From: Isoetes taiwanensis
Lineage: Eukaryota; Streptophyta; Lycopodiopsida; Isoetales; Isoetaceae
DNA: 64,000 nt
Assembly (NCBI GenBank): GCA_021234155.1
Contig: JAJEKV010000166.1
Location: forward strand, 436,324-500,323
Reading direction: 5' to 3'
Notes under the pieces: generated by a model
Seen by the model: the letters and a program-made list of their open reading frames with translations, nothing else
What the model was told of the DNA's origin: nothing
The model's database searches: none
Shown here: positions 1-64,000 of the stretch, in pieces
Position numbering within the stretch: the first letter of the stretch is position 1
Layout of the letters: every line of letters begins with the position of its first letter
Position numbers and translations under genes: made by a program

Positions 1-3000
1 TTGTTGTACTTCGTTCAGTTACGTATTGCTTAAAGATTTGGCAGCGGTACAATAAATCCACATATCCAAAAGCTTCATGATGACTTCAACCTTTACTTGC
101 TCCTCTATTCTTTGGACTCATTTCTCCTTTGAGCTTGTTGAATTTGGTTTGATCCTTGTTCAAATCAATGGTATGAACCACAACCTCGATTGGAATGCCT
201 TTCAATTCTTTGTAATTTCTTGCCAAAACATCCTGAATTCTCTTAACAAAGAGATATCAAATCCGTTCCTCACAGGTAGATCTCCACTCCAATAGTAACC
301 AATTCTTCTTGATTTCCTTGAGAAATATTGATATTCTTGATGATGGAATGTGGTAGTATGTGATGAATGTGGCGATAGGGCGAATGTAATAATTGGTATG
401 ATGAATGTGGTGAATGTGATGTGATGATGAATGTGGTGGTATGGTAATTGTTAGTGAATGTGAAAGTGCGGTGATGATTGTGATGAATTTGGTGCATGTG
501 GTGACTGTAATGGTACGTGGTAAATATGGACTGATCTGGTTACCTCTCATCCTCGAATGTTCATGCCACCAAGGCCTTGTCCTTGTATAGTGGGCTGATT
601 TACATTTTACCCATCCATGCTTGATGTCCAAAATCGGCATCTCTACTTGATCTTGATCAATTTCTTGCTGAAATAAACTACCCCAATGGGTCTTTTGAAT
701 GGACTCTTCCTGCATGTTCACAGAGTCTCTTGTAACTCATCTTCACCAATACTTTTCAAGTCTTTGGATATACTTATCGGCAACTTATAGCATGAAATGA
801 CATATTTCTGAAATTTGGGTACCTTTTAACCACTTGTACAAAGTCTTATCTTCTGTCACCCCACTTCCAAGACATGAAAACAAAGAATTAAGACCTTGCC
901 CGACACTATAGCATTCTCTTTCTTTGATTTCTAACTGGGCTTGCTCAAAGAATTACCAAAAGAAAGGTACCTTTTGCTGATTTCAGAGGATGATCTATAG
1001 TAACCTTGTGTTCCCCTTGAAAGATATTCATTTCCGCGCTTCCTCCATGAAGTCTCGGCTTATGCGACATCTAACCATGTCTTTGACTTCGGCAACAAGG
1101 TATAAGTTTAGGCATGCACACTCTCACGGAAATTTCAAGCCACATGAAATCCAAGATTGCTTCCACCTCGCATAGACCACATAAGACATTTCTTAGCAAG
1201 CTCCCATAGGCTGCACCTTCATTTTGATTGAATGCTTTTGAGCATCATAGTTGTCGGTTCAATATTTCAAGCCAACTTGAGCATTATGTGATCTGACATT
1301 ACATTCCTCCTTGCCGGTATCTATATTTGGCCTCTTTGATTAGATATCTATTAATACTCACATCCACAAAGAAATGGCGAGGATCAGCGGATTACCCGGG
1401 CTGGTGGCTCCATTCTCCTCTTGTCGTTATCATTTAGGTATGAGTTTGTTGGAATTTGAGAGATTTGATTTTGTTCTTCCCCTAACTCTTGCAACAAATT
1501 TGGAGAATAATGCATCAATTGTCAAGGTAGTACTTTAGTGGCCAAAACTTGGCTGATCACATCATCTTCATTTTGAATTGCCTCATCCACCATAGGGAGG
1601 CATCACTGTAAATTTGATTTTCTTCTATATTTGGCTGATGCATGGGCAGCACATTAGTGCACACCTTCTTGGAAGTCTTGTACCTTCAAAGCTTGTTCCT
1701 TTAAAGCCTTTGGAAAAGAGGTCTTAGTCTTCTCCACAATTGGCACTATATTTGGTTCTTGAACCACCTTTTTGTGATCTTGTAACTACATTTTACTTCT
1801 CAATCTCTTCTTCTTGCTGAAATGATTGTACTCCCACCTCAACAAATCCACAATTTATTACTGAGTTTTGCCTTCTCTTGCTTCTTAAGCTCCTCAATAA
1901 GAGCCTTAACTTGAGGATTATCGTACTTTGCATCTTGAATCGAACCTCATTATTAGGAAAGAGTCGATTCGAACACTTGCTGCTTTGGTGGATATTTGTT
2001 GGTTGCCCATTACGGTTTCCATGGTTGCAACGTGATCTCATCATGCTTGGAATTTATCACATAACTTGCAATATAAATGAGCCTTACTTGGATACCATCC
2101 TGTTTGTTTGTTGGTCAATGGAACCGCATTGGAACTTGTGGGCAATTGGGCTTGTTGCATCATTGCAGCACTTGTGGCATGATGGAGTCTTTGCTGCATT
2201 GGTTGAATAGGAATAGGTGGTGCTTTGTTTATAGCAGCAAATGCGGATGGCCCTCCTCAAAGTCTTCTCCCTACATTCTAGATCATTACTTAATGGCCCT
2301 TGATTTGGCATCTTGAGCAGAATTTCAGCCAATCTACATGTAGTATCAGAATGCCCGATAAGACCCACAATATTCCTGGTAATATTTGCACCTCCTTGGC
2401 TTCTCACCAATTGCCAGCAGAAATCTTGGCTGCAATATCCTCGTTTTATGTTACGGGCGACAACTTCATGGATGTATCGGCTTATCTTCAGCCTTGAGGC
2501 ATACTTTTGTGCCTGTAGTAATGTTGTAAATTTTGTTTAGCCTTCACCTTATGAAACAATAGCTCGTTTCAGCCCCTTCACATACCATTGGATATCCATT
2601 TCATGTCATACAATCTTCAATGAACCGCGGCTTTGAGAACGCCAGTAATACCTCTGATTACTACTCTCTAATTGGATTCATCTTCCTTTTTGTGTGAAAT
2701 TTGTCCACCTTTCCACTTAGTCTTATCCTTACCACTTGAACTTCTTGATAATTAGCAATGAAAGCTTCCTTTAATTCACGATGTCATGGTATGGGTCTTG
2801 TGCCCACATTCCTCCAGATCACCGAAACTATGGAAACCATTGTGTCGGTAGGTAACATTGCTGGCAATACCTTTCAAACTTCACAATATGCGCTGGATCA
2901 GGTCACGGTCATCAAACTTTGGAATGCCCATTTATTAGAAAACCCCATACCATAGGTGAAGTATCTGACCATCTTGCTTATATGTGGGTTTCTTGAAATT

Positions 3001-3350
3001 GGAAAAACGAGGTGAATCTCCCTTTAATTTGAAAACAGAGTGGATTAAGATGCAGATGGAGTGAAATGGAATCAAAACCTCTGGATCGAGAATTAGACCC
3101 GGTCTTTGCTCTAAATCTGAAAACGGGAATTGAATCTTGATGCAATTTTTGAGCCCAGATGACTCAGGTCCCTTCTTATTCTGGTGATGGAGCTTGTTGG
3201 GATATCCTTCTTACTTCCCTTGGGCATAAAACTATGCTCCCTTTGTCAAATTTCTGCCCCACAAATCAATTCTGGCCAAAATTCCTTCACACAGAAATTG
3301 CTCCTTCCTCAATGAATGCTTGGATTCTTTAAATGAACACCAATACCAAT
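1..3350 (-). mobile_element. Ty3/gypsy LTR retrotransposon fossil (gag to RT start)
   Basis: Read on the minus strand, about 2350-1800 resembles the end of a plant gag with a Cys-rich stretch (key residues YCKLCDKF), and 300-1 resembles the start of a Ty3/gypsy reverse transcriptase (a segment like KGIPIEVVVHTIDL). The order gag then RT is right for one minus-strand element running off the left edge. It is not of the chromovirus type seen elsewhere in the window. It is old and broken in many places; no LTR could be delimited, so the right limit is a guess. A minisatellite sits inside it. Lineage within Ty3/gypsy is uncertain. Confidence 0.5.
340..520. repeat. GTGAATGTG-type minisatellite
   Basis: Irregular tandem repetition of short G/T-rich units such as GTGAATGTGGTG and GTGATGATG, with heavy strand asymmetry (almost no C on the plus strand). 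Both strands stay open in some frames simply because of composition, so the Thr/His-rich reading frames here are not taken as genes. A related array lies at 3662-3832. Confidence 0.75.
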
Positions 3351-3661
3351 GGTAACAACTCCTTTTCAATGGAAATTCTTGCCGATCAATGAGTGCAGCC
3401 GAGGCAAGTGAGGTATGGAATTATTAGAGCTGAACTCTAACCTTGCAAAATGGATGAAAAACCCAACAATCCAAGCTCAATCTATGTCGGATCAAGGCAA
3501 TACAACACAAAAATCATCATCTCCATAGCTAGATCGACACGAAACACTCTCTCTCTCCCTTTCTTCTACCTTCTCTCTTATAATACTCACGGTGATCCTG
3601 GCTCCCACAATGCATGCGTGCAAATATCACCTTGGCGTGCATGTGGCGTATATCCTCATGT

Positions 3662-3832
3662 CACGGTATATGATGAGTGTGGTGAGTGGTGAATAGTGTG
3701 GTGGTAGTGTTGTGAGTGTAGTGGTGAGTGGTGAATGGTGTGGTGAATGGTGAATGGTGTGGTGAGTGGTGGCGAGAGTGTGGTGAGTGGTGAATGGTGT
3801 AGTGAATGGTGTGGTGAGTGGTGGCGACCCGA
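3662..3832. repeat. GTGGTGAGTGGTGAATG minisatellite
   Basis: Tandem array of units such as GGTGAGTGGTGAATGGTGTG, more regular than the array at 340-520 and clearly the same sequence family. The two arrays lie just inside and just beyond the left gypsy fossil. The His/Ser-rich minus-strand reading frame over it is a product of the repeat. Confidence 0.8.
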
Positions 3833-4769
3833 CAATGTTTCTAGGGTTTGCTTTGCATGTTCTAGGGTTTGGCTTGAAGTTTTTGGTAGCTTTGTGTGGC
3901 TTTGCACCGTCTAGTTCAGTCGGTTTAAGTTTAATTGTTTATGGGTTTCTCTGACATGCATGTGAGTTGCTTCAAAGTGTCGCCAAAACTTCATTGCTTC
4001 ATGCACATTGCCCCTTATTTTAGCTTGTGCATTGATATATAGTGGATGCCATGGTTCGAGGCTACATTGTTCTTAGCGGAGCTACAATCTGAAGCATGAA
4101 AATGGAATGAATAAATGAGATTCACAACCATTTAAGGGGCAACCCTTTGTCTCGGCGGCCACCTTGTTTTACAATTTATGTACACTTTTCATGTAGATGG
4201 GGTTACTTGCAATTCTCGGGGATCACACCCAACATTTTTAGGATTAATATGCTTAAAGAGGCTGATGAATAAGATTGTATATGAATAAAGGTGTCACCTA
4301 GGCACTTTATCTTGGTATTAATAATACAAAGAGAAATAAAATTATCATGTATGAACCATCATCGTAGTTTAACATGAAATGATCTAAAACTTTTGTTAGT
4401 AATAGAACATATTAATGTTAAGATTAGAATGGAAATTTCTAGCTAGCTCTCACGAGGTCTTGGGATAAATACTTGGTGCTATATTGTTTCCGCCCGGCTT
4501 GCCTTTCATTTGAACCAATAAATAAAAAAAAAATCTTCAAGATGGTTTTGTTTTGAAACAGGTGGTGTTTTTTCACAGTTGCGATATGTTTCAATATGCC
4601 GTCAAAATTCAAATGCAAATTTTATGTTCTAATTTTTGTAAAATGTAAACATTCGCCAACAACACAAACTTTGAAATCATGAAATTTGCCATATATGCTA
4701 AGCTTATCCACTTCAAATTTTTTCCTTAAGGAAACCACCGTTTTTAAGATAAGGTCGGTTATATTTGGC
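3833..4769. other. Non-coding stretch, nothing recognised
   Basis: No reading frame, RNA or repeat boundary can be supported here. There are two short TTCTAGGGTTT-like words near 3840-3875, too few to be telomeric. The rest is AT-rich unique-looking sequence leading into the chromovirus fossil. Confidence 0.5.
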
Positions 4770-5705
4770 CGATGTGGAAAAGCATATTAAAGTACATTAA
4801 ATAATTAATGAGTTTGCCAACAAATGAAGGCCAGAACAATTGAGAATTCGGGAGGAATTGGAAGTCTTGGGAAGTCCCCCTTGCAAATGGGAGAGTCGGC
4901 ACCTTGGATTTCATCATAAGACTCCACAAGCGTAGTATAGCATAGAGCACAATCGATGTGAGACCAAATGTACTAATTGAACCATTAAAGATATACTACA
5001 TGGTATTCTGGAATAAGCAATCCAAAATGGGCACACTATCTCCATTTAGTGAGGTTTGCCTATAATAGCATCAACCCGAGAGTCATTGAGAATGTCTCCC
5101 TATGATAGAATTATGGTTATCAATGCCTCCTCGGTTCATTAAACTCTGTTTCCAAAGGTGAAGTATCTCGGCAATTCTTCAGCGACATGCAGGGCTTTGG
5201 TTGAGGAAGTACGTAGTTGTTACTAGGCTGCCGAGGAAGCGGAGACAAAAGTGTTCCCAAACAAATGTCGTCATACGTGTTCCAGCAGGTTAGGGATTTT
5301 GTTTGGTTGAAATTAAAGTCAAGCGGGAGTTAAGCTCAAGATTGAAGCTGTAAAAGCTGGCACCTTGATGGATGGGACCTTTTGAGATAGTCGGTGAGTG
5401 GGTCCATATGCTTATAAGATGGATTTGCCCACATCGAAGGTCCATAAAGTCTTTCATGTAAGCCTTCTCAAGAAGCATACTCAGGATCAGATGAGATTCT
5501 AGATTCACCAGGCCCTACTTGGAAGTAGCCGGATGAGCAATTGGAAATAGTCCCGAGCCTCTAAGCAAACCAAAGGACTAAATCCTACAATATTTGGTTA
5601 AATGGAAGCATACTTACCCATAGAAGATACTACATGGGTCCTCAACTTTCGGATCTAGAAAAGGCTTATTAGGACTTTATAGAAGCGGTGCAGTCATTAT
5701 CATCA

Positions 5706-7146
5706 AAGTCCCAATTTCAGCAATCAATTAGGATTACGCTGTATCACCCATTCCACGGAAGATAAGGAAAATTAAGCCGATGGGTGGAGTTGTAATGAAT
5801 TCCCTTATGCAATCTTAGTAAAATGATCCATAATAGCTGAATAACTTTATTGCTTTATCAGCAGAGAGATCTATGTGAAGAGGATAAAGACTCAATTTTA
5901 GAGGCAATTGAGAAATTTTGTTAGTGAATACCTTTGAACAAGCTGAAGGTTGGAGTGCGGGTAATCTTTATGATGTAAAGAATTTGTGAATCAGGTTTGG
6001 GTAAACTGTTGGCCAGTCTAGGATCTCCATATGGAATGGGCACACCATTGACATCAATGATAGAATTGAAGCCATCAAATCTTGAGGTCTTTGGACAAGT
6101 TATCCCATTCTTGGAGCGATCTCTGCTAATGTGATGCATTTCTTTGGAAGAAAAATCTAAATCAACAAAATTTCCAAATTTAATCACATTTGAAGGATTA
6201 GAATGGTAGGAGCTTAAGGTTTTTGAGATAAACTACTCACAGTGGAGGGAGGAGCATGAACTTATTACAAAAAGAATGAGAGAGTTGGCATTTAGGTTTT
6301 AAATGTTGAATTTTAAAGTTTTCAAAAAAAAAATAAAAAATAAAAAAATAAAAAAATAAAAATAAAAAATAAAAAAATAGCCATAAGGAAAAACAAGGGG
6401 GAAAAAAGCGAGTTCTGGAAGAAAGAACATGGATCGAGGGGAAGATTAAGCAGGGTTTGCGAAAGGATGGAGAATAATTGAGGTGGTCGAATCAAAGGAA
6501 GATAGGAAAAACAAATTAAAGCGGAAGAAACAAAACCAAAGCAAATGCATCAAGATCGTGCAAAGGATCATTGAGAGAGAACACCTTAACATGTGATCTT
6601 TATGCGCTTCCAAGCACAAAAGACTTGAAAGATTCTTTTGTAGGAGGCAGCTATTTTTACCCATTAAATTCTAGAACCAAGAATCCAATTTCACATTCAA
6701 ATTCATGAGCACGGGTGAAAGTGTGATACGATTCAAAAGATGATAAGGAGGCATGCAGCTGAGAAGATCGAGGAGTAGTTCAAAGATGAGAAAATGGTTT
6801 ATAGAAAAGCCACATGTAATTCTCAATTCTGCTTCAAATTTTAAAAGAATTTCCCATGTATGAAAAAGCAGATCAAAGGAATCTGAATTTTTGCTTGGCC
6901 TCTACAAAGCCCGGCCAAAGGAGAAGATACAAATCTAGATTCAGTGCTTTCGGTTCTGGTGAAAAAACATCAAGATTTGGTTTGAATCGGAAGAGACAAA
7001 TAATTCAAGAGAAAATTGGCTCCTCATGTGTCTTCAGCCACCTTCAATATTACGGCTTATCATTTGGATATGCCTATGACAATATGTAATTGTTTTTCTA
7101 TAGTGTATTTAAAGCTTCTTTCTCTCAAAAAAAAAAAAAAAAAAAG
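5706..7146 (+). mobile_element. Poly(A)-tailed insertion with target-site duplication
   Basis: This block interrupts the alignment between the chromovirus fossil and its sister at 38-43 kb. It ends in an uninterrupted A-run (about 7127-7145) and is flanked by TATCATCA at 5698-5705 and again at 7147-7154, an 8-bp target-site duplication. These are signs of target-primed reverse transcription by a LINE machinery. An internal A-rich tract lies at about 6328-6380, so it may be a composite of two retroposons or carry an internal tail. No reverse transcriptase is recognisable. A 77-codon open frame (6856-7089) has no known domain. It could be a truncated LINE, a SINE-like element or a retrocopy of an unknown transcript. 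Confidence 0.65.
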
Positions 7147-7690
7147 TATCATCAGCGATGCCATCAACCTCAACTCGTGATGCTTGGTGAGTGTTGTTAG
7201 ATCACGGAGAGGGTCATCACGGGGGTTGGGAGATGTATTCCTAAGAAAGGGATGGGCATATAGGCATGATAGGGCCTTCATCTGCTTGAGGTATAATGAA
7301 GACATTTGTCATTCCCTTATGCAAGATGGATGCAGAAGCCCTAGACATGTTAGGATTTCCTCTTCAATTCTCTTCATTCGAAGGGGTGGTACCTTCAACC
7401 ACAACATCTAGAATTATTCTTTTTAAATATAAATGTCTTTGTGATGCAGCCCAGGCGATGGCGGATGCCTTAGAGCCTAATTGTCCACTAAGGACCTATA
7501 TTTTTGTTGATATATATCTACGTGTATTTGGGAGCTCTGTTTTGGCGGACTTCGATGCAGAACAATGATCATATATGATCGATGTACCTCATGTATTACC
7601 TACTTTACTAAATCTTGTCTTTTATAATCTAGTAGCACAGATTTTAAACCACACTACCTCATCTTAGAGACATCATTATTCCAAAGAGAA

Positions 7691-8984
7691 TGTGACACAT
7701 ATTTATCGTTGTATGTGCAAATTCCGACCGTCACAAAGATATTTTAGCCATTATAAAATAGGCAAAGAAAGAAGGTTAAAGATTAGCTATGCTAAAATTA
7801 CATTAATTAATTAAGCTATTTTGCTATCTAGCTCATTAAAAACTAATTAAATAGTTAATTATTATTAATTAGGCTAAAATTAGGCAAGAGCCACTTAGGC
7901 CAGTTGGTTGCCCTAATAGACTTGCCAATGCAGGGTTAACCAGAGTGGGGCTCCATTCCAATTTTAAGCTGAGAGTGATTTAGGGAAATTGGTGGAGGAA
8001 AAACCAACCTTGTTTAAACCCGAGATGGAAACCTTGAGATCTGATGATTCTAGCCAAGATCTTGATTAATGTGTAGATAGCTTGAGCTTCTAGCTAACCC
8101 CTTGTGAGATTAGTTGTATGGTTAATCTACATTTTGTTGCTTAAGTCGAGGTTATGTATGGATTTGTATATTATGGTAGTTTTGTCACCTCTTGTGCTTG
8201 TGGGGTGGGGGAGTAGAGACATAAAGGCTAGTAGAAGTAGAGATGTTTTGAGGCTAGAATCCCGCAAATCCCAATACCATCTGACAGTGCACAAGACCCA
8301 CACAGTGTGAATCTTATGCCAAGATTGAGCACCATATAGGACCTGATGGTGAAGTAGAGTGCAACCTTCTTGTTGAGGCTCTATAGTGTGCTAGGCTTAT
8401 AGTGGAGTCAGCGTGTGGAGTGGGGTATGGGGTGCGACACCCCTAGGGCCGGAGGCTCAGGTAGGTGGGATGTCACAGGCTCGATAGGTGCGGTGGAGTG
8501 ACCTATAGTTTTTGGAGGTAAATTAGTCTGGATGCATGGGCGCAGTGGTGCCACAATCCTCTATTCACATGGAACCATTGTGCTCAGGGGAAGGGATTAG
8601 TTCTTTCACGCTTGCTTATCCCGGAGGAAGATGCAAGAAACTGGAGTAGTCGGAGGTGATTCCATAATGTACATCTAGGTAATACTTCTGATCATGCATA
8701 GCAACCTATATGGAAAGTGTGCACATGAGGGGCGGATGGAGTGAACTACCATAGCCATTGTTCTATGCCGGTGATGCCATTCTCATGATTAAATGCGGTT
8801 GTTCTGGAATCCACATAGGGCGATGGGATGAATGACACCTCAGGTGCCCTTCACGCCGGATGCCCAGCCATCCCAGAGTAGTCCCGAGTTAAGGCGGAGG
8901 GCCTTAAGCTTTAATTGAGTGAGTTGCCATGGGAGGTACAGGTATTTATGATGGAAGCCGCAGTATAAGTTAGGGGGTATCACA
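7691..8984 (+). repeat. Chromovirus 3' LTR (family shared with 41561-43049)
   Basis: The left end begins TGTGACA after a purine-rich run, and the right end finishes ...GGGGGTATCACA, the same termini as the LTR at 41561-43049 (TGTGACG...CGTCACA). Interior blocks such as the GGCCTAA/AGGCCA region near the left and the GGGGCGGATGGAGTG block near the right are shared with the other copies. About 1.3 kb long; divergence from the other copies is high by eye, so it is old. Confidence 0.75.
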
Positions 8985-9935
8985 ATAGCTTTTCTCGAGA
9001 GCACCATGTCAAAGCTTTTGTAAGAGTCCACAAAAAGTAGTAATAGGGATCTTAGGCGGTTCTGTTGTCCTTAACCAAGGTCTCCGGTGTGAAGATGTGA
9101 TCAGTAGTTGAGTGTCGGCCCTGGCCCGCTATGTGAGGGCCCACACTTCTGTGCCTTTGCCGGTAGGTGATTCTTTGCTCGAGAATCAGGCCAGTAGGTT
9201 TTGCAAAATCTTGAAGCTGACCATTATTGTTCAATAGTGGGCAGGCGATGTAGATCCCACACCCCTTGTATATGGGGATAACTCTGCTAATGGTCAGCTG
9301 CGGAAAGAACCACTGTAATACCACGCTGAATATGGTAGTTGCCGGTACAATGAATAGTCTGCTAACTTGAGCGATTCAATGCATTCCATCGAGATCCTGG
9401 CTTTTCCATTTGCTAGACACTATGAAGTGCAGTTCACATTTTCCTCGTGATTTTGGCGCAGGATCTTCTAGCGTAGGGGGTAGCGATATGCACGTGCTCC
9501 CTAAGGATCGTAAAGGCTGCGGAGTATATTCTTCAACTGCTCACGAGGCGATGTTCCACCGTAAGGTATCTTGGCTTTTGAGCACCCTTATTAGAAGATC
9601 ACAGGATAACGGTCTGGAGGAAGAACATTTCACATTGATGGTAGCGATGTGCTGGCTCTCTAGCCTTAAGAAAAGTTAATTGTTAAATACATTGCAATGT
9701 GATGCGGCGGAGGCGACATTCCCGTTCGCTTAAGCTCAACATTAAACCACTAGTTGCATGGGAAGGTTGTGGTCCCGAGGTCCTTCTAGGGCAGCTTCTC
9801 CCAAAGCACCTTCTCTTGACATTCAGAGGGATGTCAGTCCGGCCTAGTGTGGAGGGGCTACTTGAGAATGTGCAATCAGAATCATCTGTGAGCATCACGG
9901 GCATAAGCCTCACCATGTTCATAGTCTAATCACAA
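8985..9935 (-). mobile_element. LINE reverse-transcriptase relic (RTTDHIF type)
   Basis: On the minus strand the translation contains a recognisable stretch of non-LTR reverse transcriptase: QGRHSTTDHIFTPETL matches the common GQAGFRRxHRTTDHIFTLRTL block, and just downstream VDSYKSFDMVLSRKA corresponds to the palm motif A region (VDFxKAFDTVPR). The upstream part (about 9935-9350) is consistent with the pre-RT region but poorly kept. It is truncated and frameshifted; the 3' side stops exactly at the LTR end at 8984, so the chromovirus or a later deletion cut it. A different LINE clade from the one at 33-37 kb. Confidence 0.65.
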
Positions 9936-10788
9936 CTGAGGTGTGCAAGGAGGTGAAGGCAAGCTAATGCCCAACCTTATTATATTTTGGCGTGCTTGCT
10001 TTTGTCGCGAAATCCAGCAACTAACGGCTATCATTTGTATAATAGGCATAACAACTGCACAATTTAACGATAAAGGGGCATTTGGTAAGATGTGCTTAAA
10101 AGCCACTACACATATAAGGCTCTCAATGGCTTGTGTGAGGACAACATGTGGCTTTGTGTGTATACTTGGTGGAAAATGGAAACCGAACACATATAGATAA
10201 AGGAATCTCGTCCTCAATTCTTTGGCGAGGCGATGCCAACACTACAGGAAGAAAAGATGCACCTCATTGTAGACAAATCACGAATTGAATCGCAAAGTCT
10301 GCATAAGTGATGGGGCTGTCCCTTTCAATATCTTAAAAGCTGACACTGACATACATTGGTGCATTATTTTTGAGTCTCAATTTAGACATCATAAAGACGA
10401 ACAAAGAACATCAGCAATTTGATAGAAATGGACATCTTTAGGACATACCACCATGACACGCTGGTAGGTGTGGTGCTTCTAGCACAATTAAACACAACAG
10501 TCAACCAACTAGAGAAACTATATGTCCTCAACAAACAACAGAACTATACCAAACCACTAGTATGTTCTTAATAAAGCTCTTCTCATTCTATTTACAATTT
10601 TCCTTTCATTTCATACTATGTTGCTGCAAAGACCCCATTGGTCAATAATCCGAAAGGGACTTCCACAGCATTACTGATGCCTCCTAGTATACATTCATGT
10701 AAGCTTTCATTCTACCAATGTTGGATGCCTCTTTGCATCTATCCTGATTACTAATATCTTTCAGTAGCATTGTTTTAACCTCTTCAGT
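9936..10788. other. Non-coding stretch 3' of the EEP/EF-hand pseudogene
   Basis: No gene, RNA or clear repeat recognised. The right side (about 10560-10788) lies directly downstream of the minus-strand pseudogene and may include its former 3' untranslated region. Confidence 0.5.
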
Positions 10789-13501
10789 TTAAAGGAAGTT
10801 GGATCCCCCTTTGAACCATATACAGGTGTAAAATGGCTGTGAGAGAACATGATCAGACAAGTAATAGTTTTCTGGCCATATTGCCCTGCTCCACTTCAGG
10901 TGGATAGAGGTAGCTTCCTGAACATCCAATTCAACTGCCCAATCATTTGATGGAGCAACAGAACCTTCATTGTCAGTGGTAGAGTCACATGTCCTGCAAA
11001 ATCCCTTGGTTTGTCATGAAATTGTGCTGCAGTAATCCTTTCGGCTTATACAGCGTTCCACAATGCCTGCTACAGTCATGGGAAGAAATTATTTTTTCAA
11101 ATGAGTTACGCGACCTTTGCTTTCTTCTTTCTCCTGCTGTAGAGATTGATACAGTATGCCCTGGATAACAAAGAGAAGCCAAACATTAAACCACATCTAC
11201 AATGATGATTTGTTAGCAAATCGTGGGGACTAGAAGAGATGCTATATTACCTGGTCATCATAATCTATAATGCCATTTCCATCACAATCTGCTGTGATAT
11301 CAAATCTTTTGATTTCTTCCTCTAACTCAAGCCTTCCAAGTCTTCTGTAGTCCTAGCTGCCAAAATATTCAGCTTAATATGAATTATATGGCTTGGTGGT
11401 ATTTTGCTTTACAATTGAGGAATCCTTACCAGATTATTGCTTTCGATGGAAATCTTGGTACGTGGTGCTCGTTGAGTTTCACTTAAGGTGCAATCTTGGT
11501 ATAGCACACACTTTCGTCATCTAGCTTTTAAAAGCCTGAAAGCATCTCTTTCCTTCAGCCCAACCTCATGAAGCTTTGCCAAATAGATACATATAATGTT
11601 AAAAATAATGTGAGGATGTTAAGCAACAGATCAAAGGGTTACAAAACTGATGGTAATGAATCCAAACAGGCATACAGGCGTTAAGTGTTTGGTTATTACG
11701 CATGAACAAATAAAATGTTCAGCACTTCAATCATGATGAAAACCTGGGAGGCATATCAAGATCGCGAAGCTACCTTTCTATAATTCAAAGACTGCTGCTT
11801 TCCAGCATTGCGGCTCAATGATCGTTGCTGCTTATTAGGTTTCAGCAACCATATGATCTACCCACAAATGTTCCCACGGTGGTTCGATGGCTCACCCACT
11901 GGGGGAAAAACCATATTGTGTCAGTTTCAGTTAGATATTAAGCACCTAGCAAGCACATAAGCCAGTGAGGAGGAGCATTGACAAGCCGATGTGCATCACC
12001 ATCACTGTCGCAATGATGATGAGCTGCATCATATGATGAGATAAAGCCTTGGGGCGGAGGAACTTGTATGCTTGCCCTCTTTTGCTACCATTCAATCGCT
12101 GTATTCAATCACTAAACATGTCAGCAAAATCCATAGCATGTCCTGAAAATAAATTCTAAATAATCTTACCCGCAAAGCACAATGGAATCGGTGGAAAGGT
12201 GGTCTGACTTGTATTATTCCCAAATGTTTAGAATCTTATAGACCTAAGTTTGAATAAGAGGAAATCAAATCAACAGCTATGCACAATCTCATATGAAATT
12301 TTTGTTATGGTAATACCTGGCGTAAAAGCATGCGAGACAATAGTTAGAATTATGGGAAACAACAAGTGTGTATTAACAAGTAACATCTCCTGCAAGCTCC
12401 CTGGTTGATCCTTATTATTGTTGAACCCGTGAGCCTTAAAATTGGTAACCGGTCACCACAATCGTTGAATAGAAGCTCCTGGTAATCTAGTACCGTCAAT
12501 CGCTCCTTCTTGATTGCCGTGAAAAGACCTGCATTAGAAACATGTTACATGACCTCCATGAAACAGAGTTGTAATTGACTCTCTCTCATCACCTGTTAGA
12601 ACAACCATTTAATTAATCGTTAAGGTCTTCTTCTCCAAGGACCAAGCACTTGTATTTTTCGCATTTAAAACCAAAATTTCTCATCCCCAACAGACTGTAG
12701 CCAATGACTCCTAAGCCACCTATTTTTCCTTTAGCATGACTACATGCAAACAGAGCAAACCAAAGAGCAGTACCATCTCTATCTGTGTTGTTGGTGCGTG
12801 GCAGCTTATACATATCATAGCCTGCATTTCCTAGATTTTCTTCGCAAAAGTTTACTAACTCCTCAGATCCCAGCCAAAACTCTCACAGAAAAGGAAAGCA
12901 AACTTATATTCTATTAATGTACGTAAAGTAAATGTGTCATCTTTCCAGGAACCAAATACCTACCTGTAAACATATTATTGATGAATCCTTCCATAGCATG
13001 TCTGTACTTTGATTTCGGTTTAACCAGTCATCTCTGGGCGGCTTTCGACATTCCTGTGACAGCATAGAGTCAATCCACCATGTCTTCTAAGATCACTTCT
13101 AATTTAAGCTTCCCAGGCAGAGCTAAATTAGTATAGATATGAATATATATAGTAAGTTATATTAAATGTTTCTATCCATGTATGTCGTAGAAAATAATAA
13201 CCTAATAAGCATCATAGCCACAACAAAATAGAGAATAAGCAAACCTCTCCATTGATTCTGCACCTCTTGTATATAGGCGCCAGTATGTTAAAAGTGGTAC
13301 AAAAACTGATGCATCTGTGAAGGGCGGATCTGAAATAGCTGTGTTATCCATAAAACACTGCTTGAGCACTGGGACTGGTGCCTCCTACACTGCTTTAGCG
13401 GAAGGAGGAGGACCCATTTCCAAAGGGAGTACTCGTGTTTCAGCATAAGCCTGAAGATCTAATCCAGTTGTGCCATACTGCTTCTCATCATTTGATGCCA
13501 T
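10789..13501 (-). pseudogene. Multi-exon pseudogene of an endonuclease/exonuclease/phosphatase + EF-hand protein (At1g02270-like)
   Basis: Ten exon remnants in order on the minus strand: about 13501-13245 (CISFCTTFNILAPIYKR), 13053-12964 (WLNRNQSTDMLWKDSSIICL), 12879-12774 (FWLGSEELVNF...YKLPRTNN), 12528-12317 (GLFTAIKKERLTVLDYQELL, then VNTHLLFP), 12243-12170, 12098-11983 (NGSKRGQAYKFLR, GFISSYDAAHHH), 11898-11774 (WVSHR, NHRGNIC, IWLLKPN), 11575-11430, 11356-11251 (EF-hand loop DCDGNGIIDYDD) and 11160 to about 10789 (PPEVEQG, WPENYYLSDH). Together they follow the Arabidopsis calcium-binding EEP-family protein At1g02270 nearly end to end. Most junctions keep GT/AG sites and phase, so it is a duplicated, not processed, copy. 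In-frame stops (after PPPSAKAV; in NIWE*YKSD) and at least six one-base shifts make it non-coding as read. The family is a predicted Mg-dependent phosphoesterase; substrate unknown to me. It could be a living gene only if the assembly has base errors. Confidence 0.85.
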
Positions 13502-14979
13502 GCTGTTAGAATGTCTCCGCCAGAAATCTGGCAGACCATACTTACCACAGCAAGGCCGTCGTGAGGCCTTTGTTAATAATTTATCGCCGGGACTAACTAC
13601 CCCTGTAGAAATTTTCTGTTTGTGGTGTCTTTAGGGATCCTATTGGCTTGGTAACATATAGAAAATCCTATTTGTATCCCTGTTTGCTATGGCACCCCAT
13701 GGAAGCAGGCCTGGCCTTCTGCTTCCTGGTGCAAAACGACGTATAAACTCCGTTATTCCTACCATTTGCATCATTTAGCAGCCCAATTCCTTCAACAGAT
13801 GAATTTCTTCGGCAATAGAAACTGTGTTATCAATCCAATCCAATTCTTGAAGAAACCCAAAACTTGAAGCCGGAATCTTCGCAACTCCGAAGCAATCACA
13901 AGCAATGGGACTATTCCGGCGTAAATAGAAGATGGGTTGGCGTCAGACTAGAGAAAACTTTTGTTAATTTAGGCAAAACCAATCTGCAAACGCAAGGACG
14001 AGAATTTTTGACGTAGAAGGAGAATGCCGGCAAAAGCCTGCCGCCAAAACAAACAAATTCGTGGGCTCTACTAAATAGGGAGTAGGTGCCCAGCTACGGT
14101 TTTGGACCCATTGAATGCCACGTTTAGCCCAGCGACACTTTTGGCCTGCCCACTCACGGTTTTACCTTATTCCGTCAAAGGGGCTAGAGTTTTGCCCATT
14201 TCGATTTTGGCTCCTTCCATCTATGGCTTTTGGCTTGTCTATCGGTAGATTCCTCCTGATGGTGCCTCATTGATGATTTCCTTCACAACCAAGAGCTGCC
14301 CTTTTTCCCGGCCCAGAAAATCTGGAGGTACGTGATGCTTTCATGCAATCATTTGCATTGTCTAAGAATTAAGTCTCACGGTAAAGAGGATTCCCTTATG
14401 TACTAGCTAATTGAGCTTGAATTCCTTATGTGCTTTCTAATCCTATGGATGATTGGAGGATCAACCTTGGGCATGAATCTAAAGCGTTTGCTACAAGATC
14501 CTTTAGGCTCCAGCCATTCTACATTCAAACTAGGCCTAAGGTGATTCAAATGGCGGGGATATAAGATAAAGCATCATTGAATCACCAAAGTGCAAGAGTG
14601 CGATGGCAATTCGAGGAACAGAAGAATTGACCTCATGCAGCAGAGTGTGCGATTGGCCTTAAAAAATACTCGCATTATGAGGAAGTAGATCAAAGAGGAG
14701 GCCAAGAGTGTTTCATAATCCAAGATGCGTAGTAGAAGATCAACCTCATAATATGGCGGTGAGAAGGCCGGCCTCATCATGTCACGACAACCAAGCATGC
14801 AAATAGAAGAAGCAAAGGGATCTTGGAGAGGAGGATATGCTTGAGGCAATGGATAGGAGGTGATGATGGTGATTTCTTAACCATCAAAAGATCATGACGT
14901 AAAACATTATGGCATCCCTTATAGCGGCGAGGTGCAGTGATACGGGTTTACTCAAAAAAGGTGGCAAGAATCTAAGTGC
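13502..14979. other. Upstream of the pseudogene and unassigned DNA
   Basis: About 13502-14090 lies upstream of the minus-strand pseudogene; a GTAAGT-containing word near 13533 (minus) could be the donor of a former 5'-UTR intron. A CTATTTAG motif near 14085 (minus) is TATA-like but weak. From 14100 to 14980 no gene is recognised. A 91-codon minus-strand frame at 14574-14849 shows no domain. Confidence 0.4.
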
Positions 14980-15975
14980 TTAACAAAGTGAGGAAGGATG
15001 ATTTAGTGGGTAGTCATTAAGAAAGAGTGAGTTGTGGCCTTGGGTAACTAAGATATGTTGAAGCATAGGTTGAAACAATTTGTGTGATCGAATAACTCTG
15101 TTTAAAATGGGAAGCTGGAGAAAATGGTGGAAGCTATTTAAAAGAAGGCATAACAAATACATCTCTTAGATCATGAAACCTTAGATGTTGCAGAGCAAGG
15201 CTATAGATCCCACTATGTGGGGTACTTGGTTTCAAGGTCTAGAGAGATTTATAGTAGTATCTTCAGCTTTGATCAACACACATTTGGAATCTTGGAGTGA
15301 GGCGATTATACAAAATTTTGGTAAGGTGAAGGGCATGAAAGTAATTGCAAAGGGTGTCCGATCACGATTACATGAAATGGTGATGAAGAATAGAGAGTGG
15401 GTGGCGGTTGCTTGTATGTGCCAACTAGCCGGGTGAGAGTGTACCTTCTTATTACATTTTTAAAAGGTTCTAAATTAGAAACCATGTTTGACTGTAAAGA
15501 GCGAGGTCTTGGTATGTCGATCCGACCATCGGCATGGATAGCCAGTGAGTTGTTCAAGCTTTGGATTCTTGACACTTTCAATCAAAGTACATTGGTATTT
15601 CTCCACGAAAATCCTCACTTGCTAATCTTGGTTGGACATATGGCGATCCGCATGGAGGATGATGTTATCTTGTTAGCAAGGTCTGTTGGCCTTCACCTCA
15701 TGATCTTGCCTCACACACATCCTGCAGGGTACGTATTAGGTCGCTAGCTGTTTGTCCTTTCAAAAAAGTATTTTAGGCGATGAAAAGAGCTAAATGGATG
15801 GCCTCTAAGCCTAAGGTGAAGCCCACAAAAGCTGGCTTAGGCAAGTTGATATGTGACTCCATGAGGAGGCATACACACTCACGAAATATTCTTCTTTGGT
15901 TTCAAGGCAATTTGGTTTATGGCCTTTTAATGATCTTTGTAATTGATAGAATTGGTATTTACCGGCAGTAGATCC
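14980..15975 (+). mobile_element. Pogo-type (Tc1/mariner superfamily) transposase relic, DDE_1 domain
   Basis: Frames on the plus strand give consecutive pieces of a CENP-B/pogo-like transposase: WWKLFKRRH (about 15130), KAIDPTMWGTWFQGLERFIV (from 15196), VKGMKVIAKGVRS and MKNREWVAVAC (about 15330-15420), FLKGSKLET (about 15460), SAWIASELFKLW, NPHLLILVGHM and LLARSVGLHLMILP (15530-15720), then KWMASKPKVKPTKAGLGKLI (about 15790-15850). The order matches the plant DDE_1 family. The element is dead: several frame changes, and the catalytic motif LILDGH reads LILVGH, while the motifs for the first and third acidic residues are not recognisable. No terminal inverted repeats were found, so the element ends are unknown. 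Confidence 0.8.
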
Positions 15976-18900
15976 AGCTGCCCTACACCTTCAGAAGAGT
16001 TGGTTGAAGAGCATGCCGCGTGAGGAGTGCATGTTGAGGTAGGAGATGAAGGAAGAAGCATTTGGACCATGATCAAGCTTATATGAATGATAGGCATGCT
16101 CAAACACGCAAGGTATACATTCATGTTATTAGATTCCTTGTGGTGGGTTTTATGAGTTACATGCACATCCTCATCATCTTAAGCACATGCTCATGCACAT
16201 CCTTTAAGAAGGTATAGAATTTATTATGAGGAGCACATGAGCAGGTCCTTCCAAGGCAGCCCACATCAATGTAATTGGAGCAAGTCGCTGAGGAGCAGCC
16301 CCTTTTAATGTGAGTGGAGGAAGTCCTTCGTGCTTGCCACTATCAATGTAGCTGGAGCAAACTCACAACAACAAAGTTCTATTGCTAGGAGATGCGCCCT
16401 TCAGTTGAAATAAAGTTGGCTATGTTACATGGTCAGTCATTAGAGCATTGAAGAGGAAAAAGAGGAAGAGGAGGCGGGGATGAAGGAAATAAGCAACAAA
16501 AAGCTGGAAGAGGAAAGAAAGAGAGATGGAAAGGAAGGAAGAAGTTGAAGAAGTTCCAGGATGAGGAAAAGCAACGAGGAAAGAAAGAAAGAGATGAAGA
16601 GAGATTGGAGGAGCAAGAGGGAGGCTAGTGGAAGAAGATTAGGGCTCTAGCATGGCAATAGAGGCCACAATGCCACACAAACACAAAGTGCGCATCAGCC
16701 TCCTTTACATCAATACCCAAGCTAAATATAATAGGCAAAGAATGGGAAGCTCTTGAATATCAGGTTGCAGCAGTAAGGTTCACGATACTCACTCTAAGTG
16801 GCTCATGTTGAGCGAGGTTTGCCCTCATACTTGCATCAGCCACCGGTATCCAATTTAATATAGCGAGATCAGAAGATGAAATGGACACTAGCCAGAAGCA
16901 TTTCTTGATAGCGAATTACGATTCTATGCTGGAAGCCCACTAGTTGGTTGCTCATTGGAAGATACACATATTTGCAGCCAAGACATTCATGATCAACAAT
17001 TAATTAATGTCTCAATTGGTGAGGCGAATTTACGCCAATGAACTAACCATGCACAACTAGAGCCTATGCATGAAGGCCTCAAGCTTAGTTGTTTGCGAAT
17101 CAATACTCAGGAAGTGGAAATTAAATGCCAAAAGTGTGCAAAGCTAGATGGATTAAGGAGAATGGCGGTAGGTGTTAGTAGAGGCTTTGGATAGAGCAAA
17201 GGAAATGGATGAAGGATGGGAGGCAAAGCAAGCATGGCGCGGTTGCCTCTTAAATCTAACTACAATCGCGATGCTATGGCAACCACCAGGCTCGGCCAAT
17301 TTTGTGCACATATATGAGTATGAATCGCGATAATTAGCGTAAAGGTAGTATAAAATGATCAAATTTTTACGAAACATTCGAGATATTCAGAATTGATCAA
17401 ATTTTGTATCTTAATGTTCTTCAATGGTTATATATCAAGCTCTTAGGTGGAATCATGTATGTCCTTCTATTAGACGAAATTGTGTTCTTCAATGGGCAAG
17501 CTGTATGTCCTTGGTGAGCCAGCCGTGTTATTGGAAGGGAAGCTAGAAATAGTAATGGTACTAGCCATATTCATATGGTACCAACACCCACCTCTACAAA
17601 AGCCATGCTAGAGTGCAAAGAAAAGAATCTACAAGGCTAAATTTTACATTTTTAGAAAGCTTAGCTCATGATGCATCTGTTGGTATCAAAATTGTAATCT
17701 GGTTGTATCGAGGATCTTAGCCATAGTGGCCGGTTTCCCTATGGCTTGTCTTGGCCGGTGGGCACGCCACCCTGGTGCTCCCAAATTGCCAGATTATTTG
17801 CACTTATGGTTTTGTGGCTTTGTGTGCTCCTCTTGATTTTTGACAGAAGTGGTAGCCTAATATCCATCATCACCCACATCACCCATTCTAATTCCTAATA
17901 TTTTCTGGTGGATTCTGTGTGCCTTATGTTCATGAACTCCCCAGATTCCAAATTCATGTCGCTGGTGTGGGGTTGTCATGGACCCTTCAATGGAAACATG
18001 TTGCATGTTTCATGTATGTTAAACCACATCGGAGACATTGCTTGTGGTTAGTGGCGAGTCGTTTGGGTTAATAGTGGGTCTTCTTTCAGCCTCTCTTGTA
18101 CATTTATGGACCGGGGTTGAAATTGGGGGGTTCGATACAGAAAAATCTAGTCATTCTAAGAAATTTCGATAACCAAAAACATTCGTTTTTCAAGGCCATT
18201 TTAAATTAGAAGTTTCTAAGGATTTCGAGGGGAACTACACTATAATTTTGTGTGTGTTCCGTCACGAGAATTTCTAAAGAATTCCAGGGAACTACTATAT
18301 AATTTTAATGTTTAGGTGTATAAATAGCGAGGCATTTTAATAGTTAAAACAAATTCTAATTTAGGACCCTAATGGATTGCCATATGTTCCACATAAACTT
18401 ATGGGATGCTGCCATAAATGACTATGGTGTGGCCGTAAAAGTCTTATCTATCTTTTGTTTCTACGTTTTATTACTGCCAAAAAAAAATTCTCTCCTCTCC
18501 ACTTCTTGAGCAACTCTTCGGATTAATTGGGGAAAGGAAAAAGTACCATGTATTACTATTTACGATTGGACCAACCCGCGTGTCGATTACTTCCTAACGG
18601 AAATTTTGGTGGTATGACACTCATGGTGTCGTTGCCCATGGAAGCTTAGCACGGAACTTTCTCGGTGAAGCAGATAAAAATTTATCTAAAGTGAATTAAA
18701 ATTCACAAGTTACGCTCATTTTGGATTTTTTCATAACAAATTTTTCAGCGGTAACTTGAAGATTCCAACTCGATTTAGATGATTCCCTCACTCTCGTCCT
18801 TGAAAGTTTCATGAGAGAATGCTTCTTCATTTGATTGCTCAAAGAAATGCGTGTGCCATTTCATCTAAATACCATGTTCACGAGGGTATTTTTTGGAATA

Positions 18901-19083
18901 TTTACAAACTTGAAGGTATATTTGATTTTTCCCTATACCATTTTGATTACATCCATGTTGGATTGGTGAACAAAGCGATATGGAGTGTTTGGTATGTATC
19001 TAAAGAAGTAAAGTGATGAAGAAATTTTCTTCACAATCACTTTAATTTATGGAATCTAGGAGATGAAATTGTGTTTCCTTTTC
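15976..19083. other. Unassigned non-coding DNA
   Basis: No gene recognised. A purine-rich tract (GGAAGAGGAGGAAAGAAAG-like) spans about 16440-16640 and is low complexity. Other short open frames (for example 17153-17377 minus, 18819-19016 plus) show no domain and no codon-like character. Confidence 0.5.
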
Positions 19084-19800
19084 TTTTTTTTTTTTTTGAA
19101 GGGCCAGCCAAAAAAGTTTATTAATCGGAAATAAAAGTACAAAGTTTACATGTCATCTAAGCGTATAAGCATAAAAAAAGATGCCAGGAGCCTGAGCACG
19201 GAGCCGCGATAAACTTACTCGAGGAATAGGAGACTAACAATAAGAATCAATTTGAAGATCAGATCAAATACATTCCATCATTTTAGAGCTCGGGGAGAGC
19301 ACGCTCATAAGCCGTCGATTACCTTTTTACGGGCCACCATATTAACACTACGTCACTTGAGATGAATAAATGCCATGAAAATGTGGCATTGCAAGCGCTC
19401 CCATATGTCGACCCTGAAGCCAACTAGGGCAAGATGGAATGCCCTTTGTTTAGCTAAGAGGCCATGCATTGGGATAGGAAACCAAGAAGATGCATGAAGC
19501 GTGTGCAGCTGTTAAATAAACCAGCCAGGACCCGCGGTACTGAACCTTACCGGACAATAGAAAAGACAATGTAAAGAGTCTCAATGTGCAGAAAGGTAGA
19601 TGAAATTGTACATATAAGATTGAGTTTGAATAGAAGCTATCTAGAAGTTTAGTCTTTTTAGATGGGGTCTCATATCTCCAGCAATTCTGAAGTAAGAGAT
19701 GCCACTAACTTTGTAGGTGAAATATGAATACACTTTAGATACGGTCTTGTGAAGTAAATGTGGCTCTGGGGATCCTTCATATAGCTATAAATGCGCCAGG
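19084..19800 (-). mobile_element. 5'-truncated LINE 3' end (L1 type, zf-RVT region)
   Basis: A T-run at 19084-19097, which is the poly(A) tail on the minus strand, is followed inward by sequence whose minus-strand translation recalls the C-terminal end of plant L1 ORF2 (pieces like WPLS-TKGIPSCPSWLQGRH and ALAMPHFHGIYSS, the region after the zinc-binding zf-RVT domain). Broken and truncated; the upstream limit near 19800 is approximate. Confidence 0.5.
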
Positions 19801-22800
19801 AGGTTGGATCCGTGGGATAGTTACTATTGGAGTTTTATTTATATGATATTTTCTTTGTATCAACTGAATTTATTTGATGGCTAAATTAAACATTTACGAT
19901 GTTCCTTTATCAATGAATCCTACATCCATTTTGCATTTCGACTTTAAGTCCATCTAGATGTGCTACTTACCATTTTTAGATTCGATAGCATCTCTATATC
20001 ACATTCATCAAATAATACTCATTTGGATTACATAAAGGCATCGAGTTGTGGCGATTATCATTATTACCACGAAAATATTGGAGCGAATTAGAAAATTTGC
20101 ATGTTGTTAATGTAGTTAATTTGATGGCCAGTTTGACGCGAGATATCTTACTTCAGCCAGTTATCAAGATTTATTATCACGATATAATCCATATTTCATG
20201 CATTCTTTATATGGATAGATCTAGCAACCATTAGGGACAACGCGGAACACTATTAGTATTAAGCGGGGAGTGAATCATCTAAAAGGAAGCAAAGAAATAT
20301 TCCTCAAGATTCTTTTTTCGAACAAAAGAACAAAGGGACATAAAACCATGTTTGCTGACCCCCAAAATAGCCCTTTTTGTCTTGAAGAGAGAATTGGTAT
20401 AGTGACGCACCAACCAATTAGAATTTTTCCCAAGTATGCTTTTTGAGAGGAACTCACGATTACAGAAGAGCATTATCGTTAGCAAATCCATCTATGCCAT
20501 ATAAATCTATAAGTTTGGATCGGTGTGTCCAATCCCTTCATAGAGCCAATAACAATGGTGAGAGTTTTTATTCGATTTAGGTTTTATCATTTGTCTTGCT
20601 TGATCCTCTACAGAATTTGCACTTGTACATTCTTGATCACGATTATCATCTTCCTGCGGCATCTGCTTGAAATTCTGACAGACATTATATATCTGCGGCG
20701 TCGCGTGGCTCTAGTCGCTGATCCTTCTCTTCATTACATGAAAGTTGAACATGTCATTATTGGATGTGAAAAATCATATATCAACAAGGTAATTGATGGT
20801 GTCACGAAGAATTGATCTTGTTTATCATTTTTGGGGCAAAGAGTCATGCGGGCGAATAATTATTGTTTTGGCTTTTGAACAAAGTATGGCGGTAGCGGTA
20901 TGGTACCGTTTTGGAGGGCAGAAGTGCGTGGAACAGAGCGGTCACCGTTGGGACTCTCAGCCGGTTGCTGGACGGGACTTGCTGCGGACGGATGGGGCGG
21001 GACGGAACAACTGGCGGACTGGACGAAGGCGGGACGGGACGACGGACGGGCTGGATATCGATGTGGAACGGAACGGAACGGAACGAAAGGACGGGATGGC
21101 GGAACCGGTCGTGAACATTCGAGGATCGTGTTCTTGTGAGTCCATGCGATGGAAGTAAAGAGCTTCCGTCAGCTGTATACTGATTTGATATTTCTACATA
21201 TCAAGATTTAGGATTCTATGTGTTGTCCAAATGCTCACAAGGTTACATGCTCTTAAACTTTTACATTCTGAGAGTCATATCATCACGGTTTGAGTGAATG
21301 CTGTCTGAAGATGAATCTTTTTACCAAATGGAATGCAGGGGTTCAAAATCCTGAGCAATTGAGCGTGGATATACGTTGTATGGTTGTTTTTCCTAAATGT
21401 AGCGGCGATCCATCAACATTTTTAATACCTTCAATCTGAAACTTGCATCAATCTTCTAGTATGTCTTATCCAAAATATCAGGTCTACTTTTAAAGTAATA
21501 GTGGATTTCTTTGTATAAACTGAGTACAAATTAGAGAAGAAAAATTTCAAGAGAAATTATGGCCGAGTGATGGAAAAACTTACAATGATTCATCCATTTA
21601 TGTCATTTTAAATGCTTGAAATGCTTCCCAGTTGTATTTGTATTTTGTCTGGGTTGGCTGACAAACCTAATCTGTCAGAGTTTTTTTTCCCCAAATGAGA
21701 TGCAGGTTGTGCTAAAATAGGCTCTTTTTGTCTTGCAAAAATAGCAAAATGTCAATGCCGAGAGATCATCATTTGTGTGTATAAAGCTTGGACTGGTCGA
21801 GGAAAGTTTGTAGGAAATTGGTAAAACGTGTTGGGCAAAGATAGGATCTTGCATCAAGAAAACTTCGAATAAGTTAGTAGTTGGGCCCTCTGTCTTTGGG
21901 AAGAAGATTTGTCTTGGTAGTTGGGCCTCACGATGCAGAGATGCATGGTATAGAAGATCTGTCTTTGGCGAGAGAACAGAACATGGCAAAAGGCCATTTC
22001 GCATTTGTATTAGTCGATTTTGGGGCCTGCTTTGTATTAGTGATTTTTGGGGCCCAAATGTGTTGATGATGCTACCAAAATATGGCGATAAGTTGATCTT
22101 GCGAGGTGTGGATCCAGTAAGCGAAGGAAACCATCCCTTTAGCGGAGGGGTTGAAGAAAATAGTTGGATAGGCTGAATGTGTGCATTTAACTGCTGGGCC
22201 TATGCCCCTCAAGATGGCTTCAAGGTGTTGCAAGGGGCTTTCTTACCTACTAATGGTCGGTACAGGTGGAAAAGTTAGAAGCAATAGGCGGATGTGATCA
22301 GCTCCTTACGAGGTAAAGCACACGGATGAATGTTTGTAGGCCAGCCAATACGTACTTTCGGTCGATCTGAGAAAAGCGGTAAATTAGGAAGAGTGGGTGC
22401 TCGGCTCTCTTTAAAGTTGAACATGGACTCTTCTAGCGACAGCAGGACCTATATGATTCAAATATTCTTGGCGTTTTGTTGATGCGAGGTACAATGGAAG
22501 ATGTTGATTCTTTTGCTCACGGGTGGTTCTCTTCACCCAAAATATGGTGGTCACCTCGATATTTTTACTGCCTTATTTGATGGAAGCAAAAAAGGGGTTC
22601 ACAAGCTCGATCTTTGTGGCTTTGCTCTTGAGGAAAAAGCCCTATGTATCAATGAAAGGGCAAGAATAGCCACGATGTCGGTTTTGAAATCTGAGGCAAA
22701 TGTGGCGTGGCGAAGCAGAGCTTTATTTCCGCGAGCATGAAGAACAAAGTATGGATATGAACCAAATAAGAACGCTATATCATGCAGAACCAACGTTGCC

Positions 22801-24261
22801 TTTTTGAGACGGTAGCCGGATATGATAGATAATATGAGAAGAATGTGTGTCGATGAAGAACCCGATTTATTGTTAATGAATAAGAACTTTATCTTTGCCA
22901 AAACCAATTTTGACCCTTTTTTGGGCTCTTGGGCAAATACTCGGACATATGAATATGAGAAAGTGTCAATATAGAACCAAATAAGATTTTACGGACTTTG
23001 GAGATACTTGAAACAAAAACAAAGAGTAGGATCATGAGCGAAGAGACCGGCATGAGGCACTAGTGTTGATTTTGGGGTTCTTGGCATGCATACGTGACAA
23101 TCCATGGCTGTCGGATGCCACAAATGCTCGAGAATCAAACAAAGAGTATAAACCATAAATTTAGAGTTCACCGCGGTTAAAACTCATTGCAATAGCACTT
23201 TCGACACAATGGAACTCAAATGCAGCCATTTTTCTCATCATGGAGTTTTTCAATTTCATGTTCAATGCTTATCGAAGGCGCCTAATGTGTTGAGCTCTAC
23301 ATACATGCGTGATTGGATGCTCGTTAGCATGTTCTTTTCTGTTGCTCAAATGAGTTCTCACAATCGGTTGCTCATCCCTCAAGTATATTACGTTGCATTA
23401 GAAAGAGAAATACTAATAAAACTATGGAAGTAATCTTGTTGGAGCGCGTTGCCATATCACATCATAGCGGTGAAATTGTTTACATGGTTGTGGTTTTAGT
23501 TTTCGCCATAGAAGTGCCGCGACAAATGGTTATGAATTGTGTTGATGTTGCCATCTCTTTGTTTCCCTAAGGGCCCGAAGACCAAAATTCCACGATACAA
23601 CAACTAAAACATAACTACCATTAGTAATTAGCAAACCATTGCATCCTAATATTTTTAGAAATTACGATCACGACCCCCTTTGGACGAACGATCACTAATT
23701 TGTCGGCTACCGTAGCCTAACAAGCATAGAACATTCCCATCGATCCGAGACATCGGATCGCCATTCTAGAATGGGACGAGCATGCATGTTTTGCATGCAT
23801 GCGGGCGGCGCATGCCCATTCTGGTTGGGAGTTCGCTATTTTAGGCGCGATTCTGCATCAACATCTCATCGGCGCTTCCTCTTCTCTCTCAGCAGTACCT
23901 TATTCTCTTTGATTTGTTTCCCAGGCAGGGGAGGGGCTTCTCCATGCTTGGTTTGACCAATTTGGCGTTTCTTTCTTGTTGTCCTTTTCCGGCCTTTCGC
24001 CTTCGTCCTGTGACCTTCGTCCTCGATCCTAGTTTGTAAGGAAGTCCTTTGGTATTCGGGCGGTCATGCGAGTCCCATTCTAGAATTAGGAGGTTTCGTA
24101 TAGAAGGAAAGGTAGCTCATATTATTTGAGTAGTCATCTTATTCGAACATTAAGAAAGCATCTTTAGTAAATGCAATTAAAAATTTATTATGGGGCAGTA
24201 CCTTTTGTGCAAAATATATAAATGACTTACATATGCCTATGATAGAGCACACCAATGGGAA
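19801..24261. other. Unassigned non-coding DNA
   Basis: About 4.4 kb with no recognisable gene. A G-rich low-complexity block of GGGACGG / GGAACGGAAC words occupies about 20930-21105 and opens long frames on both strands by composition only. Words like TTTTGGGGCCC recur near 21890-22070. A palindrome cluster at 23741-23830 is listed apart. Confidence 0.5.
23741..23830. other. Cluster of short palindromes including two CATGCATG boxes
   Basis: Within 90 bp lie CGATCCGA-GACA-TCGGATCG, the 14-bp palindrome CCATTCTAGAATGG, and two CATGCATG words four bases apart, followed by GCGCATGC. CATGCATG is the RY element bound by plant B3 factors, but no gene starts close by, so a regulatory role is not claimed; it may be the tip of an unknown foldback element. 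Confidence 0.4.
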
Positions 24262-24402
24262 TATTTGCGTACTTGAACTATTTACTAATCAAAACATATC
24301 CACACAATATATAAAGTTATAAGAACTTAATTATTTGCATGCACAAACTATTTACTAATCACAAACATATCGACACAACACATAAACTTATAAGAACTTA
24401 CT
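24262..24402. repeat. Tandem duplication, about 70-bp unit
   Basis: Two adjacent copies share ATTTGC, ACTATTTACTAATC, ACATATC and TTATAAGAACTTA blocks in the same order with a period of about 70 bp and a handful of differences. Confidence 0.75.
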
Positions 24403-24814
24403 TGACATAAGGTTATAAGAACGTAGTTGATATTTCAAGCTCTGCAATATTGAATAATATTTGATCTTTGCTGGAATGCTGGATGGAATGTAATAAGTCT
24501 ATTGGCAAACAATATTTTGTTGAGAATGAGAATGATGCGCATGAAACTTATGTGCTTAAGTAGGGTTATTTAAGAAAAATGTTGACCTCTTACATGATGA
24601 AGGAATTAACATTAGGTGATAAGCTAACTAAGCCCAATGTTGATTAATTAGCTTATAAGTTCATTAACAAATGATAATTTTCTGATGGGTTTGCCTCATT
24701 ATTTTAGATTTATGACAAAGAGTTTGAGCTGAACAGGTTTCCCTTCATACGAGTTTCCAACTTATGCCAACAATGCTGGGCGCCATTACTAGTATAAATT
24801 ATTATTTTCCTATT

Positions 24815-25140
24815 CTTTTTTTTTGAACAGTAATAAGTCGTATTTAATTAAAGTGGGACTCATTCCATTCCCACTTTTTTTTTGTTATTTTACAAAAAGG
24901 AGCACCCAGGCAGAAAAGCATCCATAATTCAATTTTTGTGCATTAGTGTGCATCCAAGCTTTCTTCCAGTTTTCTTGGATAGCGAGTCGAGAACAAGAAC
25001 AATGCAACTCAAACATAGGAATTTCATTACAGATTGAAACCGAAGTTCTAGTTGAAAAAGATTCTTAGTTGAACATTTTGGCTCTATTTTCTTAGGTAGG
25101 TAGACAAGAGATCACAAATTCCAACAAAAATTAAGCAAAT
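24815..25140 (-). mobile_element. Probable LINE 3' end
   Basis: A T-run at 24815-24824 followed by GAACAG and a sequence tract like the other LINE 3' ends in the window (T-run then GAAG/GAAC). A 25-bp block (24835-24859) recurs exactly, inverted, at 28654-28678, which supports a repeat-family tail. No reverse transcriptase is visible and the inner limit is arbitrary. Confidence 0.35.
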
Positions 25141-25585
25141 TGTTTACTTAATCACAAAAAAATACTAATTTTGAGACACCTTATATTTATAAATGGGCTC
25201 ATTACAATATATATTATTGATTGGGTGAAGAGACCATAGTGGTCATTATTATGCACAATGATTACACCCTCTTCACACATGAACCACCTAGTGCAAAGGG
25301 CGTGGAGCTCTCTCTCACGCCAGGAAACAACTTCTGAGCGATAGAAATTTGTATGAGGAGTTCCTTCATGGGTCCGTGCTTGTATGTCCAACTCGATGTC
25401 ACCACCCTCTTCACCGGCACCTTTCTTCAATGAACTGGTCTTTTCATTGCTCCCAAGCATGTACTATCTGGTCGAGATAAGGACTGCAAAAGACAAAATC
25501 AAGTTAGTCAAGTGATGCTACAGGCAAAAAAAAAAAAATAAAACACAGTTCTTAGGGCCATTTTTGGAAAATCGAAGCCACGAGA

Positions 25586-26005
25586 GCCTTTCTCGACTTC
25601 GCGAGTCGAGAAAGGCTTCGAAGGAAAAAACAGGTTAGAGGCCTTTCGACTCGCGAGTCGAAAGGCAAAACTCAAAGCGAAAAACGTAGGTTTTGAGAAG
25701 GCCTTTCGACTCGCGAGTCGAAAGGCGGCCTCAAAGTGAAAAAACGGGTTTGAGGGCCCTTTCTCGACTTCGAAGTCGGTGAGAAAGAGCCTCTCGAGTG
25801 AAAACACGATTCGGGGTCCTTCAAAGGAAAAAACAAGTTCGAGACCCTTTCGACTTCCTTGAGTCGAGAAAGAGCCTCTCAGTGAAAACTTTGGATTCAG
25901 GTCCTTCAAAGTGAAAAACACAGTCGAGGCTCTTTCTCATTTTCGCTTGAGAAAGGAAAACAGAAAAAGTCGAGGGTCTTTCTCGACTTCATTAGTCGAG
26001 AAAGG
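25586..26005. repeat. Array of seven palindromes on a roughly 60-bp period
   Basis: Seven inverted repeats follow one another at about 25586-25616, 25641-25666, 25701-25726, 25757-25788, 25844-25872, 25931-25956 and 25978-26004. Copies two and three are identical, perfect 26-bp palindromes with half-site GCCTTTCGACTCG, exactly 60 bp apart. The others are variants of CTTTCTCGACTT...AGTCGAGAAAG. Between them lies a second conserved word of the type GTGAAAAAACRGGTT. Base changes in one arm are often matched in the other. A minus-strand open frame (25508-25921) runs through most of it and is Phe/Ser/Lys-rich, but its content is dictated by the repeat. Confidence 0.9.
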
Positions 26006-26560
26006 CGGTGAAATGAAAAGCAAGTCCGGGGGGGCTAGTTGAAGTTTCTATCTCCAATAGTATGGAGCACAAACCATGACTAATTGGACCATATTCTATA
26101 TATTTTTCTAATGCACATCATATCCTATGCACTTTCTATGTATAGTAATACAAAAATAGACGCTCTCCCTTTTAATATGTCAATCTTTACCCATAGCTTT
26201 TTTCAAAGATAGCTTTTTAAGCGGGGCCTTTATATACTATGTATTTTCTAATTTCTAATAAGCACAATATCCTATGTGACTACAAAATGGGAAGCTTTTT
26301 TAAATGGGACACCATATACAATAAGCACAATATCCTATATACTATGTATTTTTTCAATAAACACAATATCCTATGTATTTTCTATGAAAAAAAAATACTC
26401 CTTGTATATTTTCTATGAAAAAATAGACCATCACAAACTCTAAACGAGCATACAAAAGAATGCTTGAAAGAATGCCAAATAAAACTTGCCAAATATGACT
26501 AGAACTTGCGAAAATGTAAAGCTTCAAACAAACAAATCCTCTATTTCTTTTTTAACTCTT
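26006..26560. other. AT-rich stretch with local repeats
   Basis: Words such as CACAATATCCTATGTA and TTTTCTATGAAAAAA recur several times between 26090 and 26420, giving a degenerate short-range repeat. No gene seen. Confidence 0.5.
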
Positions 26561-26692
26561 TATTGTTCTTTTTACTCTACCCGATTTTTTCCCCCTCATT
26601 TTCGAAATTTGAATTTGGTACATATTTATTGTTCTTTTTTACTCTACCCGCTTTTTTTCCCCTCATTTTTGAAATTTGAATTTGGTACATAC
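26561..26692. repeat. 66-bp tandem duplication
   Basis: Two copies of a 66-bp unit beginning TATTGTTCTTTT and ending GAATTTGGTACATA, differing at a few bases and in T-run length. Followed by a short ATGGCG hexamer run near 26748-26772. Confidence 0.85.
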
Positions 26693-28891
26693 CTTTTGGT
26701 CCTGCTCTTTCCCACCGATGGCTCTAATCCCCTCATTAAGAAGACCGCTATGGCGATGGCTATGGCGATGGCGCCCTCTTTACTCTTTTTGAAGCTATTT
26801 TCCGGCACTAAAACATGCCATTTTTTGATGTTGTGCAAAAGCCGGATTCGCCAAACCCATCATCAATCGCCAATAACAAAATATATGGCGCCCCATTTGG
26901 TTCTTTTCAAGAAAAGAAAGGGCAGATAATGTATTCTTGCCAAACAAAATTAAAGGCCGATTATCGGCCTGCATCCGGAACTTGAGAGGATTACATGCAC
27001 GGGGCGAATTTGTAGGGCCGGGACAGCACAAGAAAGCAATAATAGAAGATTTTTAAGAAAGCAGATTGAAGGCGATCAGGGCGAGTCGGATTCGTGTGAA
27101 TGATGGCAAGGTCGGATGCGGAGAAAGGCGAGTCGGATCGTGAGAGGTCGGATCGGCAAGGTCGGATCTTTGCAAACCACGTTCTTCTTCTCTTTATTCT
27201 GCGGATCCGGATCTTGCGTTTATCTTCATCGTAGGGTAAATCCACGAGCTCTCTAAGAAGCGAGAATGTAGCAAATAGAAAACCGCAAGAAGAAGGCGAA
27301 GGCGGATCAAAAGCGTAAACAAGGCATGAAGCAGATGGATCAAACAAAAGCGGATGAGGAAGCAAGAAGCGGGGAGAAAACATGAATGGCGATATTTTGG
27401 GCTAGTTTTGCCGCCTCTCTTTGTTGCAAGTAGCCTATGCACCGAGATTCCTTCCTTACGTAGCGCGAGAGCCCAAGCAACGCGTATAAGATTCAACTGT
27501 ATAAAGTCTCCTCGCTCTCTTCGGATTTATCTTCTTTTGCCTTTATATCAGGCTTCTCCTCAACCTTCTGCTGAGGCCGGGATCAAAACCATTCGCACTC
27601 CACGATCCAGTTCCTACGATCGATTCGCCTTCCACCATTCTCCATTCGGGCGCCTCTCCTTTTCCCTTTTTTGTTGCCCCAACGGGCGTTTTGCCTAATA
27701 TTCTAACATCTGCTGGGTGTCGTGTTTGTGGTGTGCTCTTGCCTCTTACTCAGCGCCCCATAATAGCGAAGCCTTTTCGATTCGCCCATCAGTTGGACGG
27801 TGACCACTTATCTTTGAAGTCGTCCATTCCCATCCTAACCATACACTTTTCAGTATTTTTACCATCTGCGGTTTCTTTTGTTCCGGTTCACTCATTCGCC
27901 GGCATTCGTTTCACATTTCCTCACATTTGGGCATCATTGAGAATATATGAAGCCTTCTCTCCGCCATAGGCGGATTATAGAAGGAAGAAAGGATTATTGA
28001 GAAGAAAAAAGGAAGATGGATTATCGTGCAATTCACTTGGCGAGTGCTTTCATGAAAAGGGCGATAGAAGGGCTACAAGAAGAGGGCTGTTGCTTCATGA
28101 TTGAAACACAAAGCACAATTCTCATCGGTGAGCCCATTCTCACGCCCACTTGTGAGCGAAGAAGAAAAAAAGAAATTATCTAATTAATTATGTTTATTTG
28201 TATTTATTAATTGATTTATTGAATTTTAATTGTATTACTTATTATATTGTATTTTATTATATTTATTTATTTTATTGTTTATAATCCTTACTTTTAGATT
28301 CATCCCCTCTCCCTCTTTTCCCCCCTTGCCATCTCCTCTTTGCCATCTCCTCTTCGACTTTGCTCCTCCTTGCCCCTCCCTTGCCCCCTTACCCCTTGCC
28401 CCTTGCCCCTCCTCTTGCCCCCCTTGCCCCTTACCCACCTCCCTTTGCCCCTCTTCGCCCCCTTACCTTGAACTTCCTCCCTCCCCCTTCTTCTAACTTA
28501 CCCCTTCCATGACTTCTCTCAACTTCTCCCCTAACTTCTCCCTTCCCCTCCCCTTTCTGTCTCCACCCCCAATTTCTAGGTTTTGTAAACTTTCTCAACT
28601 ATTTATTTGGAAATGAGTCTCATTTTCAGTCTGAGTCCCAAAATTCGAGATTTGTCCCACTTTAATTAAATACGACTTTAATACGTTTACTGCGCTTTTT
28701 GGGTTGCCCCTAGGGTGACAAACCATCGCTTATGTGGGTTTGTGGCGTATCCTAGGTATATCTTTGGAATATAGCTAGGATATACTGGTGATTGCTCCAA
28801 ATGAATTGTTCCCTGTAAACCGGCGGTCACCTGCATTCTGGATCGCGGATGTTTCAACTGGGTAACTGGCAAGGCAGACCGAAGCTCCAAT
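26693..28891. other. Unassigned DNA with low-complexity tracts
   Basis: No gene recognised. GGTCGGA and GAGTCGGAT words recur at about 27070-27170. AGGCCGAT-T-ATCGGCCT (26954-26970) is a small palindrome. A pyrimidine tract of CCCCTTGCC-like units fills about 28310-28560. Opposed open frames around 27000-27970 overlap one another on both strands and show no domain. Confidence 0.5.
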
Positions 28892-29622
28892 CTGATGCTG
28901 CAACGAAACAATATGATGGGCCCTGTGCATACGGTTAAGAACAGAAGATCACATCGTATATAGCATGTTAGAAGCGCATTTTGATTGCCAGTACAAATGG
29001 TGCTCGAACAATTCTGACAAGCTGAGTATCAGAGTAAATAAGCCTAAATCCTTTTTATTTAGAGCTCCAGAAGTCCAAAAGCCCTCTAGTTGTTGCGCGA
29101 TGTCTTTCCCAGGCTACAGTAAATGCTGCAGCAGCATGAGAGGTAGATAGCACCAAGTTTTTTAATGTGATATGGTATTGCAGTCAAGTTTTCAAAAGCC
29201 TTTTGATAGATTCAAGTGTCGCAACACAGTATGTTCCTTTTAAATTTATTAAGGCATAATGCTGTGCAGCGAAACAATATGCTGGGCCCTGTGATTATGG
29301 GTAAGAATAGAAGATCATGTTAGAAGCGCATTTTGATTGCCAGTACAAATGGTGCTCGAACAGTTCCGACAAGCTGAGTATCAGAGTAAATAGGCCTAAG
29401 TCCTTTTTATTTAGAGCTCCAGAAGTCCGAAAGCTCTCTGGTTGTTGCATGGTGTTTTTCGCAAGCTACAGTAAATGCTTGCAGCAGCATGAGAGGTAGA
29501 TAGCACCAAGTTTTTTTAATGCGATATGCTATTGCAATCAAGATTTCAGAAGCCTTTTGATAGATTCAAGTGTCGCAACACAATATGTTCGTTTTAATTT
29601 TACTAAGGCATAATGTTGTTTT
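28892..29622. repeat. Tandem duplication with a 352-bp period
   Basis: Two head-to-tail copies: the word ATGTTAGAAGCGCATTTTG begins at 28965 and again at 29317. Homology covers from the CGAAACAATATG block (about 28897 and 29269) to the AAGGCATAATG block (about 29254 and 29608). By eye the copies are around 90 per cent alike. Each holds a similar 60-codon open frame starting MLEAHFDCQYKWCSN; the two frames are diverging like non-coding DNA and no domain is recognised. The unit sits directly upstream of the PPR relic. Confidence 0.9.
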
Positions 29623-29771
29623 TGAGAACTGATGTTTCTCTTTTACAAGAGAGCGGCGCTTCTAATGCGCAACAAACTTGCATGTTTATTATGGAATCTG
29701 GTGAATGGGCTTAGGATGAAAGCCAAAATCTCTTCTATCTAGGATGATCAAATTGACTCTCTTGGCAGGGT

Positions 29772-30180
29772 TTGATGAGGCTGACAACGTTTTTGGGAAA
29801 ATTCATTTCCAGGAATAGTACATGGGGACAAGAGTCAGAGACTCTTGAAATTGGAAAACTTGTCCATGCTTACTGGATAAAAGATACAGATGAATTTAAC
29901 TTTGATACGACACTTGGCAACACACTTGCAAGCACGTATATCAATTGTAAAATTATGGTGGATGCCCACTATGTATTAGATAGAATGCTTGCATTATAGT
30001 TACATGGAATGTAATTATTTCAAGGCATATAAAATATGGAGACTGAAAGAGTGGCTTCAAAGCTGTTGAACAAATGCAACTCCAGGGTCTGATCCTTGAC
30101 ATGATTACTTATGTTGTGATCTTAAATGCATGTGCATACGATCCCTGTGGTCTCCTCAGTACTGTCATGAAACCATCAGT
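29772..30180 (+). pseudogene. PPR protein pseudogene fragment (PLS type)
   Basis: The first frame (29772-29999) reads LEIGKLVHAYWIKDTDEF, NTLASTYINCKIMVDAHYVL and DRML, the familiar PPR pattern of G-K-xxHA, N-L-xx-Y-xKCG, xDAxxVFDxM. The next repeat continues one base out of phase as VTWNVIISRHIKYGD, is interrupted by TGA, then goes on SGFKAVEQMQLQGL and MITYVVILNACA. That is about three repeats of a plant organelle RNA-editing/processing PPR protein. The frame change near 29995 and the stop near 30045 show it is dead. No start region, no E/DYW tail. No poly(A) tail was seen to call it a retrocopy. Confidence 0.8.
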
Positions 30181-31082
30181 TTGGTATCCAAGATGGGTCG
30201 AGGACTTTTTGATGCTAAGGTTGCAATCATTAGATAAAAATTTGTCAGTTTACAGATTAATAGAGATCCATATCAATATGACATTTGCATCATAGATTTG
30301 TTTCTAGTCATTGGATATTTTCCTAAGATATGGTGAGCTAGAGGCAAGCTTCATGGTATCGAGTACTCTATTGTTTTGAAGTATCAATTTTGATTGATTG
30401 TAAAAACATGACTTCCGGTGATGGAAGGCAACCCCCTGTGCACACCACCTTGTTTTTATGGAAATGGCGGTGCAAGTGGTGTGATATCCACTCTAATATT
30501 GGTCATAGAAAGCAAACAATCATGTGTCTTTGACATGAAATTGGAAAGCTCCAATTGGGTAGGTTGCAATGCACTTGTGATGCATGGGTAACACCAACAT
30601 TGACATTGTGCATTATATTTCACATTTTACTTCGTGACAATTATATGGTTTCATCGTGGCTAATAGGAGAAAAAATTATTTTGTAAAATCTTATATGTTG
30701 TATAAAAGAATTTGGTCAAACAAGTACTTGCAATTGTGTTGCAGATTTTTTTTTTTTACTTCCACCCCACAAATAGCATCGATCCAAGCCGTCGATTCAT
30801 TCTGGGTAGGGACGAGCCATTATATAAGTCCACTCCATATTCGAGGCCTGTTATTGGCGTCTTCTCCGAGCATCACTTCTCTCTTCTCACAGCATCACTT
30901 CTCTCATTGACCATTGCTTCTCTTTCGTCACTCATCATCATGATCGAGTCGATCTGCCTGTGCCTTTATCACGGTCTTTTGCCTGCTCTGATCTGCCCCT
31001 GCCTTTAGATCTGTACGTTATATGGATGATTCTTGTTAGCTTTGGCTATGGTATTTTCTCTTGCATGCATGAATCTTGAGGA

Positions 31083-31205
31083 GGAGGTTAACCCTCCCCT
31101 CAAGGAAATTACGGAAAATAACTCTCGAGGCCAGAGGCCGAGAGGGTTGTTGCTGTGCCGAGAGGGTTGTTGCCGTAATTTTCAAGAGGGGAGGGATGAC
31201 CTCCC
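31083..31205. repeat. Foldback structure with roughly 31-bp arms
   Basis: Left arm 31083-31114 (ending AAATTACGG) pairs with right arm 31173-31205 (starting CCGTAATTTT), including a GGGAGGG/CCCTCCC block, with a few mismatches. The 58-bp loop contains a direct repeat of GAGAGGGTTGTTGC. No target-site duplication recognised. Confidence 0.7.
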
Positions 31206-32557
31206 TTAACCACTGGTCCGAGCAGGTTGAAGCACCGGAGTTATTGTTGGATGCAAGAATGTATGTGATGCAGATGAGGAGCTTGCTCAATCAACGATTC
31301 TGCGTTTATTTTCATCCAAATTTTTGTTGAAACAGACCTTCAACTGGAATCGGAATGATCAAATCAAACATCAATCAAGTTTTCCGGAGCTTTTGAATGC
31401 TGAAACAAAGGTAAAAATCAAAAGACATGGTTTTTTCCTGCTATAATTGAATTAAAAAAATAGTGAAAGCATTCCAACAAAATTTTTGGCCGGATTAGCA
31501 ATACAAGTACTGTAGGATTATGCTAAATGAGATGCAGATGAGGAAAAAATCAGAAAATACACATGAACTCCTTGCAACAACCGGCTATCGGATTTCTTCC
31601 TAGTCGGAAGCCATAAGCCTGAAACAAATCCGAAATGCAGGGCACAATACTCTCATTTTTCCTATCTCTAGCAAATCATTCTAAAAAGCCCATGCAGTGG
31701 AGATCATTCTAAAAAGGCCCTGCAGTGAAATCATTCTTTGCAATGAAACATCGGATTGAGGCAGCATCGGATTGAAGCATCGGATTGAGGCAGGAGATTA
31801 GCGGCATGGAGAAAAGGGGCGAGAAACAGAGGGCCGTTTGGGGCCAGTTGTCGGATCAAGTGGCATCTTCTGGTATATTCGGGTGATTACTGCAGTAATC
31901 AATGGAATATTCCCCCAGAAAAGAATATGCGAAGTATTATAGAAATAATCATTGGAATATTCTTTAACAGAAGTATATTCTAGAAATTATGCATAATAAC
32001 TTGGTTTCGATCGGATGGTGGGGAACGGTCAGATTGGCTTAACCTGCAAGGACAAGTGGTTAAGATCTTCTCCACACTCTAGGAATCATCAATTATGGCA
32101 TTTTGCTTTAACATCTGTTATACCATGACCAGGGAACCGTATCTTTTCTTTGCTGGTCGTCGCAGAACTGGAGATGGGTTGGTCTATCACCATGATTTGG
32201 CATCCGGGTTGTCGCTGGGGTTTGTCTGCTCTTAGAGGGTTCTTCAGCTGGGTCATTCTGGCCGCCAAGGAGTCATCAATCTACTAGAAGCTTCCCTATT
32301 CTACTACACAGAAGGATGATTCTGTCACTGAGTCTTTGCTGGATTTGTCTTCTGCAAGTTTTTATCCCTTATCTTTCTTTCTCGGAATTCCAATTATGAA
32401 ATCGCTCACTCCTTCTCTATATCTACTCGCTGCCTTCAATCAGATTTGTTCTTTTTGTGTTTTTTCTATACAGGTGATTGATTCACATAAATCTCAGCAC
32501 AATTTACGAACCGTGGATAAACGATGATGGTAATGCTTTGGTATGCATCTGCCCTTA

Positions 32558-32606
32558 ATTATAGAAGTGTTAGTATTCCGATTCGGAATACTAACACTTC
32601 TATAAT
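32558..32606. repeat. Perfect 24-bp inverted repeat with a 1-base centre
   Basis: Arm 32558-32581 (ATTATAGAAGTG...) is the exact reverse complement of 32583-32606, with a single T between. A chance match of this length is not expected in 64 kb. Such a tight palindrome could be a recent inverted duplication, a hairpin-forming site or an assembly fold-back. Confidence 0.95.
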
Positions 32607-33148
32607 CCGATTACAAGTTCCCTTTATGGTTCGGGATAGCTATGCATCTAACCTGATTATAAGCCACTAGTTTCTTCATGCTTTTACCTTCCATGGATCG
32701 ACAACCACCCAGCTAATTCATACCAGTTTCTTTTGCATTTTCAGATATGTTGTCACATGGATGGTTTGCATGCATTCTACTGCGGTTCGTTGGAGAGGGA
32801 CTCGAGTCTGCTTGCTTGTATGATAGGCCAAATTTCCAGCTGGTTGGAGACTAATTCCACCTAGTCCCCTCTGCTTTCTTCCTTTAGCCTTGCCGTAGAT
32901 ATGGCTCGCCCCTTCCTCTTCAGCTCACCCCTTTGCCAGGTCCGCCCCTTTGGCAGGTGGGCTTTTCCAATTAGAAAATTCATTAAGAAATGAAATCTTT
33001 TCCATATGTTCATAGATGCATAGCCCTTTGGGTCGGGCGTTGGCTCCTAAGTGTAGTCATGGGTTCGAACTATTGTTATACCTAAATTCTCCTTTCTAAA
33101 TATACTTCTGGGTTTGAACTTTTGTTATGCATGTCAACCAACTTAGTC

Positions 33149-36100
33149 TTTTTTTTTTTTTTTGAAGAACTATGTCATCAATATATTAAAAGAATGGTAA
33201 TGTTACAAAGCAAGTGAGGAGGAAGGAGAACTGCCCCAAAGAGACAGCGATACCTCGACACTCCACAACAAACTCACAGAAAAACTGCAACTCTATTGTT
33301 GTACAAACCGACCATCACCATCTACAACACCCAAGAAGTCCCGCCAAATGGAAAACTTCCGCTCTACTACTCCTGGGAACACCAGAAAGCTTTGAAATAG
33401 CTTGTACCGAGTCGAGGAATCGGAGAGGCTGCAAAATTCGCTTGAATCCCTCGAAAGATCCACAACCGCCGCTTCCAAATCAGCCACACCACCAAGCCAC
33501 GCACAAATGCAAAGGCTTCTTTTACGCCGCAAGAGCGGCCAAGCACCGAGATACACATGAAGTAGCAACTGGCTGGCTAGTCAATCTCACACAAACAGAG
33601 CCCTAACCCAATCCCAGGCAGCCCGCAAGTGAGGGCATAAAACCGCACAATGCTCCATGGGGCCTCACGATGAAGGCCACAACAAAGGGAGAGGGCTCAC
33701 ACCCGGCCTAAACCGACTCACAAGGGCATTCACCCCGATCACAGGTGCACCACCCGCCAGAAGCACCCTAACCCTCGGTGGGAGAAGTGAGCTCCATATC
33801 CACGTCCAAACCGAGCGCCGAGAACCCGAAGCTGCAAAGACCACTTGCACGAAGGGGGCGGTGTGTCATGAATAGCTTGACATCCGGTAAGAAGACCGCA
33901 CAAAGCAAAGAAGACACAACATCCGGATGAACCTTCCAAACCTGCACCACCACATCATCACGAGGGACTATAAGTATGTGTAGCGGAATACTCCGCCACA
34001 TGTTCCCGTGATAGCACGGTCCTTTGCCCCTGGTAAAAGCGAGCCTCGAAGAACTCCCACGAAGCTAGCTGACCACCCCAATACCAATCCTCCAAGGTGA
34101 GCACAGCAGCTCGCCTCCAACGAACTCAAGGTCCAGGAGCATGCACAAGGGCGACCAAGGGCAAGTCTTGGGGGGGTAGAGGAACCCACAAGAAAGGAGA
34201 AGAATGGTGATAAAGCGGAGGCATAATCTATTTGGAAGAGCACACGACATGATCCCAAGCCCGCAACACTCTGTGGAGAAAAGGGGATGCATGTGGGAAA
34301 GGCCAGAGACCATATAATGTGCCGTGGCAACTCCACATGCACAGACGGGCTTTCCAAATGCCACACAATGGCTTAAGAGACTGCAACAACAGCGCCGCAG
34401 GAGAAGATGCTCCATCCTGCGAGAATGCTCCAAACAAACTTGAGACCAACACCTTACTATGCAGCGCCAAATCCGAATAGCCAAGCCCCCATCCTCCCGG
34501 GGAGACACTTCCACCAAACCACTTTAACAACCGCCCTTCATCATCCCGCCCCACACAAAAATTTTGAACAATCTTATCAAGCTGTATCTTACCCTCGGGA
34601 GCTAGCATCGCAGATGTCATTATACATGAGTGCTACAAAGTACCGACTTGGCAATAGTGATTCTACACCGCCATGGACAACTTGCTACCCTTCCACCAAT
34701 TGAGGTGTTTCTACAACCCCCCAAAATCTCATCCCACACCCTCCCCATGGAAACATCTCCTCGAAAGGGAATACCTGACTTAGTACACACATTACCGAAG
34801 CACCTTCCAAGGAATAGAGCCAAACAAGGGGGAGGCAGAGTCATTTGGGCCATAATGCGGAGCACTTACCCCAATTAGGAAGAATGCACGAGGCCAAGGA
34901 GAAAGTATCCAACAAACCCTTCACATTTTTTAGCAAATTCTCTTACGCCACCAAGAAGAGGAAAGTGTCATCAGCAAACTGGTTAATAATCTGCTGGCTA
35001 CCATCCTGCATCCGAAGCCCATCCACCACTCCCTCCTCCACTGCAGCCAAAAACAACTGAGACAGTGCCTCCGCCACAATCGTAAACAAAAATGGCGCCA
35101 AAGGGCACCCCTGACGCACCCCTCTGCCTAAGGAGAAAAAAGGCGAGGGTTCACCGGGCACACCACCGTAGCGTCTTTGACCTATGCGGCTTCATGGTGC
35201 CTCTCAGTAAAGCGTGGACCACAGCCCAATGCTAACATCATGGCAGACAAGAACTCCCAACGGACACTATCGTAAGCTTTGGCAAAGTCAAGCTTAAGAT
35301 AGGCAATGCCTTGACCTGTTCTTCTGGCCCAATAAAGGCCCTCATAAGCTGCGGCAACATTAGTCAAAATGTTCCTCCCAGGGACAAACCCAGACTGCAC
35401 CTTACTAATGGAAGAAGTCAACACCGGCTTCAACTTCTGTCAGGGCTTTCGCAATAATCTTATACACGAGGACAACAAGGAGATAGGCCTCCAATCATTA
35501 ATAGTAGAAGGTCGCTTAACCTTAGGAATCAAAGGAAATGCATGCAAGATTCAAGATCCTATCCATTTGAGAAACTGGCAGCAACTCAAGATACACGTAC
35601 GGTACACCAGCCCCTCCCAATAATTCTGAAAGAACTCCACCGGGGATGCCATCCAGCCGGGACATTTATCCTTGGCCATGCACATACATGCCGCCGCTAA
35701 ATCCTCTCCGAGAGCTCACGCTTCAAGCTCCCGGCGGTGAGTGAGAATAGATGGCTTAACGACCCCCAAAACAAGCTCCACGCATCTCCGCTCCATAGGG
35801 AAGAGTGCGCTATATGAAAACCACGAAATGGGCATGCACATACCTCGCATATCGGCGGGATCCTCCAAAGTCCGCCATCAGCGAGAGCAAGGGGACGCCA
35901 TAGATGTTGCATATCGCCGCTGCCTAGCTACTCACGAAGAACACGGTGAACTTGTGTCCCCCTCCTTCAACCAGGTGGGGCCGCCTTCACGCGTGCCTCC
36001 TGCACTTTAACTGCTCCAGAGCAACAAGGCATTTGCAACACTTTGCATTCTCCCTAATGCCATCGAAGGTCGCGAATCCTCTCCAACTCTCGATAGAGAC

Positions 36101-37570
36101 CATGCAACTCGCCGTAAACCTGGCGCACAGCGCCTACCAAAGACCTTGGCAAAAGCGCTTCCACCCTGGCCAGCGTAGTCACCATACCGGACATACCCCG
36201 CCGAGATGAAAAGGTATCAAGCCACAACTCCTTGTCTTGGGCGAGAAATCCGCATCAGCTAGAAAGCAGGGTGTTCAAGCGAACACAGATCCTAAAGGCC
36301 GAGAGGCGACCGCACTATTTGGACAAAACACGAGGGTAATGATCAGAAATGGAGGTAGACGAATGTTACTCCGCCCCAAAGAGGGCATACCATCGGTACA
36401 GCGCATGGGGGAAGCATAACACCGGGTCATGTCTAGCATACGCCCGACCCTAACCAATCGCCCTATTACAATAGGTAAAAGACAAATCCCCTGGGGACCT
36501 CAACCAAGGCCAAATCTTGCAACAAACAAGACCACTGGTCCCTCTCAAACCCATGCACAACCTGGGTTCCAGAACCAGAGTGATCCTCTACTCGCTCTAC
36601 CATATTGAAGTCCCCTAACAACAACCAGCGACATTTAACCCACCAAGGGCTCGCCAACTTATTTGAAGCGTGGCCCATAAAGCACACGAGAAGGCTGATT
36701 AGGGGCATAAACATTAACAATCCCCACTCTTGCCCTCCCTCCAACCACTTAATTATTGCCCACCCGACCAAACCACATGCTCAGCTGCAGAGTGCGTGAC
36801 ACGCACATCCATCCTCCAAGCAATAAGAGTACCTCCACTAGTCCGCCCAGAAGAAGAAGCAATAGAGGCAAACTGCCTACCAACCATATTCATGAGCCTA
36901 GACATATCACCCTGCTGACACTTATGCTCCTGAATGCAAACAATATCGAGGGGCCTTGGCCGAAGTGCAAAGAAACACGGGCCCTCTTACTACTAGAGGA
37001 CCGCACCCGCACATTCCAACTAAGGATCGACCTATTCATCCCGGAGGAGAAGTGTCCACCCCACATGCTTACCCACCCGGGCCATCAGCCCCCCCTCCAT
37101 AGAGTCATCATCTAGAGCGGAGGATTAATCACGGCAATGTGACCCCACGGCCGCTCTACGTGAGATTCCACTTCCAACCGCGTGTTGGAAGTCCCCGTGC
37201 ACCTCCATAGAGTCATGGGCCACACTAGTCTCTACCTCCAAACTGGGCTGCTCCAGCCACCTCATGCTCGGCACATACCGCTCTGGGACATCCCCACTAG
37301 GATCACCGGCCCCTCCCACAGCCCCTGTCCTCGAGACCTAGCCACAACCAAATCATCCGAGGCCCTCCCACGAGCCACCATGTCCCCTAGCCACCCGCCA
37401 TCCAATGGGCGGCCAGCAAAGCAAGCCTGCCCCTCGCCTCGTCCCACCACCTCTCCCAACCACACCACCTCGCCCAACTCCCCACTCCAGCGCACCACGG
37501 GTCCTTCTCTCTGCATTTGCCTCGGGAGCGGAGGAATCCGGCCCCTGCATAAGCACCCTTGAAAGGAAGA
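33149..37570 (-). mobile_element. L1-type LINE, nearly full ORF2, broken
   Basis: The 3' end is marked by a T-run (33149-33163), the poly(A) tail on the minus strand. Reading leftwards from 37570: a Gly/Arg-rich ORF1-like stretch (to about 37110), then the APE endonuclease (DIVCIQEHKC at about 36950; LLLGDFNMV at about 36610), then reverse transcriptase with QSGFVPGRNIL, palm A LDFAKAYDSVRWEFL (about 35290) and palm C FADDTFLFL (about 34955), then the C-terminal zf-RVT region (GGWGLGYSDLALHSKVL, about 34480). This is the plant L1 order. Frames break often, so it cannot move by itself. At about 4.4 kb it is shorter than a full plant L1; the 5' end is likely truncated. No target-site duplication was found. 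Confidence 0.85.
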
Positions 37571-38249
37571 CACGTTCGGTTCGGATATTGCATCGTATAT
37601 GAATCTATGTAATATAAATATAAGTGACGATTAATTGGAGATCTATTTGTATTATTTGGAAAGGTTTGCTTTTCGATTGTAACATAAAAAATTAAAGTAG
37701 CTTCTGATGCAAAAAATATGAATATCATCAAATAAGGAAGTATTGTTTTTCGCACCATAGGCACGGTCTGCGAAATTATGTATAATATAAAATATGGAAG
37801 TGTTGAAGAGCGCACAGTAGCTTCTGATTGCGAAAATTCATTAGAGGTTTGATGGGATCACTTAAGGGCCCAACCCCGATGCCGACATGGAAAACCTACT
37901 AGGGTTGAGGCCTGAGACTCTAGGTTTCTAATGAACAGGCTGTAGATTCAAATCTGTATTTCATTAACAACCTCAAGAGTGTGGTTACAGTGCGCATTTG
38001 CCATATCCATAACCAATAGTTACATGCATTTCGTATTATGGCTATTATGCAACACTTTATTTCTTTCTTTTTAGGGCGTGGCTACGGTGCGAATTTGCCA
38101 TGTCCACAACCCAATGAATACATGCATTTCGCATTGTAACCATTGTGCCCTTTTTTCGTACTTTTTTCTTTTTTTTAGGGCGTAGCTATTTTATTATAAC
38201 TATGTGCGGATGTTGTGCTCACTCTCTTTTTATTGATATTTTAGACGGT
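37571..38249. other. AT-rich spacer between LINE and chromovirus
   Basis: No gene. A duplicated word, GCATTTGCCATATCCATAACC (about 37993) and its variant near 38090 with TACATGCATTTCG-like flanks (about 38021 and 38121), gives a roughly 97-bp tandem duplication with differences. Confidence 0.5.
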
Positions 38250-41200
38250 GTACGTCCCCCTCCGTGGGCGACGCCCAGGCCGTCTTACGCGATCATTCAC
38301 GAGTTCCAGGATCTCTTTCCAGATGAGATTCGAAAATTACCACCTTTTATGGGGATAAAGTGCGAGATTGCACTCCAACCAGGTACCAAGCCTACTAGTA
38401 AGGCTCCCTACCGCATGAGTACACCTGAGTTAGTAGAACTTAAGAAACAGTTACAGGAACTTCTGAAGCTCGGCTTCATTCGGCCCAGGGTTTCACCTTT
38501 TGGAGCCCCTATCTTGTTTGTTAAGAAGAAGGATGGGACTTTACGTATGTATCGATTACCGTCAGTTAAATAAGCATACTGTTAAAAATCGATATGCATT
38601 ACCATGAGCCGATGACCTGATGGATCAGTTGCAAGGAGCTAAGTATTTTTCTAAGATAGATCTTCGCTCAGGCTACCATCAAATCAGGATATTCACAAGT
38701 CCACCTTCCGTATCCATTATGGACATTATGAATTCACAGTTATGCCTTTTGGACTCACCAATGCACCAGCAACCTTCATGTCTCATGAACAATGTTTTCC
38801 GAGACTATTTAGACGAGCTTGTCATTATTTTCTTTGATGACATTCTTATCTATAGTAAAACCCTGGAGGATCATGAATGCCATCTTCAGCTAAGTTGCGG
38901 CGCCACCAACTCTTTGCTAAGTTCTCCAAATGCTTATTGGCGACCACCAAGATCGACTATTTGGGCCATATTGTCTCTGCTGATGGTATTACTACAGACC
39001 CAGCAAAAATCGAAGCAGTAAAAGAGTGGTCAGCGCGTACCAATGTTTCAGAAGTCCGAAGTTTTTTTGGGATTGGCAGGATATTACCGCAAGTTCGTTA
39101 GGGATTTCACTAAGATTGCAGCACCCCTTACTGACCTAACAAAGCATGAAAAGGTCAAGGATTGGGCAGCACATTGGAAAACCAAGGTCCAATCAGGCTT
39201 CCAACAGTTGAAGGATGCCTTAACGTCGGCATTCATCCTTACTTTACCTGATCCTCAGAAGGATAAGGCGGTTGTGACTGATGCCAGTAAGATAGCTACA
39301 GGAGTTGTTTTGATGCAAGAGGGACGAGTCATAGCCTATGACTCTAAGAAAATGAATGACGCGGAACAGAGATATCCCACTCATGACTAGGAGTTGCTTG
39401 CGGTCGTGCGTGCCTTGCGCATCTGACGACATTATCTTCTTGGACGACGGTTCTAACTAGCCACAGATCACCAAAGTCTCCACAGTCCAATCTCAATCTT
39501 CGGCAACGCAAGTGGATAGAATTTTTGGAGGAATATGACTTTGAGGTTCTGTATAAACTCGGTAAACACAATGTTATTGCAGATACCTTGTCTCGACATC
39601 CCTTGACCACACGTACCCATTGCAATGCTATTTCCACTCTTGCAAGTGAATTTGGAAAGACCATTGAGCAATCTCTTCCAACACATCCCGAGTTTTGCGA
39701 AGTGTGGGGCAGCTTTTCTAAAGAGGCCAGGACAGATAAGAAGAGGGACACATTTAAAGCATTATAAGAAGGACGGTAATCTTCTATATTACCGCAATAA
39801 GTTGTGTGTACCCGAGTCATCAGGAGTTAGGAGGCTTATCCTCCATGGCACACATAACAGCCCTATTGCTAGTCACGCTGGATTTATGAAAACATATTTC
39901 AAGAAGCATATTGCTCGCTACATTAAGCAGTGCCAACTTTGCCAACGGACAAAGGCTGAGCAGTTAAGAACGCCAGGCACACTGGAACCTCTTGATGTTC
40001 CCAATGCAAAATGGGAAGTCATTACCATGGACTTCATTGTAGGCATCCCATGCACACTTCGTGGATTTGACGCCTTGATGGTAGTAGTTGACAAGCTTTC
40101 CAAGATGGCGCATTTCTTGCCATGTCGCACCAACGACACTGCCTTGGACGTGACACTTTTATTCTCCAAGGAGATTTTTCGACTCCATGGGATGCCACGT
40201 ACCATTATTTCGGATCGTGATCCTAAATTTATTAGTGCTTTCTGGAAAGACTTCCTCAGCACTATATAAACCAAGCTTGCCATGAGTACGACCTATCATC
40301 CTCAGACAACGTACTAATCGAATTATTGAGGATATACTGCGAACTTATGTCACATTCACTTGGTAGAATTTGCCTATAATAGTACTAAACATGAGTCCTC
40401 AAGGATGTCTCCCTTTATAATCACCTATGGTTATCAATGCCTTACTCCAGATACGTGGCATAACCCGGTTTCCAAAGTGGCAGTTTCACAACAGTTGCTT
40501 ACGGATATGCAAGTTTTGGTAGAGGAGGTATGCGGGTATCTATTGGCAGCATGGAGTCGCCAAAAGAGTTTAGCCAATAGACACCGTACCCGGCGTGAGT
40601 TCCAGGTTGGTGAATCTGTATGGTTGAAGATCAAGGTTAAGCAGGCGAAGCTCAAAATTGGGAATTGCAAGAAACTAGCACCACGATGGGTGGGACCATT
40701 TCAAATTATCAAATGTATAGGTCCTCAAGCCTATAGGTTGAATTTGCCAGCTCATCTTAAGGTCCACAGGGTTTTCCACGTGAGCCTTCTGAAGAAGCAT
40801 ACCCTGGATCCTCATGAGATTCTGGATATGCCAACGCTTCTGGAGATGATGGATGAGCAGTTGGAAATTGTTCCAGAGGCTCTTCTCGACAGAGCATGTA
40901 AACAAATGAGAAGAATCCAGATATTGCAATATTTAGTTAAGTGGAAACACTTGCCTACTGAGGATGCCACTTGGGTGCTTAAACAAGATCTTGACAAGGC
41001 TTATCCCGACTTTATGCGGCAATGCCAGGGTCGGACCATCCACGATGCTATCGACTCCGACTCCAATGGTATGTAGTTGTGCAGTAGATCCGACAGGGAT
41101 CATGCAAGGGGGTTGGGGTAGACGCATCCTAGGACGGGGGGAATTGCATTTAGGCATATTAGGATGCTACCATCTACGGCTAAAATAAGAACATTGCCAT

Positions 41201-43049
41201 TCCTTATGCCGCGGCGACTTGCAAGCCCTAGGCATTACAGGATTCCCTCGTTTCCATTTTATCTTTTGTTATATAAAGGGGGTGGTCCCTTCAACCACAA
41301 CTTTATATCAATATATTGAATACTGATGTACTGTAATCCTGCAGCGGCATCTGCAGTTTTCTGACGGCTCACTTTACGAGTCATGTTGTGTTTTTATCTT
41401 ATTCCTTATGGTCCATTGAGGACCTTGTTGTTATGCATAATAAGTGTTTGTATGTTATGGTATGAACGGACTCCAGTCCAAAACTTCTGATCGTTGATGA
41501 TCTTGTTGTAATCTCCAATGTTTTTATGGCTGAGGACAGCATTATTCTAAGGGGGTAGAATGTGACGTTCCATGTAAGTATACGGTATACGTATACCTAA
41601 CTTGACACGTCACCAAGGTATTAAGACCATTGGGGACTAACCTAAAAGGGATTATTGGGATTAAACTAACTTAAATAGACCAACTAATAGTATGAATTAG
41701 CCAAATAGGCTAATTAGAGTGTGCCACTTGGCCTAACTCGATAGGCCAAGGGCAGGTTGCCATCTTTGGGCGGCAAATTGAGCTTCCAGCCCAATTCTGC
41801 CCCAAATCCGAGTTAGGGAAGGGCAGAGGGAGGAAGGAGCTGTTGCAATCTAATATCTGACCAGTTCTATGGATGTTCTTCGAGACAATGGGTCCAGCCA
41901 GGACACACATCAGTCTTTAGGTAGTTTTGTGCTATTCTAACCCTTGTTTGAGTAGATGGATGATTAGATTCTATTCTATGATCTGCTTATGATGACGATG
42001 GATGTTGTATTTGATTCTGTTTTCTCTTTCTGTTCCTCCTGTGTTGTATGGGATTAAGGGGGGTAGAGACCTGGAAGCTCTCTAGATTTAGTGATGTTCC
42101 TAGTTAGAACATCTTAAATCCCAGTAAATGCGGCCTGTGCACAAGAGCCCACCTGGATGTGGATGCTATGATGTGATTCAGCACCAAATAACAAGTATGA
42201 TGGTGAATCGGGGGTGGGGTCTTGCCTAGCGCGGCTACATGACTCCTATAGTGTGCTAGGCTTAGCCGGTCACTGAGAGGGCTAGGTATGGGTTTGACAC
42301 TCTCTGGGTCGCAGGTGACGTGCCAAATGTATGTGGACGCCCTGGACTCGAACGAGCAAGTGAGCCGGCCTTTAGATTTAGGGGAGTAAGTCGGGTACGA
42401 ACGAGGGGGTCACTGAGGTGGCACGTGTTCTCTAGCACACCCAGGGATCCATCATGCTCGGGGAGGGGACGCCTCTCTGACCTGCCTCATCGGACTGGGG
42501 AGATGTGACCCGGAGTAGTTCCATATGGTGATTCCATGGGATTGCGTCTCCAGAAGGCTACAATCATGCCATAGCATGTTCCATCCTATCTGCAAAGTGT
42601 GCACAGGAGGGGCGGATGGAGTGGACTATGCTAGCCATTGTTTTATGCCAGCCATTGTTATGACTTCGTCTGTTGTTATCTGGAGGCCTTGACTGTCAAT
42701 TGATTCCTATGAGTCTGAGCCGGGGTAGAGCCCTTATTTATGATGCATTTCCTCGTTGTGTTGGTATTCTATTGTGTTCTTATGGATGATGATGGGCCAA
42801 CCTTCGTGGTGGTATATTATTTGTTTGTGTTGTTGCCAGGTGCTAACCTAGTATGTACGCTTCCGCCATATAGGATTTCCATCGAAGGCATGGAATGAAT
42901 GACACCTCCATGTCCTCACCCAGACACTTGCCATCACAAGTGGTCCGAGTCAGACGGAGGGCCTTTCTATGGTGGTATTGTCGCCATGGAAGAGGGGATT
43001 TCCCGTATGTATACGATGGGAGCATCGTATAGGTTCGGGGAGCGTCACA
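38250..43049 (+). mobile_element. Chromovirus (Ty3/gypsy, chromodomain) fossil, 5'-truncated, with 3' LTR
   Basis: Domains in order on the plus strand: reverse transcriptase (from about 38290, with ILFVKKKDGTLRM and an [12 protein letters not shown] palm block), RNase H (about 39220-39600), integrase zinc-binding region and DDE core (about 39760-40300), and at the C-terminus a chromodomain (about 40870-41010, YLVKWKHLPTEDATWV). A polypurine tract AAGGGGGTAGAA sits directly before the LTR at 41561. Gag, protease and the 5' LTR are missing. It is broken at half a dozen or more places but is the best-kept retroelement in the window, so younger than its sister at 4770-8984. Confidence 0.92.
41561..43049 (+). 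repeat. Chromovirus 3' LTR, 1489 bp
   Basis: Starts TGTGACG directly after the polypurine tract and ends CGTCACA, a perfect 7-bp terminal inversion. It is long for a chromovirus. Related LTR pieces lie at 7691-8984, 50690-51353 and 51715-52365, which all end in GGGGAGCG(T/TG)-CACA-like or CACA-like termini. Confidence 0.88.
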
Positions 43050-44079
43050 ATAACTATTCATCTTTTTTCAAACAAACCCATATTCTTGTAATTTCATTCC
43101 ACTTTAGAGCAATTGGAGGGTATATCTCCAAATGTTGTAACATTTCTTTGTATCTTGCTGGCTTGGGAGGCCTAGGCAGGAACGTAAAACACAAACTTCC
43201 CTTTCATCATGTTGCATCTTTTTCATGGCTCTGTTCGTTCCAGTTTAGAGCTCGGCCTTTTAACTACATACTTGCTAATGCATAGCTTTTATTTCTATCT
43301 AATGTCGTACCTTAGAAGATTAAACTACTAGCATGCAGTTAGGAGCAACAAATAAAGGCAACTTTTAAATATTTGGCCTCTGATGGACCCAAGAGTTGGA
43401 AGTCTTTTAAGTATGGAATTCTTGTTGCTTTGGAAGTCTTCAAGCAACAAAACACAAAATGTTAATTTTGATTATTTTAGTAGCACACGTGTTGCTATTT
43501 TAGCACCATGAACAAACCCATTTCACCATTTTGTGCACTCTCTTCAGGTCCTATTGGATAAGAATCTGCATTGTTTGACACTACAAATCTTATGCAATCG
43601 ATAAGCGACAAATTTAATGGAAGGGTGTCAAAGCTCTGTATTTGATGTGACTTAATTTTTGCAATGTTAATACTAGAAGATGTAGCATGCATGTAATGCA
43701 CTAAAAAAAATTGTCGGACTTAGGTGTTCATGTAAGACATCCTACTGCATATGATTAAAAACACATCTACCTTACAATAAGAAAATCAAATTCCAAACCC
43801 GACAAAACTGAATCTACTTCCAAATAACCATAGTCGAATGGCACTAAATCCATAAATGCCTAACCTACAGCCTTTCTTGTAATTAAAGCATATCCACGTT
43901 GCATCTCCACCTCACCGAAATCTGAGATGCAACACCTCAGCAAAACCCGAGATGATATAGTATGAGCTGTAAGATTTCCAGTTTTAAAATTCAATGGCAG
44001 TCTAATGACTCTAAACCTAAATAAAAACCAAGCAAATCTTACCTTACTAAAGCTTTTTGGTGTGTTTTTGCTAGTTTTT
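43050..44079. other. Unassigned non-coding DNA
   Basis: AT-rich, no gene, RNA or repeat recognised. The first bases after the LTR should hold one copy of the chromovirus target-site duplication, but its partner is lost with the 5' end. Confidence 0.5.
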
Positions 44080-44509
44080 TATAACAACCCATTCAATTAT
44101 TTTAGGAATATAACCTATGGTTTTAGGAATTATATGCTAGATATTCTAAACGAGGTGCATCTGGACTACCACAGTCGTCGAATCCGTCGATTCTACGACC
44201 CCGACCGTATGTTGGGTGTTGAAGCCTCTGGGCACCTCCTGTTTCGCTTATGTTCAATTATGATAAATACGAGTTCGTCTCAGGTTTTGATAGAATATAG
44301 AACCTTTATACAGCTTCGCCTAAGGTTTTAAAATATGGCGTTACGAGGGCTCGAACCTCTACCAAAATAATTCAATGTCCTTATAAGACTAACTTTGACC
44401 AATATAACCAATGATAATGTGATTATTTTTTATCTTAAAAAACTTTATATAACTTTTTCTTATAACAACCCATTCAATTATTTTAGGGATATGGTCTATG
44501 GTTTTAGGA
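44080..44509 (-). mobile_element. Pol III-like retroposon between 49-bp direct repeats
   Basis: A 332-bp block (44129-44460) lies between two 49-bp direct repeats (44080-44128 and 44461-44509) that start TATAACAACCCATTCAATTA and differ at four or five positions. On the minus strand the block has a B-box-like GGTTCGAGCCC (44347-44357) and an A-box-like TGGTTATATTGGTC (44397-44410) at about tRNA spacing, suggesting a tRNA-derived SINE head. The direct repeats are long for a target-site duplication, so a segmental duplication of the flank is the alternative. Confidence 0.45.
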
Positions 44510-45688
44510 GATGTCATTTCTACATCCATATCCAATCCCCCTAGAACCCCCTGTTATTGTGCTATATATGGGCTTGATTTCGACCATTTTTTGCCTTAAA
44601 TTGATTGATTCAACTGATTCATAACTTCCCTGGCAGTCCAATTTTGCATTCAATTCATAGTTGGGAGCAAATGCAAATGTTTGCACTATTTACAAACATT
44701 TGCAATGTTTGCAAATGTTTAGACCAAAAGTGCAAACATGGTGTGATCTAAAGATCCAAAGATTTCAAAAAATTCAGAATTTAAGATGTCAACAAGTATT
44801 TAGGATGGCAACAAGTATACGGTGTATATTGGAGAATAAGAAGACAGAAAAACAAAATACAATACAATAATAAGAAGAGAAGTGCCGGACCAAACTGTAG
44901 AACGTGAAATTGCTTTTTTCCCTTGAAAAATAACAGAGAAGAGACTTACATGCGCCTAGAAGTTGGAGCAGAAAGGCTACGGTAGTAAACAATGCCGAAT
45001 CAGGCCATTCCAATTCATAGTACCACCTGCCTGCTTGAATTTCATTGTTAAGAGATGCCCTGAAAATATAATTCACTTTTGAAATTTGTTGGTTTTTTCT
45101 TTCTTTTCTTGGTTATTGGCATTTTTTGGTCCATGTGCAAACACCTTTGCAAATAGTGTTTTGCAAAAAAGTGTACAAACGTGTTTGCTTAACTATGATG
45201 TAAGTCTACAATTACACCATTTCGCTTCCACACTAATCCAAATATACACAAATCAGACCAATAAGTTGTAGGTGCGATGCGTTTATGTGAAAGAATATTG
45301 CATGGCTATATTGATACAATGTGGTTTCTTGCTTGGACATGAAAGTTATAACTCAACATTAGAAATGGGTATTGATGGCGCTTGTTACATTGGGCGACCA
45401 TGTACTTGTATGGTTCTTGTATGATGGTGTTGTGATGATCATCATAGTAGTTAATTGCATGGTTATGGACATGGATATGCTGGTTCTGGCTATGTCTACA
45501 AATAATGATGACTCTGACATACATGTGGGGCATGCGGTGAGATCTTGGCTGATGCATGAGTGCATATCCTTTGGGGCAAGGGCAGAGTCCTTCACCCTCA
45601 CATGCGTGCACAATAACGCACTCAGCCTAATGGGTTATTGCGCACAAACCCCCTAGTGTAGCGTTAAAGTTTTCCTTTGCCAATGTCT
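44510..45688. other. Non-coding DNA with GTTTGCAAA-type repeats
   Basis: Near 44670-44735 CAAATGTTTG and CAAACATTTG words form small hairpins; related GTGCAAACACC / CAAATAGTGTTTTGC words recur inverted near 45133-45190. No gene is recognised; the overlapping frames around 45306-45656 run on both strands and have no domain. Confidence 0.4.
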
Positions 45689-45824
45689 AAGGATGGGTTC
45701 ACATGCACCTTCACGGCCCTCACCATCACGTAAAAGGGCTCACCATTTTTCGCCCACCATCGCCCACCATCGCCAATTTGCACTGGGCAAAACAGGCCCG
45801 ATGGTTGCATGTGAACCGGCCCTA
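45689..45824. mobile_element. Small foldback element (MITE-like)
   Basis: Left end AAGGATGGGTTCACATGCACC (about 45689-45709) is inverted at the right end as GGTTGCATGTGAACCGGCCCT (45803-45823). The core GGTTCACATGCA-CC is shared. The inside holds CGCCCACCATCG repeated. Total about 136 bp, with no coding capacity. The GGGCCGGTTCACATGCA-type ends recall hAT-like MITEs, but no 8-bp target-site duplication was found, so the superfamily is a guess. Confidence 0.6.
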
Positions 45825-46078
45825 AAGCCTTAGAAGTGCACACATAATGTGGACATGTAAATATGCAACAATGATATCCAAATTTGTCTAGAAAGAGGCC
45901 ATTACTGTCACAAACAGCATCATTTCAGTTTTTATGTATAAACTACTTTACCGTCCACACATAATGTGGGGGGGTTTAAAAACAGGTCAGAAGGATCAAA
46001 TTACCAAGTAACATACATAATAGATGCTATAAGCTCCACTGCTAGAAAGGAACAAATTCTGCTAAGAAAAAGGAAGTT

Positions 46079-47017
46079 TTACACATGCTGATCCAACCAG
46101 AGTTTGATTTGAGAAGTGACAATAGTTCTGTTCTCTTCAGACTCACCTTGGAAAAGAGAATGGCGCATACCATCATACAATTTGAAGGTTTTGTCCTGGC
46201 TTTGAGCTCTGTTATACAGCTCCTGGCTAGCAGTTGGATCAGCAACAACATCATCAGTTCCATGCATAACAAGAAAAGGAGCTTTAACTTTCTCCAAATT
46301 CTTCATCAAATATGCACACATGCCAACAAGTTCTCTCATGGTTCCAACCCTAGGCTTACCTGTGTAGCGTCTAGGATTTCCACCAATAAGTTTACCTCTT
46401 TCTGGGTCCCTGATAGCCTTTCTAACTATGTTGTTCTCAGGCATAACAGCCCATGAATCAGCAAATCCAAGCATCAGCATTCTATATCCATACAGATGTA
46501 TCAGAGATGGTTTCATACCATCAGGAATCATAATCAATGGAGCAGAAAGAATAATCCCATCCCAGCCTTCAGGATCTTGCAAATGCATAAGTAGGGTTAT
46601 ACCTCCTCCCATGGATTCTCCAAATAGAAACCTTGGCAGATCCTTGTATGGCACAGAATCCCTAACAGATTTGAAATAAAGAAGGGATGTTTCTGCAAAT
46701 TTGTGCACATCATAGACATAGCCATGGATACCTTCTGATCGGCCATGACCTAACAGATCCGCCGTAAAGGCGCCATAGCCCCATTGCGCCATTAATATCG
46801 CCAAGCTCTGAAATAGCCATCCTGCATCGCTGCCGTAGCCGTGAGTAAGGCAAACTATGGCTTTTGGAGATCGGTTCAAGGGAAGAAAAGATTGAGTAAA
46901 GATCTTTCCGTTTGGAGTATCAAAATACTGCGAAGAATGCTTGATGCCCTGTGACGAATAGAAATCTTCTTCCGGGATGTCGCCCCAATAGTTTGCAGGT
47001 TTGCTCTGCTCCGCCAT
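46079..47017 (-). CDS. CSE: Caffeoylshikimate esterase-like alpha/beta hydrolase (MAGL family), intact single exon
   Basis: A 312-residue serine hydrolase of the plant monoacylglycerol-lipase family. Seen in the sequence: the N-terminal YWGDIPEEDFYSSQG and TPNGKIFTQSFLPL blocks typical of CSE/LysoPL2; HGYGSD (59-64), the H-x4-D acyltransferase-type box; the nucleophile elbow GESMGG with Ser135; HGTDD with Asp256; and GMRHSLFQGE with His286, giving a full Ser-Asp-His triad. RYTGKPRVGTMREL (217-230) is a hallmark. Known of the family: CSE splits caffeoyl-shikimate to caffeate and shikimate in lignin synthesis, and relatives act on monoacylglycerols or lysophospholipids. No signal peptide or membrane segment, so probably cytosolic or peripheral. 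The start is the first Met, with GCT-ATG-GCG context. Length is near the Arabidopsis 332. Which substrate this copy uses is inference. Confidence 0.93.
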   Translation of the reverse strand: MAEQSKPANYWGDIPEEDFYSSQGIKHSSQYFDTPNGKIFTQSFLPLNRSPKAIVCLTHGYGSDAGWLFQSLAILMAQWGYGAFTADLLGHGRSEGIHGYVYDVHKFAETSLLYFKSVRDSVPYKDLPRFLFGESMGGGITLLMHLQDPEGWDGIILSAPLIMIPDGMKPSLIHLYGYRMLMLGFADSWAVMPENNIVRKAIRDPERGKLIGGNPRRYTGKPRVGTMRELVGMCAYLMKNLEKVKAPFLVMHGTDDVVADPTASQELYNRAQSQDKTFKLYDGMRHSLFQGESEENRTIVTSQIKLWLDQHV

Positions 47018-47749
47018 AGCTATCTGCTACGAAATCTAAACCTAGGCAGATAAAAGTTGGATCAAAATGCTGAACTTGAGCTCCAGATCCGGCCCTGCAG
47101 ATCAGATTCAGATTTGGATTACAGACTGGAAATGGGCTGTCAAATGCAAAGCAAAATTGAAGATCGGAGCAGACGACGAAGCTGGCTCGCGTTTGCAGAG
47201 CATCTGCTCGAGAAATTAAAGCGGTTGAAACTGTGCACTTTTAACGGTGGGAATTTATCTAATCCTTCATCGCAGCCGTCAAATGCGCGTGCTAATTTCT
47301 CTAGCCTACTTTCATTGAATGTTTGGTAAACAAACGTCTTTGTTTGGTAAGGAAATGTCAAAGTGTGTGTCTTTTATCGAATAACTTTTTTGTGGGAATC
47401 TTTCATTCCCCACAATATTATTGAAACATTTCTTAAAACGAAGACAAGCTAGTATACATTTCTTAAAAGGAACTTCATAAGCTTCCATACATTCCTTAAA
47501 AGGAAAATCATAAGCTTAGATATTGCACTCTCATAATCATAATATAAAACAACCAATATAACACTTATACATACTATATCTAGTGTTTTAGTGCTTGTGT
47601 AAGTGGGACTGGCACCTCCTACAAACCACATTTAAATTCTTGTTATTAACCCACTCAAACCGTAAAAGAATAAATTTGAAAGTGAGGTAGACAACTCGTG
47701 CGCAGCATGTCATAGAATTTATCATGCCTCACATGTCCCCTAAATGATC
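47018..47749. other. Upstream region of the hydrolase gene
   Basis: This should hold the promoter of the minus-strand hydrolase gene, but no convincing TATA box was seen. A duplicated word CATTCCTTAAAAGGAA...TCATAAGCTT (about 47457-47482 and 47489-47518) is a short local repeat. Confidence 0.4.
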
Positions 47750-48750
47750 ATAATAACACAATAGAACGCCACATGAGAGCCTTCTTGGCACGAGCCCTTG
47801 GGGTAAAGTCCACAGTTCCATACCAGATCCTACTCCAGAGACGGGTTTTCGCCTTCAACGGCCGCATTGGAACGCTTCCCTTATCATTTACTTCGGAGGT
47901 GGTCGCCATAGGTGATACACGTTTACCCAACCTGTACTTTGGCCATGGCATGGTTCCCCAAGCTTCTCTTCCGAAGGATAAGCAAGCCGATGGATTACTC
48001 ATGGCCGGGGTGTACGAGCAAAATGATGTGTACATGTAAGGACAAAGAAAGATCACAAGGCACTTAAGTTGTACCTAGATGCTACTTTCGCCCGCAAACT
48101 TCACGGGATGCAGATCTTCCCGGCGCATCGTTAAGGCGGCTTGCGCTTCTCACAACAAGTCAATCCTGTGTTCACAAAGAGGCCCCCTCAAGATTGCCGC
48201 ACACCTGGTTTCCCCATGAAGAAGTTTGCACTTATAGCGCATTCGCGACGTGCACAGCGCCCAGATATTGAGAGCGGGGCGTTGGGCCCGAGCTCACCGA
48301 GCAAAAAGGCTTTTGCCGGTGTATCCACCATACGGGCCATTGAGGATGAATGTCATGCCCCTCCAGTGTCACGCCGTTTGCTTCATATCGGGGGCGGTAT
48401 GTTCGATTGCTAGTGCCCGCCAACCGTTGCATGAGTTGTTGAATACCATCCGATGGGTTTGTTGGGTCATACCTCCGAGGAGGTTATGGATGCGGACTCG
48501 GTTTGTGTCTTCCGGGGCGGCATTGAAGCTGTTTTACACAATTGTACAAAGATGCCGTGGACTTTATTATCGCTAAGGTTTTTCTCGAAAACCCTCTGTG
48601 GGCGGTTTTTAATCCTGTCGATGTAGAATTCTTTGCTCTCTTTTTGTTTGGGTCCCATAGGCCCGGTGGGTCTAGGGACGATAAAAATCTATTCTATTCT
48701 ATTCTATTCTATTCTATTCTATTCTATTCTATTCTATTCTATTCTATTCT
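47750..48750 (+). mobile_element. Possible non-LTR retroelement end with a (ATTCT)12 tail
   Basis: A higher-GC block of about 940 bp ends GGTGGGTCTAGGGACGATAAAAATCT and passes directly into twelve perfect ATTCT units. Some LINE clades end in a simple repeat in place of poly(A), and the Phe/Leu-rich terminal frame (FALFLFGSHRPGGSRDDKN) is what one sees at such 3' ends. Frames at 47773-48039 and 48141-48413 show no domain I can name. Composition and the abrupt tail are the only support. Confidence 0.3.
48691..48750. repeat. Pentanucleotide microsatellite (ATTCT)12
   Basis: Twelve uninterrupted ATTCT units, 60 bp. Its purity suggests recent expansion or a recently placed tail. Confidence 0.98.
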
Positions 48751-50299
48751 TATATTCCAGTTATCTCAAAAAATTTCCGGCAAGGAAACACAAAATTTCC
48801 GGTAAAATACACTAAAAATGCACTAGCATATATTTTTTCCGGTAGCCTCCAATATCAAGCGACATTTTTACTGGCTAGGCATATTGCTATTTTCGAGCCC
48901 TGGAATGCAAGGCAAAAAGAACTTGGCATGCCTTTACTTCATTTCCAATCCATATGAATGAATTAGTTCCACCAAAACCCTAAACAAGCATTCCTGATGG
49001 GACCAACCGTAAAGATTGCATTTGTGGCAAATGTTCTCAGACGCATATAGTGCCTTTCAGTTTGTTACTTTTTTGTTGGGCACATGTATCCTAATATGTG
49101 GCAGTAGTGATTTGTAACGAGCCTGCTGAGTTGGCCCTCCTGGCAACTCGAGATCTTGTCCAAACTTACAAGACTATCCTATGTTTTTACGAATTGATCT
49201 TCAAATCATTTCATCATTCATTTAAAGATCTTAAAAAACTATTACTAGCTTTAATAAACTATTACTACTTTTAGTTTGTAATGAAATGATATCATCAACT
49301 AGAACTAGTTTTAGCAAACCACTATATTAGTAACTGACATCAATAATCATGTGGTAAACTACTATTCATTTTGACAAACCACTATAGCATAAAGTTTTCT
49401 TTTATCAAATAAATTGTTGTACAAAAAACCATGTCTATCATGGTTTTTAGATTATCTGATACTATTTTTATATGGCAGTTCATTTTTGGGCGCCTTGTAA
49501 TTCCAAGCCCTGTAGGGGGGAGTTCGTATATGCATACCCTCTCTGCTGACATCTGGCACTGGAGGACCTCTTACTATGGAGTCATAGAGTTGATGTAACA
49601 TCTTTGCCAGGAGAACTACATCCAGTATCACAGAGCATAACAACAACGGAGGCACACAGATGAACATGAGAACGCTGGAGCAACCCAAGCTACAAAACCT
49701 AAAAGCCCGACCCCGGAGGATTCAAGAATATATACTAAGGCAGCAGTAGGACAATGCAAAGGTCATGGACATGTGATGCTTGTTACAACATTTACTATAC
49801 ATGTGCTTAAAGCCATACCCTTGCCGAAAATGCCCATACAACCTAACCATGTCGAAGCACCATGTAGAACAGTTCTCCATAGAAATACAAGCAACATCTC
49901 ATGCTAAAATAATTTGTTTTTAATTGCAAAAGTGAGACCAACAATGTTGTTTATAGTCACTTCGTAGAAACCCCTAAGCTTTTTGTGACTCTCTTGACCC
50001 AACTAGGTTAGATCTTAGTAAAAAATCCCCAGGTTCTATCTGCAAGCCCAATACTGACAATTAAACCACTTAGCTATCTAAACCTGTATAAATATTGTAG
50101 GTTGATTTCTTCAAAATATTATCTTGAAATTTCTACCTAAATTTTGGCAAGTCAAATTTTATGCGCAACACTCCTCCGTTTTGTCACCTACTTGTTTCTA
50201 ATATTTATCAGATATAGTTGTTCCTAGATAATGATTAGCATAGCAAGGAAGTCAGGACCAATAGTCGATGACAAACATGTGTTTGCATCTGTAAATACG
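48751..50299. other. Unassigned non-coding DNA
   Basis: No gene. A small hairpin AAAAACCATG-TCTAT-CATGGTTTTT lies at about 49424-49448. ACTATTACTA and AAACCACTATA words recur at 49240-49390. Confidence 0.5.
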
Positions 50300-50689
50300 A
50301 AATGAAATTGGTAAGAATTGTTTATTCAGGCACGATTTCAGTGGCTGGTATGTTAGGGGCAACAAATTTGCTTCCATTTCCAGAGCCTACAATTGAAGGA
50401 ACTTTGTATTTCTTGATCTTTCTTGACGATCATAACCGAAAGATATTCATTTACTTATTGAAGCCGAAAAGTGATTTTCTCACTTTGTTTCTTTTCATGC
50501 ATATGCTGAAAGAATCATTGGTCATCAACTCGTTACTATCCACACAGATGGCGGCAACAAATTCTTTTCCTGTGTATTCTAGCAACATTGCTCCAAGCAT
50601 AGTATTGTTTACCAAATTTCTGTTTCTTATTCTCCAAAACAAAGCGGTTGGGCAGAACGTGCAAATCGCACAATCATAAAGATTGGGCC
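50300..50689 (+). mobile_element. Ty1/copia integrase fossil fragment
   Basis: The plus-strand frames match the copia integrase core: YFLIFLDDHNRKIFIYLLK corresponds to YxxxFIDDxSRxxWVYxLK, and the region near 50640 recalls the (Q)xxGxAERxNRTI block. Only this piece of pol remains; broken. It stops exactly where a chromovirus LTR fragment begins. Confidence 0.75.
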
Positions 50690-51353
50690 GGGTATGGGTC
50701 CGACACTTCCTGGGTCAATGGTGTCGCCTTGACTCTCAAGAGTTGCAGGTATCGGCCTGGCTCTTATTTTGGGGTTCTTCAGTCGGGTACGAGCGTGTGT
50801 CGCCACGATCCTCTAGCTGCTCATGGAGCCACTATTCTCCGAGAAGGGGAGATGCAACCCTTCCTACCTCATCGAGGAGATGCAATCCGGAGTAGTCTTG
50901 TTGGGTGATACTATGAGACTGCGTCTTCGGCAGGTTACAGTCATGTTAGAGCCTGATTTAGCCCATCTGCAAAATATGCACCCTAGCCATTATCTATATC
51001 CAGCCCTGCCATTGTTATATCTCAGTCTGCTCTATCTTGAGGCCCAGCCGTCAGTCTACTTTCCTTACGAGTCCGAGCCTGGGTTATGTTTTGCGGTTTA
51101 TTGTTATCTTTTGATGTATCTATGGTTATATGGATGCGTTACTCTTCGAGGTAGTTGATTGTGCTGTTATTGCTAGTGCGGACGATATGTTTATGCTTCT
51201 GCTGTTATAGGAGCCCATAGAGGAAGGACGCGCAAGACACCATCGTATTCCCTTCCCTCATAGACAGAGGGCCCATGCGGCCGGAGGATGGGATGCAGGA
51301 TTTCCGACGAGATGTACGACAGGGTGTCGTATATTTGGTGGGGAGCGTCACAA
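50690..51353 (+). repeat. Chromovirus LTR fragment (right half)
   Basis: Matches the right half of the LTR at 41561-43049 (GGGTATGGG, TCGGGTACGA, GGAGATG, GGGTGA blocks in order) and ends GGGGAGCGTCACA at 51353. The left half of the LTR is missing. Confidence 0.75.
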
Positions 51354-51714
51354 TAACATAGAATGGTTTTCTTGCTTTTCTTTATTAAGACTTCTATTTT
51401 ATTCCAGTGCCATTCTATCTACAGCAAGAGCAACATTGCTTCCTTTTTTGCCTGTAAGAGAAAAAGGAGAGCAACGTTGCTTCATTTGACTTCTTCCTCA
51501 AATGAGAGCTCATTATGGTGCAAGAGCTTGCTTTCTTGAGGCCGGCACATGGAGATCTATGCAATCTACCATTCAATGATGAAAGCACTACATGCTTCTA
51601 TAAATAATGCTTATCTTGGTGGACTGATGCCTAAGATGGTCTACCTTTATCCTAGCCCATAACATTCTTATGAGATGTGCATAATAGATCTTAGTAGAAA
51701 TATGTTCAATTTTA
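51354..51714. other. Spacer between two LTR fragments
   Basis: 360 bp with no recognisable domain. An inverted pair of AGCAACATTGCTTCC / AGCAACGTTGCTTC words lies at about 51430-51482. Could be internal sequence of an LTR element, but nothing supports a family. Confidence 0.35.
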
Positions 51715-52365
51715 GAGTTGGTACCTGATAAGGACGTGTGTTGCACGATCCTCCAGCCACCCATGGAACCATTGTGCTCCGGGAAGGGACTTGTTACATT
51801 TCTGCCTCATCAGACCGAGGAGATGCAACCTGGAATAGTCTCATGGGGTGACTCTATGAGATTACATCTTCAGAAGGCTACAATCACGCCACAACATGTT
51901 TCAGCCTATCTGTAAAGTGTGCATAGGAGGGACAGATGGAGTGGACTACCATAGCCAATGCTCTATGCCAGCCAACGCCATTGTCATGACTCTATCTGTT
52001 GTTGTCCAGAGACCTTGACCATCATTTCGAGCCCCTTTTAGATTGAGCCCGAGGTAGAACCCTCATTTATGATGCGTTGTATATGTTATATTAATGTTAT
52101 GTTGATGATGGATGGGCCACTCTTCGTGGTGGCATATTATTATGTGTAATGTTGCTAGTGTAACATGTATATATGCTCCCGTAGTATAGGATATTCTAGA
52201 GAAGGCATGGGACAAATGACACTTCTGTATCCTTCGCTCAGACACTTGGCCATTACAAATGGTCTGAGTCAGACAGAGGACCTTTTCTGATAATAGTTTT
52301 GTTGGGAAAAGGGATTTCTCATATTTATACGATGAGAGCATCGTATAGGTTTGGGGAGCGTGACA
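51715..52365 (+). repeat. Second chromovirus LTR fragment (right half)
   Basis: Shares the GATCCTCCAGCCACCCATGG, GGGGTGACTC and GGAGGGACAGATGGAGTGGA blocks with the LTR at 41561-43049 and ends GGGGAGCGTGACA at 52365. It is not identical to the fragment 360 bp to its left, so the two come from separate insertions. Confidence 0.75.
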
Positions 52366-52377
52366 ATTTCCAATCAA

Positions 52378-53250
52378 AAACTGTGCTAACCTTCTCTAGA
52401 TCTATGGAGACACCTTGAGGTGTGATATGATAGCCAAGAAACTCTACATTATCCTGCTCTGTGCTAACCTTCTCTAGATCTATGGAGACACCTTGAGGTG
52501 TGATATGATAGCCAAGAAACTCTACGTTATCCTACTCAAACTGACATTTCTCCAGTTTGGCATAAAGTCCATGTTCTTGCATCTTCTGAAGGACCTTCCA
52601 ATCATATTCGTCATGATCTTCTAGAGTCTTCAAATAAGCTAGAATATCATCCAAATAAATGATAACAAAGAGATCTAACAACTCTCGAAAGACGTCGTTA
52701 CCCATGTATTGAAAGACCGCGGGAGCATTAATAGGGCCGAAGGGCATGACAGTATACCCAAAATGACCATATCAAGTTCGAAAAACTATCTTTTACTCGT
52801 CACTTTCTTTGATCTGAATAAGATTATTGGCACCTAGAAAATCAATTTTAGTGAATTACCATGCACCTTGCAGTCATTCAAGCAACTCTCAAATAAGAGG
52901 AAGAGAATGTTGATTGTGCATAATGAACTTGTTGGGGCTACACTCACTCGCAAGATTCTTCTCCATATAGGTCCGCAAAGCTTCTAACTCTGTTGGTAGC
53001 AAGGAGGGCCGTATGGTGGGTTTTTGTCCTTCGCTAGAGATCAATGAGGTAGTGTCATAGAGACAATGCTCCAGAAGCTTGCTGGCTTTAACCTTATTAA
53101 AAAAAATGTCGATAAAATCCTTGTACTTATCAGGAAGGACAGGGGTGGGCATCACTAAAACAGAGCTAGTGACGGATGAACTTGAATTGCAAATGTTGAA
53201 CTCGATCTTGCCTTTCAAATTTGATAAACTTGTGGAGATAAGTCTTCAAG
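52378..53250 (-). mobile_element. Ty3/gypsy reverse-transcriptase fossil, minus strand
   Basis: Minus-strand frames give a pre-RT stretch (VLPDKYKDFIDIFF at about 53140) and the RT palm (MPFGPINAPAVFQ and VIIYLDDILAYLKTLEDH at about 52745-52620). The sequence differs from the chromovirus at 38-43 kb, so it is a second Ty3/gypsy lineage. Only the reverse transcriptase region remains, with several breaks. Confidence 0.85.
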
Positions 53251-54784
53251 ATACAGAGCTGAGGACATGACTAGGATGAAGCTTTTACAGAAATGGGAAC
53301 ATGGACTGGAGCAGGAGCATGAACTAGAGCAGGAACTAGGACATCATCTGAAACATGGACTGAATAGGAGAAGGGAATCAGATCAAAATATGGAGCAGAA
53401 ACAGGAACTGGAACATGAACAAGAGCGGAATCAGGTGCCCACAATGCTACACAGACTGGAATAGAGGAAATTTAAGATCTCATTTCATCCCCATAAGAAT
53501 CCTCCAATGGAATGGCTACCCTCTATTAACTGCAATTAATGCAGCACCAACAACTTCATTGCTGTTGTTTTTCCCCCATAACTTTCGATCCACTTGTCAA
53601 AATGTTGCGGCGTTTGTTGCATTAGATGCGGAATGAAAAGATCTTTCCAATGATATATGGTTATGATTATTTCAATATGGTCATATGCGTTAACCTTAAA
53701 AAAATATGATTTTTTGCTTATTTCTTATATATTTATATCGTAAAAGATGTATGAATGGGTTATCACTAGATAGATCTTGTGAAGACGAACCCATTGCTAC
53801 AAAAAGTTTTTGAATCGGAGTTCTGGATCAAAAGTTATAATGAAAAAATGATACTGAAGTTAGTTCTGGTTTGCATTAATTACAGTCGCCACATAATACT
53901 AGAATGAGATATACTGGAGCTCTTCTCTTATTGGACAGTTTAAAAAGCTGACATGGCATTTTAAGCATCCCTTAATGGGACAAAATGTGATCTCATATTT
54001 CCTCTAAGAGACAAAAATTACAAATGAACTAGAATTAGAACTAGAACCAGTAAACCAAATGATCTAGAATTCCAGTCAACCTGTGGATTATACAACTCGA
54101 GCCAGGTACGACCCAAGGCTATGGCGCATGTGGCCTAGCAATGAGATTGAAGGAAACGCTCTAACAAGCCCCTTCAAAGAGAACACAAAGAGGTACAATA
54201 CATTCTATGACTGCATCCGAAGAGATACCTCATCCATCAACCACACTAACAAAACTCAGGTGCTCAATCCTGATTCTAGAGATGGCATGCTTAAAAACGA
54301 ATGCACTATCCATAAAAGCAAGTATTTGCATCACTATTGAGTTATGTCAAAGCATTTAACCTTCCTACCTTCAACTCTAATGATATAGAGATATAAGAGT
54401 CTTTATTGACCTTATCCGAAGGAATAAACCTTCATCGCATTTGGAAGGAGTCCGAGAAATATAGACCAGCCGTCGAGAGACTCCTACTACTTGGATCGAA
54501 CTCGAAAGGTTTTCGACCGATTTGATCGCTTAACAGGACATCCGTAATCGATATGGTTAATACCTCCACCGTAGAGGCAGAGGTTAGCCTCTTTTCGATG
54601 ATGCTCGGGATTGAATATTCTTTGCTACTCGAACAAGCTGTTGGACTTGCTATAGGCTGACAAAAGTTGCAACTATATTCTAGAGATACAAATAAACATT
54701 ATGGGTATTATGCTCATATGTATAATAAAGATGGTTGTCATGTAGTTGCACAAAGATGATTGTCACACGGATACAAAAACGTAG
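53251..54784. other. Unassigned DNA with a GAACTGGA-rich tract
   Basis: A purine-rich repeat of GGAACATGGACTGGAGCAG-like words (about 53290-53440) encodes a Glu/Gln/His-rich frame by composition. Elsewhere no gene or RNA is recognised; 54083-54340 is an open frame without domain. Confidence 0.45.
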
Positions 54785-54862
54785 TTGCACGAGGCTGGAT
54801 TTGAACTTGCAACTCTCTTAGTTGAAAGCCACATATCTTTATCAACTGAACTACCTATATTC
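54785..54862 (-). tRNA. tRNA-like sequence (degenerate tRNA or SINE head)
   Basis: On the minus strand an A-box TAGTTCAGTTGATA (54853-54840) and a B-box GTTCAAATCC (54806-54797) sit 33 nt apart, as in a real tRNA, with a TTTCAAC-type loop between. The anticodon and T stems pair only partly and the acceptor stem does not close, so it is probably a tRNA pseudogene or a SINE head. Confidence 0.4.
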
Positions 54863-54961
54863 TTTGAGAATATTATCTTATATCATCCTTACAATGATGG
54901 AAGATTCCAGAACTAGGTGCATGTGCGACACTTGGTATGATCTCATCTATTGGTGTGGTCC

Positions 54962-54989
54962 GACTCCTCTAGGTATATATAGAGGAGTC
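54962..54989. promoter_or_regulatory. TATA-box-like core inside a 10-bp hairpin
   Basis: GACTCCTCTA-GGTATATA-TAGAGGAGTC: a TATATATA core embedded in a perfect 10-bp inverted repeat, followed by pyrimidine-rich sequence. It resembles the promoter of an LTR or of a short non-coding transcript, but no element boundaries or downstream gene were found. Confidence 0.3.
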
Positions 54990-55859
54990 TCATTCTTGTC
55001 GAACCATTCTGGTTCAACGCCAGTCTTCAGCCTCTAGCTCAAGCCCTTGTATTCAGCTCTGATCTATCAAGTATTTCCAGTGTTCCAGCACGTTCTTTGC
55101 GCATTTCTCTCGTATTTTCCCTTTGTTTTTTCATAAGTTCTTGACAATCTCTCATCAGTTCTTGTTTGCCCCGAGATAAGTATTCCTTTGCCTATATTTC
55201 ATATGTTTTGTCTCTATGGAGGATATTCCATCATTGATCGCAATTACTAATTGTCAAAAATATAAATCATGCACTCCTATTCAAGCCTATTGCACTAAAG
55301 TAAAATTACTAATCTACAGGAGCCTTTTACATTTAGTATATCATGTTCACATTGTAATCCTAATTACCATGGTGATCTTGCTCCTCAGGAAACCCAAATT
55401 GTATTCTATAAACCCTAAAAAAACAGAGGCCTAATTAGGTGTTTGGTTTTTTTTTTTTTTTTTTTTTTTTTGGGTGTTGGGGGGCGGCACTCTTCTAAAG
55501 CCGTTAAAGGTCTTTGTCACATTGGGGGTCCATAGGTGGGCACCCTCCCTTAAAGGATATATTGTTCAGATGTACTTGCTTGTTGGTCTCCGTGGACAAA
55601 GTATAAATGCATTGGACTTGCTCGTTGGCCTCATTTCAAATGCATCTCATATGAATTGGTTTTCATTGAACAATGGTAAGAATGAACAATGGTAAGAACG
55701 GTAATTTGCATCAATGTATAGGATGGGTGGACAATGTCCTATTATGGTTCCTACTAGAAAGTATCAAATTGTATTGGAATTTCTTCCAAAGAAGAGCACA
55801 ATACAAGTAATGAACTTTCTGCAGTCATTAATCACATAGTATACAAATAACAATCTCTA
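54990..55859. other. Region 3' of the receptor kinase gene
   Basis: Contains a long T-run (about 55448-55470). No LINE sequence follows it. No AATAAA signal for the minus-strand kinase gene is obvious between 55700 and 55859. Short open frames have no domain. Confidence 0.4.
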
Positions 55860-58517
55860 CTACACATCTCCCTCTTCGTCAATAGAATAGGGGTTATTTT
55901 CGTCATTGACATGGCGATATCCTTGCTGGTTGAAGACATCATAACTACCCTCGAGCATTTTGACAACCCCCTTCATAGAGGGGCGCATATTAGCATCTTC
56001 ACAAGTGCACAAAAGTGCAACTTCTGTTGCCCGTCTCCCTTCTTCCTCATTGTAATCTTCCTGCATTAGCAATCGAGGATCAATTAATGTCCCATTTTTT
56101 ATGCTCTCCTTAGCCCACTCTGAAAAATTTGTAGATTCTTCTTCCAGTGCAACTGTTCCATAGCTTCTATGACCACTCAGAACCTCCAACACGACTATCC
56201 CAAAGCTGTAAACATCGTTCTTTTCGGAGACACTTCCATTTATCCATTCTGGTGCCAAATAACCAAAAGTTCCCATCATTTTAGTGATAAACATTGAAGT
56301 CTGATCACCAGGCATCAACCTGCACAGTCCAAAATCTGAGACCTTAGCATTGAATGATTCATCCAACAATATATTTTGAGGTTTGACATCTAGATGAAGA
56401 ATTTTGGGTTGGCATTCCTGATGCAAGTATGCTAGTCCTTGTGCAGTCCCTAAAAGAATTCTCATTCTCTTTGTCCAACTGAGAAAAACATCATCACTAA
56501 AGATCCATTTTTCTAAGGAGCTATTGGACATGAATTCATAAACAAGAAGTTTGTAAGGGCCTTCTACACAGAATCCCAGTAACTGCACAAGATTGACATG
56601 GTGTATCCTTCCCAAAGTCTCAATTTCTGTCTTAAATTCCTGCATTCCCTGGCTATTGCTTTCCAACTTTTTGACTGCAACCTTCTTTCCATCAAGCAAG
56701 GTTCCCTCGTATACTCCACCAAACCCACCTTTCCCTAGCATTTTGCTGAAGTTACTCGTAATTGCTTCTAATTCCGGATAGCTAAAATTGGACAAAGACA
56801 CCGTTATGTCAGGTGAATCATCTGGACGCCCACGTAAAAAAAGCCAGAGAAAAACTCTTTTGATTATTTGTATAGACAACCTGATAGACTGCATCTTTGC
56901 TGCATCAGATATGATGTAATGGGAGAAATAAGCCCATATTGAGGTAAACATCAAGATAAGAGTTAGCCCAGAGAAGGTTATTATAATGCCGTTTTGAAAA
57001 TATTGAGAAACAAGTTGTACACTGATAGAAATGAAGGCAGCAGCAGTGAAAAAGTTTAGAAAAACAACTAAGCAAATGCGTGCGGCGCGGTTGCAATGTT
57101 TACGTCCTGGCAGTTCTGTTATGATGAGACATATGGTGTTGATAACAGAGAAAGGGTAAAGGAAGAAGGAACCCCACGAAAAAATCTCTGCCACATATAT
57201 AGCTTGTTGATTATCAGGCTGTTGTTGTGCCACAACTGTTACATATGAGAACAGAATTGTTGTCATGTGCAGTATCACCAACACCTTGATAACTTTTGAA
57301 GAATTAGGGTTTCTGCGCAGGAACTTGAGTAGGAATATCATGGTGGTTTGCAAAGTGATTAGATCAATGGCCAAAGCAGCTGCTGTGAATTTTGTAAATC
57401 GCACATAGCTAAACCAAACATAATAATAATACATATCTATGTAATACCAATACAGATGATGGAGCAGCAAGCTAGGTAGTCTAGCCATGGCTGTTACAGT
57501 TGCAAAGGTCGAACAAATGATGATGATAAGCAGAACAGAGTTCAGACGAGAAGTCCTTTTGAAGACCCATAAAAATTGCAGGTAGATCATGGGAATGACC
57601 AGGCCAAGGATCAAACATGTAACCAATATTGTTTTCCAGCGGGCTTCAAGGCAGTTAGCAAAGGCAATGGAATTATCATAATAGGGCACTAGGGTTGTGC
57701 CATTATTTTTACCAGAACAACAAGCAGGGTGCCAACTCCACGTACCCGTTTCATATTTGTAGACGATGAAGGATCCATCCGGTTGCAGTCTCATGAAAAC
57801 GTAGTTTATGCTAGAGTATGTTCCTTCTATGAGCGCATCAATGCGTACTTGCCATCTGAAATCTGTAGGCAAATCGCTGCTGTTGAAGCTATACAGGCCA
57901 TCTTTATGGAGCTGAGCTTTTACTCCGCCTGTCCAAAGCTGGCATAGCCGTTTTGAGGAGCTTTCGTTCACCATTAGGGTTCCGTCTTGCCATATGGCTG
58001 TAGCACTTCCTGCTGAATACATCTGTGTAAAATTATGCCCTAAAGGTAGGATGTCTGATATGTAATCCGTGCTTTGCCATACCGCTGCATCGTTCCCATC
58101 ATACAGAACTAGGTTTCCGCTTGATTCCATCTTCCAGCTCTTCACGTCCTTGCCTGCCGACCAAACAGCTTCCTTGCCATCATCCTTCAGCACAATTGTT
58201 CCACTTGAATTTAGCACTAGCGTAGAATCCCATCCTACTCTCTGCTTTGAGTCCCAGATCATCTGAGGCTCTCCGTTGTCAATTCTCACAAAAATTCCAA
58301 ATACAAATTTGTGTTTTGATTTTGGCACTCGTTGAAAGGACAGCGAGAATTCCTCGTTACCTAAAATGGTGAATTTGTCGACCAGAACCGGATATAGGGG
58401 ACCCATATCAGTATCCCAGTGTACACTGCTAGGAATAAGAGTATAGTTGATTGAAAGAGATTGAGCTTGTATTGTAAAGCAGCATAATAAGAAGACGACA
58501 ATGGTTAGTAGCGCCAT
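55860..58517 (-). CDS. G-type lectin receptor-like kinase with a seven-helix membrane domain, intronless
   Basis: 885 residues, intact. Signal peptide 1-18 (hydrophobic, cut near IQA-QS). Ectodomain to about 293: B-lectin-like beta-prism with ESSGNLVLYDG...AVWQST (131-150), six N-glycosylation sequons, Cys 192, 266, 267, 289. Then seven hydrophobic helices: about 295-319, 327-345, 377-398, 410-430, 444-468, 481-502, 511-536. Loops meant to be cytosolic are basic (KRTSR 320-324, RRNPNSSK 401-408, GRKHCNR 471-477); the outer loop QQQPDNQQ is not. An amphipathic basic stretch (542-562) precedes the kinase. Kinase 590-857: GKGGFG (595-600), Lys616 in VAVKK, Glu631, catalytic loop HLDVKPQN with Asp710 (non-RD), DFG at 728-730, APE at 755-757, Arg845; closest to SD2-5-type lectin kinases. 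Probably a plasma-membrane Ser/Thr kinase; ligand and partners unknown. Known SD2 kinases have one membrane helix, so this architecture is unusual. Confidence 0.95.
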   Translation of the reverse strand: MALLTIVVFLLCCFTIQAQSLSINYTLIPSSVHWDTDMGPLYPVLVDKFTILGNEEFSLSFQRVPKSKHKFVFGIFVRIDNGEPQMIWDSKQRVGWDSTLVLNSSGTIVLKDDGKEAVWSAGKDVKSWKMESSGNLVLYDGNDAAVWQSTDYISDILPLGHNFTQMYSAGSATAIWQDGTLMVNESSSKRLCQLWTGGVKAQLHKDGLYSFNSSDLPTDFRWQVRIDALIEGTYSSINYVFMRLQPDGSFIVYKYETGTWSWHPACCSGKNNGTTLVPYYDNSIAFANCLEARWKTILVTCLILGLVIPMIYLQFLWVFKRTSRLNSVLLIIIICSTFATVTAMARLPSLLLHHLYWYYIDMYYYYVWFSYVRFTKFTAAALAIDLITLQTTMIFLLKFLRRNPNSSKVIKVLVILHMTTILFSYVTVVAQQQPDNQQAIYVAEIFSWGSFFLYPFSVINTICLIITELPGRKHCNRAARICLVVFLNFFTAAAFISISVQLVSQYFQNGIIITFSGLTLILMFTSIWAYFSHYIISDAAKMQSIRLSIQIIKRVFLWLFLRGRPDDSPDITVSLSNFSYPELEAITSNFSKMLGKGGFGGVYEGTLLDGKKVAVKKLESNSQGMQEFKTEIETLGRIHHVNLVQLLGFCVEGPYKLLVYEFMSNSSLEKWIFSDDVFLSWTKRMRILLGTAQGLAYLHQECQPKILHLDVKPQNILLDESFNAKVSDFGLCRLMPGDQTSMFITKMMGTFGYLAPEWINGSVSEKNDVYSFGIVVLEVLSGHRSYGTVALEEESTNFSEWAKESIKNGTLIDPRLLMQEDYNEEEGRRATEVALLCTCEDANMRPSMKGVVKMLEGSYDVFNQQGYRHVNDENNPYSIDEEGDV

Positions 58518-59275
58518 ATTTGCTCTTATTTTACAACAGCGACTGTCGAACCAGACACCAGAACAAGTTAGAGCCAGAATCTAGAACAAGCCAGACACTA
58601 GAAGAAGCGCCAAAATTTTGATTTGGCCAAACACTCTTCCATTGTCAAATCTACAGTCCAAAAACTAATATCTAATGACAAATATCTTAGTAACAGTCCA
58701 CACATAACTATGACTATCACTACAGGACTTCTGGCTCCCTTGTGTTTGGGAGTGAATGTATGCAGACCAATGTTAAATTTTAGTGCCATTTTGTCTCCGT
58801 GGACGTTAAAAAAACTATTCTATTCTTGTGGTTCACTTCAAATTTGTGGAGTGGTTCACTTCAAATTTGTGGAGTGGTTTGTAGACGCCCAAAAGTTATG
58901 ATGTAACTAGGGGATGGGGATATAATAATAATAAGGGGATATAAATATCTTTCTACAAATAATTTAATTGCCTCAAGTTTATAAGTCCAAAATGCAACAA
59001 AAATTTTCAAAAGTAAACAACAAAATGGCCAATTTTAGAACCGAAAGTTTTCTTCCGAATGCAAGCTTCTTGCTAAGTCTGTGTCGTAGAGTAGCGCCAG
59101 GCCCAGGCTGGGTTTACCGCCATTATTTCCTTTTTTTTTTCTCTCTGTTCTTGATGTTAAAATAGCAAAACTAGATAAAATTAATTCGGGACAAATTTTA
59201 TATTGCGTGTTTTTAGTGACGTAGTCAAATCCTCAAAGTCTTATGTGAAAAGCACAAAAATATAATATTATATTA
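58518..59275. other. Upstream region of the receptor kinase gene
   Basis: Should contain the kinase promoter. A TATAAA on the minus strand at about 58978-58983 would give a 5' leader of about 430 bases; unproven. A 22-bp direct duplication (GTTCACTTCAAATTTGTGGA) lies at 58832-58876, and CCAGACACYAGAA is repeated at 58551-58601. Confidence 0.4.
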
Positions 59276-59747
59276 CAAAATGGAAGTTGGGTCGCCGTTT
59301 TGAATGTGGTGTCGCCACGTGCTCTACAACGCGGAATGGAAATAGGCCCAGCCATTCCGCTAAACAGGTCAAAGAACCGAATGAAGTGATAAAACTCCGA
59401 CGTTTTTAGCTTGAGCTCTGTTTTGTGCCAAATCTACACCAAAAGATAAAAGATCTGGCAAAAGATCTATATCAGACGATTTTAGCTCTGTTCTAGTCGA
59501 TCTCTGTTTTGTTTTAGCTTTGTTTAGCTCTATTAAAATTTGTTTTAGCTCTGTTCAGTGCCGGATCTACACCATATGATCTGGCAAAAATATCTACACC
59601 AGATGATTTTGTTACTTGTGCCAGCTTTTGTGCCGAATCTACACCCTATTCTCTGCCGGATCTACACCAAAAGCTTTGGCCGGATCTAAAGAGACAAATC
59701 TACAACAACGGTTGAAGCTAAAGAACGGCTCCCAAACTTCCATTTTG
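59276..59747. mobile_element. MITE-like element, TA target site, about 472 bp
   Basis: Left end CAAAATGGAAGTTGGGTCGCCGTTT and right end (inverted) CAAAATGGAAGTTTGGGAGCCGTT match at about 22 of 26 positions, and a TA dinucleotide flanks each side (59274-59275 and 59748-59749), as for Tc1/mariner-type elements. The interior is a degenerate repeat of GCCGGATCTACACCA and TTTTAGCTCTGTT words (59400-59690). No coding capacity. Confidence 0.7.
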
Positions 59748-59749
59748 TA

Positions 59750-59858
59750 GAGGAATGGAATGGGGCTCCTTTTCCCTGCAATACATCAGACTACGGGCAT
59801 TTTGCGAGGGGCTTGAAGCCAATTCTGCGTGTAAAGGGAGCTCCCATTTCCGTTCCTC
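59750..59858. mobile_element. Second MITE-like element sharing the same TA
   Basis: Starts GAGGAATGGAATGGGGCTCC directly after the TA at 59748-59749 and ends in the inverted match ending CCGTTCCTC before another TA at 59859-59860. About 109 bp. The ends differ from those of the neighbour, so it is another family or the remnant of an element in which the first one landed. Confidence 0.6.
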
Positions 59859-61831
59859 TATACTTTAAGGATAGACAACATTTCACAATATAGCATAATT
59901 AGCACGCAAATGATAGAAGAAAATGATGGAGAAATTTAAGTACGACAGTATTATTATAGAAGTAGGCACAAAAAGAAAACACACAACTGAGTTCCATAAA
60001 GTTGTAGAACACCAAATAAAAAAAGACATTCCATGTTACTTTTTATAGAACTACAATGTTTTTCCTCTCCATCTTTTAGAACTACAATGTTTCTCCTCCA
60101 CCTTTTAACCTACAAATCCTAATGTAGAACAATTCTTCACTGTCCAAAGAAGAATTCATCCTAGCATATTTCTTCTTGTAAGCATCGTGCCATTACGACC
60201 AAAACTATGATATTGAAAACACAGAGGATTAGTCCTTCGAAAATCACATGGCAGAAGTTGGACATGCAAGAAGACTCACATTTTCGAAGTTGGACTCACA
60301 ATAAGAAGCCAAACATGTAAGAAGATACACATTTTCGAATCGACACTACCCACCTGAATTGTGCTACCAGAATCCTTTTGAAGATAGAGTAAAAAATATA
60401 TTCTAAACCAAAAAGTTTATGGTACCTAACATCATGAATAAGCTTAGATATAGTCAGCAAACGTAATGTTTAGTTTATCTTGAAAATATGCTGAAAGAGG
60501 TGGGTTTTCTCCGAAATAGGCTTACTTATAAATGCATCCCATCACCTAAAAAATAAGTCAAAAAAAGACCAATTTAACTAAAAGATAGGCTTAAACAGAA
60601 GTTAGTTGTTATCTAAAAAAAGTTGGATGAAAGCCAAAAAAGAGAGCACAATTGGCGTGGTTTTCCAAGCCCATTTACATGCTAAAACTAAAAGCCGAAT
60701 ATAACAAACTTGCTTGCTGGTATGTAGAAGAAACGAAAGTAAAGAAACAAGGAGAAACTTTGTTGCTATGAACCAGCAGATTAGATGCCCAAAATCATTA
60801 CTGGCACATACGTACCTCAAAAAATCAGCAAAGGGAACCTTCTAACTGGCTATTGTTACCTCAACACGAAGAACAAACTCTGAAGAAGAAGAAGAAGCAA
60901 TCTCGGCAAGAAGAACAAAGCTCTGGCACCATGGTAAGTGGACAAGGAGTTGTTTAGGCTATCAAAAGTGCTGATCAGAGTGCCCGGCACTGCATCCTTG
61001 CTGTAAAATGGCGCTCCTCATGATCATGCCGGAAAAAGGTCTTTCCCCTTCCTTTTATATATATCCGCGTTTTCCTCCTTATCGATCTTCAGATGTATGA
61101 TGCATCCATCTCCAGATGCAAACGTAAAAGAAAGAAGTACCTGGTTTAACAGAAATGGGCTTATGGCTTTTCTTGAACGTCATTATACCTAGCATAAACG
61201 GGCTTGTGGCTCTTCTTGAATGTCGCTGGAGAAGGGCTCCAAGAGGTAGTTTAGGCGGGCAATAAAATTTGTGTGAGCGGGAAAATAAGATTCAAAATAA
61301 TAACTGAGCCGGAAAAAGTTAGAATAGAATTCATTTACGGACGTTTTATTAAAGAACATAATATGCTAGAACGGCCTGGCTCTGAATGCACAAGCACGAG
61401 ACTTGGCTCTTGATGCACAAGCACGAGACTTGCGAAGTCATTAGCTGAAAATGTTGCCATTCTAGCATCTATGAGAGGTAGGAATCAATATTTCTTGTGT
61501 ACTTACATCTCAAATGTTTTTAAATGTTATTTTTAGTTTTATCCTGGAACCCATGAATACGAGCTTTGCAACTGGTACCTGATACAACCGATATAATGCT
61601 AGATAGAGCTGATTTCACCTCTTTTTCTTAGATACATCACTTGAAGATGCACAAAAGATTTAAAAAGATATTTTTGTATGGTTTTGTCTTTGTCTACTAA
61701 GCTAGATCATTTCATTTGGAGCAAACAAATTCATAAATATGGCTAGCCACATTGCCCAGCCCTCCCAATCTTTTGAGTTTGCCAAAACAACTAAAGCAGA
61801 GATAATTAAACCATTCTAAAGTATTTTAGGC
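59859..61831. other. Unassigned non-coding DNA
   Basis: No gene recognised. Short duplications occur: GCACAAGCACGAGACTTG (about 61389 and 61419), and CGGGCTTATGGCTTTTCTTGAACGT against CGGGCTTGTGGCTCTTCTTGAATGT-like copies (about 61157 and 61198). An ATG followed at once by GTAAGT at 60931 was considered and not accepted as a gene start. Confidence 0.45.
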
Positions 61832-61933
61832 CTGGTTTGCCTTTCTTTCCTACCATTGCACCTTTCTGGTTTGCCATTCTTTCCTGCCACTGCACCTTTC
61901 TAGTTTGCCATTCTTTCCTGCCATTACACCTTT
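61832..61933. repeat. Three tandem copies of a 34-bp unit
   Basis: Units of exactly 34 bp start at 61832, 61866 and 61900 with CTGGTTTGCC(A/T)TTCTTTCC and differ at a few positions. The open frame across it (61837-62052) follows from the repeat. Confidence 0.95.
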
Positions 61934-62309
61934 CTGATATGCAACAAAAGCACCGATTTGCACTTATTAGAGGAACACTAAATCACACGTTAGGTGTAAT
62001 TGCACTTGTAAGGGCTTTGAAAAGGAGCCCCGCGCTTCAAAAAGCTGCTTAAAACTGGGCAAAGCTTTGATTTAGCAATAAAGCTAGGTAATCATTTGAT
62101 AGCAGACTATCATTGCAGATTTTACAAAGGCACTATGATCCTCCATGACGTCAACTGCGGCGAGTCTTGCTGATATTAATGACTTGGACACTTACTTATT
62201 TCTGTCTGTAAATATTCTAATCTTAACCCATCTTAACATGGATTCCTGAGGATGTCCTAGCATGTTTTGTATAATTGACTAATGGAATACATACCACCTG
62301 TATATGTTC

Positions 62310-62517
62310 GATGGAATCTAAATCACTGGCAGCCTGATTTGCAATTCTGATGGAATCTAAAGCATTTGCTCATGACTGATGGAATCTAAATCACGCTCAG
62401 CATGATTTGCACTTTTGAAACAATCTAAATTATTAGCATATGACTAGGATCTAAATCACGCTTAGCATGATTTGTAGTTCTAATGGAATCTAAATCACCG
62501 CAGTGTGATTTGCACTT
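62310..62517. repeat. Degenerate minisatellite with GATGGAATCTAAATCA units
   Basis: Six variants of GATGGAATCTAAATCA followed by GCATGATTTGCACTT-like words start at about 62310, 62349, 62378, 62417, 62446 and 62482. Spacing alternates near 39 and 29, a higher-order unit of about 68 bp. Confidence 0.85.
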
Positions 62518-64000
62518 GACTAATTGCAGCAGGGGCCTGGCACTTTGTTGAAGTATGCTAACTCACTAATGGAGATGTGATGAACTCCTTGCAACATCTA
62601 GCATCATAAAAACCCCTCGTTGTTTAAATCTATTTCTGAAAAACAAGATTTCCCTCGCTGGGGGAGTTAGGGTTTTGATTTGTTTGCTATGGTTTTCTTT
62701 TTTTAGGATTAATCTTTTTGGGGTATTATAGAATTAAATAAATTTGAATAGCCTTATGAGTGTGCGCATTTCAGTTTATTGTGCTACAATCCTTGCTATG
62801 ACATTAGGAATTTTGGAGCATGACTTCCTCCTCTATCTCATATTTTATTTTCCTTGTCACTACGTAGCATGTACTAGGTAATGTTAATTGATCTATATAT
62901 AATATCATACCAATATACCAATATTAATATATGAGGTAGCATGTGCATTATATTAGCATCATTGTTAGCTATGGCATTCGATTCATATATTATGCAAACA
63001 TTTTTTATATTATTAATCTTCGTTGATATAATACAAATTTTTTGTCTTTCAGGATGATACCTCATCTTGATATGAAGCTAAGGGGCAAGCACTTCATTGA
63101 ACTAATAGTGCAACTTGTACATTGCCACTTGACTTAAAACCACATTGACATGGCTTGAATTGCATTTAAATACACATTTTGACACATTTTGAATTGCTTC
63201 TACAATCAAACTGAGGCCCTAAATCCACCATTTTGTGCTCCAAAAAGCTTTGCGACAAAGATTTCCTGGGCCAGTTTATGCCTATTATGAATAACCTGGC
63301 TATGGGGTTGACAATGAATGAAATGTCAGAATCACGTCTAGAACTAGACGGAATAATTGACAGGGAACCATACCTTGTTACTTATGTGGAAAAATATGGA
63401 TTGGTCCCTTAATGTTTTATTTGAATATAGCATTATTTTTATTGATTCATAATTTTTGGGGTTGTTCTTGCCCAAAAAACTTGTAATATGTTATCAAATT
63501 ATATATCTTTTTTGTCTCAATGTTCTAAGATTATGGTGTTATAAATTTGAACAATTTGCCCGCATAGAATAATGTTGAGCTAGACTCCAACATTTGCCTG
63601 ACATTGCCATAGCCCAACCAACTGCCTCTTGGCCTTTGCCTAGTTCTGCCACATACTGACCACCAAACCCCCTAGCCCTGCCAGACCTGACAAGCCCCTG
63701 CCATAGCCTACCTAAACCTTGCTTGGCGTGCCATACCCAAAGTCATGGCCCACGAAGCCCCCTGTCCAGGACTCATCCCCAGCGGTGAACTTCTACGGCA
63801 CCACAACACCCCACCTGCAAACCCCAAAGATAACACAGCCGACCTCCCCATAGACCGAGCCCCGGGGAAACCAAGAAGGGCCAACAAGGAAGCGGCCTGC
63901 GCACGCCAATGGGCAAGGGAGAGACATCCTCCATGAAGAAGGGAGGCCCGGCCATGGCCCATTACCAGCCGCTCGGCAAACGGGTTGATGCTCAGGTCCC
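62518..64000. other. Unassigned DNA, C-rich at the right edge
   Basis: No gene recognised to about 63550. From there the plus strand becomes C-rich (CCTGCC, AGCCCC words) and open frames appear on both strands (63708-63962 minus, 63745-63936 plus). This could be the start of a retroelement continuing past the window, but no domain is visible. Confidence 0.4.

Follow-up and report, generated by a model that had tools for sequence, protein, structure and literature searches.

The window analyzed here is a stretch of 64,000 nucleotides from Isoetes taiwanensis. On its minus strand it harbors a gene whose predicted product joins a lectin-type ectodomain, a block of seven membrane helices and a protein kinase. 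An open-reading-frame check found 885 codons plus stop at 55860-58517, unbroken from ATG to stop, as the first-pass annotation had reported. The gene is intronless in the sense that it forms one open frame in the DNA, as read from the DNA only. Its features, all on the minus strand, are as follows.

55860-58517, minus: whole gene, 885 codons plus stop, single open frame
58461-58517, minus: signal-peptide-like hydrophobic start, residues 1-19 (hydropathy peak 2.12)
57648-58460, minus: ectodomain, residues 20-290, without a PAN or S-locus match
58020-58226, minus: B_lectin match, residues 98-166 (Pfam, 30.1 bits; curated cut-off 32.4)
57567-57632, minus: predicted helix 1, residues 296-317 (hydropathy, alignment)
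57477-57539, minus: predicted helix 2, residues 327-347 (hydropathy, alignment)
57324-57389, minus: predicted helix 3, residues 377-398 (hydropathy, alignment)
57225-57287, minus: predicted helix 4, residues 411-431 (hydropathy, alignment)
57111-57179, minus: predicted helix 5, residues 447-469 (alignment; lowest hydropathy in several rows; best conserved helix)
57015-57077, minus: predicted helix 6, residues 481-501 (hydropathy, alignment)
56916-56984, minus: predicted helix 7, residues 512-534 (hydropathy, alignment)
56820-56882, minus: juxtamembrane segment, basic and partly hydrophobic, residues 546-566 (alignment, hydropathy)
55959-56747, minus: protein kinase domain, residues 591-853 (Pfam, 154.2 bits)

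A Kyte-Doolittle scan of the window protein (19 residues, cut 1.6) revealed peaks at residues 1-19 and at centers 306, 336, 388, 421, 460, 490 and 520. The seven block peaks span residues 297-529 and coincide with the helix positions proposed in the first-pass annotation. Residues 1-290 contain six N-glycosylation sequons, and five to nine are found per member across the 15 paralogs described below. The mannose-binding motif of lectin kinases, QxDxNxVxY, is often degenerate in such kinases; it is degenerate in the window protein, which keeps N, V and Y, and varied among the paralogs. The kinase of the window protein contains a glycine loop, VAVK, HLDVKPQN, DFG and APEW.

Paralogs and single-helix relatives in the same genome

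A search of the I. taiwanensis assembly (1,658,258,908 bases, 1110 contigs) returned 55 matches. The loci fetched from among these matches include at least 15 full-length unbroken frames, that of the window (L001) among them, which lie on 15 different contigs and align over their whole length; one of them, L024, is two matches joined. Identity to the window protein in the other 14 members is 97, 57, 51, 46, 46, 47, 46, 45, 39, 39, 39, 38, 36 and 35%. The chain of lectin, seven helices and kinase first read from the window copy recurs in all 14, which supply homologs of like composition in this one genome, where the first-pass annotation had asked for several species. Loci L001-L035 comprise the 15 members used in the alignment, trees and counts, seven single-helix kinases (L027-L033) and 13 partial or broken loci that were excluded (L005, L009, L012-L015, L017, L021, L022, L025, L026, L034 and L035). 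A profile scan of 16 partial, broken or extra loci found pieces of ectodomain, block and kinase in order in nine, and one or two of the three parts missing in the other seven. Clustered matches occur on C943, C801, C1035 and C1007. The copy closest to the window gene is on C1067; identity is 95.9% across the gene-bearing stretch 55569-58794, 85.9-93.6% in eight of the nine collinear flank pieces and 95.9% in the remaining short one. This copy could have arisen by duplication or could belong to a second haplotype.

Trees of the ectodomain, the membrane block and the kinase each contain the same three groups: A (window, L002, L003 and L004), B (L006, L007, L008, L010 and L011) and C (L016, L018, L019, L020, L023 and L024). 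Support for group A is modest (74/86, 67/63 and 89/97 in the ectodomain, block and kinase trees, respectively), and the tree program warned of long branches in the ectodomain and block trees. The helix block of the window, used as sole query against the genome, matched members of all three groups. The results show that the predicted lectin-helices-kinase chain was inherited as one unit in three subfamilies.

The glycine loop, the catalytic lysine (VAVK or IAVK), HLDVKP[QN]N and DFG are present in 15 of 15 members. Leucine replaces arginine at the HRD place in the 15 members and in the seven single-helix kinases alike; kinases without arginine at this place are often called non-RD and are tied to immunity. 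The first-pass annotation assigned the window kinase to the lectin-kinase type, in agreement with its HLDVKPQN loop and with its being approximately half identical to the lectin kinases with one helix found in this assembly. A kinase tree was built from the 15 members, L027-L033, a lectin kinase of Urochloa and two kinases of the LRR type. In it, the members are split from the single-helix kinases by a branch supported at just 89/96, and the kinase from Urochloa groups with the single-helix side. B_lectin was matched in all 15 members at E 0.1 or better (best 2.2e-11), and Pfam at E 0.1 found no S-locus or PAN domain in any of them.

The family shares a signal-like start, B_lectin and an RLK kinase with the HLD[IV]KPQN loop with the G-type (B-lectin) receptor-like kinases of plants, for which SD2-type kinases is a family name. 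A Urochloa protein annotated with both B_lectin and kinase, P0001, shows 47% identity across 32% of the query, in the kinase part. The membrane portion is different. As had been stated for established lectin kinases, just one strong helix precedes the kinase in each of L027-L033 (7/7), whereas the family has seven. Their other peaks are near the start or, in L030 and L031, weak (1.59-1.63), and none of their frames matched a profile of the helix block at E 0.001. S-locus or PAN domains accompany B_lectin in five of the six single-helix kinases scanned with Pfam (L027 and L029-L033), some under cut-off, with none in L027. The B-lectin ectodomain and RLK kinase motifs of G-type lectin kinases are present in the family, and the single helix is absent, with seven segments in 15 of 15. 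These genes probably form a family of receptor kinases at the cell surface that has expanded in this lineage and has a seven-helix block where a single helix is usual.

Topology and constraint of the helix block

At the seven aligned places, 19-residue hydropathy is at least 1.29 in all 15 members and at least 1.5 in 101 of 105 cells; the four cells below 1.5 are all helix 5, in L018, L020, L023 and L024. An alignment-free count at a cut of 1.5 gave seven segments in nine of the 15 members, eight in L003 and L007, and six in the four members with the weak helix 5. Because the alignment-free counts vary, the number seven rests on the alignment and the single sequences together. Seven segments are kept in every member although block identity to the window drops to 22-28% in groups B and C, which argues against an ordinary single-pass G-type lectin kinase whose other segments are hydrophobic drift. 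Such a protein would fit the single-pass family from which the lectin and the kinase come, and helices 3 and 5 are the least hydrophobic ones in many rows, but L027-L033, with their single helix, are clearly different, and helix cores have fewer polar replacements than expected (see below). A single-pass protein is therefore highly improbable.

Lysine and arginine are more numerous in inner loops 1-3 than in outer loops 1-3 in 13 of 15 members; the basic inner loops noted in the first-pass annotation thus extend to all but L023 (4 inner versus 7 outer) and L024 (4 versus 6), which show the opposite. Mean loop charges across members alternate as seven spans require. Moreover, a signal-peptide-like start and a kinase that is necessarily inside require an odd number of spans. 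A predicted topology with the N-terminus out, the kinase in and seven spans is supported, and the lectin-out, kinase-in layout originally deduced from an odd number of helices fits both hydropathy and loop charges.

AlphaFold modeling of residues 285-572, with no alignment, produced a mostly helical, low-confidence model (pLDDT 54.2, pTM 0.35) in which nine helices are drawn, the extra ones being in outer loop 1 and after helix 7 (538-562). This model and the alignment-free counts of six in four members and eight in two would be expected with six or eight spans, if helix 5 were re-entrant or the juxtamembrane segment crossed the membrane. However, the start and the kinase demand an odd number, the mean loop charges alternate as for seven, the aromatic stretch in outer loop 1 of the window protein is gapped in group B, and the hydropathy of the juxtamembrane segment is just 0.23-1.51. 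Six or eight spans are accordingly quite unlikely, and seven is the preferred number. The juxtamembrane residues K553, R554, W558, L559, L561 and G563 are conserved in 12-14 of 15 members, and the segment is possibly a membrane-lying helix after helix 7. N460, I462, L464 and L469 of helix 5 are invariant, with P470 next; N488 of helix 6 and H533 of helix 7 are each kept in 14 of 15. The conservation of N460, T461, I462, L464, L469, P470, N488 and H533, which are invariant or nearly so, hints at packing or signaling roles around helices 5-7.

Replacements between nonpolar and strongly polar residues were counted over single-base changes in nine chosen pairs that share sequences, so that the comparison is not a formal test, although the contrast is large: 4 of 135 in helix cores (16.8% expected), 38 of 146 in block loops (20.8% expected) and 83 of 293 in the ectodomain (22.3% expected). 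The expectation is derived from nonpolar codons with transitions weighted twofold, and the observed changes are undirected. The avoidance of polar residues in helix-core replacements indicates that the block is kept as a membrane protein. The method of Nei and Gojobori was applied to those 17 of the 105 pairs whose kinase dS is less than 1.2. In these pairs the dN/dS of the kinase lies between 0.05 and 0.19 and that of the ectodomain between 0.22 and 1.23; the membrane block ranges from 0.15 to 0.93, apart from a single value of 1.91. Change is fast in the ectodomain and the block and slow in the kinase. Block values of 0.82-0.93 in six pairs and 1.91 in one may mean that part of the block is little constrained beyond hydrophobicity. 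In the pair with the highest value, L008 and L010, the helix block has 49 replacement and 8 silent changes, and kinase dN/dS is 0.18; it is possible that the helices of these two copies are under diversifying selection.

An assembly error, an intron or a pseudogene, with the block lying outside the protein, has next to no probability. The genome does contain many broken copies, as well as block fragments inside an apparent repeat, yet 15 full-length frames, that of the window included, are unbroken on 15 contigs, kinase dN/dS stays far under 1 and polar replacements are scarce in the helix cores. The predicted layout is real and maintained.

The helix block and a candidate receptor layout

No credible Pfam family was found for the helix block in any of the 15 members (best chance match 0.075). 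NCBIfam, scanned with five members, gave one chance match only (0.21), and a profile of the block gave no credible chain among PDB sequences (one chance match, 0.52). Foldseek of the AlphaFold model against the PDB returned 58 matches, the best with an E of 1.4, which is meaningless given the poor model. Since the model is too poor for naming a fold and no Pfam match is credible, the term GPCR-like describes layout only. The window protein had been given a GPCR-like topology in the first-pass annotation: hydropathy and loop charges support the predicted seven-helix, N-out layout, and the likeness to GPCRs is limited to that layout, with no credible match in Pfam or the PDB. No relative of the helix block was found in the protein database with the whole protein, residues 1-570 or an alignment of residues 1-572 as query; what relatives there were are kinase and lectin ones. 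The database returned none of this species' own paralogs, and absence there says little. Residues 1-570 matched nothing at E 10, and the alignment query, made from 9 of the 15 rows, had one match, the kinase/lectin relative P0001.

Block matches on C1019, C1090 and C974, with neither a lectin nor a kinase match within the 8-9 kb examined, were considered as a stand-alone block that could have been the donor and were rejected. These pieces of an L003-like block (L038:3966-4544, L039:3697-4177 and L040:4059-4214) are 81-90% identical to L003 and have a common downstream sequence, so that they resemble a fragment of a receptor transported within a repeat more than a gene. No donor of the helix block was found among the places read; further weak block matches lie, among others, on C930, C1029 and C1046:955248.

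It is unlikely that the block is a transporter-like or channel-like module with a kinase, or a multi-pass anchor, which would make the protein a transceptor or a scaffolded kinase. That no known 7TM receptor family is credible in Pfam and no fold is assigned would suit such a module, but no transporter family match is credible either, and a lectin-type ectodomain and an RLK kinase on opposite sides of the membrane are the usual parts of a receptor. The preferred reading of the gene is as a receptor, and its domain chain, which combines two receptor kinds already known, is a candidate for a new layout.

Plant receptor kinases are generally taken to signal by way of one helix, and plants are not known to have classical GPCR signaling. 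Searches of open-licence papers yielded no plant lectin-7TM-kinase. A 7TM block with a C-terminal kinase in one chain is present in the family at the sequence level. Kinase-fused 7TM receptors are known from oomycetes and amoebozoans (PMC6033456) and from choanoflagellates (PMC12716839), and a methods passage on GPCR-kinase fusions also mentions sponges (PMC12716839). GPCR-TKL (GPCR-bigrams) of oomycetes and amoebozoans (PMC6033456) and GPCR-TKL/K of acanthoecid choanoflagellates (PMC12716839) have seven helices followed by a C-terminal kinase domain, tyrosine-kinase-like or of another type, much as in the quillwort family; they belong to other organisms and are likened to it by layout only. 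The word lectin is absent from PMC12716839, the paper on choanoflagellate GPCR-TKL/K, and there the authors suggest that their own family arose by convergence. A passage describing oomycete GPCR-TKLs contrasts GPCR-bigrams with plant 7TM-RGS (PMC6033456). The plant 7TM-RGS protein AtRGS1 is likewise a plant seven-helix block on an inner signaling domain and is likened by layout; its inner domain is an RGS box, whereas that of the quillwort family is a kinase.

The chances appear evenly balanced that land plants, or at least quillworts, independently evolved a receptor class with a lectin, a seven-helix sensor bundle of undescribed fold and a kinase in one chain, whose ectodomain and bundle share the sensing of ligands. 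Such a class would parallel, in plants, the GPCR-kinase fusions known from oomycetes, amoebozoans and choanoflagellates. In the probable receptor family, the ectodomain would lie on the outer side and would bind a glycan or another ligand, either by itself or together with the bundle. Rearrangement of the bundle would then act on the kinase by way of the conserved motif of helix 5 and inner loop 3 (NTICL..RLPGR) and of the basic juxtamembrane segment, and the kinase would phosphorylate cytosolic partners like other plant receptor kinases. The fast-changing ectodomain and block, the conserved kinase and the clustered, broken and near-identical copies suggest a role in recognition, perhaps in defence. 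A family of this layout would point to 7TM-kinase fusions having arisen independently once more, and a multi-helix bundle wired to an RLK kinase would be a natural test of how bundles drive kinases. A survey of plant receptors kept LRR kinases with one or two helices (LRR-RLK filter, PMC10834447). Filters of this kind would miss receptors of the seven-helix layout.

Remaining features of the window

The region 34001-38000 has a GC content of 0.51, an AT skew of 0.17 to 0.23 and a GC skew of -0.16 to -0.20; GC content in the other 2-kb steps of the window is 0.36-0.47. Matches to an integrase core, a Tf2-1-type SH3 and a chromodomain, in two frames on the plus strand at 39625-41076, look like part of a Ty3/gypsy-type retrotransposon. 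An intact alpha/beta hydrolase of 312 codons (Hydrolase_4, 182.8 bits), presumably monoacylglycerol-lipase-like, is encoded on the minus strand at 46079-47017. Scans of the window with Rfam at the gathering threshold and for tRNAs had no match. Two 78-base units, 97% alike, lie in tandem at 52381-52537.
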